DNA from: Phycisphaerales bacterium
Lineage (GTDB): Bacteria; Planctomycetota; Phycisphaerae; Phycisphaerales; SM1A02
Direction of reading: 5' to 3'
DNA length: 64,000 nucleotides
NCBI GenBank assembly: GCA_029242715.1
Contig: JAQWTL010000012.1
Span: 1-64,000, forward strand
The notes below the pieces were generated by a model, which was not told the DNA's origin, made no database searches, and was given only the letters and a program-made list of their open reading frames with translations. Position 1 is the stretch's first letter, and each line of letters opens with the position of its first letter. This document shows positions 1-64,000 of the stretch, in pieces. A program made the position numbers and the translations under genes.

Positions 1-48
1 CCGTCAAGAGACGGGGTTGTGCGACACGATGCAAGACCGTGCTTCAAA

Positions 49-119
49 GCGGGTGAGGCGATTCGAACGCCCGACATTCACGTTGGCAACGTGACGCTCT
101 ACCACTGAGCTACACCCGC
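49..119 (-). tRNA. tRNA-Gly (GCC)
   Basis: The reverse strand folds into a 71-nt cloverleaf: a perfect 7-bp acceptor stem GCGGGTG/CACCCGC, a D-arm GCTC/GAGC, an anticodon stem TCACG/CGTGA around the loop TTGCCAA (anticodon GCC), and a T-arm with loop TTCGAAT. The 3' CCA is not encoded; the next bases are TTT. A short inverted repeat CCGTC-AAGA-GACGG at 1-14 lies downstream of the tRNA on its strand but has no T-run, so it is not a convincing terminator. Confidence 0.96.
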
Positions 120-265
120 GAGGTATTCACTTGTCGCCAGGTCGCCCGTTGGCTCACTGGGAAGTCCGACAGTTTAGCACAACCCATGGGGAGGCTGGCA
201 AGACAGGTCGGACGGAGCATTATGGCCGCTCTGACAGGTCAGGCAAGCCCCAGCGTGCCAAAAGA

Positions 266-829
266 TCACTTGTCGAGGTCTTCAGCCAGTTTCTTGAGCT
301 CCAAGAGCCGCTTGGCCGAGAAGCCCTGGTCCCAGAACCAGCGGACCACGCCGTCTGCGTCCAATAATAGAAGTCGCCCATTTCGAGGGTTCTCATTGCC
401 TGTGAACTTGGCGACCGGCGTCGCTTGCTTGGCGTAGAGAGTGACAACGGCGGCCCAATCCTCAGCAGGGATGCCGTTGCGCATGCCATTGTCGATCACC
501 CCCTTGAACATGGAAGGGAACATCCCGGGAATGGTGGGGACCTCCACGACCTGGGCCGGAAACTCGACCTGCGTGAGCCCGATGGCCCAGCGGTCCAGAT
601 CAAACTGGGTCTCCTGCACATAACCAACCATGTAGAGGGCTGGCTTGCCAAGGTAGGCCTTGGGAAGTTCGATTGGTTCCTTCTTGAGATTCTCACCACG
701 AGCCGTGGGGAAGGTCTCGCCGATTGGATTCTGGTTCGGGTACTTGGCCATGCAGCCTCCATTTGAAAGGATGGCGCCGATCACGACCAGGATCAGCAGT
801 ACAAGAAATGGACGGAATCGTTGAGGCAT
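266..829 (-). CDS. ATP10-like thioredoxin-fold lipoprotein
   Basis: Predicted envelope protein of 187 aa. An N-terminal hydrophobic stretch (about residues 6-20) ends in SNGGC, an imperfect lipobox, so lipidation is likely but not certain. The body follows the ATP10/thioredoxin-like pattern: a GETFP start, QFDLDRW in the middle, a segment with NGMRNGIP, and a LLLLDADGVVRWF strand near the end. ATP10 is known in mitochondria as an ATP synthase assembly factor; the role of bacterial members is not settled. Of three in-frame ATG codons (853, 841, 829) the last has GGAG about seven bases upstream and puts the signal directly after Met, so it was chosen. The gene lies alone between tRNA-Gly and a divergent SRPBCC gene. 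Confidence 0.7.
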   Translation of the reverse strand: MPQRFRPFLVLLILVVIGAILSNGGCMAKYPNQNPIGETFPTARGENLKKEPIELPKAYLGKPALYMVGYVQETQFDLDRWAIGLTQVEFPAQVVEVPTIPGMFPSMFKGVIDNGMRNGIPAEDWAAVVTLYAKQATPVAKFTGNENPRNGRLLLLDADGVVRWFWDQGFSAKRLLELKKLAEDLDK

Positions 830-901
830 GCCAGTCTCCATGTGATATTCCAATTGAAGATGGCAGCATAACGCGCCTGTAGTGGCCTATCCTGCTGGAC
901 C

Positions 902-1411
902 ATGTCTCAACCAATTCCTGAACTCGCCCCAGGTGTACCAGAGTTGCCTCCAACAATCTCAAAGTCGGGCGGAGAATACGTCCTCATCTGTCGATCGAGA
1001 ATGCCCCGTCCACGAAGTGAAATCTTTCCTTTCTTTGCCAATGCCAGAAATCTTCAAAAGTTGACCCCGAAGAACGTGCAGTTTCAGATTCTGACTGAGG
1101 GCGAGATCGAGATGAAAGCAGGCGCCTTGATTGACTATCGAATCAAGATCCGTGGCATACCGATCAAATGGCGTACAGAAATCACTGCCTGGGAACCACC
1201 AGATCGATTTGCCGATGTCCAGCTCAAGGGGCCCTATCGACAGTGGATTCATGAACATGTGTTTGTAGATGAAGGTCCAACAACACTTGTCCAGGATCGT
1301 GTTCGCTACAAGGTACTTGGTGGGGCATTCATTCACTGGTTAGCTGTCAAGCGCGATGTCATGAAGATCTTCACCTATCGCGATAAAATGATGTCGCAAA
1401 TCTTTCCCTAG
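902..1411 (+). CDS. SRPBCC-family (polyketide cyclase/START-like) protein
   Basis: A 169-aa cytoplasmic protein without a signal peptide. Residues from about 40 to the end match the ligand-binding SRPBCC fold of stress-type cyclase/dehydrase proteins: FFANARNLQKLTP near the start of the domain, IDYRIKIRGIPIKWRTEI strands, then a GPYRQWIHEHVF strand. Such proteins bind small hydrophobic ligands; nothing here identifies the ligand. The next gene starts 14 bp downstream on the same strand and encodes a small membrane protein, so the two probably form one operon. Confidence 0.75.
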   Translation: MSQPIPELAPGVPELPPTISKSGGEYVLICRSRMPRPRSEIFPFFANARNLQKLTPKNVQFQILTEGEIEMKAGALIDYRIKIRGIPIKWRTEITAWEPPDRFADVQLKGPYRQWIHEHVFVDEGPTTLVQDRVRYKVLGGAFIHWLAVKRDVMKIFTYRDKMMSQIFP

Positions 1412-1425
1412 ATCTCTACAGACGC

Positions 1426-1878
1426 ATGAATACACAATTACAACTTGAGATCGTTCTCATTGCACAGGCCGTTTCTACCTTCGGCATGCTGGGCGTGATC
1501 TGGTTGGTTCAGATTGGGACCTATCCATTACTGGTCCACGTGCCAGCCGACAACTTCGTGAAGTACCAGTCGGCTCATATGTACAGGATCACCTTTGTGG
1601 TCGGGCCGCTCATGCTTGTCGAGGCAGGAACGGCCGCATGGTTGCTGTTCCTTCCCCTCAATGAATGCGGTACCAACCTTGCCTGGATCGGTATGGGTCT
1701 GGTTTTCCTGCTGTGGATCTCAACACTGATCCTGCAGGTTCCCTGTCATTGGAAGCTTGAAAAGGGGCGGGATGACAAGGCGATCAGCAGACTCGTCGCG
1801 ACCAACTGGGTCCGGACCCTCGGCTGGACGGCCCGTGCGGTGGTAGTAGGGTGGCTGCTGGTGAATTCCATTCAATAA
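1426..1878 (+). CDS. Four-helix integral membrane protein
   Basis: A 150-aa protein with four predicted transmembrane helices (about residues 8-30, 52-75, 83-103 and 128-148). A polar loop with KLEKGRDDKAISRLVATNW precedes the last helix, a layout seen in small DUF1772-like membrane proteins. Function unknown. It follows the SRPBCC gene after 14 bp and is probably co-transcribed with it. Confidence 0.7.
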   Translation: MNTQLQLEIVLIAQAVSTFGMLGVIWLVQIGTYPLLVHVPADNFVKYQSAHMYRITFVVGPLMLVEAGTAAWLLFLPLNECGTNLAWIGMGLVFLLWISTLILQVPCHWKLEKGRDDKAISRLVATNWVRTLGWTARAVVVGWLLVNSIQ

Positions 1879-1949
1879 ACTCTGGCATCAGCTTCCCTTG
1901 TGGTTCATGATGACAGGACTGGCGAGGGGAAACGCACAAGCGTCTCTTG

Positions 1950-2354
1950 ATGAAAATTGCCTTGGCAAACATTGTGGCGGTAGGTGTGTGCTTGTCAGAG
2001 TTCATTCTCAAGGCCGACGCACCGCTGTGGTGGTTTGGCCGTCGCTCCGGCGCTCAATACCTCGGCGAGCCCGATCCTGATCTGGGACAGGTGTCCTGGT
2101 GCGATTCGTGCTGGGGTGATCTTGATATGAGCGGTGCCGTTGACACCGGAGATCTCATGATGGTGCTCGATGCCTGGGGTTCCCGAAATCCCTGTATGGA
2201 CCTGGCGGCTGACTATGGTGACCCTGCGTGTTCATCAACAGAACAGATGCAACCAGTTGACGTCATGGACCTCTTGTGGATTCTCCAAATGTGGGGGCCA
2301 TGTGCGGGTTGGCCAGAAAGCCTGCAATCACTTCGACCGGCTGACTGCCAGTAG
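1950..2354 (+). CDS. Small secreted dockerin-like protein
   Basis: About 134 aa with a short hydrophobic N-terminus (KIALANIVAVGVCLSEFIL) that may act as a signal peptide. Almost all the rest is one dockerin-type dyad. The first EF-hand-like repeat is WGDLDMSGAVDTGDLMMVLD. The second is degenerate and carries an insertion (AADYGDPACSSTEQMQ) before VDVMDLLWILQMWGPC. Cysteines border the dyad as in the planctomycetal GC-type dockerin. There is no catalytic domain, so this may be a free dockerin, an adaptor or a gene remnant. The ATG at 1950 was preferred over the TTG at 1947. Confidence 0.55.
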   Translation: MKIALANIVAVGVCLSEFILKADAPLWWFGRRSGAQYLGEPDPDLGQVSWCDSCWGDLDMSGAVDTGDLMMVLDAWGSRNPCMDLAADYGDPACSSTEQMQPVDVMDLLWILQMWGPCAGWPESLQSLRPADCQ

Positions 2355-2674
2355 GCAACATTTCTTATCTGGTTGTTGATATGACCATGCCATTTGGCAT
2401 GTGGCGATGTGAACTTGTGAGCCGGTTCGCATTGAATTTCAGGAACTTCCGAATATCTGGGCGTGCTTTCAAGCACTTCGGTTATCAAGTGGTTGTAAGG
2501 GACTCTGGAGGAGAGAGTGTGATTGGAGGCCCGGTCGGTAACGACCGGGCCTTCGGCTCGTTTTGAAGCCTTGCCGCATCGCACCGGCAGTGCGATGCGG
2601 GCGCCTCCGAATCGCTCCGCCAAGTGCCTATCGGAATTCGACACACTGGAGGTGTCTTTCGTGCAGGTCAGGGC
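2355..2674. other. Non-coding stretch rich in perfect hairpins
   Basis: This 320-bp gap between two convergent genes has no convincing ORF but holds four exact inverted repeats: ATGCCA-TT-TGGCAT (2387-2400), GTGCTT-TC-AAGCAC (2463-2476), GGCCCGGTCG-GTAA-CGACCGGGCC (2528-2551) and CCGCATCGCAC-CGGCA-GTGCGATGCGG (2574-2600). The third may be a terminator. The rest could be a structured RNA or simple 3' UTR structure. Confidence 0.6.
2528..2564 (+). terminator. Possible intrinsic terminator
   Basis: A perfect 10-bp GC-rich stem with a GTAA tetraloop (2528-2551) is followed by TTCGGCTCGTTTT. The T-tract is displaced by nine bases, which weakens the case. It lies about 170 bp downstream of the small dockerin gene. 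Confidence 0.4.
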
Positions 2675-4963
2675 TTACCAGACAGGGGCCCAGTGAAGGC
2701 CGGTGAGATCGGCCTGTGAACTGGAGAATCCCAGGTCAGTGAGGCCGTCAGCCCAGAGGTGTGCCCAGCCAACTGGAACAGCAGGTAGGTAGGGGAACCA
2801 CATCATTTCGATGATGTCCTCATTGGTTGCCGTGATATCCGAAATTGTGCTGTTGCCTGTTGTGGACAGGAAGAAGTCGGTGAAGTCAGGCCACTGCTGC
2901 TGAATCGTCAAGGCATCAATATCTTCACTTGCTCCATCAAGTCCGGAATAGGCGGAGTCGAACAGGTACTCCCAGGTGCCGCTGGTGTCCTCGCCCAATT
3001 GAGTGGGGATGAATCGCACGACTGATTCATCTTCGATTTGTCCCAGGTCCGGGTGGGTGAATCGGCCCGCGAAGGACAGTAGCAGGGCACCATCTTCTTC
3101 GATTGCCAGTGCATCAATGTCGCCAGCGCTTCCACTTGGGATGCCCACATCGCTGCCGTCAAAGTACAGTCGCCAATCCCCAGTGGTGTTGAATCCAAAC
3201 GCAGTGCCGGTGAAGGCCAGCAGATCCTCACCGTTGTAGGCCTGGGCTGATTCGTTGATATCAGTAGGGGTAGTCGTTCCGGATCCCTTCAGGCTGATGA
3301 TGAACTCATCGCGGTCAAGCCTGGCAACGGCATCAATCGTGTCGTTCTGGAGCATGTACCAACCTCTGAAGTATGGATATGACTGACCTGTCGACTGGTC
3401 ATAGGCGTAGACAGAGTGCTTGTCGGTGGGCGTGTCGAGCCCGGGTGCTTCGAAGTTACCAGTCGCGGTGTAGAGCATGATCCCAGTGTCATCGCCCGGA
3501 TAGAAGATGTCCCTGAGGTTGCCACCCAGATCAACTGTATAGGGCGGGGGAGGCTGGGACTTGACGTAGGTGCAGTCCTGGAAGGAGACGGTGGGCCGAT
3601 CGTACCCGCCATAATCAGAGGAATAGGCCGTGCGAGTGCTGCTCGCACCGCTGTCGTTGTATTCAAAGCAGCAGTCCTTGAGCGCCAGCGGTCCACCAAA
3701 CTTCATCGCTGCGATACCACCTCCGTAATCTTCGGCTTCGTTGCGTTTGAATACGCAATCATAGAATCGCACGGGGTCATCGCCAGTGATCTGTCTTGTT
3801 GAAACACCTCCACCATTGAGGGCGGTGTTTCCTTCGAAGCGACAGTCAAGGATGATGCTGCCACCAGCCCCGGAACGCAGGTTGAGGCCACCGCCTTCGC
3901 TTTCGATCTTGTTATTGATGAAATCGCAGCCCCAGAAGACCGAGAATCCTGTAGTCGTGGCGCCGCCGCCATATTGAAAATGGTTGCAGTCGGAAATGGT
4001 GCAAGCCGCGACGATGCCTCCACTCTTGAGTTCAATTCCGCCGCCATATTCGCCGTTCTCCGGACCTGTAAAGGTTGAATTGGTGATGATCACCGGGCTA
4101 TAAGAGAGCACACTGCGGCTGCGGCTGGATGAGGTCTTGGGCCGTTCAAAGCGGCAGTTGTTGATCACCACGGAATCACCCTTTGGGGTCGAGCTGATAT
4201 TGATACCCCCGCCAGTCTCGATGAAATCACAATTCTCTACACGCCCAGAGGTCATGATAATCGGCAGACTGGCTTCAACTGGCCCATCGGCACGATCGAA
4301 TATCGTGTTCGAAATGATCGCCTTGCCGCCAGAGGCGGAGATCCCAGCGCCACGACGGGATGGGTCGGTGATCTGGTTGTAGTCAATGAAGTTGCAACGA
4401 TCAACATTCAACATGCAGTTGGTACAGTTGATGATCTCGCCCCAGTGGAGACTGTTGGAAATGGCGAAGGTGCGCGTAACCGAGAGCGTGCTGTCAATAG
4501 CCGTGATTCCATCCTCTTGAAGGCTTTGGAGTCCCATGAACACACACTGGTCGACGAGGACATTGGACTGATTGATCGAGATCACGCCACCGGTATCCGG
4601 ACCATTGCCTGTGAACCAGAGGTTTTGAATCGACGTGCCCTTGGAGGGCGCATCACGGATCGTGATGATGTAATCGAAGCGTTCCTTGCCATCAGTTCCC
4701 AGAACTGTCCAGCCATCGGTTTCTCCCCTGATCTTGAGTCGTTTTCCATCGAGGTCGAAGGGCAGGTAGTCCAGTCCGTAGAGCCAGTAACCGCTTGAGA
4801 GTTCAATCGTGTCGCCGTCCTGGGCGAGATCAATGGCATCCTGAATTTGCGTGGCAGGCCCGCCGTCGGGTTGCAGATAATGGATGTCTGCATTGGACGG
4901 GGAACAGCAGAGCAGCAGCGTCGCTACTGCGCCGAGGATCAGGTCTTTGGAGTTGTACGTCAT
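2675..4963 (-). CDS. Secreted right-handed beta-helix repeat protein
   Basis: A 762-aa protein with a signal peptide (hydrophobic LILGAVATLLLCC, probable cleavage after SNA near residue 25). Residues 30-470 form a pectate-lyase-like parallel beta-helix: the start AIDLAQDGDTIEL is the classic first rung, followed by repeated rungs such as NCDFIETGGGI, DCRFEGNTALNGGG and DCVFKRNEAEDYGGG. Many polysaccharide lyases and adhesins share this fold, and no catalytic residues can be assigned. The C-terminal 290 residues hold two or more copies of a GDWRLYFDGSDVGI...DIDALAI module found in other secreted proteins. No dockerin is present. Likely extracellular or surface-bound; substrate unknown. The ATG start has AAGGCGGA upstream. 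Confidence 0.75.
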   Translation of the reverse strand: MTYNSKDLILGAVATLLLCCSPSNADIHYLQPDGGPATQIQDAIDLAQDGDTIELSSGYWLYGLDYLPFDLDGKRLKIRGETDGWTVLGTDGKERFDYIITIRDAPSKGTSIQNLWFTGNGPDTGGVISINQSNVLVDQCVFMGLQSLQEDGITAIDSTLSVTRTFAISNSLHWGEIINCTNCMLNVDRCNFIDYNQITDPSRRGAGISASGGKAIISNTIFDRADGPVEASLPIIMTSGRVENCDFIETGGGINISSTPKGDSVVINNCRFERPKTSSSRSRSVLSYSPVIITNSTFTGPENGEYGGGIELKSGGIVAACTISDCNHFQYGGGATTTGFSVFWGCDFINNKIESEGGGLNLRSGAGGSIILDCRFEGNTALNGGGVSTRQITGDDPVRFYDCVFKRNEAEDYGGGIAAMKFGGPLALKDCCFEYNDSGASSTRTAYSSDYGGYDRPTVSFQDCTYVKSQPPPPYTVDLGGNLRDIFYPGDDTGIMLYTATGNFEAPGLDTPTDKHSVYAYDQSTGQSYPYFRGWYMLQNDTIDAVARLDRDEFIISLKGSGTTTPTDINESAQAYNGEDLLAFTGTAFGFNTTGDWRLYFDGSDVGIPSGSAGDIDALAIEEDGALLLSFAGRFTHPDLGQIEDESVVRFIPTQLGEDTSGTWEYLFDSAYSGLDGASEDIDALTIQQQWPDFTDFFLSTTGNSTISDITATNEDIIEMMWFPYLPAVPVGWAHLWADGLTDLGFSSSQADLTGLHWAPVW

Positions 4964-5198
4964 GTGTCCGCCTTGGGTAGGGTTGTCTCCCCCCTCCCAC
5001 CCGAATTCGGCAGGTGTTTCCTACGTGAATTGGAACCACCGTTTCGTACAACCAGTATGGCGGAGCGAACACTTGTGATGTTGTTAATAAATCTCATTCA
5101 TAGAATTTAACGAGAGTCGCATGCATCACAGTTTGAATTGACTTGCGGAGATTTCGCTTCGATCTAATAGTGCTTGGAACTTCTATTGTCTTTGACAA

Positions 5199-5669
5199 TC
5201 AGGCCTCAGAAGGGGAGTGGCCTTGGAACATCGTTGTCAGTTTGAGCAAGCCCAGAGTTGCTGGGAAGAGCACAAACGATGTTCCAAGTGCACGGATCGG
5301 GACATAGATACCCACCTTGAACCAGATTGCCTGGATGCAGACAAATGTGGAGAGCAGGATCAGTGACAAGGCGAATACGTAGGCCAGCTGAGTAGTTCGC
5401 CGGTTACAAGTCGAGGTGCACATGTAGGTAACAAGAAGACCCATGGATGCTCCGAAGAGAAATGTTGTCGTCGTACCCATGGCCTGAAGTGCTACGCCCG
5501 ATTGCCATCCAGCCCATATGAGGGTGAGGGAGGCGATAGTTCCTGCCAGCAGGCTGCAGAGCGCAATCACAAGGAAAAATCTCCACGAGACGCTGATCCA
5601 GCCAGATGCCGGTTTCATTTTCACTGGTTTCAGGGCTTTGGAGAAGGCGGGTGCGGTGGAGGTATGCAT
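5199..5669 (-). CDS. Hypothetical four-helix membrane protein
   Basis: A 156-aa protein with four hydrophobic segments (about residues 27-48, 55-76, 86-107 and 116-137) after a basic N-terminus. No family recognised. The longer in-frame start at 5777 would overlap the neighbouring MFS gene, so the ATG at 5669 is preferred. A short inverted repeat ATTGTC-TTT-GACAAT (5185-5199) sits at the stop codon but lacks a clear T-run on the minus strand. It lies 76 bp downstream of the MFS gene and may share its transcript. Confidence 0.55.
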   Translation of the reverse strand: MHTSTAPAFSKALKPVKMKPASGWISVSWRFFLVIALCSLLAGTIASLTLIWAGWQSGVALQAMGTTTTFLFGASMGLLVTYMCTSTCNRRTTQLAYVFALSLILLSTFVCIQAIWFKVGIYVPIRALGTSFVLFPATLGLLKLTTMFQGHSPSEA

Positions 5670-5745
5670 GCCAAGGAAAGGTCTCAAAGGACCTGCATAG
5701 GCGCGATCATTTGAAAAAAGGTAGAAACAAATGACTTGAGACAGA

Positions 5746-7026
5746 TCAATCCTGTGGTTCGGGATCGAGGTTCTCATTGTCCGGGGTTACGGCATTGTCC
5801 CAGCCCGGTCTGGTCTCGTGCATCTTCAGAGCTGCAAGTGTCGCCAGGAACATCACAAGAAGGAAGATCACCAGTGTCTTCTGATAGCTCTCCAGTGTTG
5901 CCGTGTGATCTTCGGAAATGAAGAGCCCGGGTACGAACTGGAAGATCGCGCCTGACATGATTCCTGCGGCATTGACGATGCCGATGGCGGCACCTGAATA
6001 GCCCCGAGGAAGAGATTCGCAGACTGCAGGGAAGACAAGTACGGAGACGCCCAGCAACAGGCCATTGATGAAGAGCTGTGTCATGGCGGCAAAGTATGTT
6101 GTTGCAGGAGTAAACAGGACAAAGGCCACTGCGATGGTCCCTCCAATGCTGCCAAGCACCAGAAGAGGTTTGCGTCGACCCCACCAGTCCGCGATAAAGC
6201 CGCTGATCACGGCACCAAGCCCCATGCCGATGAAAAGCCAGCTGTTGAGCATCAGCGAGTCGTTCTTGGTGAAGCCGAAGGCCTGCTGCAATGGGACATC
6301 CCAGAATCCATAGAACCCGAAGACGTTCGCGCATATCCCCGCGTAGAAAATCATGCCCAACCAGACTTGGCGAGTTCCAATCAGATCAAGGAATGATTTT
6401 TTCAGGCTGATCTTTCCGATCATTGAAGGTTCCACATTTTCATGTGGCGCCGATCGGATGAACAACACGATCAACAGGGCAATCACTCCGCCAGCAGCGG
6501 CCATCCACTGAACGATGCCCTGCCAACTCATGATGTCCACGAGCTGGGCCAGTCCGGCATTGCCCAGGACTGCGCCGCCTGAAAACAGCATGTCGATAAG
6601 GCCCATCGCAATTGCGAATTGGCTTGGGCGTATCCACCGTCTCGCAATCAGTCCGGCGCCTGGAAAGGCAAAGCCTGCAGTAGCGCCCATGAATGCTCGT
6701 GAGGCAAGCAGTTCCCAGTAGTTGGTCGAGAAGCTGAAGCAAAGCGTCGCGGCGGCACATAACAAGGCTGCAAGAAACAGGATCCACTGAACTTTTCCAC
6801 GATCCAGGATCAGGCCTGCAGGCAACTGGATCAGGGCATAGGTAAACAGAAATGAGGCAGCCAGCAGTCCTGATGCTGCGGTGGACATGCCCACGGTTTC
6901 AATGATCTTGTCATCAAGAGCGGCATAGCTTGTCTGCAAGGCCAACTGGTAGATGACGAACGCCGTGGCGATGAACCAGAGGATCCAGCCGCGGATGATC
7001 GGGGGGTTGGCAGGTGTTGTTGGCAC
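5746..7026 (-). CDS. Major facilitator superfamily transporter
   Basis: A 426-aa integral inner-membrane protein with about 12 hydrophobic helices. The first half contains an MFS motif-A-like loop (LIQLPAGLILDRGKVQW, near residue 75) and a helix 4-5 region with SRAFMGATAGFAFPGAGLIARRW. A cytoplasmic loop rich in charged residues follows helix 6, and a second motif A (SGFIADWWGRRKPLLVLG) starts the second half, as expected for a secondary transporter. The substrate cannot be deduced. The start is GTG at 7026 with AGGA about 12 bases upstream. Confidence 0.88.
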   Translation of the reverse strand: MPTTPANPPIIRGWILWFIATAFVIYQLALQTSYAALDDKIIETVGMSTAASGLLAASFLFTYALIQLPAGLILDRGKVQWILFLAALLCAAATLCFSFSTNYWELLASRAFMGATAGFAFPGAGLIARRWIRPSQFAIAMGLIDMLFSGGAVLGNAGLAQLVDIMSWQGIVQWMAAAGGVIALLIVLFIRSAPHENVEPSMIGKISLKKSFLDLIGTRQVWLGMIFYAGICANVFGFYGFWDVPLQQAFGFTKNDSLMLNSWLFIGMGLGAVISGFIADWWGRRKPLLVLGSIGGTIAVAFVLFTPATTYFAAMTQLFINGLLLGVSVLVFPAVCESLPRGYSGAAIGIVNAAGIMSGAIFQFVPGLFISEDHTATLESYQKTLVIFLLVMFLATLAALKMHETRPGWDNAVTPDNENLDPEPQD

Positions 7027-7370
7027 GTTTTCGTGGTCCTGCTGGAAGGCTGATTAAGGCTATCGATCACTGTCCAGTCAGGAAGAAATCGGATCGGTTC
7101 GAACGGAGCCCATCATCCTCTTTATCGGCTCATGCATCCTGAACCAGGCACTTCAATATTCAGTCAATGATCGGCTTTCAAGAGGCGGTTTTTTCAACTT
7201 GTTCGACGGATTCAGCCTTGGAAGCGGTCTAATCACCTTCTGATCGTCACTTTAAATTTGGGCGCGGCTGATTGAGCCGTATTATGACTTGGTGAAGAGT
7301 GATTGTGCCCGCCACTTTCTGGTGCAGGCATGGGTAATGAACTGGCCATGTGTAGAGAGAAGAACCAGAT
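7027..7370. other. 344-bp intergenic region between divergent genes
   Basis: It should hold the promoters of the MFS gene (minus strand) and the arylsulfotransferase-like gene (plus strand). A short repeat CGGCT-GATTG-AGCCG (7265-7279) is followed by TATTAT, which could be a -10 element, but no matching -35 box is evident. No ORF or RNA gene is recognised. Confidence 0.5.
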
Positions 7371-8954
7371 ATGAAGAGCAGGCTGGACCGATGGCGGGGA
7401 GATATCGCCACGTTGATAGTGGCAGTAGTGGTGTTGTTGTCACCTGATGCGATGACGGCTGCCATGGCTGACGTGCAACCTGCCAATGACGCTCTGCTCA
7501 GTGGGACTGAGGTTCGGCTCGCCTGGAATGGCGAGATCGAAGCCGCTGTTTATCAGGTTCAGCTGACACGAGATGATGGAACTGCGGATCCCTTTCTGGA
7601 TGCGTTCTTGAATGAAGAGACAACGGCTGAGCAACTCGTTGTCAAGGAAGGGCTGGAATTCGGAAATCCATATCTCTGGCGAGTCAGGGCAATTGTTGAT
7701 GGGATTCCAGAAGAGTGGGCTTTTACTTCAGGCTTTGGTATTCGTTCAATCCCCTTTGGCTTCCTCCTGCAGGTCGAGACATTCAGCGATGGCCAGTCGC
7801 TGCAGCCGGGATTGACAATCTTCAATCATTGCGAATCCATTGTTGGTTTTGATCTAGAAGGGGAACTGGTTCTTCTACTGGATACTCCAACTCGCGTTTC
7901 GGATTGCCGGGTCATCGATGGCGGAAACTTCATGTATGTTGGTGGGGGTCGCGCATGGATCCTGGATCTGGAAGGGGATGTCGTCTGGGCGAGTCCAGAC
8001 AGCGATGACCTCAAAGTGCATCACTCCGCCTCAATGATGCCTTCTGGCAATGTGCTGCTCGTAGTGCGTGAATACCGTGATATTGATCAGGACGGTGTTG
8101 TCCGCAACTGGCAAGGTGATCGTATCGTTGAGATGGACCCGACGACGAATGAGATTGTCTGGGAGTGGTCCACCTTCGAGAACTTTACGACTCAAGATTA
8201 TGATGTCTATCAAACCAATTACTGGAATGATTGGACGCATATCAATGATGCTCATTACGTCGAGGCCGACAACAGCATCTACCTTTCTGTCAGGCATCTG
8301 AGTCGAATTACGCGAATCGATTATGACACTCGTCAGATCATCTACAACATGGGCATGGACATGCAATCAGGTGATGTGGACTTTGGAGATGATCTTTTTT
8401 CCTATCAGCATTCGCCTCAGTTGCTCCCCAATGGCAACATGATTCTCTTTGATAATGGCAACCGGAGAGGCGGTGAGCCGGTTGTTGGCCAGAATGGCAC
8501 AACCTATGCCTTGGAAATGGCTTTTACAGGATCGCCCCCAACCAACGCTGAAATCGTCTGGAGTTGGGAAGTGCCTACATACTGCCCATCAACAGGTGAC
8601 GCCAATCGTCTTGAGAATGGCAACACTCTGGTAACCGCTACGCAGCTCAGTGGCATCTACGAGGTATCCGAGGATGGGCAAATTGCATGGCAGTTGTCGA
8701 TTCTTGCCAACGAGGCTTGTCCAGGCCTGAGGCCGGGTTATCGAGCCACACGTGTTTCAGGATTGTTTCTCGAAGAAGTCGAGGTGCCATGCCCCGGAGA
8801 CCTGGATGGAGATGGCCAGGTTGCCGTGGACGATATTCTTGCTCTGCTTTCACAGTGGGGTGGTCAGGGCGAGGCAGATCTGGATGGTAACGGTGAGGTC
8901 GAGGTCAATGACGTCCTGATCATGCTCCAGGTGTGGGGTCCTTGTAGCTCGTGA
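7371..8954 (+). CDS. Arylsulfotransferase-like protein with C-terminal GC-type dockerin
   Basis: A 527-aa exported protein with a signal-like N-terminus (hydrophobic LIVAVVVLLSP, residues 16-26). Residues 35-120 resemble an FN3-type module. Residues 150-460 match the beta-propeller of the arylsulfotransferase (ASST) family: WILDLEGDVVW, a His-His pair at 217-218 followed by PSGNVLL, WTHINDAHYV (His290), SRITRIDYDT, and SYQHSPQLLPNGN (His347) running into LFDNGN. ASSTs transfer sulfate between phenolic groups through a catalytic His, but which His would act here is inferred only. From Cys474 a complete dockerin dyad follows (DLDGDGQVAVDDILALLSQW, then DLDGNGEVEVNDVLIMLQVW), ending GPCSS. mutY starts 32 bp downstream. 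Confidence 0.75.
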   Translation: MKSRLDRWRGDIATLIVAVVVLLSPDAMTAAMADVQPANDALLSGTEVRLAWNGEIEAAVYQVQLTRDDGTADPFLDAFLNEETTAEQLVVKEGLEFGNPYLWRVRAIVDGIPEEWAFTSGFGIRSIPFGFLLQVETFSDGQSLQPGLTIFNHCESIVGFDLEGELVLLLDTPTRVSDCRVIDGGNFMYVGGGRAWILDLEGDVVWASPDSDDLKVHHSASMMPSGNVLLVVREYRDIDQDGVVRNWQGDRIVEMDPTTNEIVWEWSTFENFTTQDYDVYQTNYWNDWTHINDAHYVEADNSIYLSVRHLSRITRIDYDTRQIIYNMGMDMQSGDVDFGDDLFSYQHSPQLLPNGNMILFDNGNRRGGEPVVGQNGTTYALEMAFTGSPPTNAEIVWSWEVPTYCPSTGDANRLENGNTLVTATQLSGIYEVSEDGQIAWQLSILANEACPGLRPGYRATRVSGLFLEEVEVPCPGDLDGDGQVAVDDILALLSQWGGQGEADLDGNGEVEVNDVLIMLQVWGPCSS

Positions 8955-8964
8955 ATCACTGCTC

Positions 8965-8983
8965 CGCGCGTTAGGATCGCGCG
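8965..8983 (+). promoter_or_regulatory. Hairpin enclosing the mutY ribosome-binding site
   Basis: Stem CGCGCG (8965-8970) pairs with CGCGCG (8978-8983). The loop TTAGGAT contains AGGA, nine bases before the mutY ATG at 8986. The stem also absorbs the first base of an alternative GTG start at 8983. Such a structure could limit translation of mutY. Confidence 0.45.
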
Positions 8984-8985
8984 TG

Positions 8986-10038
8986 ATGTCCAAGCAAGCA
9001 AAGTCGATCGCAGCTTCGATTGAGGCCTGGTTTGTGGACCATGCCCGTGATCTGCCGTGGCGCAAACGGCGGACTCGATGGCGTTCTTTCGTGTCCGAAA
9101 TCATGCTTCAGCAGACCCAGGTTGCACGTGTCGAAGAGCGATTTGAAGCTTTCATGAACAAATTTCCGACGCCAAGGGCGCTCGCAGAAGCATCAGAGGA
9201 TGCCGTGAATGCAGCCTGGTCTGGCCTTGGTTATTACCGTCGTGCGCGAAATCTTCAGGCAGCGGCTGTGAAGATCCACAAGGATCATGGCGGACGGGTG
9301 CCAGTCAGGGCGGGTGCATTGCTTGATTTGCCTGGTGTTGGTCGGTACACGGCTGGTGCGGTTGCTTCAATTGCCTGTGGCCAAGCCGAGCCAATAGTGG
9401 ATGGCAATGTCCATCGTGTGCTTGCGAGACTTGACGCTGATAATGCTCCACTTGATGACAAGGAAGCTTCGGTTCGCACATGGAAGCGAGCACGTGAGCT
9501 GGTGGAAGCATCGGATAGCCCTGGTGTATTCAATGAAGGCTTGATGGAGCTTGGAAGCCAGGTCTGCACCAGGCATTCACCGGCCTGTTCAGATTGTCCA
9601 GTGCGTCGTTGGTGCAAAGCGAGAAAACAGGATCTCGTCGACGTGATTCCTCCGGCTCGCAAGAGGGTTGAGAAGACCATCGAGCATCATCATGCAATTG
9701 GTATTGTTCGACAGGGAAAATTCGTGATGCAGCGGCGACCGAGCAAGGGCCGTTGGGCTGGACTGTGGCAAATGCCTACCGTTGAAGCGGCCCGTCGCCT
9801 TGGAGATACTGAGATCAAACGACGCCTGGGAATGCCGGTCCAGGGCTTGACCCATGTGTCGAGTTTCGAACGGGTTCTGACTCATCGTCGAATAAGATTT
9901 CACGTCTACCGGGCGAAATTAGCCAAGGGGCAACGGGTCCCCAGAGGTGATCGCTGGATTCCCTCCGGCCAATCCATGACCGAACTGCCCCTGGGGGTGG
10001 CCCAGGAATTGACTCTCAAGGCGTTGAAGTTGATTTGA
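8986..10038 (+). CDS. mutY: A/G-specific adenine DNA glycosylase MutY
   Basis: A base-excision repair enzyme that removes adenine mispaired with 8-oxoguanine or guanine. The 350-aa protein has the MutY signature SEIMLQQTQV with the catalytic Glu, a helix-hairpin-helix LLDLPGVGRYTAGAVASIA, the catalytic Asp in VDGNVHRVLARL, and four cysteines spaced C-x6-C-x2-C-x5-C (CTRHSPACSDCPVRRWC) for the 4Fe-4S cluster. The C-terminal 130 residues form the NUDIX-like domain that reads 8-oxoG (MQRRPSKGRWAGLWQMP). Length is usual. ATG at 8986 was chosen over GTG at 8983. Confidence 0.96.
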   Translation: MSKQAKSIAASIEAWFVDHARDLPWRKRRTRWRSFVSEIMLQQTQVARVEERFEAFMNKFPTPRALAEASEDAVNAAWSGLGYYRRARNLQAAAVKIHKDHGGRVPVRAGALLDLPGVGRYTAGAVASIACGQAEPIVDGNVHRVLARLDADNAPLDDKEASVRTWKRARELVEASDSPGVFNEGLMELGSQVCTRHSPACSDCPVRRWCKARKQDLVDVIPPARKRVEKTIEHHHAIGIVRQGKFVMQRRPSKGRWAGLWQMPTVEAARRLGDTEIKRRLGMPVQGLTHVSSFERVLTHRRIRFHVYRAKLAKGQRVPRGDRWIPSGQSMTELPLGVAQELTLKALKLI

Positions 10039-10386
10039 AAGACGCCATGTGGATCAAAATGGTGGTTTTAGGGTCATAACCCCCGATTTCAAGCTTGCAA
10101 CCAGTCCTGGAACTGCCGCCATCAAGGTAGAAAAGCGTATTGTTTGACTCGATTCGCATGGGATCGGTTCGGTGTCACATTTCAGGCATAGGCCTGGAAA
10201 CCTGAGACCGGATGTGTTGATTCAACGAATCATTTGGAGAACGATTGTGCCAGTGAATCAGCACTGAGCACGAATGGAGAGCAATCACGTTTCCTGTTTC
10301 ACTGGTTTGGTGAACGGGAGCGGGAAACGAGGACACAGGGTTGGTTTCCCCGCCGGCCTGCAACAGAGAGAGTGAAAGACCAAGTC
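10039..10386. other. 348-bp intergenic/5' leader region
   Basis: No ORF outside the non-signal extension of the downstream gene. Near the end, GCGGGAAAC (10320-10328) pairs with GTTTCCCCGC (10344-10353) with one bulged C, forming a stable hairpin 33 bases upstream of the peptidase ATG. Its function is unknown. Confidence 0.5.
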
Positions 10387-13300
10387 ATGCAGATTACTAG
10401 TCGAATTGCGCTGGCGCTTGCCGTCAGTGCAGGAGCTTGTACAGGTATTGCTACCGCAGCTGCCCCGACCTTCTTTGAAAAGGATCAGGCGGCCAGGCAG
10501 TTCCGCCAGGACAATCCCAACGCACGCATCATGGATCGATTTGATCGTCCACATAAGATTGCTGCCAAGCGGATTGCAACGGGCGCTACTGCCCTCGAAT
10601 CAGCCAATAGTGCACTTCAGTCAGTCGCCACCATGCTTGGCGTTGATGCTGAGCAATTCATCAAGGAAGGTCCGTTTCCGGACAAGTCACATGTCATTTC
10701 CCTTGGATGGCAGCCCGAGACTGAGCGATACAAGTTCACCAGTGTCTACTGGACTCAGACTGCAGACGGTCTTCCCGTCTGGCGATCGCGACTGAATGTT
10801 CTGGTTCGTAACGCTCCTGAATATCCTGCCGTCTACGTCACGAGCGATGTTCGTGAAATTGGTGATTTCAAGGCACCTGCAGACCGGCGTCCCAACATGA
10901 GTCTTGCACAAGCTGCTGCCAACCGGCAGGTCGGTATAGGTGCCAGGATCTCGGCCCCAGAGGTCGTCTGCTTCGCCGGTATTGATGACATGCGTTTCGC
11001 ACCCAGGGCAGCCATGGTCTTTGATGCAGAGATTGGTTCAAAGCAAACTGATTCCTTTTCAAAGTTCCTCCTGGTCGTCGATCTCGAGACCGGCGCGGTT
11101 CTGCATGAGGAGAATCGGATTGTCCATGATGTCTCAGGCACAGCGAATTGCCTTTGCACGCAGGGCTCAGGTGCAGACGAATGCGATGAGGAACTTGCTA
11201 CTGCGATGCCTTATGTGCAGGTTTCGGGTGGAGGTTCCAGTGTCTACGCCGATGTTCTTGGCAACTTCTCCTTGCCGAGTTCGGGCAGTGTCACGGTGTC
11301 CGCTGGCGTCTCTGGCCAGTATTTCGCAGTAAACAACTCCGCTGGTGGTGAGACATCTGGTTCAACGACCATTCCAAATGGCGGCTTTGGTGCCCTCACT
11401 CTGAATGAGAGCAATAACAATGAGGCTGTACGAGCCCAGGTCAATGCCTACGTGGAGTCAAATGTTGTTCGGGACTACGCGATCGAGCTGGTTCCCGGGT
11501 ACCCCGTCGTTGGCACTCAGACTGGCTTCCCCGTCAATGTGATGGTCAGTGGTTCCTGTAATGCGTTCTATGACTACTCATCAATCAACTTCTACCCGGC
11601 AAGTGGTGGTTGTAACAACACCGCGTTCTCAACAGTCGTGTATCACGAGTACGGCCATCACCTGATTGCCAGTGGTGGTTCTGGTCAGGAGTCTTACGGC
11701 GAAGGCATGAGTGATGTGGTGAGTCTGCTGATCTCAGGTGATCCAAAGCTTGCTCGGGGTTTCTACCAGGGTGATTGTGTAGACGGTATCCGTAACGCGG
11801 ACAATGATTTTCAGTATCCCTGCTCTGGTGCGATCCACTTCTGTGGCCAGCTGATTTCAGCCTGTGCCTGGGACATGCTGCTGCTGATGGAAGAGGCGTA
11901 TCCCAACGGGAACGACATCGTTGGAAGTCTATTCATCGAGTCCATCACCCTTCACACGGGTGGTTCGATTGATCCGACAATCACACTTGATATCTTGACT
12001 CTGGATGATGATGACGGCGATCTTGATAATGGAACGCCTCACTCCAATGAGATTCTTGCAGCCATGGAACTCCACAGCATGGACGAGATTCCAGAGCCAC
12101 TCGGTAACGATTTCTGCTCTGACGCTTATCCATTAACGGATGGTTCAACAGCGTTCTCGAATACCGGGGCATTCTCTGATGGAGATCCTTACGACGATAC
12201 CCAGTGTGCTGGCACCTACCTTGGCCAGATGGTTTCAGATGTCTGGTTCAGCTATGAAGCATGTGAAAGCGGTTCAATGACCGTCAGCACGTGCGATACC
12301 GTTTCATTCGATAGTGACATTGTCGTCTACGAAGGTACATGCGAGAACAAGACGCAAGTGTCCTGTAATGGTGATGGTGCGGGATGTGGAGGCTACACAT
12401 CTTCTTTGACGTTCAACGCTGTCCAGGGTGCCAGATACCTCATCCGTGTTGGTGGCTATGACTCCGGTGGTATTGGATCAGGCAACATCATCATCGATGG
12501 CCCCGGTGCGGGTCCGCCATGCGATACCTCGGTCATAATCGATGTGCCTTGGCCTCCTGTCATCGTCCACCCTGCGGGTGGATCGGTCATCGACGTCATC
12601 ATTATGGCTGGTGATTCCGAGCCGGATGAAGGAACGGCGATGCTGATGTACAGCAACAACGATGGTTCCTGGATGTCATCAGAACTGATGAACACCGGTG
12701 GCGACAATTATGTCGGAACCTTCCCCGCGCTTGAGTGCGGAGTGGTTGACTGGTACATCAGTGTGATGTCGGACGGCGAAGAAGTCACGCTTCCAGGCAA
12801 CGCGCCTGAAAGCAGCTATATGGCTCCAGTCCTGACGAGTGTTGAAGTTGCTCTTGAAGATAACTTCGAGTCTGATCTGGGTTGGACTGTGACCAATGGT
12901 GCAACTGAAGGCAATTGGGAACGTGGTGTACCAGCGGGCGATAATGGCGCTCGCTGTGATAATCCCACCGATGGAGATGGTTCTGGTTCCTGCTATGTCA
13001 CCGGCAATGCCTTCAATGAGGATGTCGACGGCGCCGCTACCATCCTGACCTCCCCTGAAATCACCTGCTCAGATGGCAGTGTCGTCGCCTACTGGCGGTG
13101 GTACAACAATGGTACGCCTTGCGGCGGAGCCGATCCGTTGAATGACATCATGGAGGTCGAGATCTCCTATGACGGTGGCGTTTCATGGGAAAACCTGGAG
13201 ACTGTTGGTCCGACCAATGAAGCGAGTGGTGGCTGGTATCGCCCAAGCTTCGTCTTGGGTTCCATTCCCAATGGTGCGATCAGGCTTCGGTTCATTGTTG

Positions 13301-13542
13301 CGGATAACAACGCTGGTTCAGTCATCGAGGCTGCTGTTGACGGCATTCTGATAGAGAAGCCTATCTGCGAAGATGCTCCGGGTTGCCCTGGCGACTTCGA
13401 CGGCAGCGGCATCATCGATGTGAATGACTTGCTCCACGTCATCGGTGCCTTTGGCACTTCTGATGGTGATGTCAATGGTGATGACACGACCGATGTGAAT
13501 GACATCCTCGAGTTGATCTCGATCTTCGGCGAAGAATGCTGA
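10387..13542 (+). CDS. Secreted M36/gluzincin-like metallopeptidase with dockerin
   Basis: A 1051-aa exported protein. The ATG at 10387 gives a clean signal peptide (RIALALAVSAGACTGIATAAA); an upstream in-frame extension to 10234 lacks signal features. Residues 30-200 resemble an FTP-type propeptide. The zinc site reads HEYGH (His420-His424, with Glu421 as base) and is followed by YGEGMSD (Glu439 as third ligand), close to the EGWSD motif of M36 fungalysins. After it come a PPC-like beta-sandwich (from about residue 580), a Cys-rich stretch, a jelly-roll domain (about 825-995) and a C-terminal dockerin dyad (CPGDFDGSGIIDVNDLL... and DVNGDDTTDVNDILELI) ending in EEC. Probably degrades extracellular protein. 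The M36 assignment is by motif only. Confidence 0.75.
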   Translation: MQITSRIALALAVSAGACTGIATAAAPTFFEKDQAARQFRQDNPNARIMDRFDRPHKIAAKRIATGATALESANSALQSVATMLGVDAEQFIKEGPFPDKSHVISLGWQPETERYKFTSVYWTQTADGLPVWRSRLNVLVRNAPEYPAVYVTSDVREIGDFKAPADRRPNMSLAQAAANRQVGIGARISAPEVVCFAGIDDMRFAPRAAMVFDAEIGSKQTDSFSKFLLVVDLETGAVLHEENRIVHDVSGTANCLCTQGSGADECDEELATAMPYVQVSGGGSSVYADVLGNFSLPSSGSVTVSAGVSGQYFAVNNSAGGETSGSTTIPNGGFGALTLNESNNNEAVRAQVNAYVESNVVRDYAIELVPGYPVVGTQTGFPVNVMVSGSCNAFYDYSSINFYPASGGCNNTAFSTVVYHEYGHHLIASGGSGQESYGEGMSDVVSLLISGDPKLARGFYQGDCVDGIRNADNDFQYPCSGAIHFCGQLISACAWDMLLLMEEAYPNGNDIVGSLFIESITLHTGGSIDPTITLDILTLDDDDGDLDNGTPHSNEILAAMELHSMDEIPEPLGNDFCSDAYPLTDGSTAFSNTGAFSDGDPYDDTQCAGTYLGQMVSDVWFSYEACESGSMTVSTCDTVSFDSDIVVYEGTCENKTQVSCNGDGAGCGGYTSSLTFNAVQGARYLIRVGGYDSGGIGSGNIIIDGPGAGPPCDTSVIIDVPWPPVIVHPAGGSVIDVIIMAGDSEPDEGTAMLMYSNNDGSWMSSELMNTGGDNYVGTFPALECGVVDWYISVMSDGEEVTLPGNAPESSYMAPVLTSVEVALEDNFESDLGWTVTNGATEGNWERGVPAGDNGARCDNPTDGDGSGSCYVTGNAFNEDVDGAATILTSPEITCSDGSVVAYWRWYNNGTPCGGADPLNDIMEVEISYDGGVSWENLETVGPTNEASGGWYRPSFVLGSIPNGAIRLRFIVADNNAGSVIEAAVDGILIEKPICEDAPGCPGDFDGSGIIDVNDLLHVIGAFGTSDGDVNGDDTTDVNDILELISIFGEEC

Positions 13543-13568
13543 AGTCGAATTGAATAGCCTGCATGCCA

Positions 13569-13600
13569 CGCGGCCCGGGACTTGTCCCGGGCCGCGTTTT
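13569..13600 (+). terminator. Intrinsic terminator of the peptidase gene
   Basis: A perfect 13-bp stem, CGCGGCCCGGGAC (13569-13581) and GTCCCGGGCCGCG (13584-13596), with a two-base spacer is followed directly by TTTT. It lies 27 bp after the peptidase stop and 30 bp before the convergent HD-hydrolase stop. Confidence 0.85.
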
Positions 13601-13629
13601 CAATGAACACATGTTGATTCAGGTTTGTT

Positions 13630-15960
13630 TCAGCCTGCTGTTGCGGCTTCGACAGTGGGATCGTCCTCATCCATCCGGGTCTCGATCTGATCCTCTTCTT
13701 CCGGATAGGCGATTCGACCGTGGTAGATGGCTGTCACGCGGGCGATGATCGCGGTCTGGATGGCTTCCAGTTCACGGAATGTCAGTGCACATTCATCGAA
13801 CTGTCCATCCATGAGCCTCTTGCGTGCCAGTTCTCGGACAAGGTTCTCGATCTGGGCGGGCTTGGGATCACTCATGGCTCGTGTGGCTGATTCCACACAA
13901 TCGCTGAGCATGAGGATGGCGGCCTCACGAGTTCTTGGACGTGGGCCCGGGTAGCGGAACTCGATTTCATCAACTGCTTCGCGCCCTTCGTCTTCGGCTT
14001 TCTGCCGTTCGGCGTGGTAGAAGTACTCGACCAGCGTGGAGCCGTGATGTGACTCGATGAAATGGATGATCTCGCGAGGAAGGTTGTATTCCTTGGCCAG
14101 TTCAACGCCATCCTTAACATGCCCGATGATGACCAGCAGGCTCATGGCTGGTGAAAGTTTGTCATGAAGGTTGTCGCCAGGTTGCTGGTTTTCAACGAAG
14201 TACATCGGTTTGTTCATTTTTCCGATGTCGTGGTACAGCGCTCCGACATACACAAGCAGACTGTCGGCGCCGATTGAATCGGCAGCAGCTTCTGCAATAT
14301 GAGCGACCTGGAGAGAGTGGTTGTAGGTGCCTGGAGCATGCTGCTGGAGTTGCTGGAGCAGGGGCCTTCTCGGGTCGCGAAGCTCCGCCAGAGTCATGCC
14401 GGTAGTGATTCCGAATACCTGCTCAATGCTCGGAAGGATGCCAAGCACGAGGAAGCCGACGGCGAGGCTTGCAACACCGGATTGAAGCGCCTGCATGGCT
14501 ACCTGACCCCATGCTTCAAAGAGCATTGGCAGTTCGATCATGTTCAGGACAACGCAGCCGATCGCAAGGACTGCTGCAGTCACGAGGGAAGCTCTGATCA
14601 GGGTGTTGCGATTTCTGACTTCCGTTACCTGTGCCATCATCGCACCAATGCCGGCCATCATCAGAACGAACCATCCAATGCTTTCCTGCAGAGCCATGGT
14701 GGCAATGGCGGCCTGGATTCCACCGATGAATACGGCCAAGCGACGATCATAGGCCAGGCGTACAACGACGCCCGTGAACAGGAGAGGGGCGATTGCGGCT
14801 GCGTAGAGGAATGCCGGTGCTTCTGCCGAGATCCAGGCTGTCACAGCAAGCATGGAGGCGATCAGGAAGCAAAGGGCCATGAGGCGAATAGGATTGCGTC
14901 CGATTCGAACATGTGAGGTCACTGCATACGCGGCCATGAAGATCGAGAGAATTGACAGCAGAGCAATGATTCCAATTCTTGGGAGCCAACGCCGCGTGAA
15001 ACGGCCGGACTCCGAGAAGAAATAGGCCTCCTGCAGTGCGGCATCAATACTTTCAGGCAACAGTTGATCGCCTCGCCGCCAGATGATGTCGCCCTTGTTG
15101 TGCTCGATGATCACGGGCTTGACTGCGGCAGCCAATTCCTCACGGATGAGTTCGGTCTCTTCAACGTCAAGCATGACGGTGGGCTGGCCTTCACGCACGA
15201 TTCTGGCAGTGACTGTAGGCACCAATGTTTCAGGGAAGCCCGCTCTTGAAACAGCACGGGTCAATCGCTCGGGTGGGGCGGAAGCATTGAGTTGCTTGGT
15301 CGAAGTTGATTCACCTGCCAATGGAAGTGATCTGCCATCAGGAAGGCGAAGCTGCCGACGCCTGGCATCCGTGGTCTGGTAGATCATGTATTCCTGCTCT
15401 TCCAATACAGGAATACGCTGCATTTCCTTTTCCATGAGCTGGCGTACATAGTCAAGCCATTGGTCCGTGGCCTCACCGTCAATGGTCATGTCCTGCAGCG
15501 AGGCCAGTGAAAACTCATCCAACTGGTACTGGTCCTGGAGTTCACCGGCCAGGGCGGTCGGGTCGGTCTGCCCGGCGACAGCGGTTGGCAATCCAGCCAA
15601 TGACGCCTGGAGTCGATTGAGCAGATCATCGTTGGAGACGTAGATTCTCGGAGCGTTTTCAGCGGCTTCCTGTCGCTTGGTCTTGGTAGCCTCGACGTCT
15701 TCAACTTCGTAATTCAACCGGTTCAGTTTCGTAGTCGAGACGTAGTGGCCCACACGTACGAGCAACTGCTCTCTTGACCAGGTGACCAGAAGGCTCACGA
15801 GCACCAGGAAGCAGAAGATGATGACGGCAGTTCGAATGAACTCCGGGCGTAGCAGCGCTTGTCGCAATGCCATGGTTGGCTTGGGCAGGTTTCGGCGCAG
15901 CTCCTGGCGCCGCTGTTCAGAGCGGGTGGAGGAAGTCTTGGATCGTGTTGATTTTGCCAT
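13630..15960 (-). CDS. pgpH: PgpH-type membrane HD phosphohydrolase (c-di-AMP phosphodiesterase family)
   Basis: A 776-aa inner-membrane protein with the 7TMR-HD layout. A TM helix at about residues 43-62 leads into an extracytoplasmic domain (to about 330), then a block of seven TM helices (about 345-540) and a cytoplasmic HD domain. The HD domain shows HAPGTYNHSLQVAHIAE, LYVGALYHDIGKM with the metal-binding His-Asp, then FIESHHGSTLVEYFY. Characterised PgpH proteins hydrolyse cyclic di-AMP; that activity here is inferred from family. In many bacteria this gene precedes ybeY, but here it is single and divergent from a lipoprotein gene. Confidence 0.85.
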   Translation of the reverse strand: MAKSTRSKTSSTRSEQRRQELRRNLPKPTMALRQALLRPEFIRTAVIIFCFLVLVSLLVTWSREQLLVRVGHYVSTTKLNRLNYEVEDVEATKTKRQEAAENAPRIYVSNDDLLNRLQASLAGLPTAVAGQTDPTALAGELQDQYQLDEFSLASLQDMTIDGEATDQWLDYVRQLMEKEMQRIPVLEEQEYMIYQTTDARRRQLRLPDGRSLPLAGESTSTKQLNASAPPERLTRAVSRAGFPETLVPTVTARIVREGQPTVMLDVEETELIREELAAAVKPVIIEHNKGDIIWRRGDQLLPESIDAALQEAYFFSESGRFTRRWLPRIGIIALLSILSIFMAAYAVTSHVRIGRNPIRLMALCFLIASMLAVTAWISAEAPAFLYAAAIAPLLFTGVVVRLAYDRRLAVFIGGIQAAIATMALQESIGWFVLMMAGIGAMMAQVTEVRNRNTLIRASLVTAAVLAIGCVVLNMIELPMLFEAWGQVAMQALQSGVASLAVGFLVLGILPSIEQVFGITTGMTLAELRDPRRPLLQQLQQHAPGTYNHSLQVAHIAEAAADSIGADSLLVYVGALYHDIGKMNKPMYFVENQQPGDNLHDKLSPAMSLLVIIGHVKDGVELAKEYNLPREIIHFIESHHGSTLVEYFYHAERQKAEDEGREAVDEIEFRYPGPRPRTREAAILMLSDCVESATRAMSDPKPAQIENLVRELARKRLMDGQFDECALTFRELEAIQTAIIARVTAIYHGRIAYPEEEDQIETRMDEDDPTVEAATAG

Positions 15961-16125
15961 CGACTGGGGTTTTCCACAGGGCTCATCTGGCCCGGAAGCA
16001 TCTTCTCACTATCGGCTCGGTGCCGGTGTCATCTTCCCCGTGGGCTGCTGGCTCGTGGTAGTGTGGCTGTCGTGACAGACATGATGATCCCCAGACTTAG
16101 CTCCAAGTCAAGCCGAAGGCCCTTC

Positions 16126-16668
16126 ATGGGGCATTTAACACGGTTTTTTCTGATCTCCAGTGGCCTGGCGGTATTTGGCTGCAGCAGCGGCCCACCCACG
16201 GCTCCACCTGTGGATTATGTCTTTACAGGCTCCCAGGCGAGACAGTCCAAGGGCGTTCTCAGATCCATGGCCCTTGAGAGCCCGAAGAATCCGGACATCA
16301 CCCTTGATCTCGTGCCTGCTGATGGGGTTCGTTGGGAAACATTGGAGGACGCAGTCGACTTTGCTGTTGGGGTTCCGGAATTCGAAATGGCCGTGAATCG
16401 TCGGGTCGATGTCTCCGAAACCGAGCAGGTCTTCTACCTGGTCGATTCTCATATGTGGCCAGCCAGAGTCACGGTCATGCGACTGGAAGGGTCAAAGGGT
16501 ATTGAAGTCGAAGTCGTCATGGGGCCTGACCCATCGACACCCGGGAACCTTCGCAAGGCAGAAGCGATTCGTAAAAGAGTCCTGGCAGCCATCGATCAGT
16601 ATGGTCGCATAAGAAGGGTTCCGGCCTATCGGATCTCAAGCCGACCAGGCGAAGTGGACGCGAACTGA
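16126..16668 (+). CDS. Hypothetical lipoprotein
   Basis: A 180-aa protein starting MGHLTRFFLISSGLAVFGCSS: a short basic/hydrophobic signal and a lipobox ending in GC, so it is probably an anchored lipoprotein. The mature part has no recognised domain; a strand-rich core includes VFYLVDSHMWPARVTVMRL. Earlier in-frame starts (GTG 16063, ATG 16081 and 16084) would give an unusually long signal region, so 16126 is preferred. The DUF4091 gene follows 40 bp downstream. Confidence 0.6.
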   Translation: MGHLTRFFLISSGLAVFGCSSGPPTAPPVDYVFTGSQARQSKGVLRSMALESPKNPDITLDLVPADGVRWETLEDAVDFAVGVPEFEMAVNRRVDVSETEQVFYLVDSHMWPARVTVMRLEGSKGIEVEVVMGPDPSTPGNLRKAEAIRKRVLAAIDQYGRIRRVPAYRISSRPGEVDAN

Positions 16669-16708
16669 TCGTTGTCGTCTCTGGTGCAAGGCGACGTATA
16701 CTCGAATC

Positions 16709-18343
16709 GTGTTACTGGCTTTTCTCATTTCAGTTCTAGCCGCTGCGGATTTCCACGATGAGTTGGAGCCGCTGTATCCGGATACTGAAATAACCAGCCA
16801 AATGACACAATGGACAAGCGATACGGCCAGTGGTTGGCCTGCGGGTGTTCATCTGCTTCTGGAACCTGCGGTTACTGAAAAAGTTCATGTTCAAGTAACA
16901 GATCAGAATGGCAAGCCGGTTGAAGGCCTTGCCGTATTCCGACTGCATGATGTTCCAGTTGAAGAGAACACCGGGCTTGACAGCCGGACAGAACAGTTCA
17001 AAGGCGATATCAATCCACATGTGGTTCGACGAGCGCCTTTTCGCGTCTATGAAGCCCTTGAGCCTCTGGAGGTTGTCGACGGTGCTGTAACGCTGCCTGT
17101 TGAAGATGGCCCTCTGGCCCTTCGTCTGGAAGTTGAATCGGTCCAGCCTGGACAAAGGACATTGAAGGTACATGTCGAGCCGGACAGTGGACAGGCTCCA
17201 CTTGCTTGGATGATCCGGACTCATGACTGGCAGGCGCCGTCACGTGAGTCGCTCGACTTCGGTTATACCAACTGGTTCAGCCCTTCAGTCATGGCAGAGC
17301 GGCATGGTGTCACAGTCTGGAGCGAGGAATTCTGGCCAATACTGTCTGCCTATGCAGAGCTCATGGCACGAGGTGGACAGGACACCTTCTGGATGAGATG
17401 GCCCGATTTCTTCCAGAAGGATGGTGACGCCTGGGCGCTGAATGAAGATCGTCTTGATCGATACATCAATATCTTTTTTGATGCAGGGCTTGAACGAATT
17501 GAAGGCGCTCCTGTTGCCAGAAGACCAGGCGGTGACTGGTCAAGCAAGATCCTTGAACTTTCGATTCCCCGTATTCCGGCAACTGGGGAGGAAGGCAGGG
17601 CGATCCTTGCAGACCTTGCCCAGCAGTTGAGGGCATTCATGTCCTCCCGTGGTTGGATGGATCGATGGGTTCAACATATTGCTGATGAGCCTACAGATGT
17701 CAATGCAGAGGATTACAAGCTCATGGCATTGCAGATGCATGAGCTTCTTCCTGGTGTTCCTGTCATGGAGGCCACCATGACAAGATCCCTTGTCGGCGCA
17801 GTGGACATCTGGTGTCCCCAAATTCACAAGTACCAGCAAAACCGGGAGTTCTTTGAGGAACGCCAACAAGCCGGGGATCAGGTGTGGACCTATACATGTC
17901 TGACACCAGGGGGTCCCTGGCTCAATCGTTTGATGGACCAGGAGCGATTGCGATCGGTCTACTTTGCCTGGGCGGCAATGCGTTTCAATGTTCAGGGATA
18001 CCTGCACTGGGGCCTGAATCATTACAAGGCAGACCCGTTCATGCAGTCCGTTGTCGATCATCCAGCCATGCCTGGTACGACAAACAAACTTCCAGCGGGT
18101 GATACTCACGTGGTCTTCCCCGGGCCTGAAGGGCCTTGGTCAAGTACTCGATTCGAGGCGCAACGCATCGGGCTTGAGGATCTGGCAGCCTTGCGTTTCC
18201 TGCAGAAGACGGATCCCGAAGAATGCCAGGCACTCATCGACAAGGTCTTTCGTGGGTATGACGACTGGGAAGACGATGTGCAGGTCTATCGCGACCATCG
18301 CCGGATCCTGTTGGAGACTGTTGCAGCCCAGGGCGTCAAGTGA
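16709..18343 (+). CDS. DUF4091-type putative glycoside hydrolase
   Basis: A 544-aa protein with a short hydrophobic start (LLAFLISVLAA) compatible with export. Residues 20-190 form a beta-rich N-terminal domain. From about 200 on, the TIM-barrel region resembles DUF4091 proteins: WMRWPDFFQKDG, then WVQHIADEPTDVNAEDY, where the Glu after Asp is a candidate acid, then VDIWCPQIHKY, VWTYTCLTPGGPWLNR, and GYLHWGLNHY near the end. DUF4091 proteins are thought to act on glycans but most are uncharacterised. Start is GTG at 16709. The stop lies two bases from the gatA stop on the other strand. Confidence 0.7.
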   Translation: MLLAFLISVLAAADFHDELEPLYPDTEITSQMTQWTSDTASGWPAGVHLLLEPAVTEKVHVQVTDQNGKPVEGLAVFRLHDVPVEENTGLDSRTEQFKGDINPHVVRRAPFRVYEALEPLEVVDGAVTLPVEDGPLALRLEVESVQPGQRTLKVHVEPDSGQAPLAWMIRTHDWQAPSRESLDFGYTNWFSPSVMAERHGVTVWSEEFWPILSAYAELMARGGQDTFWMRWPDFFQKDGDAWALNEDRLDRYINIFFDAGLERIEGAPVARRPGGDWSSKILELSIPRIPATGEEGRAILADLAQQLRAFMSSRGWMDRWVQHIADEPTDVNAEDYKLMALQMHELLPGVPVMEATMTRSLVGAVDIWCPQIHKYQQNREFFEERQQAGDQVWTYTCLTPGGPWLNRLMDQERLRSVYFAWAAMRFNVQGYLHWGLNHYKADPFMQSVVDHPAMPGTTNKLPAGDTHVVFPGPEGPWSSTRFEAQRIGLEDLAALRFLQKTDPEECQALIDKVFRGYDDWEDDVQVYRDHRRILLETVAAQGVK

Positions 18344-18345
18344 AT

Positions 18346-19812
18346 TCAGTGACCAGGTGAGCAGAGATGGTGGCCAGTTGCCTTCTGCAGTTGGTGCGCA
18401 ATTCGCAGCAGCGTGGACTCTCCCAGGAAAGGTGCCTGCAGTTGCAGGCCCACTGGAAGCTTGGTGCCCTCGACATCTGCGAATCCACCTGGAATCGAGA
18501 TTGCCGGAATTCCTGCGATGTTGGCGCCGACCGTGTAGCGGTCGCACAGATACATCGTGAGTGGATCTGCTATTTCGCCGATTCCAAAGGCTGGCTCGGC
18601 AGTTGTAGGTCCAAGGAGGACATCGCACTGCTCGAAAACCTTCGTGAATTCATCATGAATCACACGTCTGGCCTGCAGGGCCTTCTTGTAATAAGCGTCG
18701 TAGTATCCAGCGCTGAGTACGTATGTTCCCAGCATGATGCGACGACGGACTTCCGGTCCAAAGCCCTCGCCGCGTGAACGCGCGTAAAGATCTTCCAGAG
18801 ACTCGCCTGGTTCGATGGTTGCTCGACGGCCGTATCGGATGCCATCAAATCTCGCGAGGTTGCTGGATGCTTCTGCTGTAGCCACGACGTAATAGGTTGC
18901 AATGCCGTGATCGGTCATCTCCAGATCGACATCGACAAAGGTGGCGCCGCGGGATTCCATGATGCCACGAGCTTCCTCCATGGCGGCTTCAGTAGCGGGG
19001 TGGTTCCCCTCATGGCGATGCTGGCGTGGGATACCAATGACCAGTGGCTTGTCTTCTTCCAGGCCAGCAAGGTAGTCAGGTGGATCCGTGTCTACAGAGG
19101 TTGAATCGCGTCGGTCAGGTCCTGCAATCACGTTCATGATGGCAGCGGTATCAGCAACATTGCGTGTAATGGGGCCGATGCAGTCCAGGCTGGAGCCGAA
19201 TGCGACCAGTCCCCAGCGACTGACTCTGCCATAGCTGGGTTTGAGTCCGGTGACACCGCACAGAGCAGCTGGTTGGCGAATAGAGCCTCCGGTATCCGAT
19301 CCAAGTGCGGCAGGGACGAGTCCCTGGGCGACTGCTGCGGCGCTGCCGCCAGAGGATCCGCCTGGGACACGATCCGTCGCCCATGGATTACCCACGTGGC
19401 CAAAGGCACAGTGTTCCGTAGAAGAGCCCATGGCGAATTCGTCACATCGCACTGTTCCAACAAGCACTGCTCCAGCGGCCAGCAGGCGTTCTGTGGCGGT
19501 GCTTTCGTAGGGGCTGGTGTATCCCTCCAGGATGCGCGAACCGCAACTGGTCTGGCGGCCTGCCATGACAATATTGTCTTTGATGGCAATGGGGACACCA
19601 GCAAGTGGACCTGGATCTTTCCCGGCTGCGATAGCGTCATCGACTGCCTGGGCCTGCTGTCTGGCGACATCGGGTTCGACGCGCAGAAATGCATTGGTGT
19701 CAGCATCGCCGGAATCAATTCTTTGGAGGCAATCAGCCAGAGCCTGATTGGCGGTCACCTTTCCGCCCTTGACCGATTCGGCTATTTCAATGACGCCCGG
19801 AAGTGTGGTCAT
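18346..19812 (-). CDS. gatA: Asp-tRNA(Asn)/Glu-tRNA(Gln) amidotransferase subunit A
   Basis: The amidase subunit of GatCAB, which releases ammonia from glutamine to convert mischarged Glu-tRNA(Gln) or Asp-tRNA(Asn). The 488-aa protein carries the full amidase signature: Lys78 in AIKDNI, Ser153/154 in GGSSGGSAAAVA, and the nucleophile Ser177 in GSDTGGSIRQPA. Typical length. It overlaps gatC by four bases (ATGA), implying translational coupling. gatB is not in the window. Confidence 0.96.
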   Translation of the reverse strand: MTTLPGVIEIAESVKGGKVTANQALADCLQRIDSGDADTNAFLRVEPDVARQQAQAVDDAIAAGKDPGPLAGVPIAIKDNIVMAGRQTSCGSRILEGYTSPYESTATERLLAAGAVLVGTVRCDEFAMGSSTEHCAFGHVGNPWATDRVPGGSSGGSAAAVAQGLVPAALGSDTGGSIRQPAALCGVTGLKPSYGRVSRWGLVAFGSSLDCIGPITRNVADTAAIMNVIAGPDRRDSTSVDTDPPDYLAGLEEDKPLVIGIPRQHRHEGNHPATEAAMEEARGIMESRGATFVDVDLEMTDHGIATYYVVATAEASSNLARFDGIRYGRRATIEPGESLEDLYARSRGEGFGPEVRRRIMLGTYVLSAGYYDAYYKKALQARRVIHDEFTKVFEQCDVLLGPTTAEPAFGIGEIADPLTMYLCDRYTVGANIAGIPAISIPGGFADVEGTKLPVGLQLQAPFLGESTLLRIAHQLQKATGHHLCSPGH

Positions 19813-20132
19813 GCCGAACCCTCGTCACCACCAAGTACCTTGGGAACAGCGATGAAGGGGCCCTCAGTTGCCGGTGCGATTGCCAGGACCTCCTGGGTCG
19901 TCATGGATGCTTCTGGCTCATCGGGGTCGATCCGGTTTGTTCGATCTCCTGGGTGTGCCATGGGCTCCACGCCTTTCAGGTCGAGTTCCCCAAGGGTCGC
20001 TACATGTCCCAGGATGGCGACCAGATCATGTCGGCAGGCTTCCAGTTCCGCTTCTGAGAGTTTCAGGCGGGCCAGCTTTGCCACGTGGCGGGCTTCATCC
20101 AGGGTCAGAGCAGTTGGGGTGGAGTCGGTCAT
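19809..20132 (-). CDS. gatC: Asp/Glu-tRNA amidotransferase subunit C
   Basis: A small (107 aa) scaffolding subunit of GatCAB. The N-terminal part (DEARHVAKLARLKLSEAELE) and the later VEPMAHPGDRTNRIDPDEP segment are typical of GatC. The ATG at 20132 removes a non-conserved extension and gives the usual size. The stop overlaps the gatA start. Confidence 0.93.
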   Translation of the reverse strand: MTDSTPTALTLDEARHVAKLARLKLSEAELEACRHDLVAILGHVATLGELDLKGVEPMAHPGDRTNRIDPDEPEASMTTQEVLAIAPATEGPFIAVPKVLGGDEGSA

Positions 20133-20329
20133 GGAGGGCGAACGATACCACTCCGGGCGGTTCTTGTAATGGCTTGGCCTCGATCTGGCCGCCTTGTTGG
20201 CATACCCTGATGGGCCTGGCACTCTGCCAGTTCATGCTTCGGTGCTTCCAGACCCGATTCAAGGCCCTTCATCGGTCTTCGCCGATATCACTCCTCCGCA
20301 CCACTTTCAGGACTGATCCTGCCTTCATC

Positions 20330-21661
20330 ATGACCCGTACCAGCACAGCCATCATGTGGACGACCCGGACCTGCGTGGGGATTGGTGTGATCGTCCTTTC
20401 CTTCGTCATCGCATCCTGGCTGGTCGCGACGGCACCAAAGGCGGGAGTCAGCAATGACCCTGTCAAGGGTCGATCTGTTCTGGTCATCGAATCCGCACCG
20501 GTGAAGGTGGCCCGTCAGTACATGGGTTACGGCGTGGCTCGGGCGATCGAGGATGCCGATGTTCCTGCCCGTGTTTCATCGACCGTGACGAATCTCCCCG
20601 CATCAAGTCGAGCGGGCAATCTCGTATCCAAGGGGGACCTGATCGTCGAACTGGATGACATTGATTTTCAGGAAGAACTCACTATGGCTCGCCAGCGACT
20701 TGCTGACATCAGGGCCCAGTTGAAATCAATTGATGTGGAAGAAGCAACGGCACTGCAGACCATCGAGATCTCCCAGCAGGATCTGAGCTTGATGCAAAAT
20801 GAACTGGAGCGAGTGAAAGAGGCGGCGGCAAAGGAAGCTGCGATGCCTCGCGAGGTTGATCAGGTCCAGAAGCAGGTTCTTGCTGCCGAGAAAGACTTGA
20901 TTCGAGCACGTGAAGACCAGGATCAACTGGGTACTCGCCGACTTGGCTTGTTGGCTCAGGAGAAAATTGAGGAAGCATCAGTCAGGATTGCTGAGGAACG
21001 TGTGGATCGATGCTCGATCACGAGTCCGATCGATGGGTTTATTGAGCGAATTGATGTAAGTCAGGGAGAGAGTCTCACCGCAGGCGCAAGGGTTGCGAGG
21101 ATCATTGATCCCCGTTCCATCGAGGTGCCACTTGGTTTGGCGGCTTCTGCGCGTGGAGATGTATCGGTGGGTGATGGTGTGGAACTGATGACAACCGGGT
21201 CACGCGTTCGTATCTGGAAGGCCAAGGTGGCACGGCTGTCACCGGAAGATGATCCTTCAAGTCGTACGATGAAAGCCTACGCTGAAGTGATCCAGCCGAT
21301 GTCTGGGGCTGACCATCTTCCGCCCGGCGCTTTTGTGCAGGGATCCGTCACCGCAGGCAGCGGTGAGTCTGCCTGGATCGTTCCTCGCCGCAGTGTTCGA
21401 AAGGACCGCCTCCTGGTCGTACGTGATGGTGCGGTCGTCAGCATTCCGGTTTCAGTGCAATATCCGATTACAGGTGAATACGAACAATTCGATGTTCCAG
21501 ATCGTGACTGGGTCGTTCTGAAGGAACCACTTGCAGAGGGCGAGTTGATCGTCCTCTCCCCATCTCGCACACTGGTGGATGGAATGCGTGTTGATCCTGT
21601 TGCAGTGCAGGATTCACTTGCATCTGTGAAACGGGAAGGTGCAGAGGGCAACTTGCCTTGA
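20330..21661 (+). CDS. RND efflux periplasmic adaptor (membrane fusion) protein
   Basis: A 443-aa membrane-anchored adaptor that links an inner-membrane RND pump to an outer-membrane channel. One N-terminal TM helix (IGVIVLSFVIASWLVA) is followed by a lipoyl-like half motif (NLVSKGDLIVELDDIDF), a long alpha-helical hairpin rich in Glu/Gln/Arg (about residues 115-215), the second half motif (SPIDGFIERIDVSQGE), and beta-barrel and proximal domains. The in-frame extension to 19868 overlaps gatC on the other strand and lacks features, so ATG 20330 was chosen. The pump gene starts inside its stop codon (TTGA overlap). Confidence 0.9.
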   Translation: MTRTSTAIMWTTRTCVGIGVIVLSFVIASWLVATAPKAGVSNDPVKGRSVLVIESAPVKVARQYMGYGVARAIEDADVPARVSSTVTNLPASSRAGNLVSKGDLIVELDDIDFQEELTMARQRLADIRAQLKSIDVEEATALQTIEISQQDLSLMQNELERVKEAAAKEAAMPREVDQVQKQVLAAEKDLIRAREDQDQLGTRRLGLLAQEKIEEASVRIAEERVDRCSITSPIDGFIERIDVSQGESLTAGARVARIIDPRSIEVPLGLAASARGDVSVGDGVELMTTGSRVRIWKAKVARLSPEDDPSSRTMKAYAEVIQPMSGADHLPPGAFVQGSVTAGSGESAWIVPRRSVRKDRLLVVRDGAVVSIPVSVQYPITGEYEQFDVPDRDWVVLKEPLAEGELIVLSPSRTLVDGMRVDPVAVQDSLASVKREGAEGNLP

Positions 21662-24600
21662 ATCTTCCGCGTTTCAGTGTTCGGCACATCGTCCCCGTCA
21701 ATCTGATGATGGTTGCTGTCCTTGTGGCAGGGACCATTTCGGCAATCACGCTGCGTCGTCAGTTCTTCCCGGAGGTGAACCCCAATGGCGCCATCATCCG
21801 CCTCATCCTGCCAGGAGCTTCTCCCGAAGAAGTAGAAGACAACCTGGCCATCAAGGTTGAGGATGCCCTGGCCGGCATGCGAGAGGTTGACGAGATCACC
21901 GCGAATCTCACGGAAGGCGGAGGCACCATAACCGTCAGTTTCCATGACGAGGTTGATGACATCGAGGCAGCTGTCGAAGAGGTGGAGCGAGCCATTGACC
22001 GCCTGCAGGATCTGCCAGAAGAAGCAGAGGACATCACTGTCAGAGAGATGGAAAATCAGCTGCCGGTGATCATGCTGCTTGCCTACGGAGATGTGGATGA
22101 AGAGGTTCTGAAACGAGCAGCAAGGAACGTCAGGGATGATCTTCGCAGCCTTCCTCGAATGGGTGAGGTTTCACTCGGCGGGGTGAGAGATTACGAGTTG
22201 GCAGTTGAGCCTGATAGCAGCCAGTTGATCAGGCATGGCATCAGCCTTCCAGAGGTCAGCCGCGCAGTCTCGCGATGGTTGGCTGATGTGCCAGGTGGTT
22301 CATTGCGAAGTGCGGGAAGCACCGTTGGCATCCGGACTCTTGGTGTTCCAGAGCAGGCTGCTGCTATCAAGAACATCGTGATCAAGGCTTTGCCAAATGG
22401 TGAAGTGATTACGGTTGGAGATGTCGCGGCGGTGTCTGAGACATTTGTCGATTCTCCAATCCGGATTCGATATGACGGAAAGCCTGCAGCCAATCTCACG
22501 GTCTCCAAGATTGGATCCCAGGACATCGTTCTCATGGCGAGGATGGCCCGGTCATACGTCAAGGGTCGTCAGGGCGAGCCGCTGGAAATCTCGGGCCTTG
22601 ACCGGTTCATCAATCCCACGATCAAGCAGGCCTGGGAACTCGGGTATCAGCAGCGGGGGACATTGCCTGAGGGCGTCGAGCTGGACACAATGACTGATCT
22701 GGCTCGATTTGTAGAAGGCCGATTGGCATTGCTGTCTGAAAATGCTTTCTACGGTGCCATTCTCGTCTTTATCACGTTGCTGCTGTTCCTGAACTGGAGA
22801 GCTGCTCTGTGGGTTGGCATCGGTCTTGTAACAGCGATGTGTGGCACTCTGGTGGTAATGCAGATGCTGGATGTCACCCTGAATCTGCTGACGATGTTTG
22901 GTCTGATCATTGTCATAGGTCTGCTTGTCGATGACGCCATCGTGGTATGTGAGAACATCCAGGCTCGCCGAGATAGTGGCGAATCGCCTCTGGAGGCGGC
23001 AGTCAATGGTGCTCGCCAAGTTCAATGGCCAGTTGTCGCGACGGTACTCACCAGCATCGTTGCATTCCTGCCACTGATGTTCCTCAAGGGAATGGTCGGA
23101 GATCTGATGGGGGCGCTGCCATTGGTGGTGGCTATCGCACTTGCGATGAGCCTTCTGGAGTGTCTTGGCATGTTGCCAGGTCACATGGGCCATGGATTGT
23201 CGCACCAGCCTAAATCGAAAAAAACAACTGGCTTTCCTGCTCGGCGAGATCGATTTTTCTATGAACGATTCGTGCCGGCATATCGCCGACTGCTCGCCAA
23301 GTTGTTGGCCATGAGATACATCACGGTAGCTTCAGCCTTTGGCATTCTGGTCATTTCACTTGGGCTTGTCGGTGGAGGTCGTGTTGGCTACACCTTCCTG
23401 CCCAGTGATGATGCGGAAAGTGTGTCAGTAAACATCACCATGCCACCGGGTACGGGCATGGATCATACGAGGCGTGTTACTGAGGTTGTCGAACAGGTGG
23501 CAGGCGACCAGAGCCAGATCAAGTCGATGCTGTCACTTGTGGGTATTACAACAAGCATGGAATCCGGTGCAGGGCTTGGTTTTTCCACCAATCTCTCGCA
23601 GATATTCCTGGAGCTCGAGCCTGCGGAAACGCGTGATCTCAACGCGCAGGCAGTCCTGACCAATATCCGGTCTGAACTCGAGGGACTGGTTCCAGGTGTC
23701 GAGCGACTGACAACGTCGGAAATGACTGGCGGGCCGATCATGGAAGACATCACGATTCGTGTGAATGGTGATGATCTCGATCAAATGGTTGCCTTGGCAG
23801 AGATCATCAAGTCGGACTTGAGGCGGTTTGATGGTGTCAGCGAAATTGGTGATGACCTCGATGATGGACAACGTGAACTGCACATCGAGTTGAAGCCTTC
23901 AGCGGCTCCGCTGGGTTTCTCGGTATCAGATGTCGCCGAACAGTTGCGTGGAGCGGTCTATGGCATCGATGCGCATGTCTTCTCCGATGAAAGAGAGGAT
24001 ATTGATGTCAGGGTTCGTGCAGCTGGCGGAGGCGATGATGACCTGGCATCCATCGAGCAGATGTGGTTGATTGGTCAGGGCGGCACGGCCGTGCCACTCT
24101 CTGAAGTTGCCGACGTGACGGATGGATCCGGTTACACAGGGATCACAAGGGTGGATCGCAAACGATCCATGACCGTAACCGCTGAAACGGCGGATGGCCT
24201 CAGCCCGGAACTCGTCGTTTCATCACTTCCGATCGAGGATTGGCGAAATGCATTTCCGGATCTCGAGGTGAGTCTGAAGGGGCGTCAGGAAAACCAGCGA
24301 GAAGCATTCCAGAGTCTTCCCATTGGCCTGATGACATCAGTCCTGCTGATCTATCTGATCCTTGCCTGGCTCTTTGGAAGCTACGGACTTCCTCTGACAA
24401 TCATGGCTGCTATTCCCTTCGGTATCGTGGGAGTCGTCTGGGGGCACATGCTGCTTGGCTATGACCTGACTTTCCTGAGCATCATCGGATTCGTTGCATT
24501 GAGTGGAATCGTTGTGAATGACTCTCTGATTCTGGTGGACTTCTACCTGGGAGAGCGCAAGCGTGGAATGGCCATTGCCGACGCGTTGATCAGTGCTGGT

Positions 24601-24909
24601 GGCATGAGGCTGAGGCCCATCCTGCTGACGACTGTGACCACGGTTTTAGGCCTGACTCCTTTGATGATGGAGCAGTCTTTCCAGGCCAAGTTCCTGGTGC
24701 CTATGGCTATTGCCATCGCCTTTGGCTTGATGGCGGCAACTTTCCTGATCCTTCTGATCCTGCCGTGCATGATCCTGATTCTTGATGACATTCGATCAGG
24801 TTGCTACTTCCTGTGGCATGGACGACAGAGGCCCTTGAATGTGCCGCTCGATTCAGCCACAGCTCACGGATCTCCGACGAACGCACTTGGTGAGCCAATG
24901 TCGCCCTGA
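21658..24909 (+). CDS. RND-family efflux pump permease (AcrB/MMPL-type)
   Basis: A 1083-aa inner-membrane transporter driven by the proton gradient. The layout is standard: TM1 near residue 12, a large periplasmic loop to about 355, TM2-6 including TMFGLIIVIGLLVDDAIVV (the helix-4 Asp-Asp pair), a cytoplasmic linker, a second periplasmic loop (about 590-880) and TM8-12 with GFVALSGIVVNDSLILVDF. The first loop contains the VEDALAGMREVDEI porter signature. The substrate is unknown. The start is TTG overlapping the adaptor's stop, which fits a two-gene operon without an outer-membrane channel gene nearby. Confidence 0.93.
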   Translation: MNLPRFSVRHIVPVNLMMVAVLVAGTISAITLRRQFFPEVNPNGAIIRLILPGASPEEVEDNLAIKVEDALAGMREVDEITANLTEGGGTITVSFHDEVDDIEAAVEEVERAIDRLQDLPEEAEDITVREMENQLPVIMLLAYGDVDEEVLKRAARNVRDDLRSLPRMGEVSLGGVRDYELAVEPDSSQLIRHGISLPEVSRAVSRWLADVPGGSLRSAGSTVGIRTLGVPEQAAAIKNIVIKALPNGEVITVGDVAAVSETFVDSPIRIRYDGKPAANLTVSKIGSQDIVLMARMARSYVKGRQGEPLEISGLDRFINPTIKQAWELGYQQRGTLPEGVELDTMTDLARFVEGRLALLSENAFYGAILVFITLLLFLNWRAALWVGIGLVTAMCGTLVVMQMLDVTLNLLTMFGLIIVIGLLVDDAIVVCENIQARRDSGESPLEAAVNGARQVQWPVVATVLTSIVAFLPLMFLKGMVGDLMGALPLVVAIALAMSLLECLGMLPGHMGHGLSHQPKSKKTTGFPARRDRFFYERFVPAYRRLLAKLLAMRYITVASAFGILVISLGLVGGGRVGYTFLPSDDAESVSVNITMPPGTGMDHTRRVTEVVEQVAGDQSQIKSMLSLVGITTSMESGAGLGFSTNLSQIFLELEPAETRDLNAQAVLTNIRSELEGLVPGVERLTTSEMTGGPIMEDITIRVNGDDLDQMVALAEIIKSDLRRFDGVSEIGDDLDDGQRELHIELKPSAAPLGFSVSDVAEQLRGAVYGIDAHVFSDEREDIDVRVRAAGGGDDDLASIEQMWLIGQGGTAVPLSEVADVTDGSGYTGITRVDRKRSMTVTAETADGLSPELVVSSLPIEDWRNAFPDLEVSLKGRQENQREAFQSLPIGLMTSVLLIYLILAWLFGSYGLPLTIMAAIPFGIVGVVWGHMLLGYDLTFLSIIGFVALSGIVVNDSLILVDFYLGERKRGMAIADALISAGGMRLRPILLTTVTTVLGLTPLMMEQSFQAKFLVPMAIAIAFGLMAATFLILLILPCMILILDDIRSGCYFLWHGRQRPLNVPLDSATAHGSPTNALGEPMSP

Positions 24910-25046
24910 GCCGGTTTTTTTTGGCTTCTAAGTGACTGGTGGGGCAGAGCATGTGAGGCAGCCCCCTGGATGTTCACGGGGTTCTTATACTGAGGTGCTC
25001 ATTGAAGGCCCAGGGGAGTTTCTCGCGGCAGATTGCCGCGTCACGC

Positions 25047-26804
25047 ATGAAGACCATCAGCGGCATCGCGGTTGCGCCGGGTATTGCCATTGCTCGTGCA
25101 TTCGTGCTGGAGCAGTTCCGGCAACGGGTTCCGCATCACTTGGTCGTGCCTGAAGAGCGTGAAGGGGAACTTGAACGGTTTGAGCAGGCCCTTTCGGCCG
25201 CGGAAGGTGACCTGGGGGCTGATCGTGATCGGGCCTTCAGAGATCTGGGGAATGAGGCGTCCAAGATCTTCGAGTTCCACCTGGGCTTGTTGCAGGATCC
25301 GACTCTGCTTGGTCCGATCCGTTCGAAAATCAAGGACAAGGGAACGAATGCCGACTTTGCCGTGGCGTCGTCTTTCAGCCGGATCATTGATCAATTCAAT
25401 GCGATGGGTTCGCAGGTCTTCAAGGACAAGGCTCGGGATGTCCTTGATCTTGAGCGGCGGATTCTCGACCACCTGATGGGCCGTTCCCAGGAACGTCTTT
25501 CCAGGCTGGACCAACCGGTCGTTGTCATTGCACATGAACTGACGCCAACCCAGGCGGCCTCAATGGGAATTGATCACGTCGTGGGACTTGCAACAGATGC
25601 GGGTGGTCGAACGGACCACACGTCCATCATTGCAGCAGCCTTGGGCGTTCCGGTTGTCGTTGGTTGCCATGCAATTACTGAGCATGTCAATGATGGTGAT
25701 CGCATCATTCTTGACGGTCATGCCGGGCAGATCGTCGTTGATCCTGACGAGGAGACGCTGGCCACATTTGAACGTACCCGGGATCGACTGGATCGATTCC
25801 TCACAGAGACTGCGCACCAGGCTGATGCAGATGCCGTCACACTTGATGGTGTCGAGATCACACTGCTTGGCAATATCGAGTTCCCAAGGGAGATCGAGCA
25901 GCTGATCAAGTTCGGTGGTGATGGTGTTGGCCTCTACCGAACAGAATTCCTCTATCTCACGAGTCCAGAGGAGCCAACTGAGGAAGAGTTGTACGAGCAA
26001 TACACCCAGTCCATTGAAATGCTGGGTGGTCGTCCGTTGACGATACGAACTCTGGACCTTGGCGCTGACAAGCACACTCAGCAACAGGCCTTGGAGCCTG
26101 AGCGGAATCCATTCCTCGGACTTCGAAGTATCCGCCACAGCCTGCAACATCTCCCGATGTTCCGTCGGCAATTGCGGGCGATCCTTCGGGCGGCAGCTGT
26201 TGGCCCGCTTCGGGTGATGTTTCCATTGATCACCACGATGACCGAGCTCAAGCAGGCTCGAATGATTCTCAATGACGTGGCGGATGACCTGCGTGAGGAA
26301 GGCGTTGGTGTTCCATCCGATATTCCCATCGGAATGATGATCGAGGTGCCCAGTGCGGCGCTCATGGCATCTACATTCGCCAAAGAGGTCGATTTCTTCT
26401 CAATTGGTACAAATGACCTTATTCAGTACACCGTGGCGGTCGATCGTAGTAATGAGCGGGTTGCCAACCTTTATTCGGCCTCAAATCCCGCTGTTATCAG
26501 GCTTGTTAAGAACGTCATAAGGGCTGCCAAGCGTCGTGGCGTGGATACGAGCCTTTGTGGAGAAATCGCCGGAGATATCACGTACACTATGCTATTGATA
26601 GGCTTGGGCCTCAGGTCCTTGTCGCTCGTTCCAGCACAGATCCCCCGGATCAAACAAGTGATTCGGCGCGTGACACTGGAGGAATGCGAGCGGTTAGCAA
26701 GGCGAGTGGGGGCTTTCGAAAGCCAGCGGAGGATCCTTCGGGTCCTTCGTGAGGAGACGACACGAGTATTGCCAGAGGCTGACGGCGGATGGAACGCTGG
26801 TTAA
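25047..26804 (+). CDS. ptsI: PTS enzyme I (phosphoenolpyruvate-protein phosphotransferase)
   Basis: A 585-aa cytoplasmic enzyme that transfers phosphate from PEP to HPr. The swivelling domain has GGRTDHTSIIAAALGVPVVVG with the phospho-acceptor His191 (E. coli His189). The TIM barrel shows GVGLYRTEFLYL, an RSIRHSLQHLPMFRRQLRAI segment, VDFFSIGTNDLIQY and CGEIAGD with Cys504 (E. coli Cys502). ATG 25047 gives the normal N-terminus MKTISGIAVAPGIAIA; the ORF can be read back to 25002 but that part is not conserved. No HPr or EII gene adjoins, so it may serve a regulatory (PTS-Ntr-like) or dispersed PTS. Confidence 0.93.
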   Translation: MKTISGIAVAPGIAIARAFVLEQFRQRVPHHLVVPEEREGELERFEQALSAAEGDLGADRDRAFRDLGNEASKIFEFHLGLLQDPTLLGPIRSKIKDKGTNADFAVASSFSRIIDQFNAMGSQVFKDKARDVLDLERRILDHLMGRSQERLSRLDQPVVVIAHELTPTQAASMGIDHVVGLATDAGGRTDHTSIIAAALGVPVVVGCHAITEHVNDGDRIILDGHAGQIVVDPDEETLATFERTRDRLDRFLTETAHQADADAVTLDGVEITLLGNIEFPREIEQLIKFGGDGVGLYRTEFLYLTSPEEPTEEELYEQYTQSIEMLGGRPLTIRTLDLGADKHTQQQALEPERNPFLGLRSIRHSLQHLPMFRRQLRAILRAAAVGPLRVMFPLITTMTELKQARMILNDVADDLREEGVGVPSDIPIGMMIEVPSAALMASTFAKEVDFFSIGTNDLIQYTVAVDRSNERVANLYSASNPAVIRLVKNVIRAAKRRGVDTSLCGEIAGDITYTMLLIGLGLRSLSLVPAQIPRIKQVIRRVTLEECERLARRVGAFESQRRILRVLREETTRVLPEADGGWNAG

Positions 26805-26904
26805 GGCCTCTGGTTGAATGAAAAACATGGCCCTGGTTCGAAGTCTTGTGACGGCCCAAGAGGCTCGCCGAGATGAACCGAACTACCGGCCACCCAGCAG
26901 CGGG

Positions 26905-26920
26905 AAGGGGGCGGCCCCTT
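26905..26920 (+). other. Short hairpin in the rne leader
   Basis: AAGGGG-GCGG-CCCCTT lies in the 230-bp gap between ptsI and the RNase E/G gene. There is no T-run, so it is not a good terminator. It could be a leader structure of the ribonuclease gene. Confidence 0.3.
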
Positions 26921-27034
26921 CACCAGGCAGTCCGGGATGATTTTGGACCCATGTGGCCAATGTCATCACCGTAGACACAGGTGAATGGCCATCCTGCAAC
27001 CCCTTGCGAGGGAACTACTGAAAGAGGTGCCTCT

Positions 27035-29659
27035 GTGGCATCCAAGAAATCGACGACACAGCCACAAGAGCTGATGCTCGTCAATGACGTGCCCGGTGAG
27101 GAAACGCGAATCGCGATCCTCGAAAATGGGCATCTCGAGGAATTGTTCGTTGAGCGGGCATCAACCGCAACGTCGGTAGGCAATGTCTATCGCGGTCGGG
27201 TGACGAATGTCGAGGCGGCCATCCAGGCTGCTTTCGTTGACTTCGGTCATGCTCAGCGTGGGTTTCTTCATATTTCGGATCTTCACCCCAGGTACTTTCT
27301 TTCTGGAGAGAGTACGGAGAATGTAGGCCGCAAAACGGCTCGCAAGGATCGCCCTCCAATCCAGGAAGCAGTGAAGAAGGGCGACGAGATTCTTGTCCAG
27401 GTCCTCAAGGAAGGAATTGGAACAAAGGGTCCAACGCTTACCAGTTACATCTCAATTCCCGGCCGGATGATGGTGATGATGCCTCATATGGACCGGGTGG
27501 GTGTCACTCGCCGAGTCGAGGATGAGGAAGAGCGTCGAGAGATGCGCAAGATTCTCGATACGCTTGATCTTCCGGACAATTTCGGCTTCATCCTTCGGAC
27601 AGCCGGTATGGGTCGCAGCAAGGTCGAGCTCAAACGAGATGTCGCCTATCTGACTCGTCTCTGGAAGATGATGGACCGTCGCGGGGAGACTGCTGGAACC
27701 CCCTGTGAGCTGTACACCGAGTCTGATGTTCTGATCAGAACGATTCGTGACATCCTGCGGCCATCCATCAGCGCCATTGTTGTCGATTCGGAGTCAGCCT
27801 ATGAACGGTGCAATGCCTTTCTCAAGGTGATTGCACCACGATCCGCTCCAAAGGTCATTCATTACAGGCGGGCTTTGCCGCTGTTCCATGCATTCGATCT
27901 GGAACGTCAAATCGAGTTGATTCGGGCCAGTGAGGTTCCGTTGCCCAGTGGTGGTCAACTTGTCATCGAATCCACCGAAGCGCTTGTCGCCATCGATGTG
28001 AACTCCGGAAGAAGCCGTAGCGCCCGTGACAGTGAGACCAATGCCTTCCGGACCAACATGGAGGCTGCGGACGAGATCTGCCGCCAACTGCGACTTCGAG
28101 ATCTGGGTGGGCTGATCATTCATGACTTGATCGACATGAGACATGCACGCCATCGCAAGATGGTTGAGGACCGCTACCAAGAAAATCTGAAGCGAGATCG
28201 TGCGCGTTCGACGATCCTCAACATCAGTGAATTCGGGATCCTCGAGATGACCCGGCAGCGCATGCGTCCGGATCTTCGGAGCAGCAGCTTTGTTGAGTGT
28301 CCGACATGTCGAGGAAACGGCGCAGTCATGGGTGCTGACATGGTGGCGGCCGATATCGTCAGACATGTTGGTTACCTTCTTCACCATGAGAACATCTCCC
28401 GCGTGGAAATCGTCGTCTCTCCGAAAGTGGCATCTGTACTTCTGTCGACTCGCCGTCGTCACCTGAATGCCATTGAGGAGCGGCTTGACAAGAGCCTTGA
28501 TGTGCGTGTCAGTGAGGCGATTCCACTGGACCGAGTGGACTACTACGGCTACGGCCGTAATGGCGAAGACCTCGCAATTGATTCATTGGTTTCAAAGGAA
28601 TTCCCGACAGTCGAGGAGTTGGAAAATGACGCTGGCGACGTCGAATCAGTCACGACAAAGAGCCGACGACGCAGGCGTCGTCGTCGAGGCAGTCCTCCCA
28701 CTGCGGATGCCACCACCGTGGCACTTTCAGGTGAATTGGCCAAGGAGCTTGAGGAGATTGATCGCGAAGAGGAGGCTGAGGCCCAACAGGCTGAGGCCCA
28801 ACAGGTTGCTCAAGAACGCAAGTCACGTCGTGGCCAACAAAAGACCAAGGCAGAGGCTGTTCCTGAAGAGAATGCAAAGCCTGTTCGGTTGTATGTCCTT
28901 GCCAAGCAGTTGGGCATCACGGCCAAGGATGTGCTTGAGAAATACAATGGTTTGTCCCAGGACGAGCAAGAGGGCCTTGATATCAAGAGCCACATGTCCA
29001 TGGTCAGCCCTGAGCACGTGAAGTTGATCACGAGCTGGTTCAAGGATGAATCCGAACAGAACACGGAAGATGAAGAATCCAAGCCTCGACGGCGTCGTCG
29101 TCGGCGTGGTGGCCGAGGTCGACGTGGTCGCGGCGGAAAGCCTGATGCCGAGCGTACGGATGAGGCAGAGGCCGATGGCGAGGAACAGCAGGATACCGAA
29201 GAGTCAACCGAGACAGAAGACAGTGGTGGGACGAAGAAAAAACGTCGCTCTCGTCGGCGCAAATCAAAGACAAGTGATGCCACGGACTCTCCATCAGAAG
29301 ACTCCTCGGATGCTGATGGTGACGAGACTGCTCCATCGCCTGCCCGCAAGAAACGCCGCCGCCGCAGAAAATCAGGTGGTGGGGAGCGAGCCTCGGAAGA
29401 AGCCACGCAGTCAGATTCGGCAAAGGAATCCGAGTCCACGGATTCAGATGAAGGCAAGTCTTCACGTGGTGCCAAGAAGGGACGGCGACGTTCAGGTGGC
29501 GGTCGTCGGAAAAAGACTACGGCGAGTTCAGAAACTGCTGTCGCAGAGGCTTCTGTCGATACGGAACCCAAGCCCAAGCCCAGGCGCCGCCTGTATGGTT
29601 CACGCCGTGGGCTGACGGCTGCTGATACGGCAGATCGCGCCAAGGATCGAAGCGAATGA
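27035..29659 (+). CDS. rne: Ribonuclease E/G with IF2-N-like module and basic/acidic tail
   Basis: A single-strand endoribonuclease for rRNA processing and mRNA decay, 874 aa. The catalytic core (residues 1-500) has an S1 domain (GNVYRGRVTNVEAAIQAAFV, then GFLHISDLHP), the catalytic Asp321 in AIDVNSGRS and Asp364 in IIHDLIDM, and the zinc-link CPTCRGNG (Cys422, Cys425). After a basic patch, residues about 616-670 read like the N-terminal module of translation factor IF2 (LYVLAKQLGITAKDVLEKY, then DIKSHMSMVSPEH). The remaining 200 residues alternate Arg/Lys blocks with acidic Ser/Glu stretches, as in RNA-binding disordered tails. GTG 27035 was chosen because AGAGGTG lies eight bases upstream; GTG 26981 is also possible. 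A 15-bp direct repeat (GAGGCCCAACAGGCT-like) sits near 28780-28810. Overlaps dxr by ATGA. Confidence 0.92.
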   Translation: MASKKSTTQPQELMLVNDVPGEETRIAILENGHLEELFVERASTATSVGNVYRGRVTNVEAAIQAAFVDFGHAQRGFLHISDLHPRYFLSGESTENVGRKTARKDRPPIQEAVKKGDEILVQVLKEGIGTKGPTLTSYISIPGRMMVMMPHMDRVGVTRRVEDEEERREMRKILDTLDLPDNFGFILRTAGMGRSKVELKRDVAYLTRLWKMMDRRGETAGTPCELYTESDVLIRTIRDILRPSISAIVVDSESAYERCNAFLKVIAPRSAPKVIHYRRALPLFHAFDLERQIELIRASEVPLPSGGQLVIESTEALVAIDVNSGRSRSARDSETNAFRTNMEAADEICRQLRLRDLGGLIIHDLIDMRHARHRKMVEDRYQENLKRDRARSTILNISEFGILEMTRQRMRPDLRSSSFVECPTCRGNGAVMGADMVAADIVRHVGYLLHHENISRVEIVVSPKVASVLLSTRRRHLNAIEERLDKSLDVRVSEAIPLDRVDYYGYGRNGEDLAIDSLVSKEFPTVEELENDAGDVESVTTKSRRRRRRRRGSPPTADATTVALSGELAKELEEIDREEEAEAQQAEAQQVAQERKSRRGQQKTKAEAVPEENAKPVRLYVLAKQLGITAKDVLEKYNGLSQDEQEGLDIKSHMSMVSPEHVKLITSWFKDESEQNTEDEESKPRRRRRRRGGRGRRGRGGKPDAERTDEAEADGEEQQDTEESTETEDSGGTKKKRRSRRRKSKTSDATDSPSEDSSDADGDETAPSPARKKRRRRRKSGGGERASEEATQSDSAKESESTDSDEGKSSRGAKKGRRRSGGGRRKKTTASSETAVAEASVDTEPKPKPRRRLYGSRRGLTAADTADRAKDRSE

Positions 29660-30870
29660 GTGAACCACGACGAGTCATCCTGCTTGGATCTACCGGTTCA
29701 ATCGGCGAAAGCACACTCGATGTGATTCGTCACATGGGGGGGCAGGCCGAGGCGGGCTTTCAGGTAGTCGGCCTGGCGGCAGGTACGCGTTACGAGCAGT
29801 TGGTCAAGCAGGCAGAGGAATTCAAGGTTGATTCGATTGCACTCGCTGATGCTTCCAGAGTGGAAGGCGATGCATTCAAGGGTGAACTGCTTACAGGACC
29901 AGGTTCAGCTAGAGGGCTCGTCGAGTCCGTTGCCCGTGAAGGCGATCTGGTGGTAGCAGCCATTGTGGGTTCAGCAGGTATCGATGCCGTGATGGCCGCC
30001 ATAGATGCAGGTTGTGATGTGGCATTGGCCAACAAGGAAACATTGGTGGCAGCAGGATCGCTCGTCATGCCACGTGCTTCTGAGCGAGGAATTCGTCTCC
30101 TGCCTGTTGATTCGGAACACAGTGCAATCTTCCAATGTCTGCAGGGCTGCAATGGCGAAAAGGAAATAAGCCGACTCGTGATCACTGCTTCGGGGGGGCC
30201 ATTTCGAGGAATGGATCGGGAAACAATCCGAAAGGCGACTCCCAAGGAGGCTTTGGCGCACCCGACCTGGTCGATGGGGCCGAAGATCACGATTGACTCG
30301 GCATCGATGATGAACAAGGCCCTTGAGGTGATCGAGGCGCATTGGTTGTTTGATCTGCCGGCGGAAAAGATCGATGTCATTGTTCATCCCCAGTCCATCA
30401 TTCATGGATTCGTTGAATACGTGGACGGTTCAGTTCTGGCCCAGATGGGGCCTCCGGACATGAAAACACCGATCCAGTACGCCATGACCTGGCCGCACAG
30501 GAAGGATGGCTGTTCTCACAAGATGAACTGGTCTGAATTGAGTTCACTTGCCTTCGAACAATTGGATCACGAAGCTTTTCCGCCAGTGATGCAGGCCCTG
30601 GAGGTCATCCGCAGAGGTGGAACTGCAGGAGCAATCTTCAATGCAGCGAATGAGGTGGCAGTAGAGGCATTCCTGGCCAATTCAATTCCATTTGGAGGAA
30701 TCCATGATCTTGTCACGGAAGCCATTGAATCAATCCCGATTCGTCCTGTGACCGCTCTCTCGGATATCGTCAAGGCAGATGAAGATGCCCGGGCATTCGT
30801 TCGCGAGCGGATCGGATGCATGAGTTCCTTGAATGCCGAAAGTACGGCAGTAAGCAGCGAGAACGGTTGA
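29656..30870 (+). CDS. dxr: 1-deoxy-D-xylulose 5-phosphate reductoisomerase
   Basis: The first committed step of the MEP isoprenoid pathway: converts DXP to MEP with NADPH and a divalent metal. The 404-aa protein has the NADPH motif LLGSTGSIGEST (residues 9-20), LANKETLVAAG, the metal/substrate site LPVDSEHSAIFQCLQG, the flexible loop TASGGPFRGMDRETI, and HPTWSMGPKITIDSASMMNKALEVIEAH (split here as two adjacent motifs, HPTWSMGPKITID and SASMMNKALEVIEAH). Length is usual. Coupled to the upstream ribonuclease gene (ATGA) and to the downstream rseP gene (TGATG). Confidence 0.97.
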   Translation: MSEPRRVILLGSTGSIGESTLDVIRHMGGQAEAGFQVVGLAAGTRYEQLVKQAEEFKVDSIALADASRVEGDAFKGELLTGPGSARGLVESVAREGDLVVAAIVGSAGIDAVMAAIDAGCDVALANKETLVAAGSLVMPRASERGIRLLPVDSEHSAIFQCLQGCNGEKEISRLVITASGGPFRGMDRETIRKATPKEALAHPTWSMGPKITIDSASMMNKALEVIEAHWLFDLPAEKIDVIVHPQSIIHGFVEYVDGSVLAQMGPPDMKTPIQYAMTWPHRKDGCSHKMNWSELSSLAFEQLDHEAFPPVMQALEVIRRGGTAGAIFNAANEVAVEAFLANSIPFGGIHDLVTEAIESIPIRPVTALSDIVKADEDARAFVRERIGCMSSLNAESTAVSSENG

Positions 30871-32969
30871 TGGAATTCCTGTCAGCAGCATTCAACATAC
30901 TGCTCTTTGTAATCGGCTTTGGCTTGCTGGTTTTTGTCCACGAGCTCGGGCACTTCATCGCCGCGAAATGGGCGGGTATCAGAACCGAGGCCTTTGCCAT
31001 CGGCTTCGGCCCACCCATCTTTTCTTGGCGAAAGGGAATCGGTTTCAGGGCAGGGTCGACCAATCGTCCCATCGAGCAGAAGACTGGGCGGAATCCCAGG
31101 CAACTGACGGATGAGGATCTGGCTCGTGAGGGGATCGGTGAAACCGAGTACTCCCTTCGTTGGCTGCCTCTGGGGGGATTTGTCCGGATGCTTGGCCAGG
31201 ATGATCTGGCACCAGGTGCCAGAGCCAGTGGCGACAGGAGCTTCAATAACACGGCCATTTGGAAACGGATGATTGTTGTCAGTGCCGGTGTGATCATGAA
31301 TCTCCTGTTTGCAGCACTCCTCTTCATCATTGCCTTCTCGATTGGAGTTCGTTTCGAAGCTCCTGTCATCGGCGAAGTGTTTCCTGGTTCCCCTGCTTCA
31401 TTGGCAGTTGGGACGGGCAAGGCGACGGGTCTGGTCGGTCTCGAGCCTGATGATGAAATCATCAGCATGGATGGTGATCCTGTTCCCACCTTCCTTGATG
31501 CGACCATCGGTGTTGCCATGGCGGCTCCGGAGGCAGCCATCGAGGTTGGAGTCAAGAGAGCTGGTCATGATGAGGTATTGACCTTCGAGGTTCTGCCAGT
31601 CAAGAGTGAGACTGCCGGAGTCCTGAGCATCGGAGTGACACCGGCCTCATCGTCGCGCCTGGCAGGCAGTGATAACAAGGAATCCAGGGCAATCGTGGAG
31701 TCATTCCTCCAGCGAGACAGTCTTTGGAATGCTGGTCTACGCCCTGGAATGGAAGTGATCAAGGCCAACGGACAGGATGTGAATTCCCTCAGTCAGTTCC
31801 AGGCCATCATGTCATCTGGAGATGGCACTCCCGTCTCGACGACCTGGCAAGACGAGCAGCAGACCATTGAGGTCGTCATGGCTCCAGAGCCAAGTTGGCC
31901 ATTGATGCGTTCAAGCGGTACGGGCGAAATTCAGGAAGGACTGCTGGGTCTGGTTCCATTGCTGCAGATCAATGGTCTTTCACCAGACAGTGCAAACAAG
32001 GACTTGCTTGAACCAGGTGATGTCGTCATGTCCATTGGGGCTGTTCAAGGCCCTCGAATGCAGCATCTAAGAGAAGTCATTGCGGCCAATGGTCCAGGCG
32101 AAATTGACATGACCGTGCTTCGAGATGGCCAGTTGCTTTCAGTGAAGGCCACGATCTATCAACAAGGGCTGCTCGACCCACAGCCCATGTTGGGCGTTGG
32201 TCTCGGTCAGGCCTGGGACACCATGCGCGTTGCTCAGCCTGTTACCTCCGTGGAGTGTGACATCGATGATCGTGGCGAGCTTCAGCCAGTTGCTACGCCA
32301 GTCGCTCAGTCCGACATCATGGGGGGGTCCAGGATCGCATCAGTGAATGGGCGCCAGGTTGAAGCATGGGCATCCTTCTTTGATGTGATTGCAGCTCGGG
32401 ATGGTGATCAGGTCACTTTGGATGTTGAGAATCCCACGCCAGGCCGAGAAATCCGGACCATTGACGTGAAAATCACAGAGGCATCCTGCCTGGGTCTTGC
32501 TGAATTGGAGTATCGAAGTGCGTTGCCCATGGGCATTTTCGATCCTGTGTACACCATACGCAACTCCGGTGGCAATCCACTGACGGCAATTGACATGGGT
32601 GTCCGGGAAACCCTCAACTTCGTGACACAGACCTACCTGACTCTGGACAGAGTGGTTCGAGGCAGTGTTGGCGTCGAGCAGTTGCAGGGACCGGTGGGGA
32701 TCGTTCATCTTGGAACACGAATCGTGGATCGAGGTTTCACGTTCCTTCTGTTCTTCCTGGCACTGATCAGTGTGAATCTTGCGGTTGTGAACTTCCTGCC
32801 ATTGCCAATTGTTGATGGAGGCCTCTTCCTCAATCTCATCTATGAAAAGATCAAGGGGCGACCGCCATCACCGGGGTTCCAGAATGCAGCAGCGCTCTTT
32901 GGCCTGCTGCTGATCGGGACGGTGTTCGTGATGGTGACGTATAACGATCTGGTGCGCCTGATTGGTTGA
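30870..32969 (+). CDS. rseP: Site-2 metalloprotease RseP (M50)
   Basis: An inner-membrane zinc protease for regulated intramembrane proteolysis. HELGH at residues 24-28 lies in the first TM helix (LLVFVHELGHFIAAKWAG), and the third ligand sits near the C-terminus in NFLPLPIVDGGLFL. The usual RWLPLGGFVRMLG loop and the GVIMNLLFAALLF helix are present. Two to three PDZ-like domains (about 165-250, 285-350, 375-430) fill the periplasmic part. At 699 aa it is well above the ~450 aa of E. coli RseP, mainly through an extended periplasmic region. ATG 30870 shares one base with the dxr stop. dxr-rseP adjacency is common in bacteria. Confidence 0.94.
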   Translation: MEFLSAAFNILLFVIGFGLLVFVHELGHFIAAKWAGIRTEAFAIGFGPPIFSWRKGIGFRAGSTNRPIEQKTGRNPRQLTDEDLAREGIGETEYSLRWLPLGGFVRMLGQDDLAPGARASGDRSFNNTAIWKRMIVVSAGVIMNLLFAALLFIIAFSIGVRFEAPVIGEVFPGSPASLAVGTGKATGLVGLEPDDEIISMDGDPVPTFLDATIGVAMAAPEAAIEVGVKRAGHDEVLTFEVLPVKSETAGVLSIGVTPASSSRLAGSDNKESRAIVESFLQRDSLWNAGLRPGMEVIKANGQDVNSLSQFQAIMSSGDGTPVSTTWQDEQQTIEVVMAPEPSWPLMRSSGTGEIQEGLLGLVPLLQINGLSPDSANKDLLEPGDVVMSIGAVQGPRMQHLREVIAANGPGEIDMTVLRDGQLLSVKATIYQQGLLDPQPMLGVGLGQAWDTMRVAQPVTSVECDIDDRGELQPVATPVAQSDIMGGSRIASVNGRQVEAWASFFDVIAARDGDQVTLDVENPTPGREIRTIDVKITEASCLGLAELEYRSALPMGIFDPVYTIRNSGGNPLTAIDMGVRETLNFVTQTYLTLDRVVRGSVGVEQLQGPVGIVHLGTRIVDRGFTFLLFFLALISVNLAVVNFLPLPIVDGGLFLNLIYEKIKGRPPSPGFQNAAALFGLLLIGTVFVMVTYNDLVRLIG

Positions 32970-32984
32970 CCCCGGGAGTTGATC

Positions 32985-33755
32985 ATGTCTACAGAGGCGG
33001 GATTGATCGTTGTTACGGGAGGCGGAACCGGCATCGGCCGAGCCGTCGTCCACGCGATAGTTGAGACAGGCTTGAACTGCCTTGTCATTGGTCGCAGCAG
33101 GGAAACACTCGAAGAAACTGCCCGGACATGTTCAGATCATCCGGGCCAGGTTGTTGTGCAGGTTGCTGATGTCAGTGAACCCGAGGACGTTTCCGCAATC
33201 CTGGCGGCAGCTCTTGAGATGGGTGTCCCATTGATGGGGGTGGTAAACAACGCTGCCATGGCCGGTCTGGCTCTTTTTCCAGAATGGAAAGCGGATCAGA
33301 TTGAGGCCATGTTGAAGACAAACGTGGTTGGTCCGTTGAACCTGGTGCAGGCTGCCTGGCCGTATCTGGTTGAAAGTGGTGGGCGGGTCATCAACATCTC
33401 CTCCTTGGCAGTTCTTGGACCATTTCCAGGAAATGGTCTCTACGGCATGACGAAGTGCGCTCTTGATGGATTGACGCGGGCCATCCATGCTGACGCCGGG
33501 GAGTCGGGCGTCAAGGCATTCTCGATTGCCCCTGGTGCCGTTGAAACGGACATGTTGCGAACGATCGTGGATGAGACGCAACTCCCGCCTGCGAAGGCCA
33601 TGCCGCCCGCAGAGATAGCCAGACTTGTCATGGCCTGTCTTGCTGGAGAGCAGGATCAGCATGCTGGTGATGTCCTCTACGCGGCTATTCCCGACTTCGT
33701 GACCAACGATCCTGATGAAGCCATGGCGGCCATGGGCCGCTTCCATGGCAGCTGA
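32985..33755 (+). CDS. Short-chain dehydrogenase/reductase
   Basis: A 256-aa NAD(P)-dependent oxidoreductase of the classical SDR type. The Rossmann motif is TGGGTGIGRAV (residues about 11-21), NNAAM marks strand 4, the catalytic Ser lies in INISSLAVLG, and Tyr-x3-Lys is YGMTKCALDG. APGAVETDM follows as in classical SDRs. Substrate unknown. ATG 32985 follows CGGGAG by six bases; a TTG at 32979 is less likely. It lies 15 bp after rseP, probably as the last gene of the rne-dxr-rseP group. Confidence 0.88.
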   Translation: MSTEAGLIVVTGGGTGIGRAVVHAIVETGLNCLVIGRSRETLEETARTCSDHPGQVVVQVADVSEPEDVSAILAAALEMGVPLMGVVNNAAMAGLALFPEWKADQIEAMLKTNVVGPLNLVQAAWPYLVESGGRVINISSLAVLGPFPGNGLYGMTKCALDGLTRAIHADAGESGVKAFSIAPGAVETDMLRTIVDETQLPPAKAMPPAEIARLVMACLAGEQDQHAGDVLYAAIPDFVTNDPDEAMAAMGRFHGS

Positions 33756-33869
33756 TTCAATTCCGTTTGTGCGGGTTGTTCGAAATGGACTGTCACGAGG
33801 GCCGATATTCGAGGCTGCTTTGAACTGATACCGAGCGCTTTAGCCGTGAACGTAATCGACACTAAGCGG

Positions 33870-33890
33870 GCTGGGGGTTGTCTCCCCGGC
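33870..33890 (+). other. Hairpin in the leader of the diguanylate cyclase gene
   Basis: GCTGGGG-GTTGTCT-CCCCGGC forms a seven-bp stem including one G-T pair in the 207-bp gap before the cyclase gene. There is no T-run. No known riboswitch consensus was matched by eye. Confidence 0.3.
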
Positions 33891-33962
33891 ATGCGGAGAA
33901 CTGTCGGTGGAGGCCGAATAAGCGTGGTACCTGATCATCATCCAGAATTGAACAAGCAGCAA

Positions 33963-35048
33963 ATGAACGTTCATGAAGCGTCCTCTGGCGGCCCCCGGGT
34001 CCTGATCGCCTGTGCTTCTGAAGACGCTTCCCGGGATCTGGTTTCAGCCCTGGTTTCTGCACGGTTTGCACGTGAGGCCAGAGGGCATGAGGCCGCCATA
34101 GACAAATCCCGTGATGCCCAGAATCTGGGTGGCTGTGAAGTCGTTCAGACGCTTTCATTGTTGCATTCGATTCCTCTGCAGCGATTCGATGCGATCTTCA
34201 CAACGGCATCATTGCCGGACGCAACAGCTATTGATGTATTGGCCTATGTACGGGGGACTGTTCCTGACATGCCGGTGATTGTCGTAGGTGAGGCCGGAGA
34301 TGTTGATCTTGCGGCGGAGGCAATCAGGTGTGGTGCGGTTGAATTCCTCCTTTTGACGGGGCATGAGATGGTGACCGTTCCGTTGGCCCTGGAAAAGGCG
34401 ATGGCGCATCGAGTCCTGAGGCGGGAGAATGAACAACTCCAGGAGAATCTATCCAGATCGATGTCGGAACTCGCCGTCACGAATCGAAAGCTCGAGAGAT
34501 CGATTCGCCAACTGGAAGTGACGGCCCGAACAGATGAATTGACCGGACTCGTGAATCGACGCTGGCTGAATCTGATGCTGGAGGGACGATGGGCCGAAGC
34601 CGTGCGTCATGATCTTGCTCTGGGTTTCATGATGATCGATCTTGACGGTTTCAAATCACTCAATGACACCTTGGGGCACCAGCAAGGTGATGAGGTGCTC
34701 AAGGCGGTCGGTGACATGCTTCGCCATGCTTGTCGAGAAATCGATGTTGCCGCCCGGTTTGGTGGCGATGAATTCTGCGTACTGTTGCCTCATACGGATC
34801 TTGATGCGGCCTGCCGCGTTGCTACTCGTATTGCCGAGGCATTTCATGACCGTATGGAACGGCTGGAGATGGGAGATCTCCAGCCAGGAATCAGCATCGG
34901 GATTTCTCATCGGGAACTCTCAACACCAATGTCAGCAGAAGATCTGGTCCGTCATGCTGATGAAGCCATGTATGCGGCGAAATCGGGTGGTCATGAGGTG
35001 ATGATCAAGACCAATGCGGGGCATATGCTTGGACGAAAAGTGGCCTAG
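33963..35048 (+). CDS. Diguanylate cyclase with receiver-like N-terminus
   Basis: Makes cyclic di-GMP from GTP. Residues 1-145 look like a divergent response-regulator receiver domain (VLIACASEDASRDLVSALVSA at the start, FDAIFTTASLPDATAIDVL in the middle). A short coiled coil (MSELAVTNRKLERSIRQLEVT) leads to the GGDEF domain with TDELTGLVNRRWL, FMMIDLDGFKSLNDTLGH and an intact GGDEF in ARFGGDEFCVLLP. REID, five residues before GGDEF, is an RxxD inhibitory site for product feedback. The ORF reads back to GTG 33846, but ATG 33963 was preferred. Confidence 0.88.
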   Translation: MNVHEASSGGPRVLIACASEDASRDLVSALVSARFAREARGHEAAIDKSRDAQNLGGCEVVQTLSLLHSIPLQRFDAIFTTASLPDATAIDVLAYVRGTVPDMPVIVVGEAGDVDLAAEAIRCGAVEFLLLTGHEMVTVPLALEKAMAHRVLRRENEQLQENLSRSMSELAVTNRKLERSIRQLEVTARTDELTGLVNRRWLNLMLEGRWAEAVRHDLALGFMMIDLDGFKSLNDTLGHQQGDEVLKAVGDMLRHACREIDVAARFGGDEFCVLLPHTDLDAACRVATRIAEAFHDRMERLEMGDLQPGISIGISHRELSTPMSAEDLVRHADEAMYAAKSGGHEVMIKTNAGHMLGRKVA

Positions 35049-35073
35049 CAATCAGTTGGCTACTGGCGACGAT

Positions 35074-36138
35074 TCAATCAGCAGTGACATGTCGCCAGAA
35101 CAACGGAATTGGATGTGAGTGGTTTCGCCGTGCCTGCTCTTCTGGCTCGGGTCTTGTGGAATGTTCGCCCATGACCAGTTCAACGTACAGCCCGAGATGA
35201 TCAGCGCCTGGCACAAGGAACAGTTCCTGATTCACGGGTTCGATATCGCCTCGTATGAGACAGTGATCGATCGGGATTCGCAGCCAGGCAGGCGCCCATC
35301 TCGGCCATGTTCCCATGAATGCACCGTCAGTACCTGAAGAAGCGCGGAAGGACCGAAGTCCTGTTTTCTTCATGAGCAACTGGAGTGATGGAGACCATGT
35401 GCTGGCATTCAGGTCACCCATCAGGATCAGGTTGCCTTCCAGATTGTCAAGCATGTTCTCCAGTTGTCTGAATTGGATATCTCTTGTGTTGAGCATGCCT
35501 GGAGATTGTGGTGACATGGTATGGACGATGATGAGGTGGACTGGAATCCCCTCTACGTTCAGCTCCAGATGCATGGCTGGCATGGCGCCCGGTGTCAGCA
35601 TGAACCAATGTGCAGATTGAATCTGGTCGCCACCAAGGATGGTCATGCCTGTTGGATTGTCGCGGAGATCTCGCCATTGTCTTGGCCAACGTTGTTCGGC
35701 TTCATCCAGTGCTGTTGTCCAGGAGGTGGGTGTTTCAAGCAGACCTACCACGTCTGCATCGGGGAGGAGTTCAAGGGTGGCCTTTGCGTTTTGATTGCTT
35801 GCCAGAACATTGAGGACTGCAACCGTCAGCTTCGTGTCGCCGATTCGATCTGGATTCATCCGAATCGTGGTGAAAGGGCCTGCCAGGACCAGGAGGCAGA
35901 AGGTCACGACGAAGAAACCAAACAACGAGGACATCCATTGCCTGATTATGAGCAGGACGATCGTGAGGCCTGTGGCAACCAGGAGGTAGGTCGATGGAAA
36001 GTGACTGAACCAATCGAAATACTGAAACAGAAAAGCAAGCCTTCCGAGCAGAAGGGCCCCGAGTATGGATGCCAGGCCGAGCAGGCAGATCCAGTTGAGG
36101 ATCAATCTGGGTGACAAACTGGCTGGAGGGGCTCCCAT
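35074..36138 (-). CDS. Membrane-anchored endonuclease/exonuclease/phosphatase-family protein
   Basis: A 354-aa protein with three N-terminal TM helices (about residues 13-37, 47-67, 70-92) followed by an EEP domain. Visible EEP motifs are AVLNVLASNQNAKATLELL, ADVVGLLET (the metal Glu), IIVHTMSPQSPG, LMGDLNAS (catalytic Asp-Leu-Asn), and a closing IDHCLI with VPGADHLGL (catalytic His). Relatives hydrolyse phosphoester bonds in nucleic acids, lipids or sugars; the substrate is not evident. Convergent with the cyclase gene and divergent from smpB. Confidence 0.85.
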   Translation of the reverse strand: MGAPPASLSPRLILNWICLLGLASILGALLLGRLAFLFQYFDWFSHFPSTYLLVATGLTIVLLIIRQWMSSLFGFFVVTFCLLVLAGPFTTIRMNPDRIGDTKLTVAVLNVLASNQNAKATLELLPDADVVGLLETPTSWTTALDEAEQRWPRQWRDLRDNPTGMTILGGDQIQSAHWFMLTPGAMPAMHLELNVEGIPVHLIIVHTMSPQSPGMLNTRDIQFRQLENMLDNLEGNLILMGDLNASTWSPSLQLLMKKTGLRSFRASSGTDGAFMGTWPRWAPAWLRIPIDHCLIRGDIEPVNQELFLVPGADHLGLYVELVMGEHSTRPEPEEQARRNHSHPIPLFWRHVTAD

Positions 36139-36205
36139 GGGCTGTGAGCATACCTTCTGGCGTCAACACGAATTAGTCGCGACAATGGGATCACTGAAGA
36201 AAAGC

Positions 36206-36700
36206 ATGGCAGCAAAGAAATCCAAGTCGGCAAAAACCCATGAACCGGTCGTTCAGAACCGCAAGGCGCGGCATGACTATGTCATTACCGACACGCTGGA
36301 ATGCGGAATGAAATTGACCGGTACTGAGGTGAAGTCGATTCGTAATGGACAGATCAGTCTTGGTGAGGGCTATGTTCATGCTTCAGTTGAACCGCCTTCC
36401 TTGATGCTCCATGGTGTCCATATCTCGGAGTATCCACCTGCCGGGGCCGCAACCCAGCATGAGCCAACACGTACTCGAGCGTTGCTCGCTCACAAGCGGG
36501 AAATAAAAAAACTGGTTGTACAGAGTCGTGAGCGGGGGCGATCGATCGTCCCATTGAAGGTCTATTTCGTGGAAGGCCGTATCAAGATGCTCATTGGCCT
36601 GGGCACTGGCAAGCGAAAATACGACAAACGACAGGCCCTCAAGGCGCGTGACGCCCAGCGTGACATGGATTCGGCTCGGGCACGTTCACGCCGAGGCTAG
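36206..36700 (+). CDS. smpB: SsrA-binding protein SmpB
   Basis: Binds tmRNA and brings it to stalled ribosomes. The 164-aa protein has the beta-barrel signature: RKARHDYVITDTLECGMKL, TGTEVKSIRNGQISLGEGY, then LLAHKREIKKLV and VPLKVYFVEGRIKMLIGL. The basic C-terminal tail (GKRKYDKRQALKARDAQRDM) is the part that enters the decoding centre. ATG 36206 is the likely start, with ATG 36185 as alternative. The tmRNA gene itself is not in the window. Confidence 0.96.
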   Translation: MAAKKSKSAKTHEPVVQNRKARHDYVITDTLECGMKLTGTEVKSIRNGQISLGEGYVHASVEPPSLMLHGVHISEYPPAGAATQHEPTRTRALLAHKREIKKLVVQSRERGRSIVPLKVYFVEGRIKMLIGLGTGKRKYDKRQALKARDAQRDMDSARARSRRG

Positions 36701-36721
36701 TTGCGGGCGACTGATTTGAAG

Positions 36722-36753
36722 CAAAAAGAAGAAAGCCGGCCCGGTGGGCCGGC
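36722..36753 (-). terminator. Intrinsic terminator of tRNA-Leu
   Basis: On the minus strand the stem GCCGGCCC/GGGCCGGC (36735-36753, three-base loop) is followed by TTTCTTCTTTTTGC. It lies 11 bp past the 3' end of the tRNA-Leu gene and 34 bp past the convergent smpB stop. Confidence 0.85.
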
Positions 36754-36764
36754 GACTCCTGAAT

Positions 36765-36849
36765 GCGCGAAAGAGGACTCGAACCTCCACGGGATTTTAC
36801 TCCCACCAGCACCTCAAGCTGGCGCGTCTGCCAATTCCGCCACTCGCGC
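36765..36849 (-). tRNA. tRNA-Leu (GAG)
   Basis: The reverse strand gives an 85-nt type II tRNA: acceptor GCGCGAG/TTCGCGC with one G-T pair, an anticodon stem CCAGC/GCTGG around TTGAGGT (anticodon GAG), a long variable arm (GGGAGTAAAATCCC) and a T-loop TTCGAGT. No CCA is encoded. Confidence 0.95.
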
Positions 36850-36922
36850 TGCGGGGAATCCTAAAAGCATAACGGGCCTGTCTGATATGTGCGAATTGGA
36901 CTGAAACCCCTATGATCCAGCA

Positions 36923-37609
36923 GTGAATTCTGATCAACTCTTGATCAACGAGGTCTTCCACAGCATCCAGGGAGAGTCTTCCCGGGCGGGGGAGCCCTGT
37001 GTCTTTGTTCGACTGCGAGGTTGTCCGTTGAGGTGCCGTTACTGCGACACCGAATATGCCTTTCGAGAAGGGGCCGCAAGACCAGTTGATGACTTGATCG
37101 AGCAAGTCGTGGCAATTGGATGTCCACTGGTGGAAATCACCGGTGGCGAGCCCCTGATTCAGCCAGCAGTTCATCCCTTCATGACCGCGCTCTGTGATCG
37201 GGGCCATGTCGTCATGATCGAGACGGCAGGTTCGCACGACATCTCCCTGTGTGATGATCGCGTGATACGAATTCTGGATCTCAAGACTCCAGGCAGTGGA
37301 GAAAATGAAAGCATTCGTTGGGAAAACCTGGATGACCTTCGTCCATCGGATGAAATCAAGTTCGTCATAACGGATCGAGCAGATTACGACTGGATGAAAA
37401 ATGTCATCGCGGAATATTCGCTTGTGGAGCGAGTTGCCTGTGTATTGGCATCGCCAGTGTTTGATCAGGAGCAGGGTCGTGACATTGACGGCTGTTCCGG
37501 ACTGCCACCAGTACAACTTGCGGAATGGATGCTGGCTGATCGACTTCCCGTGCGTCTGCAGCTCCAATTGCACAAGTTCATCTGGGACCCTCGGACACGG
37601 GGGGTCTAG
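36923..37609 (+). CDS. queE: 7-carboxy-7-deazaguanine synthase QueE
   Basis: A radical-SAM enzyme of the queuosine pathway that turns CPH4 into 7-carboxy-7-deazaguanine. The 228-aa protein has the cluster motif CPLRCRYC (Cys34, Cys38, Cys41; C-x3-C-x2-C), NEVFHSIQGESSRAGEPCVF at the start, ITGGEPLIQ as the SAM-binding motif, and LQLHKFIWDPRTRGV at the C-terminus as in QueE. Start is GTG 36923. The next ORF starts two bases after the stop. Confidence 0.94.
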   Translation: MNSDQLLINEVFHSIQGESSRAGEPCVFVRLRGCPLRCRYCDTEYAFREGAARPVDDLIEQVVAIGCPLVEITGGEPLIQPAVHPFMTALCDRGHVVMIETAGSHDISLCDDRVIRILDLKTPGSGENESIRWENLDDLRPSDEIKFVITDRADYDWMKNVIAEYSLVERVACVLASPVFDQEQGRDIDGCSGLPPVQLAEWMLADRLPVRLQLQLHKFIWDPRTRGV

Positions 37610-37611
37610 TT

Positions 37612-38244
37612 ATGGCTTCCCAAGGTGGAATCAGGATGATCCCCATTGCCGCTGCTGATGCCAGTGGCTGGGCAACCGGAGCGATTCAGGATCTGAAGCT
37701 TCTGGGCTCTCAGGATGCTCTCACGGCGATCTCAGGCTTGCCTGATGGGATTGTGACGATTGCCTACTCAGGCCCTGCAGGGGAGGGTCTCCTGCCCTGG
37801 GGGACAGAGGCCTGGAAGTGCCTGGAGGGATCTGTGGGCGAGCTGGTCGCTGGGTCGGGGCAACTCCTGCTTCGTGGTCACCATGAGCATGTGTTGGCGG
37901 ATGCTCCAGCCTGCCTGGGTTGGCTTGATCGTTGTCAGGAATCCGGACATGGTTGTGGGATCGCGCTTTCGCCGGCTTCCATGCTGGCTCCAGCCATGCT
38001 TGAGACCATGGAGGATCATCTTGTCCGCATGTTTGAGTACCTGGGGCCCAGATGCCAGGCCGTCATCATCGAAGACCTTCACCTGTCGGATGGAGGGGCC
38101 ATCAGGGGCGTCACTGTGGGCAAGGGAATCCTGAAGGGCAGCCTGGTTGGCCAACTGCTGGATACTCATGTGCCTGATTCAGTCCCAGTGGTCGTGCAGG
38201 CGGTCGATCTGAAAGAGGCCCAAAGATGGCTGTGGCCAGATTGA
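37612..38244 (+). CDS. Conserved-looking protein of unknown function downstream of queE
   Basis: A 210-aa cytoplasmic protein without a recognised family. Alternating strands and helices, with LLLRGHHEHVLADAPACLGW in the middle and CQAVIIEDLHL near residue 145, suggest an alpha/beta, perhaps TIM-barrel-like, fold; this is inference only. The stop of queE and this ATG are two bases apart (TAGTTATG), so the genes are probably translationally coupled. The composition matches its neighbours. Confidence 0.65.
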   Translation: MASQGGIRMIPIAAADASGWATGAIQDLKLLGSQDALTAISGLPDGIVTIAYSGPAGEGLLPWGTEAWKCLEGSVGELVAGSGQLLLRGHHEHVLADAPACLGWLDRCQESGHGCGIALSPASMLAPAMLETMEDHLVRMFEYLGPRCQAVIIEDLHLSDGGAIRGVTVGKGILKGSLVGQLLDTHVPDSVPVVVQAVDLKEAQRWLWPD

Positions 38245-38337
38245 ACGGGCCAAGGGCTTGTTCTTGAGGGCTGAATCGTCTTGAATATGACAATTGCGAC
38301 GATATCCTCGCAGGCCCAAGGTGACAGGAATTACTGA

Positions 38338-38892
38338 ATGACCAATGCCATGCCAGATCATCCGACTCTGCCAAGAGTCAAGGAAGCCTTCGCTGATCGG
38401 CGATTGCAGGCAACCGAGTTTCGTGGCCAGGTGGCACTTGTGCTTGATCCCGAGGACGCACATGAAATCCTGAGGTTCCTCAGGGATGATCCGGGATGTG
38501 ACTACAAGCTGCTGGTTGATGTCACGGGGGCTGATTATCTCGACTATCCCGCGTCAACTCCAGGCAGGTTCGCAGTGGTCTGGGTTCTTCGCAGCCTGAC
38601 ACACAACACCATGCTTCTGGTCAAGACGTTTATTGATCCCAGTCTGGACACCGCTGGCATCGAGGCTGATCCTGCACTGGAAGTCGATAGTGTCTGCGAT
38701 CTCTGGGAAGGCGCTGAGTGGAGAGAGCGTGAGGTCTATGACATGTTCGGGATTCGATTCCGAAACCATCCTGACCTTCGACGCATCCTGTTGTGGCGCG
38801 ATTATCCCGCATTCCCTTTACGCAAGGACTACCCATTGCGTGGACGGGGTGAACGAGAGAACTACGCCATTGTCGATCGTGACGATGCGTGA
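38338..38892 (+). CDS. nuoC: NADH-quinone oxidoreductase subunit C
   Basis: The 30-kDa peripheral-arm subunit of complex I. The 184-aa protein has LLVDVTGADYLDYP, a central strand with FAVVWVLRSLTHN, and the diagnostic C-terminal block WREREVYDMFGIRFRNHPDL followed by RRILLWRDYP and LRKDYPL. It is not next to other nuo genes; nuoB is about 11 kb away. The stop lies 28 bp from a convergent small gene. Confidence 0.95.
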   Translation: MTNAMPDHPTLPRVKEAFADRRLQATEFRGQVALVLDPEDAHEILRFLRDDPGCDYKLLVDVTGADYLDYPASTPGRFAVVWVLRSLTHNTMLLVKTFIDPSLDTAGIEADPALEVDSVCDLWEGAEWREREVYDMFGIRFRNHPDLRRILLWRDYPAFPLRKDYPLRGRGERENYAIVDRDDA

Positions 38893-38920
38893 ATCTGCGG
38901 TAGGTTTGTGGTCCTGGTGA

Positions 38921-39127
38921 TCAGGCGGCTTTCAGTGACTGGTAGGCGTCACAGCTGCTGATCGGACTGACCTTCAGGTGCAAAGCTGCATTCGAAGGCA
39001 GATCACAACCACCAAGGATGTTGCCGTCACTCGATCCATTAACCCTGATCTGAACGAGTTGCTCGTTCGGTACACCATCGCCGAAGTGGACGCACGTGCT
39101 GCAGGAACCATTGTTGCTGTTGGACAT
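38921..39127 (-). CDS. Small cysteine-containing protein, unknown
   Basis: A 68-aa protein with four cysteines: CSTCVHFGDG near the N-terminus, GGCDLPSNA in the middle, and SSCDAYQ close to the end. The spacing suggests a metal or iron-sulfur site. A strong Shine-Dalgarno (CCGGAGG) lies six bases before the ATG, supporting that this is a real gene. No family could be named. It is transcribed towards nuoC, upstream of the convergent stop. Confidence 0.65.
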   Translation of the reverse strand: MSNSNNGSCSTCVHFGDGVPNEQLVQIRVNGSSDGNILGGCDLPSNAALHLKVSPISSCDAYQSLKAA

Positions 39128-39262
39128 GGAGAACCTCCGGTTTAAGGCAGCTTGAAATCATGCTGCTCAATAAAAGGCTAGGAGGTCTTGGGGTTGCTGC
39201 AAGCGGGAATCTGTGGTTTTGACTTACTTGAGACCGCGACGCAAGTTCGCACGCCTCAGGCC

Positions 39263-42200
39263 CTAACGAACACCTGTTCCACTTGGTTCGACCAGTTGGA
39301 TGGAATCGATTCGGGGGTCCATGTTCCAGACCATTTTCGTAGCTTTCACCGGGAGTGGTGAGCCCTCGGTCACGATGCTGACCTTCCGGCCAGGCCGGGC
39401 AGTCAATGTGGCAATCTGGGTTCTGGTGTCATAGTCGACGACGTTGGCATCTGCACGCCGCCTTGGTGTTGCCAGGTACACGGTGCCTTCTGCGCGAAGT
39501 CGCTCAATTTCCATGTCTCCCTGAAAATCGAGTGGGTTGTCCTGGTCTGCAGCTTCTTTAATGCTGGATCGCTTGGTCATGGCATCGATGCGATTGGCGG
39601 TCACCGTGGCGATGTCATCATCCGTAGCGCCCTTGTAGATGCCCTCGACATTCCCGAGCATTGAGAGTTCAAACCGGTTTCCCGGCTTGCGGTCCATGTC
39701 CAGTCGTTTTGACCACACGAACCTTGTGGTTCCAGGGCCGGAAAAGGGGCCTTCGGCTTCAATGGCTTCGCCGGGGCGTTCTGGTTCTCGAATGACCATT
39801 GTTCCATCGCCAATAACCTCGGCTTGGACAGTCAAGTCATTCCAAGTGATGTGCTTGGCAGCAATGTAGAACACCTTTGGAAGGTCTTCCCGGCGAGGGC
39901 CGATCCATTCACGGTGCTCCAGGCGGGCATCGCCTTTTGCAATGAGGGTTTCAAGCACTCTGGAATTCTGTTCGAGCCCGGAGATGTCCAGCGGATCATT
40001 GGCTGGTCTTGCCGGTGTATCTGAGGCGTTGGCAGCAGCATTGTCTTCCGGGGCGAAAGCAAATTGGAGTGTCAATGATTCGCCGTCCATGGTGCTGCGT
40101 TCAGTAGGACTGCCATCAGCGATGACCGCGACTTTGCCTTTGAGTTCCAATGAACCAGCGCCGTCATTGTGGCGGCTGTCGTAGACCATCTGATCATTCC
40201 ATCGGGCTCGCATGGTGATTGGGCCGCGGTCAATATCATCATTGGCCTGTCGGTCATCGGCATTACCAGCTGGTGGCGCCGTTGGAATCTCCGGGCGATC
40301 AATACGACGATCTTCCGAGACATCCAGGGGATAGCGAAGAAGGCGTGCTTCGCCCGGGCCATCCCAGTTGGCTGTTCCATCAAGCCGTGAAATCACCAGG
40401 CGGCGACCATGATCGATGAGCATTTCCTTGCGGGCAACGGTGACATTGTTGCCCGTGAGCACGGCGATCTCTTGACGAGCATCACCTTCAAGTCGATCAG
40501 CGAATGCCCTTCCACCATCTGCAAGGACGACCTGAACATCTCCTGTTGCCAGGAAGTCCTTGACGTTGACACGTCCGCCAAGCAGGTCATCTTCACCAGC
40601 AGCGGCCTGGGCAGGGGCGTCATCAGGCAGGGCTTCCATGGTCACGATCAGTTGATCCGTCCAGAGCGTCTGGTCATCGTTTCGAGCCCTGACATTTTCA
40701 AGGGCCACCATCCGCTCGGGTTCGGAGCCTCCGTCTTGACCACGAGTGAAATTCATTCGAAGTGAGCCACAGTCAATAGTGCCATCATCAGATCGAACAG
40801 CAACCTCGTCGCGGAACAGAATGGATCGCAATGCAGGGTCGCCGTCAGGCCCATTGCCCTGTGGGTCATCTGGATCAAACTCGATGTCGACGCCACCTTG
40901 CCATGTCAACTTCAGTTGGACGGCGGAGTCATCGCCTTCTTCTGTGGGATCAACAGCCATACCGGTGAGGTAGGACTCATTGCCGGCCTCCTGCTGGACT
41001 GCCTGTGCAAGAGGGGAGCCTGCTATGACCTCGATCGTGCCAGGGTCGATGAAGCCGGCTTCGCCAAACTCAGGACTTGCCCACATCCAGGAGCCTTCGG
41101 CTCGGAACCGGTCTGTCAGCAAGTCGACATCTGTCGACTCATCTCCAAGGAGATCAAATCGTTTTGCAAGAGTGTGATATTGAACCTCTGGGCATGTGAT
41201 TCGCAGTCGACGCTGAGGATCCTCGATTCGCACGGGACTTCCCAGCAGATTGAGCCTGGCATCTCGCGGATCTTCCAGATGTTCAGACAGTTCAATAAGA
41301 GGGACCATTGTGACTTCACCGCCGCAGGTGACAATGATGTCATTGTTCTGCTCCAGCATCGTCGTGCCCATGACCATGGACGCAGCCAGTGCCGGAATGT
41401 TGGGTGGAGCCGTTGAGTACACGATGGCAGGGGCGGATGTAGAAGCGGTTGGTTGTTCGAGCTGTTCACTTTCAAGAGAGAAAGTGAGGTTCAGTTCTTC
41501 GCCAATGGCTGTTCGGGCAGACGGGCCGTCCCCTTGCCGGATACGAACGCCATCGTGCAAGGTGAGGCGATAGAAGCTTGCAGGATCATCGCTGGCTGCC
41601 GGTGCGGTTGTAGGCGGCAATTGCCTTCGTACCAGTCGGGCAGTTGTCTGTTTTCGAGCGGTTCTTGGCGGTGTTGGCGTTGCGCGAATTCGCAGGAAAT
41701 CAAGCTTGGCCATACGCAGGTATTCAATGCGTTGATCCTGATCGTTGAGGAGAATCTGGAGGTCTCTCCCAGCCATTTCTTCTCGTGGCGTTTCCAGTTC
41801 AATACGCCCTTCGCAGGCAATCTTGCCCAGGAAGTTGTCGAAGGTTGCCCGTGGCGTCCGGATGATGAGTGCCGGGGTATCGATGAGAGGATCCGCGGGC
41901 TGCCCATCGACAGGGTCATACATCTCGATGCGGACATTGCCGTTGAATTGGCCTTCTTCCAATGCTCGGTGTGGTGCATAGGCCAGCGCGGAGTCTCCCG
42001 TGAGGGTGACCAGGCGGTTGCGGCTCATGTACAGCTCGACCTCAGGTCTTTCCATTTCGATCCAATAGGCATCGAGCTCGACAGGATCTGGATCAAGATG
42101 CTGGCATCGGTACTGTTGGGCGAGTCGTCCATCGGAATCGGCAACCTGGATCCATCCTCCTCGGGGAAGGTTGAGCCCCATGCGAGGATCCACCATGTCC

Positions 42201-42436
42201 GCGATGGAATCACCACTGCCGGCATCAAGATTTTCCGGCCCGATCAGATCAATCACGTCATCTGCCTGGGCGAGTTTGTTTTCCTCGGCAGGTCGATCCA
42301 CGATGAGAATGATCGCCAGGATCAGCATGCTGCCACCAATTCCGAGCCATGTCATCTTCCAGGGTTTTTTCGTGGCGCGTTTCGCGGAATCTTCGGAAGT
42401 GAGCAGGACGTTACGTTCATGCCGTTTGGATGTCAT
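39263..42436 (-). CDS. Giant LptC/OstA-like LPS export protein
   Basis: A 1057-aa protein with a basic cytoplasmic N-terminus, one TM helix (WLGIGGSMLILAIILIV, about residues 30-46) and a very long periplasmic part. The periplasmic part contains several OstA/LptC-like beta-jellyroll segments, for example ALAYAPHRALEEGQFNGNV, ATFDNFLGKIACEGRIEL and VDYDTRTQIATLTARPG. LptC bridges lipid transport from the inner-membrane ABC transporter to LptA; normal LptC is about 190 aa, so this is five times longer. The M at 42436 overlaps the kdsC stop (ATGA), so the longer ORF start at 42484 is rejected. Last gene of the kdsD-peptidase-kdsC-lptC operon. Confidence 0.75.
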   Translation of the reverse strand: MTSKRHERNVLLTSEDSAKRATKKPWKMTWLGIGGSMLILAIILIVDRPAEENKLAQADDVIDLIGPENLDAGSGDSIADMVDPRMGLNLPRGGWIQVADSDGRLAQQYRCQHLDPDPVELDAYWIEMERPEVELYMSRNRLVTLTGDSALAYAPHRALEEGQFNGNVRIEMYDPVDGQPADPLIDTPALIIRTPRATFDNFLGKIACEGRIELETPREEMAGRDLQILLNDQDQRIEYLRMAKLDFLRIRATPTPPRTARKQTTARLVRRQLPPTTAPAASDDPASFYRLTLHDGVRIRQGDGPSARTAIGEELNLTFSLESEQLEQPTASTSAPAIVYSTAPPNIPALAASMVMGTTMLEQNNDIIVTCGGEVTMVPLIELSEHLEDPRDARLNLLGSPVRIEDPQRRLRITCPEVQYHTLAKRFDLLGDESTDVDLLTDRFRAEGSWMWASPEFGEAGFIDPGTIEVIAGSPLAQAVQQEAGNESYLTGMAVDPTEEGDDSAVQLKLTWQGGVDIEFDPDDPQGNGPDGDPALRSILFRDEVAVRSDDGTIDCGSLRMNFTRGQDGGSEPERMVALENVRARNDDQTLWTDQLIVTMEALPDDAPAQAAAGEDDLLGGRVNVKDFLATGDVQVVLADGGRAFADRLEGDARQEIAVLTGNNVTVARKEMLIDHGRRLVISRLDGTANWDGPGEARLLRYPLDVSEDRRIDRPEIPTAPPAGNADDRQANDDIDRGPITMRARWNDQMVYDSRHNDGAGSLELKGKVAVIADGSPTERSTMDGESLTLQFAFAPEDNAAANASDTPARPANDPLDISGLEQNSRVLETLIAKGDARLEHREWIGPRREDLPKVFYIAAKHITWNDLTVQAEVIGDGTMVIREPERPGEAIEAEGPFSGPGTTRFVWSKRLDMDRKPGNRFELSMLGNVEGIYKGATDDDIATVTANRIDAMTKRSSIKEAADQDNPLDFQGDMEIERLRAEGTVYLATPRRRADANVVDYDTRTQIATLTARPGRKVSIVTEGSPLPVKATKMVWNMDPRIDSIQLVEPSGTGVR

Positions 42437-42969
42437 GCCTGGCCTGCCTTTGCATGGTTGAACTGGCTGACGAGATCTTCCCATTCGCCATTGGCCATGA
42501 GTATCGCCTCGATGGCTTCACGGATTGCGCCGTTTCCTCCCGTTCGTGTCGTGACCCAATCTGCTGCCTGTTTGACTTCATTGACCGCGTTGGCCACGGC
42601 AATGCCCAGGCCAGCAGAACTGACCAGGGGGAGATCAGGCAAGTCATCACCAATCATGGCAGCTTCTTCTGCGGGGATGCCTGTCTTCTTGAGGATGCTT
42701 TCCCAGGCAGGTCGTTTGTCGCCCTGTCCTTCTGCCAGCAGTTCGATTCCAAGCTCCTTGCACCGGTCACGCAATGGCTTGGACGCCCGGCCTGTCACGA
42801 CTGCAACAGTGCGACCTGTGGATTGCCACAGGCGAATGCCAAGGCCGTCATGGATATGGAAGCACTTGGTTTCACGACCATCTGCATCAAGCAGGAGACG
42901 TCCGTCGGTCATTACGCCGTCGACGTCCAGGCAGAGCAGGCGGATACGGGCTTTGCCTTCAGGAAACAT
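42433..42969 (-). CDS. kdsC: 3-deoxy-D-manno-octulosonate 8-phosphate phosphatase
   Basis: A HAD-superfamily phosphatase releasing Kdo from Kdo-8-phosphate. The 178-aa protein has motif I DVDGVMTDG (Asp15, Asp17), VAVVTGRASKPL as motif II, and GDDLPDLPLVSSAGLGIAVANA as motif III/IV (two adjacent parts, GDDLPDLP and GLGIAVANA). Size fits the tetrameric KdsC group. Overlaps lptC by four bases. Confidence 0.92.
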   Translation of the reverse strand: MFPEGKARIRLLCLDVDGVMTDGRLLLDADGRETKCFHIHDGLGIRLWQSTGRTVAVVTGRASKPLRDRCKELGIELLAEGQGDKRPAWESILKKTGIPAEEAAMIGDDLPDLPLVSSAGLGIAVANAVNEVKQAADWVTTRTGGNGAIREAIEAILMANGEWEDLVSQFNHAKAGQA

Positions 42970-42999
42970 CAGGTTCCAGTGTATCCGGGGGAGGGGACT

Positions 43000-43572
43000 T
43001 CAGGCTGTGGGGACGTGGACCAGGTCGATTTGTCCACCACAGTGCACATCCAGCCGGCAGGCGACCTTGACCGCTTCGCGGATGAGGGCGTCATCATCAT
43101 CCAGATGATTCCAGAGGGCCTCGATGGCACCCAGGGCATACTCACTGCCCGATCCAATGGCAGCATATTGCTCGAACCCGGTGACACCCAGGTCACTGGA
43201 CACCTTGAACAGTCCACCCCGACCGGCCACCAGGAAGGAGGAGTCGAGGTCTGTGAAGGGGGTATCTTTCGAGTTGGCTTGATCGTTTACGAAGGGGTAG
43301 CCATCTCGCATTGAACGCCAGAGATCCAGGAAGAAGGAAAAGACACTCTTTTTGGAAGTGAGGTTCGGTGGATCCTTCTCCTGCATCCAGTGATCGATGA
43401 TGTCATCGTAGACAGCCCACCCGGTCCCACCGATGAAGGCCTCGCCCATGGGGAGGATCTTTCGAGTGGCACAATTCTCGGGTGGTGCTTGTTCACCATC
43501 ACCAAAGCAGGTGAGTGAATCGGCACCCATGGTGATCTTTCCATTGCGATTGATTGCGACGATGATTGACAT
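43000..43572 (-). CDS. Proteasome-like Ntn hydrolase (HslV/BPH-type)
   Basis: A 190-aa protein starting MSIIVAINRNGKITMGADSL, the first strand pattern of HslV and related bacterial proteasome homologues, whose N-terminal Thr is the nucleophile after Met removal. Here the residue after Met is Ser. The GADSLT Asp (about residue 18) and a Lys in ATRKIL (about 38) occupy the expected catalytic positions. The middle (FGDGEQAPPENC, FIGGTGW, FLVAGRGGLF) and YAAIGSGSEYALGAIEAL resemble the BPH (beta-proteobacterial proteasome homologue) subgroup more than HslV. No HslU gene is in the window. It sits 17 bp after kdsD and 30 bp before kdsC, so it is likely in their operon. Confidence 0.8.
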   Translation of the reverse strand: MSIIVAINRNGKITMGADSLTCFGDGEQAPPENCATRKILPMGEAFIGGTGWAVYDDIIDHWMQEKDPPNLTSKKSVFSFFLDLWRSMRDGYPFVNDQANSKDTPFTDLDSSFLVAGRGGLFKVSSDLGVTGFEQYAAIGSGSEYALGAIEALWNHLDDDDALIREAVKVACRLDVHCGGQIDLVHVPTA

Positions 43573-43589
43573 GTTTCGAGCCTGGCAGC

Positions 43590-44663
43590 CTATTCGACAA
43601 CGATTCGGGGTGACATCAGATCCTGGATATCGATCATGCCCACTGGTCTGCCCTGGGCATCCACCACTGGAATTTCATCGATGCGATGTTCGGCAACCAT
43701 TTGCCTGGCGTCCATGAGTTGCTGGTCCTCGGTCAAACGCCTTGGTGCAGAAGTCATGACTTCTGAAATCGGTTTCTCAAGTGGTTTGCCTGGTTGCATC
43801 ACCAGCCGCCTCAGGTCTCCATCAGTGAAGATTCCTGAGAGGATTCCATCGTCATCGACGAGGATGATGGCTCCGGAATGTCGCAGTGTTGATGATGTTC
43901 CGGTTTCGCAGGCCTGCTCCAGAGCCTTGCCTACAGTCAGGGAGTCCTGCAGGACCGTCAGGTTTTCACCTACGCGGAACCGAAGCAAGTCGCCTATGGG
44001 CCGTAAGCCATCGCCCAGTGAGCCGCCGGGATGTCGCTGGTGGAAGTCTTCCTCGTTGAAACAACGGCGGCGTGCAACGGCCAGGGCCAAGGCATCGCCC
44101 ATTGCCAGTGTCAGCGTGGTTGATGTCGTTGGTGCCAGACTTAATGGGCAGACTTCTTCGAGTGGGCCAAGTGCCAGATCAGCATCGCAGAGTCGAGCCA
44201 GATCAGAATCGTGCGAGGCTGAGACAGCCAGTCGCTGGACGCCATCAGCTCGAAGAAGGGTTGCCAGGCTGATGACTTCCTCGGTACGGCCCGAGTGGCT
44301 CAGGAGCATGACAACATCATCCTTGCGGATCGCTCCAAGATCACCATGGACGGCATCGGCAGGATGCACCACATGTGATGGGATTCCCAGGCTGGAGAAC
44401 GTGGCAGAGATCTTTGCTCCGATCAGGCCTGATTTGCCCATGCCACTGAGAACAACATGTCCCTTGCAGGCATCGATCATGTCGATGGCCTTCTGCCAGT
44501 GGCTGGCCTCCTCGGCCTTGCCTGAAAGGGCTGCGGCCAATTGGCTCAGGGCAGTGGCTTCACCTTGAAGAATCCCGGCTACGAAGCTGATCTCGGTCCC
44601 GGCAGGCTCGGTGCCTGGGGATCCTGGATCATGGGGCTTGGATGAAGTGGGTGATGTAGTCAT
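43590..44663 (-). CDS. kdsD: D-arabinose 5-phosphate isomerase (SIS + two CBS)
   Basis: Converts ribulose 5-phosphate to arabinose 5-phosphate, the first step to Kdo. The 357-aa protein has an SIS domain (VVLSGMGKSGLIGAKISATF, then DAVHGDLGAIRKDDVVMLLS and HSGRTEEVI), APTTSTTLTLAMGDALA, the connecting NEEDFHQRHPGGSLG, and two CBS domains (about 220-350, FTDGDLRR and PVGMIDIQDL). Met at 44663 was chosen; 23 extra residues to 44732 have no homology feature. First gene of a minus-strand operon. Confidence 0.93.
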   Translation of the reverse strand: MTTSPTSSKPHDPGSPGTEPAGTEISFVAGILQGEATALSQLAAALSGKAEEASHWQKAIDMIDACKGHVVLSGMGKSGLIGAKISATFSSLGIPSHVVHPADAVHGDLGAIRKDDVVMLLSHSGRTEEVISLATLLRADGVQRLAVSASHDSDLARLCDADLALGPLEEVCPLSLAPTTSTTLTLAMGDALALAVARRRCFNEEDFHQRHPGGSLGDGLRPIGDLLRFRVGENLTVLQDSLTVGKALEQACETGTSSTLRHSGAIILVDDDGILSGIFTDGDLRRLVMQPGKPLEKPISEVMTSAPRRLTEDQQLMDARQMVAEHRIDEIPVVDAQGRPVGMIDIQDLMSPRIVVE

Positions 44664-44785
44664 GGAAGAAGCCAGTGGGGCGTTATGATGCTCAGCAGGT
44701 TGTGGGGCCTGGCAGCAGGCTGGTGCAGGCATTGTATCGCCTGGCAGGACCTCCTCGCCTGATCCGTTCCCTCTTCCTCGTTGCC

Positions 44786-44792
44786 AAGGAGG
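44786..44792 (+). promoter_or_regulatory. Shine-Dalgarno that fixes the scpA start
   Basis: AAGGAGG sits six bases before TTG 44799. It shows that scpA starts with TTG here and not at the upstream TTG 44781. Confidence 0.8.
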
Positions 44793-44798
44793 CCTGAG

Positions 44799-45692
44799 TT
44801 GATCCCTGGACAGGTACAGCAGGACTACACGGTGCGATTGGAGTCCTTCGAGGGCCCATTGGATCTGCTGCTCTTTCTCGTGCGGCGTTCCGAGGTCGAC
44901 CTGCAGGATATTCCAATTGCTGAGATCACCGACCAGTACCTGGGCATGCTCGGGAATGTCGAGTCGGTGGATGTCGAGCTCGCAGGTGAGTTCCTGGTGA
45001 TGGCAGCCACCCTGGTTGAAATCAAATCACGCACGATTGCTCCCAAGGAAACTGTTGAAGGTGAGGACGACGCAACTGCTCCTGAGGATCCAATTGATCC
45101 TCGTGCCGACCTTATTCGACAACTGCTTCGATTCCAGCGGATCCGCCTTGCAGCCGAACGTTTGGAAGATGGTCGTGTTCTCTTCCAGAGACAACTCGTT
45201 GTACGAGTTGGCAGCGACCTGGAGGACAAATCCCAGATTGAAACAGGTCTCGATCTTGAAGATGTGCATGTCATGGATCTTGCAGAGGCCTATGAGCGGA
45301 TTGCCAGTGCCATCAATTTCGATGCAATCGGCGATCATCGTGTGGCGATAGATGACACGCCCATCGCACTGCATCAAGCAGATCTTGTCGATCAACTGAC
45401 ACGTCGCTCAGGTCAGGCGCTCAATCTTCAGGACATCTTTGCTGGGCGCAAGGCAAGTCACCGTGTGGGATTGTTCCTTGCGACACTTGAATTGATCAGG
45501 ATGCGAAAGGTGGACTTCCTGCAGGAAGACGAGGGGCCTATCAGGTTGACGTTACGGCCCGTTGAGGATCATGAGCGTTTCGTGCTTGAAGGTGATGAGG
45601 ATCTTGAAGATCAGGCGATGGAGGAGCAGATCATCGAGCCAGTCTTCAAGAACGGGTCTGATCAAGACCAACAGCATGACGAAGGGCCTTGA
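44799..45692 (+). CDS. scpA: Segregation and condensation protein A
   Basis: The kleisin subunit of the bacterial condensin complex Smc-ScpAB. The 297-aa protein has the N-terminal signature RLESFEGPLDLLLFLVRRSE, an AEITDQYLGML helix, VELAGEFLVMAATLVEIKS, and a C-terminal winged helix (FLATLELIRMRKVDFLQ). Start is TTG 44799, supported by a strong SD. scpB, often adjacent, is not here; the next gene is the convergent pseudouridine synthase, with which the 3' end overlaps by 47 bp. Confidence 0.93.
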   Translation: MIPGQVQQDYTVRLESFEGPLDLLLFLVRRSEVDLQDIPIAEITDQYLGMLGNVESVDVELAGEFLVMAATLVEIKSRTIAPKETVEGEDDATAPEDPIDPRADLIRQLLRFQRIRLAAERLEDGRVLFQRQLVVRVGSDLEDKSQIETGLDLEDVHVMDLAEAYERIASAINFDAIGDHRVAIDDTPIALHQADLVDQLTRRSGQALNLQDIFAGRKASHRVGLFLATLELIRMRKVDFLQEDEGPIRLTLRPVEDHERFVLEGDEDLEDQAMEEQIIEPVFKNGSDQDQQHDEGP

Positions 45693-46482
45693 GCTCTGAA
45701 ATCGTCAGATCTCGCCACTGACCAGGCTGTAGCCCTCGCAGATTCAGTGTGCCCATGGCAGTTCGTTGCAGTCGTTTGACCGGGAATCCCAGTCGAGCAA
45801 GCATTCGACGCACCTGCCGGTTGCGGCCTTCACGAAGCACAAGCCGAAGGCGGGTGCGATCCCGGTCGCGTCTGAGCACCTGCAGACGTTCGGCAGATGC
45901 ACGTTTGGCTGAATGGCGGCCATCAGACAGAAAGATGCCACGTCGAAGTCTTGCCAGATCAGATTCCTCGACTCGGCCACGAACACTGATTTCGTAGGTT
46001 CTTCCAACCTCATGGGATGGATGCGTGAGGCGTTGTGCCAGAATGCCATCATCAGTGAGCAGCAGGAGTCCGGAACTTTCCCTGTCAAGCCGACCAACTG
46101 GAAAGAGTCTGGCGCGGGATGGATGATTGACCAGGTCAATGGCCCGTGTGCGACCCTCTGGATCATCATTGGTGCAGAGCGTTCCACGCGGCTTGAAAAG
46201 CATTACGTAGACGTGCTTCGTTGGTCGGTGGATTGGTTTGCCGCGGACAGTGATCCGATCATGAACGGGATCAACCCAGGCGGGCAGGTCTGCAACAAGA
46301 TGTCCATTGACACGAACGATGCCTTCGGCGATCAGTTCCTCACAGCTGCGGCGTGAACCCAGGCCCGCGCTGGCGAGGACCTTCTGGATGCGTTCTCCGC
46401 GTGAAGCATCGCGAAAATCATGCTCTGCCCCCGGCGATTTGCCGGGGTCATCTTTGGGTTCAGTGCTCCAGCCTGCTGTCAC
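45646..46482 (-). CDS. RsuA/RluB-family pseudouridine synthase
   Basis: Modifies uridine in rRNA. About 278 aa: an S4 RNA-binding domain (RIQKVLASAGLGSRRSCEEL, then VRVNGHLV), the catalytic Asp in GRLDRESSGLLLLTDDG, and the C-terminal GRNRQVRRMLARLGFPVKRL block. RluB/RluF/RsuA cannot be separated by eye, so no symbol is given. The open frame continues upstream to 47010, but that part has no homology and overlaps the YihY gene. GTG 46482 with GGAG eight bases upstream is the most likely start, with moderate confidence. Confidence 0.88.
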   Translation of the reverse strand: MTAGWSTEPKDDPGKSPGAEHDFRDASRGERIQKVLASAGLGSRRSCEELIAEGIVRVNGHLVADLPAWVDPVHDRITVRGKPIHRPTKHVYVMLFKPRGTLCTNDDPEGRTRAIDLVNHPSRARLFPVGRLDRESSGLLLLTDDGILAQRLTHPSHEVGRTYEISVRGRVEESDLARLRRGIFLSDGRHSAKRASAERLQVLRRDRDRTRLRLVLREGRNRQVRRMLARLGFPVKRLQRTAMGTLNLRGLQPGQWRDLTISELKALRHAVGLDQTRS

Positions 46483-46686
46483 CGCGAAACTCCGTGTCAG
46501 GTACCATCCGATACGACGTGGGTAGAATTCAACCAACGGGCCTGTTACGAAGCCGCTGGCATGTGTACAGCGTACCTTGCAGGAGAGATTTGCGGTTGAT
46601 GTTTCTTCCCGGGGAGCCCATTGGAGTGAGTGCTTCTCTCTTGTTGATCTTTCGAGACTGGTAAGCGGGCATCCGAGGAAAATCGC

Positions 46687-47697
46687 TTGATCAGACATTC
46701 GTATCAAAGACTGCGTGCCCGAATAAGCCTGCTCATGCATCAGGTGGCTCAGGGGGTACGTCGTCGTGATCGGTTTGTTCTGTTCCTGGTGGATACCACA
46801 CGCCTTGCTGCTCGCCAGATGCGTAAAGACCGGGCCTCCATGATGGCGGCAGCGCTGACCTATCGACTGTTGTTCGCACTGGTTCCGCTCATGGTGATTG
46901 CGGCAGCGGTTCTTCAATACGTGGTGCCTAGTCAGAAGATCACTGATGCGACCCAGGAACTGGTATCCCATCTTCAATTGGATGCCATCGAGGTCCATGA
47001 CCAACGGCATGGAGTTCCTGCTGAAGAGGGTGGCAATGCAGCCTTCTCGCTTGGTTCATGGATCGTAAAAACGGCCTCAGATGCCACACGTTACGACGCT
47101 TCAGGAATCACGATCATCGGTGGAGTGGTCCTGTTGTATTCAGCGTTCAAACTCTTCCGTGAAATCGAGTTCAGTTTCAGCATCGTCAGCAGCCGTGGCA
47201 GACGGCGTATCTGGTGGCGACGATGGGGCATGTACCTGGCAGTGCTGTTGATTGGTCCGCTCGTTCTGATCGGTGGTCTGGCTTTGATCAAATGGGGTTC
47301 TGGCAGTCTGGCCGAACTGGGCGGTGGGCACAGCACTCTGGTGCATGTATGTGAGCTGATCCTGGGCTGGCTGCTGGCCTGGGGCCTGATCGTGGTTGCT
47401 TACCTGTACATTCCCGCCCAACGATTGTCATTTCTGTCGACAGCCATCGGTGCATTGGTTGCGACAGTGATCCTGCTGTCGGCGCAATGGGGATTCCGTA
47501 TCTACGTGCAAAGAGCGGTCGTGGGATCAGCGATCGGCTCACTGGGCTTGTTGCCACTGTTCCTCTTCTGGTTGTATCTCAACTGGCTGAGCCTGCTTTA
47601 CGGTCTGCAGTGTGCGGCAGTTTCAGCCAGGATCTCAAGGCTGAGAAAGAGGCGAGTGACGGAAAAACAAGTGACGGGATCCTTGCCGTCTCAATGA
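46687..47697 (+). CDS. YihY/BrkB-family membrane protein
   Basis: A 336-aa inner-membrane protein with about six TM helices and the family features: RKDRASMMAAALTYRLLFAL near residue 45, GIIGGVVLLYSAFKLFREIE-like core (here GITIIGGVVLLYSAFKLF), and the C-terminal GLLPLFLFWLYLNWLSLLYG. Members are often called RNase BN by mistake; a function as transporter is suggested but unproven. Start is TTG 46687. The 3' end overlaps the convergent DUF1570 gene by seven bases. Confidence 0.85.
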   Translation: MIRHSYQRLRARISLLMHQVAQGVRRRDRFVLFLVDTTRLAARQMRKDRASMMAAALTYRLLFALVPLMVIAAAVLQYVVPSQKITDATQELVSHLQLDAIEVHDQRHGVPAEEGGNAAFSLGSWIVKTASDATRYDASGITIIGGVVLLYSAFKLFREIEFSFSIVSSRGRRRIWWRRWGMYLAVLLIGPLVLIGGLALIKWGSGSLAELGGGHSTLVHVCELILGWLLAWGLIVVAYLYIPAQRLSFLSTAIGALVATVILLSAQWGFRIYVQRAVVGSAIGSLGLLPLFLFWLYLNWLSLLYGLQCAAVSARISRLRKRRVTEKQVTGSLPSQ

Positions 47698-48902
47698 CGC
47701 CTGGTCCGCCAGTCTCTGCCCTCAGTCGAATGCCAGCGTTTTTCAAGCGTGTCGATGTTCCCGAAGACTTCTTCGAAGAGGACAACTGGATCATCTTCCC
47801 CGTCTTCAGATGGCGGGGCTGACAGTCTCTTGAGGAATTTGGCCAGATCGGATTGACGGTATTCGTAGAGCCAGGTCAGAAGTCCATAGGACTGCGGGTA
47901 GAGGACGCTCAGCGTTTCTCTGGACTCATCGCCGTAGTTGTCTCTGCCCAGGAACTCCCGGAGGCTCATGAGTTGATCCTGGTCAAGGCAGTTGATGAAC
48001 TGGTAATCACGTTCCATGTCGAGTTGATCAGGGCCGAAGCCCCGGTTGGCATCCTTCGTTTCAAATGAAGTTGCCAAGCCTTCATGAAGCCAGACAGGCC
48101 ATTGGTCCTTGCCCGGCCAGGTATGGCAGACATGCGTGAACTGGTGAATTGATTCATGGACGGCCACTGTGGTCCTCTGTCCTTCGATCCAGATCTCGAT
48201 GTTTTCCTGTGCGTTTTTCAGTTGCTCATCCTGCCAGTCCCAGCGTGACTGGATGCGCTGTGCTTCCTCAGCAGTGAGTTCATCAAGGAAGATCTCTGAT
48301 CGCTCTTGCTCGATCATTTTCCACTGACCCTGAAGTTGGGCATGAGCCTGCTCAGCGGTTTGATGATGCTGTGGCTCATAGAAAACGATCCAGTCATACC
48401 TCGGACTGAAATAGCCGCCAGCATGTTCGAGGATGGCGCTGTCCCCTTCAGTCTTCCTTGCAAATTCAAGGAAGTCATCGTGATCATTGAAGACGATGCA
48501 GACCAGTTTCTCATCCGGTCGTGGGACCACGACATCCATCCGACGGCAGAAATTCCGGTATTCGATCCAGGATCGTGTCAGAACATTTCGGATCTGAGTG
48601 AGGGATTCCCAATCCGAGTCCGTGTAGACGACATGGCTGGAGCAGCGGTTTCTTCGGAAGTTCGAGGGGAGCAGTTTCTCGACCAATTCGATGGTGGCAT
48701 CTCCCGAGGTGGCCATTGGGAGAGGGACGCCATCGAATTCCGTTGGGAGTGAGGCCGCAGGTGGAATGGCCGGCTGGTCACTGCTTGTTCCAGAATCTTC
48801 TGAGACAGGTGTCGATTCAGCGGGGCTTGCCATGGAGGCAGGCGTTGAGCAGAGGGCGGCCAGGAGCAGGCTGATCAGGATGGCTAAGGGGCGTTTGAGC
48901 AT
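47691..48902 (-). CDS. DUF1570-type secreted putative metallopeptidase
   Basis: A 403-aa protein with a signal peptide (LAILISLLLAALCSTPASMA). A conserved zinc-binding-like helix VAVHESIHQFTHVCH (His249, Glu250, His253) is followed by PVWLHEGLATSFE, where the Glu of HEGLA is a candidate third ligand; this HExxH...E arrangement is typical of gluzincin peptidases and of DUF1570 proteins common in planctomycetes. The N-terminal half has a mixed alpha/beta domain with CIVFNDHDDFLEFA. Activity is untested. Located extracytoplasmically. Divergent from the STAS gene. Confidence 0.8.
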   Translation of the reverse strand: MLKRPLAILISLLLAALCSTPASMASPAESTPVSEDSGTSSDQPAIPPAASLPTEFDGVPLPMATSGDATIELVEKLLPSNFRRNRCSSHVVYTDSDWESLTQIRNVLTRSWIEYRNFCRRMDVVVPRPDEKLVCIVFNDHDDFLEFARKTEGDSAILEHAGGYFSPRYDWIVFYEPQHHQTAEQAHAQLQGQWKMIEQERSEIFLDELTAEEAQRIQSRWDWQDEQLKNAQENIEIWIEGQRTTVAVHESIHQFTHVCHTWPGKDQWPVWLHEGLATSFETKDANRGFGPDQLDMERDYQFINCLDQDQLMSLREFLGRDNYGDESRETLSVLYPQSYGLLTWLYEYRQSDLAKFLKRLSAPPSEDGEDDPVVLFEEVFGNIDTLEKRWHSTEGRDWRTRRH

Positions 48903-49003
48903 GTTCTCTAGACAGTAACGGCAGAACAGGGGGAGTGATTTCCCGAATGTTCCGATTCTGACGGTTCCGAGCCGTCTTGGGGGCCCTCAAGGTGGAATTG
49001 GTG

Positions 49004-49075
49004 GGGTTCTGCAGTGAAGTCGGGTCCCAAGGGCGTCGATGCCTCGGTGGGCCAAGGGCCCAGGACTGTGAACCC
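49004..49075 (+). other. Possible structured leader of the STAS-nuoB transcript
   Basis: GGGTTC (49004-49009) pairs with GAACCC (49070-49075), extended by GCAGT/ACTGT inside, closing a 72-base element. An inner hairpin TGGGCC-AAG-GGCCCA lies near 49048-49062. It ends about 21 bases before the STAS-domain start codon. No RNA family was recognised. Confidence 0.35.
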
Positions 49076-49096
49076 GTTCGTGGAGGGAATTTAAAG

Positions 49097-49471
49097 ATGT
49101 TGACGCCAGTAAAAGCAATGAAATCCTGCCAATTGCAACAAGGGCTTCTCAAGGTGAGGCCAACCGGTCCACGGTTGGGTGACCGAGAAGCCTCCCGTCT
49201 TACTTCAAAGGTGGGGGCCATCATGCGTGAGCGTGGCCGAAGTGTAAAAAGGCTGGAACTGGACCTCTCAGAGGTCTACACCATGTCCATTACCGCATTG
49301 GGCATGTGCCTGGAATTCGAGCGTATGGCCAAGGCACAGAATGTGCCACTGGTTCTGCATGACGTGAGCGAGCCGATTTGCGAGGTTCTTCAGCTGCTCC
49401 GGCTGGATCGGCTTCTGGGGGGAATTCCCCGGCCCCGTCCCTGGTCGCTTCGGCGACGTCGTGCAGCCTGA
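49097..49471 (+). CDS. STAS-domain protein (anti-anti-sigma-like)
   Basis: A 124-aa protein with the STAS fold of SpoIIAA-type antagonists: KRLELDLSEVYTMSITALG, then LEFERMAKAQNVPLVLHDVS, and EVLQLLRLDRLL. In the classical DSSG phosphorylation motif the two serines are replaced by Ile-Thr here, leaving Thr as the only possible acceptor at that spot. No partner kinase or sigma gene is nearby. ATG 49097 has GGAGG ten bases upstream; the longer ORF to 48977 lacks support. It precedes nuoB by 50 bp. Confidence 0.75.
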   Translation: MLTPVKAMKSCQLQQGLLKVRPTGPRLGDREASRLTSKVGAIMRERGRSVKRLELDLSEVYTMSITALGMCLEFERMAKAQNVPLVLHDVSEPICEVLQLLRLDRLLGGIPRPRPWSLRRRRAA

Positions 49472-49521
49472 GTGAGGATCCTTGGATTCCCAGTAGCCCT
49501 TTGGTGGAATGAGTGGATACC

Positions 49522-50136
49522 ATGGACATCAAGGTGAAGCGGGTGCTTCGCCGGGAGTTCCAGGCCATGGGTCTTGAAGCAGCCATTCCAGTTGACGGTT
49601 ACCTGACGACACAATTGAGTCGTGTGATCAACTGGGCACGTCGTTCGGCACTCTGGCCAATGCCCTTTGCCACAGCATGCTGTGGGATCGAACTGATGGC
49701 TACGGCCTCCAGTCGTTACGACCTGGCTCGGTTTGGTGCGGAAGTTTTTCGATTCAGCCCCCGCCAGGCGGACCTGATGATCGTGGCAGGACGTGTGAGT
49801 GTGAAGATGCTCCCGGTGCTTCAGCACATTTACCAACAGATGTGTGAGCCCAAGTGGGTGATCTCCATGGGCGCCTGTGCTTCAACAGGTGGCGTGTTCG
49901 ATACCTATGCGGTTGTCCAGGGAGTGGACCAGTTCCTCCCGGTCGACGTCTATGTTCCAGGATGCCCGCCAAGGCCTGAGATGCTCATGGAGGGCGTCAT
50001 GGCCATTCAGCGGCTCATTGATGACGACAACATCCCAACGGATGGTGGTGGCAAGAGGGTTCCATTGTCATTGGCTCTTGAGCCAACGCATTACCCTTCA
50101 CCTCAGCCTCAGGATGTCAGCATCGGGGCGACTTAG
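49522..50136 (+). CDS. nuoB: NADH-quinone oxidoreductase subunit B
   Basis: The PSST subunit of complex I that holds cluster N2 close to quinone. The 204-aa protein has [22 protein letters not shown] (shown as two parts, [13 protein letters not shown] and ATACCGIEL), with tandem Cys, then [13 protein letters not shown] and VPGCPPRPE, giving the four N2 ligands. ATG 49522 was chosen over GTG 49513. Not beside other nuo genes. Confidence 0.96.
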
Positions 50137-50147
50137 TCGTTGTTATC

Positions 50148-51734
50148 TCAGTGACGGAAACTGCGAATGCCTGTCAGCAGGCACGTGGCATCATGCCTGT
50201 TGCAAGCCTCGAGTGTGTCTTCATCCCGCTTGGAGCCACCAGGCTGGACGAGGCAACGGATGCCAGCTGCCAGCAGGATCTCTGGCCCATCAGGGAAAGG
50301 GAAGAAGGCGTCTGATGCTGCAACGGCATCATTGCAATCACCAATGGAATCACCAGATTTCTCTACAGCCAATCTGCACGCAGTCACTCGATCCACTTGT
50401 CCAGAGCCAACCCCCAGCAGTCTGCTGCCGCCAGCGATGGCGATGGCATTTGAAGTGAGATGCTTGGCGATTGTCCAGGCAATGATGGCATTGGTTGACA
50501 TGGTGCTGTCGGGTGCGTTTCCAACAGCAACTTGCCATCGATCGGGAGTGGCCAGTTGTCGATCCCTGTCCTGAACAAGAAGTCCACCGCCAATTGACCG
50601 GATGTTCCAGGCGTTTTCCGGTTGGCTCGTGATGTCAGCCACTTCCAGCAACCGAACGTTGGGCCATCTTGATGACAACTGTGAAATGGCATCGGCATCA
50701 AATCCCGGGGCGATGATGACCTCGAGGAATCGAGCGGTGCCGGTGATGGATGAAGCCGTCGTGGCATCGACAGAATCGGTCATTGCGAGGATGCCACCGT
50801 AGGCTGCCAGGGGATCGCCTTCATGTGCAGCTTCAAAGGCATTTGAGGGGGTGTCTGCAATGGCAGCCCCACATGGGTTGGTGTGCTTGACAACCACTGC
50901 AGTGCTGCGGCCCGTTGCCAGATGAAGGTCGCGGCATGTTTCAAGGGCTGCGGCGGCATCATTGATGTTGTTGAAGCTCAGCGGTTTGCCGGAGTGCTGC
51001 ATGGCGGATGCAATGCCTGCTTCCTGGCTCGTCGGATCGATATAGAGGGCCGCGTTCTGATGTGGGTTCTCGCCATAGCGGAGCAATTGTTCTCGTGTGG
51101 CTTCCAGTTCGACCGCCTCTGGCATGCTGTCACCCGTCGAGCGGCTCATCCACGCAGTGATGGCGGAGTCATATCGGGCGGTCCTTGCAAAGGCTGCTGC
51201 TGCAAGGGATCTGCGAAGGTCATGAGTGGTGCAGCCCTCATTTGAGTTGAGTTCGCTGATCACACGGTCGTACTGTGCGGGAGAAGTCACGACGCATACG
51301 GATTCGTGGTTCTTGGCAGCAGATCGGACCATCGAGGGGCCGCCAATATCAATCTGCTCGATTGCCTCCATGTCCTTGATCCCTTCCTTCTGCACAGTGC
51401 GTTCAAAGGGGTACAGGTTGATGCAGGCCAGATCGATGGGCTTGATGCCATGGGACTCCATGGCCTCTACATGCGAAGACACGCTGCGGCGTGCCAGGAG
51501 GCCGCCGTGTATCGAAGGGTGGAGGGTCTTGACCCGGCCATCCATGATCTCGGGAAAGCCTGTGACATCCGACACGTCCTGGACAGGAACATCGGCATCC
51601 CGGAGCGCCTTGGCAGTGCCGCCTGTCGAGATGAGCTCGACGCCTTGCTTGACCAAAGCCTTGGCGAATGGAACAAGATCGGATTTGTCGCTGACGGATA
51701 GCAGGGCACGCCTGACCGGAACAAGATCGGACAT
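50148..51734 (-). CDS. purH: Bifunctional AICAR transformylase/IMP cyclohydrolase
   Basis: The last two steps of de novo purine synthesis. The 528-aa protein has the IMP cyclohydrolase domain (RRALLSVSDKSDLVPFAKAL, ISTGGTAKAL, GRVKTLHPSIHGGLLA) and the transformylase domain with LRYGENPHQNAALY and VKHTNPCGAAIA (catalytic Lys-His). Usual length. AAGGAG lies eight bases before the ATG. Confidence 0.97.
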   Translation of the reverse strand: MSDLVPVRRALLSVSDKSDLVPFAKALVKQGVELISTGGTAKALRDADVPVQDVSDVTGFPEIMDGRVKTLHPSIHGGLLARRSVSSHVEAMESHGIKPIDLACINLYPFERTVQKEGIKDMEAIEQIDIGGPSMVRSAAKNHESVCVVTSPAQYDRVISELNSNEGCTTHDLRRSLAAAAFARTARYDSAITAWMSRSTGDSMPEAVELEATREQLLRYGENPHQNAALYIDPTSQEAGIASAMQHSGKPLSFNNINDAAAALETCRDLHLATGRSTAVVVKHTNPCGAAIADTPSNAFEAAHEGDPLAAYGGILAMTDSVDATTASSITGTARFLEVIIAPGFDADAISQLSSRWPNVRLLEVADITSQPENAWNIRSIGGGLLVQDRDRQLATPDRWQVAVGNAPDSTMSTNAIIAWTIAKHLTSNAIAIAGGSRLLGVGSGQVDRVTACRLAVEKSGDSIGDCNDAVAASDAFFPFPDGPEILLAAGIRCLVQPGGSKRDEDTLEACNRHDATCLLTGIRSFRH

Positions 51735-51769
51735 TCCCTGATCTCCTTGGGCACAGTTCTGGGTTGGTA

Positions 51770-52993
51770 TCAGTTCGTGAGCGGGATGAGGCAGTCCAGG
51801 CGACCGCGTTCATCGAAGGTATAGAGACGACCCTCTCTGACCTTGTCCGTGATGATCATGGTAACGGTGTCCAGCACCAGGGTTTTCTCTACGGTGCCTG
51901 TGGAAGCACTCACCAGGCACATCTGCCGGGTTTCAGGATCCCAGGTGATGAGGTTGTTGCCTCGAGTAGTGATAACCGAGCCCGTCACCTCGGCTGTGAT
52001 CCATTTTCGCAGACCATCAAAGCGATTGACGGGAAGCGATTCGTAGCAGGCCAGGCCATGGCCAGGCACCTGCTGGTAGACATTGGAGCCCAGGGGCGTT
52101 GGCGAAGAAGTCAAAGGACTTTCTGTCAGCGCTCTCCAAAGGACGCTTCCATTGGTCAGGCTGAATGCTCGCAGATACTGATCAACGCATGCCACGTAGA
52201 TGGCACTTGCGTTCTGGGTATCGAGGCCTGGTTTCGCAACAACGGTATCCAGCAGTTTCTGGTGCCATTGCATGGATACGGTTTCGGCATTGATCGCGAC
52301 AATCTCGCCACTGGCCGCAATTCCGATGATCGTGTTATTGATGAGCTCGGGTGCCAGGCTGATGTTCTCGCCGATCTTGTATGCCTTGAAGGCAAAGCCG
52401 ATGTCAAAGGTGTGCCAGACGAGTTCGCCTGCTATGGACCCGTAGATGATGTGGTCTCCATGTACAACACCAGCTGTGTTTGCAAGCCATTGAAGTCGCT
52501 GAATCGGGGACTCTGACTTGCCACTTGCCAGGATTCCATTTGTGGAATCAAGTGACATGATGCTGCCATCGCGAATGACATAGACACGTTTCTGTTTAGG
52601 TAGATAATTGACACCGTGAACATTGTCGCCCGGGCTGCCAACGGTGGCGGTCCAGAGTGATGTTCCGTTGTCAGTTGTGATTCGGTGCAGAAGATTTTCA
52701 TCCGACAGTGTGAAAATCGAATCATCCGTTGGGATGATCTTGGTCAGGTTTCGATCGGGTTGAGGGGATTGCCATCCAATCCTGAAGCCCAGGGATCTCG
52801 CCTTCCTTGGCCCAATGGCATATTCCAATTCAAGCTTCTGCAGCACGAGATCTTCTTGCCGTGGGCTTGGTGCCGCTGGCGATGAAGCGGTTGAGCTCTT
52901 CTGGGTGGTCTTGCAACTCGTCAGGCACATGGGCATGAGCAAGAAGCAAGCCAGGAGGAGGATGGATCCGATGCGTTTCGCAGCGGTGGGCAT
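51770..52993 (-). CDS. PQQ-like beta-propeller lipoprotein
   Basis: A 407-aa protein with a lipoprotein signal (ILLLACFLLMPMCLTSC, lipobox LTSC) and a propeller of PQQ/WD-like blades, for example NGTSLWTATVGSPG, NAETVSMQWHQKLLDTVV and LTNGSVLWRALTESP. BamB has a similar fold, but this could also be a quinoprotein-like sensor; no catalytic residue is visible. Co-directional with purH, 35 bp upstream of it. Confidence 0.7.
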   Translation of the reverse strand: MPTAAKRIGSILLLACFLLMPMCLTSCKTTQKSSTASSPAAPSPRQEDLVLQKLELEYAIGPRKARSLGFRIGWQSPQPDRNLTKIIPTDDSIFTLSDENLLHRITTDNGTSLWTATVGSPGDNVHGVNYLPKQKRVYVIRDGSIMSLDSTNGILASGKSESPIQRLQWLANTAGVVHGDHIIYGSIAGELVWHTFDIGFAFKAYKIGENISLAPELINNTIIGIAASGEIVAINAETVSMQWHQKLLDTVVAKPGLDTQNASAIYVACVDQYLRAFSLTNGSVLWRALTESPLTSSPTPLGSNVYQQVPGHGLACYESLPVNRFDGLRKWITAEVTGSVITTRGNNLITWDPETRQMCLVSASTGTVEKTLVLDTVTMIITDKVREGRLYTFDERGRLDCLIPLTN

Positions 52994-53146
52994 TGGTCAA
53001 GTCTCCAAGCAACTCAAGGGCCTGTCCGGGCTTGTCCATGCCCGGGTGGGGGTGAAGTATTGCAGTATAGATGGCCCCTCGGCCCGGCGGGTGTGAGGGG
53101 AAGAATGGCCTGCCCCAAGCGGCATGACATGGCTACAGTGGTGGTC

Positions 53147-53785
53147 ATGTTCACCGGGCTGGTTCAAGCCGTTGGCCGAGTGGTGTCTGCTCAGGAGGAG
53201 CCCTCCGGGGGGATGTCGCTGCGGATTCAGGCTCCAGCCTTCACGGCCTGCCCAGTGCGGGGGGACTCAATAGCCGTCAATGGTTGTTGCCTGACGGTGA
53301 CTCGCTTCGAGCAGGCATCGGATGGGGCCTTCCTCATGGGCTTTGATCTTGTTCAGCAGACGGTGGATATGACGACCCTCTCTGCTTGCCAGGAGAATGA
53401 CCAGGTCAATCTGGAGTGTGCAGCAACGCCTTCCACTTTGCTCGGTGGTCATATCGTCCAAGGGCACGTTGATGGGGTAGGGGCAGTGCGATCGGTGCAG
53501 AAGACGCCTGGTGATGTCAGGCTGTCCATCGAGGTAGCCGGTGATCTTGCTGAACTGATCGTGCCCCAGGGTTCGATCACAGTTGCGGGTGTTTCACTGA
53601 CGGTGGCAGATGTTTCAGAGACTGTCTTTCAGGTGGCACTCATTCCTGCAACCCTCGAGGGCACGAATCTGGGACTCTTGAAAGAGGGTGATCCGGTGAA
53701 CATCGAAACCGATATTCTCCTGCGTTCCATGCGGCATCTTCTTGCTGCTCGTGGGCTTCTTGGTGATGCCGACGCAGATATCTAG
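53147..53785 (+). CDS. ribE: Riboflavin synthase alpha chain
   Basis: Dismutates two 6,7-dimethyl-8-ribityllumazines to riboflavin. The 212-aa protein starts MFTGLVQAVG, the universal N-terminus, and shows the two lumazine-binding repeats: DSIAVNGCCLTVT with LGGHIVQGHVDGVG, then GSITVAGVSLTVADVS. ATG 53147 was chosen over an ORF start 87 bases upstream. Its stop codon overlaps the stop of the convergent DUF192 gene at CTAG. Confidence 0.96.
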   Translation: MFTGLVQAVGRVVSAQEEPSGGMSLRIQAPAFTACPVRGDSIAVNGCCLTVTRFEQASDGAFLMGFDLVQQTVDMTTLSACQENDQVNLECAATPSTLLGGHIVQGHVDGVGAVRSVQKTPGDVRLSIEVAGDLAELIVPQGSITVAGVSLTVADVSETVFQVALIPATLEGTNLGLLKEGDPVNIETDILLRSMRHLLAARGLLGDADADI

Positions 53786-54300
53786 CGAGTGCCTTTGAGG
53801 GCCCGCAGTCGAACGGACTCAAGATTTTGCATGTCAAGATCAGTTGATTGCTGCGAGTTCAATCCAAGTCGTCGGATTGATCCCGGTGGCAATTCGATGG
53901 CAATTCGAGCAGGGAACACACTGGAGTAACCCGGCATTCGCAACTTGTAGGCGCCTTCTGTTTCTCCAGGCCTTTTCTGGGGTTCAGTGACCATCTCATG
54001 GACGGCCGTGATTCGGCCCATGCCATCCACAAAAATCAGATCGATGTCCGAGAGGCAGTTGCCCATCCAGAAAGAACGCATCTGGCTGTCTTCAAAAATG
54101 AAGAGCATCCCCGTTCCCGGTGGGATCGTTTCTCGATGCATGAGTCCCTGCTCGATCTGTCCAGGCGAAACGGCAAGTTCCATCTTCCACGACTCCCCTC
54201 CAACCTGGATGGTCTCATGGGTAGGCGGTTGAGCACGTTCACAGCAACTGGCAAAGAGCAGCAGCAGCAGCCAGATTCTCCGGGTCAGGATCCAAGCCAC
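53782..54300 (-). CDS. DUF192-family lipoprotein
   Basis: A 172-aa protein with a lipoprotein signal (RIWLLLLLFASCC). The DUF192 core is clear: GLMHRETIPPGTGMLFIFED, SFWMGNCLSDIDLIFVD, and GMGRITAVHEM. Function unknown for the family. It starts inside the end of gluQ (16-bp overlap) on the same strand. Confidence 0.85.
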   Translation of the reverse strand: MAWILTRRIWLLLLLFASCCERAQPPTHETIQVGGESWKMELAVSPGQIEQGLMHRETIPPGTGMLFIFEDSQMRSFWMGNCLSDIDLIFVDGMGRITAVHEMVTEPQKRPGETEGAYKLRMPGYSSVFPARIAIELPPGSIRRLGLNSQQSTDLDMQNLESVRLRALKGTR

Positions 54301-55226
54301 GTATCGTCCTCCTCAGTGAACACGATATCTTCCCCTGGAAGTACTGAGATATCGAACAGGTCAATCACGTCCTGGCTGCTGATGGGTTCTCTATTGGGGG
54401 TCAGTCCGCACCAATAGCACAGCAGCCCAATGATCTTCTCGGGGCCCACTCCTTGCTTGCGGTAGGTTTCCAATCGTGTGTCCCCATGTCGTTTGGCCAG
54501 TCGTTTTCCATCCGCGCCTCGGACCAGAGGCAGGTGCCACCATCTTGGCGAGGTTGCTCCAAGGCTTCTGTAGATCAATTGTTGTCGTGCAGCACTGGAG
54601 AGCAAATCGTCTCCTCTGATGACATCTGTGATGTTCTGTCTGAGGTCATCCACCACGACAGCCAACTGGTAGGAAGGTTCATTGCGGACCGTCCAGGCTA
54701 CGAAGTCGCCACAGTCATCCGCCGGAGTGAATTCGTGATCGCCGGAGCATTCATCTTGTACTGGCTCAGGAGTTGAGGGGACAAGGAACCTCCAGTGGAC
54801 ACCTTCCTGTGGCTCAAAGGCTCGAGGGATGCCAGCCTCGGGAGGCCTGAGGGTTTCTGGAAAACGGGTTTCGTGGTCGCCTTCCTGGGGAGCAGAGGCT
54901 GCGGAGGCGATATCTCGACGGCTCAATGTGCAGGGGTAGACCAGCCCGGCTTCTGCCAGAAGATTCATGGCCTGCATGTATGGGTTGCGGTCTGTCGATT
55001 GAACGAGTGGTTCGCCATCCCAGTCCACTCCAAGCCAGCGAAGTGTCTCCATCGCTGACTGATCTGAGCCGGCGCGAATTCTGGGGCCGTCAAAATCCTC
55101 AATTCTCATGACCAGTTGCCATCCCTTTGATCGAGCCAGTGCCCAATTCCACAGGAAAGTCCGGGCATTGCCCAGATGGAGGGCGCCTGTGGGAGATGGG
55201 GCGAGTCGAGAGCAGGGAGTGGACAT
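54285..55226 (-). CDS. gluQ: Glutamyl-Q tRNA(Asp) synthetase
   Basis: Attaches glutamate to queuosine at position 34 of tRNA(Asp). The 313-aa protein is a truncated GluRS: SRLAPSPTGALHLGNARTFL with the HIGH-like HLGN, RIEDFDGPR, and KRLAKRHGDTRLE as the KMSKS-like loop, without an anticodon-binding domain. Together with queE it implies an active queuosine pathway in the organism. The length is usual for GluQRS. Confidence 0.92.
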   Translation of the reverse strand: MSTPCSRLAPSPTGALHLGNARTFLWNWALARSKGWQLVMRIEDFDGPRIRAGSDQSAMETLRWLGVDWDGEPLVQSTDRNPYMQAMNLLAEAGLVYPCTLSRRDIASAASAPQEGDHETRFPETLRPPEAGIPRAFEPQEGVHWRFLVPSTPEPVQDECSGDHEFTPADDCGDFVAWTVRNEPSYQLAVVVDDLRQNITDVIRGDDLLSSAARQQLIYRSLGATSPRWWHLPLVRGADGKRLAKRHGDTRLETYRKQGVGPEKIIGLLCYWCGLTPNREPISSQDVIDLFDISVLPGEDIVFTEEDDTWLGS

Positions 55227-55323
55227 GCTGTCATGCTACGTCCAGTGGGAGCAGAGATGATGTTGTGCCCAGGCGTTGACAGGCGGAGGCTCAGCGGTGA
55301 ATGTATGGGCAGCCCTGCCTGGA

Positions 55324-55356
55324 GCAGGACACCAAGCAGGACACCAAGCAGGACAC
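55324..55356 (+). repeat. Tandem 12-bp repeat before the pterin dehydratase gene
   Basis: GCAGGACACCAA occurs at 55324-55335 and 55336-55347, with a partial third copy GCAGGACAC at 55348-55356. Each copy contains AGGA. The last AGGA lies about eight bases before ATG 55361. The repeat is in frame with an upstream ATG (55301), where it would encode Gln-Asp-Thr-Lys repeats. Confidence 0.85.
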
Positions 55357-55360
55357 TTCG

Positions 55361-55645
55361 ATGGAAAAGCTTGAGTCGGACAATATTGAAGCCCGCATGG
55401 AATCCGTGCCTGACTGGACGCTCAGCGGTGACAACTTGCAGCGGACCATTGGATTCGATGATTTTCGGGCGGCCATGGAATTCGTGAACAAGTTGGCTGA
55501 TGCTGCAGAAGCATCTGGGCATCACCCAGACATCATGATCCGGTATGGCAAGGTGACCCTGACGCTCACGACCCATGACGCGGGTGGCCTGACTGAGAAA
55601 GATTTTGAAATGGCTGCCAGAATCGACGCGCTTCAGCCCATCTGA
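55361..55645 (+). CDS. phhB: 4a-hydroxytetrahydrobiopterin dehydratase
   Basis: Recycles the pterin cofactor of aromatic amino acid hydroxylases; also known as a dimerisation factor. The 94-aa protein fits PCD length and shows MESVPDWTLSGDNLQRTIGF, an AMEFVNKLADAAEASGHHPD helix with the catalytic His-His-Pro, and VTLTLTTHDAGGLTEKDFE. ATG 55361 gives the normal start; an upstream ATG 55301 would add a repeat-encoded extension. Confidence 0.92.
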   Translation: MEKLESDNIEARMESVPDWTLSGDNLQRTIGFDDFRAAMEFVNKLADAAEASGHHPDIMIRYGKVTLTLTTHDAGGLTEKDFEMAARIDALQPI

Positions 55646-55659
55646 TTCTTGTTCAAGCC

Positions 55660-56736
55660 CTACTCGCCGATCAGAATTTCACGGACGATATCAGCCCTCG
55701 CACCTCGTGCGTCCTCTGGTGAAATCTGTCCGCCGACATGTTGTCGAAGATGTCCAGGTTGGACCAGCAGCATCAGCGTATTGACGGTGTCCAGTGTGAT
55801 TGATTCAGCGGCATCCTTGAGCATGTCGAGGCAGACACCCAGTCGAAGTCTGCTGAGCAGTTTCATTGCTTCATCCAGTTTGAGCATCCGGGCAGTTCCC
55901 AAGGTTCCGAACGCACGGAAAACCCGGTCTTCCAATGATCGCCTGTGCTTGTCGAGCAGCACTTGTCTGGCCGCTTGTTCATATTGAACGAGGCCAGGAA
56001 TGATCGTGCTCTCAAATTCTTCAAGGATGTCATCTTCGCTTCGGCCAAGGGTGATTTGATTACTGATCTGGTAGAAATTTCCTGTGGATTCAGACCCTTC
56101 ACCATAGAAGCCACGCACGGCCAGGTGCAGATCCTTGGCAGCCTGCCGTACCCGGCCGATGTCATTGGTCAGGCGCAAGGCAGGCAGATGCAGCATTGCA
56201 GACATGCGAATGCCTGTCCCGACATTGGTAGGGCAGGCGCTCAGGTAGCCCCATCGTTCGCGGTAGGCGTAATCCATATGGTTGCCAATTGAATCATCGA
56301 GTGTCATGCAGGCTTCTGTAGCGGCTCGAAGCTGGAGGCCTGGCCTGAGGACCTGTATACGGACATGGTCTTCCTCGTTGACCATGACACTTGCCCGTTC
56401 ATTTTCCGCAACAGCAACACCACGATGGATCGTGTTTTCCGCATGCTGTCGTGAAATCAAGTGACGTTCTACGAGCAACTGTCGTTCATGGCTGGATGAT
56501 TGTTCCAGATCGACCCATATCATTCGTTCATTGAGTGGAACATGCAGCAGGAGGTGTCTGGCTGTTCGAACCACGTATTCGCACTGCTCAGAACTGGCGC
56601 GGTTCACGAATGGAATGCCATCGAGGTTGCGGGCGATGCGGACACGTGAACTGAGAACTACATCGGATCCCGGGGCATCTTCATGTCCTTCGTGTCCAGG
56701 TCGATCACTGCCCATTGATGCATCGTGATCTGTCAA
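55660..56736 (-). CDS. mcsB: Protein-arginine kinase McsB
   Basis: Phosphorylates arginine residues and marks proteins for ClpCP in Firmicutes. The 358-aa protein has the phosphagen-kinase fold: LSSRVRIARNLDGIPF (residues about 28-43), ENERASVMVNEEDHVRIQVL, RWGYLSACPTNVGTGIRMSA and a C-terminal LRLGVCLDML. The allosteric phospho-arginine site RDXXRA near the C-terminus of Firmicute McsB aligns with ARGARA here, so its first Arg and the Asp are not conserved. ATGA overlap with mcsA. No ctsR or clpC is next to it. Confidence 0.92.
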   Translation of the reverse strand: MTDHDASMGSDRPGHEGHEDAPGSDVVLSSRVRIARNLDGIPFVNRASSEQCEYVVRTARHLLLHVPLNERMIWVDLEQSSSHERQLLVERHLISRQHAENTIHRGVAVAENERASVMVNEEDHVRIQVLRPGLQLRAATEACMTLDDSIGNHMDYAYRERWGYLSACPTNVGTGIRMSAMLHLPALRLTNDIGRVRQAAKDLHLAVRGFYGEGSESTGNFYQISNQITLGRSEDDILEEFESTIIPGLVQYEQAARQVLLDKHRRSLEDRVFRAFGTLGTARMLKLDEAMKLLSRLRLGVCLDMLKDAAESITLDTVNTLMLLVQPGHLRQHVGGQISPEDARGARADIVREILIGE

Positions 56737-57242
56737 GCCTTGTCGCCTTCCGTGGTTTCCTCAGGAGTTGCCTGGCTCAACTGGCTGATGCGGTCGCGAA
56801 TTTCCGCAGCCCGCTCGTATTGCTCACGGCTCAATGCAGTGGCAAGCGCCTGCATCAGTTGCCGCTCTTCCCGCTGCCGTTTCGATTGACTGTCCTCGTT
56901 GGCTACACCTCTGCCAATATGGTGGGTGGCGCCAGCCTGGGCACGTTCGATCAGTCGGCCCAGCGGTTCTTCGAAGGTGTCATAGCATGCGGGGCAGCCA
57001 ATGAGACTGTGCTGTCGCACTTGGGCGAAGCTCGTACCGCATTCCGGGCAACGAGGTGCCATCACGGTCGGTTTTCCACTGCCGCTGATCTTGGAGAGCA
57101 ATTTGTTGCCCGGTTGCTGCCCAGGCATAGCCACGCCCGCTTCGCGTGCATGGTCGATGCAAAGGTGCACTTCCTTCTTCACACCATGAGCGATGGTTAC
57201 TTCGTGAACGACTGCCGGCTTGTCACAGATGTCGCATTTCAT
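56733..57242 (-). CDS. mcsA: McsA, activator of McsB (zinc and UVR motif)
   Basis: A 169-aa protein. CxxC pairs for zinc: CDICDKPAVVHE at residue 3, CIDH near 28, CPECGTSF near 66 and CPACYDTF near 83. The C-terminal UvrB/UvrC motif reads LSREQYERAAEIRDRI. In Firmicutes McsA activates McsB. It precedes mcsB with a four-base overlap. Confidence 0.93.
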   Translation of the reverse strand: MKCDICDKPAVVHEVTIAHGVKKEVHLCIDHAREAGVAMPGQQPGNKLLSKISGSGKPTVMAPRCPECGTSFAQVRQHSLIGCPACYDTFEEPLGRLIERAQAGATHHIGRGVANEDSQSKRQREERQLMQALATALSREQYERAAEIRDRISQLSQATPEETTEGDKA

Positions 57243-57312
57243 GTGCAGGCAAGGCCTCTATCCAAGTCTAACAACCAAATGGTCGGAATCCTGCATGGGA
57301 ATGATGGAACAT

Positions 57313-58161
57313 TCAGGTTGTTGTTGCCGGTTTGGGCTGTCCGGATTCCAGGGCCCTTCTGATTGCTACGACTTGACCAAGCAGCTCAGGAATGCCAGAA
57401 AGTGCCTGGACCGTGGCAGAGTCACTGGATGCGGCGGGGGGGTTCGGATGGCACTCAATGAACAGTGCGTGGACGCCTGCTGCAGTTGCTGCTCTGGCCA
57501 GCAGATCGGCGCGATCCGGGCGACCTCCAGATTGGCCGTCACCTGCTCCTGGCAACTGCGTGGAGTGGGTCACATCGAAGCATACGGGTCGCTCAAGTGC
57601 GAGCATGTCTCCGAGCCCGATGAAGTCATTTACCAGTCGGTTATATCCAAAGAAGGTGCCTCTTTCAGTGAGCATCATGTCCTGGCATCCAGCTGCCTCG
57701 AGCTTGTTCAGGACGTGTTGCATGTCATGAGGAGACAGGAACTGCCCTTTCTTGACGTTGACCGCTTTGCCTGTCGCGGCACAAGCTTTCAGGAGATCGG
57801 TCTGGCGGCATAGGAAAGCCGGGACCTGCAGGAGATCGACATGTTGGCCTGCCAGTTCAGCCTGGTCTGGCTCATGGATATCCGTGCAAATCGGCAGACC
57901 GGTTGTCTCCCGGATCGAGGCCAGGGCCTTGAGGCCCTCCTCCAGACCTGGGCCACGATTTGAGGAAAGGCTTGTTCGATTGGCCTTGTCAAAGCTGGCT
58001 TTGAAGATGAGAGGCAGTCCGGCTTCGGAGCAGGCCATCGCCAGTTCCCGGGCGATGGCAAGGTCAATTTCGCCACCTTCAAGCACGCAGGGGCCGGCAA
58101 TGACCACCAGTGGGTGGCCTGGCCCGATGGTGATATCTGCAATTCGACACATGTTTGGCAT
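57313..58161 (-). CDS. kdsA: Kdo-8-phosphate synthase
   Basis: Condenses arabinose 5-phosphate with PEP to Kdo 8-phosphate. The start of the barrel, VVIAGPCVLEGG, carries the Cys of metal-dependent (type II) enzymes where metal-free ones have Asn. Also visible: FKASFDKANRTS, TDIHEPDQAELAGQHVDLLQ, VNVKKGQFLSPHDM, LTERGTFFGYNRLVNDF, and FDVTHSTQLPG. ATG 58161 (or 58152) gives the usual ~280 aa; the upstream frame to 58263 crosses a C8 tract and lacks homology. Confidence 0.94.
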   Translation of the reverse strand: MPNMCRIADITIGPGHPLVVIAGPCVLEGGEIDLAIARELAMACSEAGLPLIFKASFDKANRTSLSSNRGPGLEEGLKALASIRETTGLPICTDIHEPDQAELAGQHVDLLQVPAFLCRQTDLLKACAATGKAVNVKKGQFLSPHDMQHVLNKLEAAGCQDMMLTERGTFFGYNRLVNDFIGLGDMLALERPVCFDVTHSTQLPGAGDGQSGGRPDRADLLARAATAAGVHALFIECHPNPPAASSDSATVQALSGIPELLGQVVAIRRALESGQPKPATTT

Positions 58162-58378
58162 CCCAACAGCGTATCCGGGGGGGGCTGGCAGGGAAAACCC
58201 GCCTTTATCGGCACCTGGAGAGGGATCGGCGAACCGCTTGGGGGGAGCATGAATAGTAATCATTAAGGGAATGATCGTTTCAACCAGACATTCTGCTTGA
58301 CTGAGACCCAGTCCGAGCCGATCTATTTTGTAAGGCCCAAGTCAATCATCAAGGTTGGGGGGCCATTGGAGGCCTGAG

Positions 58379-59170
58379 ATGTCGCAGATGCCAAGGGAAC
58401 CCGAGGCTTTTTCTGAGCAGGTACTACGTATCCTGAGGCGGTTGAATCCCGATGGGGATGCATCGCTGGCAGGACCGATGGACCTGATCTACAACGGCCG
58501 CCAACTTGCGTTGAACAATCTGTACAGAATGGTGTGCTGCGATCCTGATCGTGGTGTTGAGATCGTGGATGAATTCCTTGACCGAATGGCTGAGGGCGAT
58601 TCGCTCGGGAGTGTTCCCATGCCATTGGAATTGGCTCGCACTCGAGTCATGCCGCGAATTCAGCCGGAATCGATCTTCGAGAGACTGGACCGCCAGCAGG
58701 TGGCGCACCTTCCCTTTGTCAATGGCACAGTCATCGTTTTCGTCATTGACATGCCACGGTTGACAGTAAGCATTACGACCGAGCAGATGCTTCGATGGGG
58801 CATTACCGTTGATGATCTTGACTGCTGGTCTCGCGAGAATCTTCAGTCATACACTCCAGATCTCAAGGTCCAGTTCATCGAAGGTGATGATGGTGGACGT
58901 GCTGCAGTCTTCTCGGTTCAGGATGGTTATGACGCAGCGAGACTCCTGCTGGGAACGCTTCATGAGAGGTTGGCGCCAGAACTGCGTGGTGATTTCTTTG
59001 TCGCAACGCCTGCGCGTGACCTCTTCGTCGCACTTTCAATTGCACCAGATGCCTTTGTTCAACGACTTCAGAAGCGGGCCAATCGCGATTTCCGACGGCT
59101 TCCCTATCCGATTACAGATGACTTTTTCGTCGTCACACGCGATGGAGTTGCAGGTACGCAGGCCGCGTAG
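58379..59170 (+). CDS. DUF1444-family protein
   Basis: A 263-aa cytoplasmic protein similar in layout to the DUF1444 (YtpP) family. Visible features are ALNNLYRMVCCDPDRGVEIV near residue 45, RVMPRIQPESIF, and FVVTRDGVAGTQAA at the end. No function is known. ATG 58379 starts a conserved-looking N-terminus; an ATG at 58355 is also in frame. Confidence 0.7.
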   Translation: MSQMPREPEAFSEQVLRILRRLNPDGDASLAGPMDLIYNGRQLALNNLYRMVCCDPDRGVEIVDEFLDRMAEGDSLGSVPMPLELARTRVMPRIQPESIFERLDRQQVAHLPFVNGTVIVFVIDMPRLTVSITTEQMLRWGITVDDLDCWSRENLQSYTPDLKVQFIEGDDGGRAAVFSVQDGYDAARLLLGTLHERLAPELRGDFFVATPARDLFVALSIAPDAFVQRLQKRANRDFRRLPYPITDDFFVVTRDGVAGTQAA

Positions 59171-59219
59171 GGCAGGATGATCGCCTGATCATCAGGTGCC
59201 GGGGTATCATCCCGTTGCC

Positions 59220-59834
59220 ATGCTTCTGCTGATCGACAACTACGACTCCTTCACCTGGAATCTGGTGCATGCCTTCGGGGCACTGCGGCCGGATATCCCT
59301 GTGGAGGTCTGTCGAAATGATCAGCTCACGCTGGAAGACGCCATCACGATGGCCCCCAGTCATCTTGTGATATCTCCAGGCCCCTGTACTCCCGAAGAGA
59401 CCGGGGTCTGTCGCGATCTGGTGCGTCATTTCACGGGGCGTATTCCAGTCCTCGGGGTATGTCTGGGGCACCAGGCGATTGCTGATGTCCATGGCATGGA
59501 GGTTGTCCAGCATGCACGGCCGATGCACGGAAAGACCTCAATGATCCATCATGATGGCAAGGGGCTTTTTCAAGACCTCCCAAATCCATTCGAGGCGACT
59601 CGCTACCACTCGCTGGTTGTTCGGCGGAACGCTGTTCCTGAAGACATGGAAGTCAGCGCCTGGACAGAGGAGGATGACATCATGGCATTGCGATGGAAAC
59701 CGGGATGGCCTGATGGAAATCAGGCAGCTCTGGTCGGTGTCCAGTTTCATCCAGAAAGCTTTCTTACAAGCCGTGGTCCCACGCTGCTTCAGAACTTTCT
59801 GTCGGCGCCGGTCCCCGGAGGTGTATCAACATGA
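59220..59834 (+). CDS. pabA: Glutamine amidotransferase, anthranilate/aminodeoxychorismate synthase component II
   Basis: Supplies ammonia for anthranilate or p-aminobenzoate synthesis. The 204-aa class I glutaminase has LLIDNYDSFTWNLVH at the N-terminus, the oxyanion ISPGPCTPEE, the nucleophile Cys81 in GVCLGHQ, and VGVQFHPESFLTSRG with the catalytic His and Glu. TrpG and PabA cannot be separated by eye, and no component I gene adjoins. Overlaps the next gene by ATGA. Confidence 0.93.
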   Translation: MLLLIDNYDSFTWNLVHAFGALRPDIPVEVCRNDQLTLEDAITMAPSHLVISPGPCTPEETGVCRDLVRHFTGRIPVLGVCLGHQAIADVHGMEVVQHARPMHGKTSMIHHDGKGLFQDLPNPFEATRYHSLVVRRNAVPEDMEVSAWTEEDDIMALRWKPGWPDGNQAALVGVQFHPESFLTSRGPTLLQNFLSAPVPGGVST

Positions 59835-60742
59835 TTCACGTCCTTGTGAGCCTTTTGCTACTGCTTCCTTCTGCTGTTCAAAAAGCAGTTGATCCAATCA
59901 GCCTTCTTGATGGTGTTGAACGCATCAATGAAGTCGTCATCGTGGAGGACGTTCCTTACGCCTCAGGCCATGCACGGCAGGTCATGGATGTGGCGATGCC
60001 GAATTCGCAAGATGGGCCATTGCCCGTAGTGGTCGTCATTCACGGCGGCGGTTGGGCCAATGGTGATAAATCGGATGTCAGGATGTTCCTTGAACCTCTT
60101 GCAAACGGAGGATGTCTGGCAATCAGTCCCAATTATCGAATGGCGCCAACGCATCCTGCTCCGGCTGCCATTCATGACATCAAGCATCTGCTGCGTTGGT
60201 TGAAATTGAATGCGGATGAACTGGGCATCGATCGTGATCGAGTGGCTCTGATGGGGTTCAGTGCGGGAGGGCATCTATCTGCCATTGTCGGGATGACCTC
60301 TGATACCCGCGTCCTTGATCCACCTTCCAGCAAGAAGGCCAACAGGAAGGACGGGCAGGTGAAAATCTGCTGTGTGGCCTCCATTGGTGGGCCCATGGAT
60401 CTCACGGGCACTTTTCCAGAGATTGCGGAGCCTCTCGTCCGTGGTTGGGCAGGACCTCCCAAAGGCAAAGGTGGGCCGCGTTCGCTCTACAGTCCGGTTC
60501 GCTGGGTCAGCCGGAAGGACCCACCTGTCATGTTGATTCATGGTGAAGCAGACCAGGTTGTTCCGCTGGACAATATCAGCGGAATGAAGCTCGAATGTGA
60601 CAAGAAGGGCGTGTCCTGCAGGATTCACCTGGTTGATGAGGGGTCGCATATTCCGGAATACAAATCCTACGTGGTGCCCCTTGCTGGTTTTCTGGATGAG
60701 CATCTGGATTCCAGCATCAACACCGGCTTGAATCGCAAATGA
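59831..60742 (+). CDS. Secreted alpha/beta hydrolase (esterase)
   Basis: A 303-aa protein with a signal peptide (VLVSLLLLLPSAVQKA). The alpha/beta hydrolase motifs are complete: oxyanion VVIHGGGWANGDK, nucleophile GFSAGGH, Asp in HGEADQVVP and His in EGSHIPEY. Family resembles BD-FAE/carboxylesterase-type enzymes acting on acetylated or feruloylated sugars, but substrate is uncertain. Starts inside the stop of the amidotransferase gene. Confidence 0.88.
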   Translation: MIHVLVSLLLLLPSAVQKAVDPISLLDGVERINEVVIVEDVPYASGHARQVMDVAMPNSQDGPLPVVVVIHGGGWANGDKSDVRMFLEPLANGGCLAISPNYRMAPTHPAPAAIHDIKHLLRWLKLNADELGIDRDRVALMGFSAGGHLSAIVGMTSDTRVLDPPSSKKANRKDGQVKICCVASIGGPMDLTGTFPEIAEPLVRGWAGPPKGKGGPRSLYSPVRWVSRKDPPVMLIHGEADQVVPLDNISGMKLECDKKGVSCRIHLVDEGSHIPEYKSYVVPLAGFLDEHLDSSINTGLNRK

Positions 60743-60829
60743 AGCATTGAAGTCGTGAGTTCACTGCTGGAGAAGGTGCCGTCAAGAAGGTACCGTGCCT
60801 TGGTTGTTTCGATCCCCCTGGAGCACACG

Positions 60830-61234
60830 ATGAAACCAGATCCAAACTTCGAAGCCTTGCTGGAATCCACAGACTCCTCCGGCGTTGTGTTGAACCCTCC
60901 GGGAAACACCTACCAGTTGCATCTTCTCACGGAGTCACCACTGGCAGGCGTATCCATTGGTGATCGTGTGACCGGTACTGCCCGCGCACGCGCTCTGCGA
61001 GTTCACCGCGCAACTGGAGGGGGCGCATTCATCGAACCAGTCGTCGGCGAACCCAGAATCGTTGCTGGCCGCGTTCTTTCGACAAACGAGGATGGCTTGA
61101 TCCTGGTCAGGTCGGCGATCCCGCTTCTGATCGAGCTCGAGGATGAGTCGGATCGTGAGAGTTGCGTTCCTGGTGAGTTCGTGAATTTTCATGTGCAGTC
61201 TGGCGCCACGTTTCAGCCTGCCAGTGCATCGTGA
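60830..61234 (+). CDS. Hypothetical protein
   Basis: A 134-aa protein of unknown function, rich in beta strands, with YQLHLLTESPLAGVSIGDRV and GRVLSTNEDGLILV; an OB- or ferredoxin-reductase-like barrel is possible but not shown. ATG 60830 was chosen over GTG 60755. It ends on GTGA, overlapping the molybdopterin gene start, so the two are coupled. Confidence 0.6.
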   Translation: MKPDPNFEALLESTDSSGVVLNPPGNTYQLHLLTESPLAGVSIGDRVTGTARARALRVHRATGGGAFIEPVVGEPRIVAGRVLSTNEDGLILVRSAIPLLIELEDESDRESCVPGEFVNFHVQSGATFQPASAS

Positions 61235-61872
61235 ACAGCACGACTCCTTCCAGTCGACCTGTCATCATCAGCCCGGATACCTGTCGTGGTGAAGGCGATC
61301 CTTCTTTTCGCACGCCTCCAGGGCAGACGCTGACTTCCAAGTGGCCGGTTCTTCATTTCGGGGAAGTCCAGGACATCGATCGTGATGGCTGGACACTGGA
61401 GATTGATGGGCTCTGTGAATCGCCTCTCACTCTTGGCTGGAAGGATCTGATGCAATTGCCTCAGGTTGATCTCCACTGTGATATCCATTGTGTGACGCGT
61501 TGGTCGCGGTTGGATAATCGGATGACCGGTGTGCCTGTCAGTGCGATCCTGGAACTGGTTCGACCTTTGCCGGAGGCTCGATTTGTGATCCAGCATGCAG
61601 ATTCCGACCCGGATGGAAGTTGGACAACGAACTTGCCGTTGGAGGTATTTGGCGGGGAAGACTGCATTCTTGCCCATGCCCATGATGGCCAGCCATTGTC
61701 AGCGGAGCACGGGGGTCCAGTGAGAACCATGGTTCCTCGTCGCTACTCCTGGAAAGGGGCGAAGTGGCTGCGGCGGATTGAACTGGCAACGGATGATCGA
61801 CCGGGGTTCTGGGAGCTCAACGGGTATCACAACGATGGTGACCCCTGGAGAGAAGAACGAAGCGGTTGGTAG
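61231..61872 (+). CDS. Molybdopterin-binding oxidoreductase (sulfite oxidase/MsrP-like)
   Basis: A 213-aa protein with the oxidoreductase molybdopterin-binding fold: EIDGLCESPLTLGWKDLMQL, the Mo-ligand Cys87 in CDIHCVTRWSRLDN, GVPVSAILEL, and the C-terminal RTMVPRRYSWKGAKWLRRIE. No Tat or Sec signal is visible, so it is probably cytoplasmic, unlike MsrP. Substrate unknown. Start is GTG overlapping the upstream hypothetical gene. Confidence 0.88.
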   Translation: MNSTTPSSRPVIISPDTCRGEGDPSFRTPPGQTLTSKWPVLHFGEVQDIDRDGWTLEIDGLCESPLTLGWKDLMQLPQVDLHCDIHCVTRWSRLDNRMTGVPVSAILELVRPLPEARFVIQHADSDPDGSWTTNLPLEVFGGEDCILAHAHDGQPLSAEHGGPVRTMVPRRYSWKGAKWLRRIELATDDRPGFWELNGYHNDGDPWREERSGW

Positions 61873-61895
61873 GGGCGGGGTTGCCCCTGCTCTGG

Positions 61896-62603
61896 TCAGT
61901 TCTTCAATGTGAGGTTCTGAATCAGAGTCTTGTAGCCATCAGCATTCGCTGAAACCGTTTCTGCTGGCCCCAGCAACTTGATGAAGACCGAACCATCAGG
62001 CGTTTCGATGATTGTGACCAGCATCCTGTAATCGGCTTTGTGCCAACCGCCGCCCATGCCGAGATACTCGCCCTCAAGATCCACCATCGTGGTTGACAGT
62101 TCATTTACGGTCTTGGCATCGATTGTGGGCCGGGGAGGGCTGCCATCGGTACTGCGAAACTGTCGTGTCCAGCGGTCAATATTGTTCTGGATCGTATTGC
62201 CACTCGCTTCGGGGAAAGTCGTTACGACGAGCTCTGCAGGTTCGGCGCCTTCGCGGCCTGGAACGATCCACTGGGCAACGCGAAAATGATGCCTTGGTGG
62301 TTCCCATGTCCATGTCACGGGTATCGGGCCACTGAGTCCAGCGAATTCCGCCTTGCCGGGTGGTTGAGGCGTGTGTGTGTTGTCCTCTTGATCTGAGGTT
62401 GCCGCCTGATCCCGGCTGGGTCGTGTCGTTGATGGCGATGCCATGGACACTGCAGGTGTCGAGCCAGGAAATGAGGTTACTTCTGCATTCACATTTGCAG
62501 GAGGAGGCAACTGTGGTTCATCGCAGCCACTGGAGATCGTGAAAGCAAACGAGATGAGGAGGGCAGGCAGGCAAGTTCGCATGGTTGATGATCGTCTGGT
62601 CAT
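61896..62603 (-). CDS. Hypothetical lipoprotein
   Basis: A 235-aa protein with a lipobox (ISFAFTISSGC) and a Pro/Ser/Thr-rich linker, then a mixed domain with PVTWTWEPPRHHFRVAQW and EGEYLGMGGGWHKADYRML. No family recognised. ATG 62603 was preferred over the ORF start 62651, which overlaps the divergent gene's upstream region. Confidence 0.6.
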   Translation of the reverse strand: MTRRSSTMRTCLPALLISFAFTISSGCDEPQLPPPANVNAEVTSFPGSTPAVSMASPSTTRPSRDQAATSDQEDNTHTPQPPGKAEFAGLSGPIPVTWTWEPPRHHFRVAQWIVPGREGAEPAELVVTTFPEASGNTIQNNIDRWTRQFRSTDGSPPRPTIDAKTVNELSTTMVDLEGEYLGMGGGWHKADYRMLVTIIETPDGSVFIKLLGPAETVSANADGYKTLIQNLTLKN

Positions 62604-62674
62604 GGGTTGAGGGCGGGGGACAGGCACAGGTTGCTCCAGACGACATAGCATAGGCGTTTGAACGGGAGCGTGAC

Positions 62675-64000
62675 ATGGCTACGCAGGACACCATCTATTA
62701 CAACGCACGGATCTGGACAGGGATGGATGATCCCAGATTCGTTTCCAGCTTCCGTGTCCGTGATGGGCGTATTGCGGAGTTGGACTGTCCTGTTGAAATG
62801 AACGGGTCGCATCTGGTTGATCTTGGTGGAAGTTTCATTTCACCTGGCTTCGTAGACGCACATCTCCACCTTCTCTCAGGTGGCGAATGCCTCATGTATC
62901 TGGATCTCTCCAGTGCTGGCAGCCGGGAAGAATTCATGGATCTCCTGGCTGAAGCTGATCGGCAAATGGAGCCTGGCCGTTGGCTCATTGCCTCCGGGTG
63001 GTCTGAAAACCGCTGGGATCCTCCACATCTCCCTGACAAGAGTTGGTTGGCATGTTGTGGGGATCGGCCAGTTGTGTGCTGGCGTATGGATCTGCACGCG
63101 GCCGTGGTCAATGACGCCGTTCTCGAGCACCTGAATTTGCCGGATGACGAGCGACTGGAGGCTGAAGGCGGACGAGTTCTAAGGGATGAAGTGGGGCAGT
63201 TGACAGGGATTCTCCAGGAAGCAGCTGCCTGGAATCATCTCATCCCAGCCATCCCACCGTTGCCTGAAGGTGAACGTGTTCAGGCGCTTGATGCAGCCCA
63301 TCGGCACTGCTTGAAACTGGGCATCACATCGGTGCGATCCATGGAGTATGAAGTTGATGTCCGGGCATTGCACATGCCAGCAGGCATTGCTGGAAGGCTC
63401 AGGGTGTCCATAGTTCTTCTTGATAGAACGTTGCCACTGTCACTGAGTTGGCTTCAGGAAGCGCGTCATGATGATTGGTTCAGGATCACCGGATGCAAGT
63501 CATTTCTTGATGGCACGCTTGGTTCGCGGACTGCCCGGCTTCAAGAGCCATACGCAGATGATTCCGGCAACATGGGTGTTGTCACAGAGCACCTCTTGGA
63601 TGGAACCTTGGAGGAATGGTCTCGGCAAGTAGTAGCAGCCGGTTGCACTCCGGTCATGCATGCCATTGGCGATGAAGCAGTGCTTGCGGGGATCAAAATA
63701 GTCAGACAATTCGATGATCAGGTGCGAGCCAGCATCGAGCATGCGGAAATTGTGACACCAGCTGTTCTGGAGGCATTGAAAAAAGTGCCTGGTATTCGAT
63801 TGTCAGTTCAGCCTTTGCACAGGGCCGATGACGCCATGTTCATCGAGACGGCGTTGGGGTCGGATCGCGCGTCTCATCTTCTGCCGCTTGCGGAGCTCGT
63901 TGATAGTGGTGCACGTTTGTCGTTCGGTACGGATTGGCCGGTTGTTTCAGTCGATCCAATTGAGAGCATGGCTGCCGCCATCACAGGAAGCAATGTCGAG
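62675..64000 (+). CDS. Amidohydrolase (YtcJ-like), 3' truncated by window end
   Basis: 442 codons are open to the end of the window with no stop. Start ATG 62675 follows GGGAG by seven bases. The metal-dependent hydrolase fold is clear: GFVDAHLHLLSGG (HxH), FLDGTLGSRTARLQEPY, VMHAIGDEAVLAGI, IEHAE and GTDWPVVSVDP. YtcJ-type proteins are predicted amidohydrolases with unknown substrate. Confidence 0.88.
   Translation, partial: MATQDTIYYNARIWTGMDDPRFVSSFRVRDGRIAELDCPVEMNGSHLVDLGGSFISPGFVDAHLHLLSGGECLMYLDLSSAGSREEFMDLLAEADRQMEPGRWLIASGWSENRWDPPHLPDKSWLACCGDRPVVCWRMDLHAAVVNDAVLEHLNLPDDERLEAEGGRVLRDEVGQLTGILQEAAAWNHLIPAIPPLPEGERVQALDAAHRHCLKLGITSVRSMEYEVDVRALHMPAGIAGRLRVSIVLLDRTLPLSLSWLQEARHDDWFRITGCKSFLDGTLGSRTARLQEPYADDSGNMGVVTEHLLDGTLEEWSRQVVAAGCTPVMHAIGDEAVLAGIKIVRQFDDQVRASIEHAEIVTPAVLEALKKVPGIRLSVQPLHRADDAMFIETALGSDRASHLLPLAELVDSGARLSFGTDWPVVSVDPIESMAAAITGSNVE

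Follow-up and report, generated by a model that had tools for sequence, protein, structure and literature searches.

Bacterial proteasome homologs (BPHs) are relatives of the proteasome and HslV, and their structures have been solved from Thiobacillus denitrificans (Td-BPH) and Cupriavidus metallidurans (Cm-BPH) (5ovs, 5ovt, and 5ovu). According to the main text of PMC5777263, Td-BPH carries its active-site residues at Asp17, Lys37, and Gly50, the two characterised BPHs (Td- and Cm-BPH, both with Thr-1) are inert in vitro on peptides and casein, and the BPHs outside the Betaproteobacteria, stated for all of them (Fuchs 2017), have Ser-1 and are spread sparsely over phyla. The same main text describes CodW of B. 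subtilis as also using Ser, and the main text of PMC8665760 describes connectase as a ligase of the proteasome superfamily. Neither main text reports a partner, a substrate, or an activity of a BPH. BPH is thus far a solved structure without a function, and the genomic context described below gives a first lead to its role.

The DNA analyzed here (the window) is a stretch of 64,000 nucleotides from a Phycisphaerales bacterium and contains a BPH gene between kdsD-like and kdsC-like genes (table 1). The BPH gene is real, and its probable start codon was chosen by the conservation of Met-Ser among relatives. The original prediction had placed the gene 17 bp from kdsD and 30 bp from kdsC on a common strand, and both spacings are exact (43573-43589 and 42970-42999). 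The names kdsD and kdsC are used at the level of families, since the two products reach the curated cut-offs of TIGR00393 kpsF (242.2 bits, cut-off 203.7) and TIGR01670 (160.6 bits, cut-off 106.95) and miss the strict equivalog cut-offs for KdsD (216.3 bits, cut-off 505) and KdsC (PRK09484, 160.9 bits, cut-off 208). The kdsC stop codon is overlapped (ATGA) by the probable ATG of the large LptA/LptD-N-domain protein, which matches PF03968 (25.1 bits, cut-off 20.4), stays below the cut-off of the LptC model (14.5 bits, cut-off 38), and looks like an LptC/LptA-type fusion that is far longer than usual, LptC and LptA normally being much smaller. Relatives of this protein are encoded behind kdsC in most BPH-containing loci and in nine out of 12 loci that lack BPH. 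In the window, the LptA-like gene is followed by a short Cys-bearing ORF.

Table 1. Features at the BPH locus of the window.
Feature	Position	Strand	Basis or remark
KdsD-like arabinose-5-phosphate isomerase (SIS + CBS), first gene of the set	43590..44732	-	TIGR00393 kpsF
Ser-1 BPH (bacterial proteasome homolog), 190 aa	43000..43572	-	ORF, stop included; domain, fold, and sequence matches
BPH start codon (probable)	43570..43572	-	Met-Ser at the start of 60/60 scanned loci
Codon for predicted Ser nucleophile	43567-43569	-	directly after the BPH start codon
KdsC-like Kdo-8-phosphate phosphatase	42433..42969	-	TIGR01670
Large LptA/LptD-N-domain (LptC/LptA-like) protein, ~1057 aa	39263..42436	-	PF03968
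68-aa ORF, several Cys	38921-39127	-	without Pfam match; 4 loci, window included

The window protein is nearest to the solved BPHs in both sequence and fold, rather than to HslV or the proteasome, which corrects the original prediction where it had set the protein apart from BPH. The protein matches the Pfam Proteasome family (E 8.5e-6, 26 bits, cut-off 22.4), and its best PDB sequence matches are two BPH sequences (E 9.5e-19 and 3.4e-16). The best fold matches of an AlphaFold2 monomer model (mean pLDDT 90.7, pTM 0.88) are Td-BPH (5ovt, Z 25.5 over 179 residues at 2.0 Å) and Cm-BPH (5ovu, Z 21.9), followed by proteasome and HslV chains with Z about 19, and Foldseek ranks 1-6 are all BPH chains. 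Residue 2 (Ser) of the model superposes on residue 1 of the BPH chain, the catalytic Thr, and after removal of the Met the window protein has Asp17, Lys37, and Gly50, the numbers reported for Td-BPH in the main text of PMC5777263. Based on the sequence and fold matches, the superposed Ser, and the identical numbering, the window protein is a BPH with Ser in place of Thr. The predicted Ser nucleophile in a proteasome-like fold agrees with both the model and the translation, which opens Met-Ser-Ile-Ile (minus strand, 43572 to 43000). Read from the sequence, the nucleophile follows directly after the Met without a propeptide; the Thr1 of the Betaproteobacterial prototype is absent and Ser2 stands instead, which fits the Ser-1 subfamily. 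At the position of BPH Ser139, which hydrogen-bonds to residue 1, the window protein has Ser141 (140 after Met removal), a correspondence of residue identity only, and Ser occupies this position in 52 out of 60 sequences. Membership of HslV was rejected, as the protein has a related fold but lies far below the HslV cut-off (TIGR03692, 29.3 bits, cut-off 157.75), and a true HslV is encoded separately in the genome.

The window protein shares with Td- and Cm-BPH the fold over its whole length, the lack of a propeptide, the Asp17, Lys37, and Gly50 positions, and a long pore loop. It differs from them by its Ser for Thr1, and Ser-type BPHs carry Cys at the proteasome Ser169 position (59/59) and a VNDQ...SPFGDLD-type pore loop where Td- and Cm-BPH have acidic loops. 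The gene neighbors also differ, being argG, PDC, or hsp33 for Td- and Cm-BPH and kds genes at the window locus. The replacement of Thr by Ser is not new, because Ser-1 BPHs are already described in the main text of PMC5777263; compared with those proteins, which share the Ser nucleophile and the sparse spread, only the Kdo/Lpt context of the window is new. A search of plasmid collections returned no match to the window BPH, and phage collections returned two records with 28-31% identity. The PHROGs family "peptidase HslV family" matches the window BPH (E 4.1e-20), indicating that distant phage relatives exist, which is no mark of this gene being phage-borne.

An alignment-based scan of one genome per species (84,980 species) identified 60 loci (L043-L102) within the Planctomycetota, Gammaproteobacteria, Myxococcota, Verrucomicrobiota, KSB1, KSB3, Sumerlaeota, and others. 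The scan pattern covered residues 105-113 (the SPFGDLD part of the pore loop), so that it picked relatives with this loop and would miss BPHs with other loops, and the 60 loci do not represent BPHs as a whole. The start of the protein was not read by the pattern, and a Met-Ser start was found in all 60 loci. Residue counts over 60 sequences refer to the window and 59 loci; L102, which like L076 is cut by a contig end, was omitted from these counts and from the trees. Ser2, Asp18, Lys38, and Gly51 (the last three being 17, 37, and 50 after Met removal) are each present in 60 out of 60 Ser-type sequences, which bears out the claim that the catalytic Asp and Lys are kept. Three further alignment columns were equated with proteasome Ser129, Asp166, and Ser169, an assignment that follows what is known of the family. 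Ser129 is Ser in 52 out of 60 sequences and another residue in eight, Asp166 is Asp in 32 and Asn in 24 out of 59, and Ser169 is the Cys noted above. The variability at Ser129 and Asp166 suggests that part of the family may have altered or weak enzyme activity. The pore-loop motif VN(D/N)Q...(S/T)PF(G/T)(D/E) is present in all 18 Ser-type sequences of the set that was found without the motif, while its second half is present in the 60 scanned loci by selection. The Cys and the pore-loop motif represent two additional hallmarks of the Ser type, neither of which was found named in PMC5777263. The pore loop of the window protein has a BPH-like length and a net charge of -3, and the mean charge is -3.0 in the kds group (37 sequences), -4.7 in other Ser-type sequences (23), and -4.1 in seven rows labelled Thr.

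A pattern-free draw of 392 Planctomycetota genomes gave 12 matches besides the window's own, consisting of five Met-Ser, five Met-Thr (L036, L037, L038, L039, and L041, with an in-frame TAG in L039), and two unsettled sequences. Of the latter, L042 contains two stop codons and lacks a readable start, and L040 has no ATG, would have Ser if it started at GTG, and displays Glu at Asp17 and a loop that resembles the Thr type without the Ser-type motif; L040 was labelled Thr in the trees and in the residue and charge counts. The five Thr readings argue against the published statement that all BPHs outside the Betaproteobacteria have Ser, unless all five are binning errors. Twelve of the scanned loci L043-L102 seem to be shared with the genomes of this draw or of the survey of the order described below, and the sets are not independent.

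The kds neighborhood of BPH is conserved within one group of loci. Searches by tblastn with the three neighbors from the window found at least one of them on the BPH strand, upstream or downstream, in 36 out of 36 loci (L043-L078, the kds group), and none of the three in the 24 other Ser-BPH loci (L079-L102), the flanks being short at some of these. Among the kds-group loci with enough sequence, kdsD lies <500 bp upstream of BPH in 30 out of 35 loci (<40 bp in 24 out of 35), kdsC lies <100 bp downstream in 24 out of 35, and an LptCA-like gene lies <1.5 kb downstream in 32 out of 33. Either kdsD or kdsC adjoins BPH within these distances in 35 out of 36 loci; in the exception (L047) the contig begins 37 bp upstream and kdsC is located 748 bp downstream with another ORF in between. 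The order kdsD-BPH-LptCA is kept in eight loci that have no adjoining kdsC (L050, L052-L056, L058, and L060). The protein identity to the window BPH falls to 43% within this group, which indicates that the linkage does not result from recent copying. The kds linkage in the Phycisphaerae holds inside one group (35/36 loci) and is absent from the other Ser-BPH loci (0/24). Among the matches listed from the open-licence literature (supplements excluded), none reports a BPH in a Kdo context, the main text of PMC5777263 does not mention Planctomycet, Kdo, kds, or LPS, and that of PMC8665760 does not mention Kdo or lipopolysaccharide. The Kdo-gene context of BPH was not found in print.

The order was surveyed in 61 genomes, consisting of 37 from the family of the window and 24 from other families. 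Matches were obtained in 28 genomes (13 BPH and 15 weak); 13 of the 15 weak matches are at HslV places, and the remaining two (G021 and G032) look like chance. BPH is present in 13 out of 37 genomes of the family and absent from 24, and none of the 24 genomes from other families has a strong match. The Kdo genes are nearly universal (kdsD over the cut-off in 58 and kdsC in 57 of the 61 genomes), and both are retained in 22 out of the 24 family genomes without BPH, which shows that BPH is not needed for Kdo synthesis. In genomes without BPH, kdsD and kdsC lie within 600 bp of each other in six out of the 22 family members that have both genes and in 15 out of 24 genomes from other families. Twelve of these 21 sites, from five families, were inspected. 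Eleven contain kdsD followed by kdsC with gaps of ~20-180 bp between alignments, leaving no room for BPH, and in the twelfth (G013) a STAS-domain gene (L138, about 975-1477) fills a gap of ~505 bp. Because relatives without BPH can carry adjacent kdsD and kdsC genes, the simplest and probable account is that of an older kdsD-kdsC pair into which BPH was inserted, with a later loss of BPH in part of the family. A tree of the family, which is poorly resolved (10 out of 35 inner branches starred), needs six changes for BPH. A BPH tree that included four HslVs was set aside, as a very long HslV branch joined the genus of the window. When HslV, L036, and one PDB row were left out of the tree, two changes were needed for the linkage label (the least being one), and the kds-linked sequences form one side of a branch in 51% of 200 bootstrap trees. 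A single origin of the kds linkage is likely rather than proved; the kds-linked sequences resemble one lineage, in which the linkage probably arose once and was then inherited.

These data were combined into a model in which the Ser-1 BPH forms a chamber, is encoded between Kdo genes, is co-expressed with them, and has a role in envelope-linked protein quality control, a proposal to which we give about an even chance. Removal of the Met would expose Ser1 as the nucleophile, assisted by Lys37, Asp17, and the oxyanion hole at Gly50. The subunits would form a closed double ring (a tetradecamer of ~287 kDa) that encloses the active sites and has a flexible pore loop at its opening. Most likely, BPH would trim or degrade unfolded or flexible proteins that enter unaided, as no ATPase is encoded beside it. 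In one Phycisphaerae lineage the BPH gene would have entered an older Kdo/Lpt set between its kdsD and kdsC genes, and it has mostly remained with these genes; BPH would be co-expressed with the Kdo and LPS-transport proteins and most likely serve quality control linked to the envelope. The family assignment, the fold, the active-site residues, the kept neighborhood, and the BPH-free sites are computed results; the oligomer, the activity, the co-transcription, and the tie to LPS we infer, the last of these from gene order alone. The lineage keeps BPH among the genes of one pathway, so that substrates can be sought more narrowly among Kdo, lipid A, and Lpt proteins; if such substrates proved right, a proteasome relative would be at work in the construction of the outer membrane.

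Nearly as likely as a role in envelope quality control is that BPH is a passenger of the operon, performing general ATP-independent proteolysis (stress clean-up) with the Kdo set providing its promoter and nothing linking it to LPS. Other Ser-BPHs reside in unrelated contexts (none of the 24 with kds genes), the published BPHs adjoin argG, pyruvate dehydrogenase, or hsp33 (main text of PMC5777263), the STAS-domain gene of G013 shows that the kdsD-kdsC gap accepts inserts, and a wider block of genes is syntenic as well (scpA in 30 out of 36 kds-group loci). A mere passenger fits less well with a BPH that stays beside kdsD or kdsC in 35 out of 36 loci down to 43% identity, and with the finding that kdsD and kdsC are not neighbors in 16 out of 22 BPH-lacking family genomes with both genes, yet the BPH linkage is kept.

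It is unlikely that the Ser-nucleophile barrel was recruited into the Kdo/LPS-transport set as a dedicated outer-membrane-biogenesis protease; if true, this would be the first physiological role for a BPH and would tie proteolysis to LPS output apart from FtsH or Lon. The level of LpxC is under proteolytic control in other bacteria, and the original prediction accordingly suggested that the peptidase may control the level of an LPS enzyme. As such a regulator, the barrel would degrade one LPS enzyme (such as LpxC, WaaA, KdsD, or an LptCA protein) and thereby set LPS output. The genome of the window encodes LpxC and a PF04413 (WaaA-type) protein, and the co-location of BPH with Kdo genes is conserved. 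Such a regulator is possible, with location as its one support, and we rate its chances as low: the kds linkage is restricted to a single group, 22 family genomes dispense with BPH while keeping kdsD and kdsC, and the Thr-1 BPHs in the literature lacked peptidase activity in vitro (main text of PMC5777263). Degron-like tails were also sought by eye and rejected. The C-termini of KdsD are alike in 33 loci with BPH that contain the gene and 12 loci without BPH, and the tails of KdsC vary in both sets (25 and 12 loci) with no feature common to the BPH-containing loci. KdsC ends in Gln in 10 loci with BPH, all within one subgroup, which we read as descent and not as a signal.

Equally small is the chance that BPH is not a bulk protease at all and acts as a specific processing enzyme, as a ligase like connectase, or as a catalytically weak chamber. 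The inert behavior of Td- and Cm-BPH on standard substrates (main text of PMC5777263), the ligase activity of connectase within the same superfamily (main text of PMC8665760), and the variable supporting positions of the active site are consistent with such a role, whereas the conservation of Ser1, Asp17, Lys37, and Gly50 in 60 out of 60 sequences is as expected for an enzyme under selection.

The original prediction that no hslU is visible is correct for the window, but the genome carries both hslU (G000:C30:497340-498653) and hslV (G000:C22:75846-76373), and as these are located on other contigs the absence from the window says nothing. HslV is over the cut-off in 13 out of 13 family genomes with BPH and in 8 out of 24 without (Fisher p 7e-5, by genus 0.0024); when kinship is considered, only two independent contrasts remain (sign test p 0.5), counted on branches with good support in a tree that is poorly resolved, and a co-occurrence of BPH and HslU, strong in raw counts, was rejected as not significant on the tree. 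That BPH uses HslU as its unfoldase, as the raw HslV counts would suggest, is very improbable given these two contrasts and the main text of PMC5777263, according to which BPH does not conserve the HslU-interface residues and pull-downs did not recover HslU. In the genome of the window, hslU and hslV lie on different contigs, far inside them as judged by coordinates; in G039 the two genes are neighbors.

A different neighborhood was observed in another Phycisphaerae group, in which the Ser-BPH is divergent from an ABC transporter pair in four out of four loci (L094, L095, L098, and L100). In L100, the one locus searched for domains, the pair consists of a solute-binding and permease fusion and an ATPase with a TOBE domain, and we read the pair as molybdate-like.
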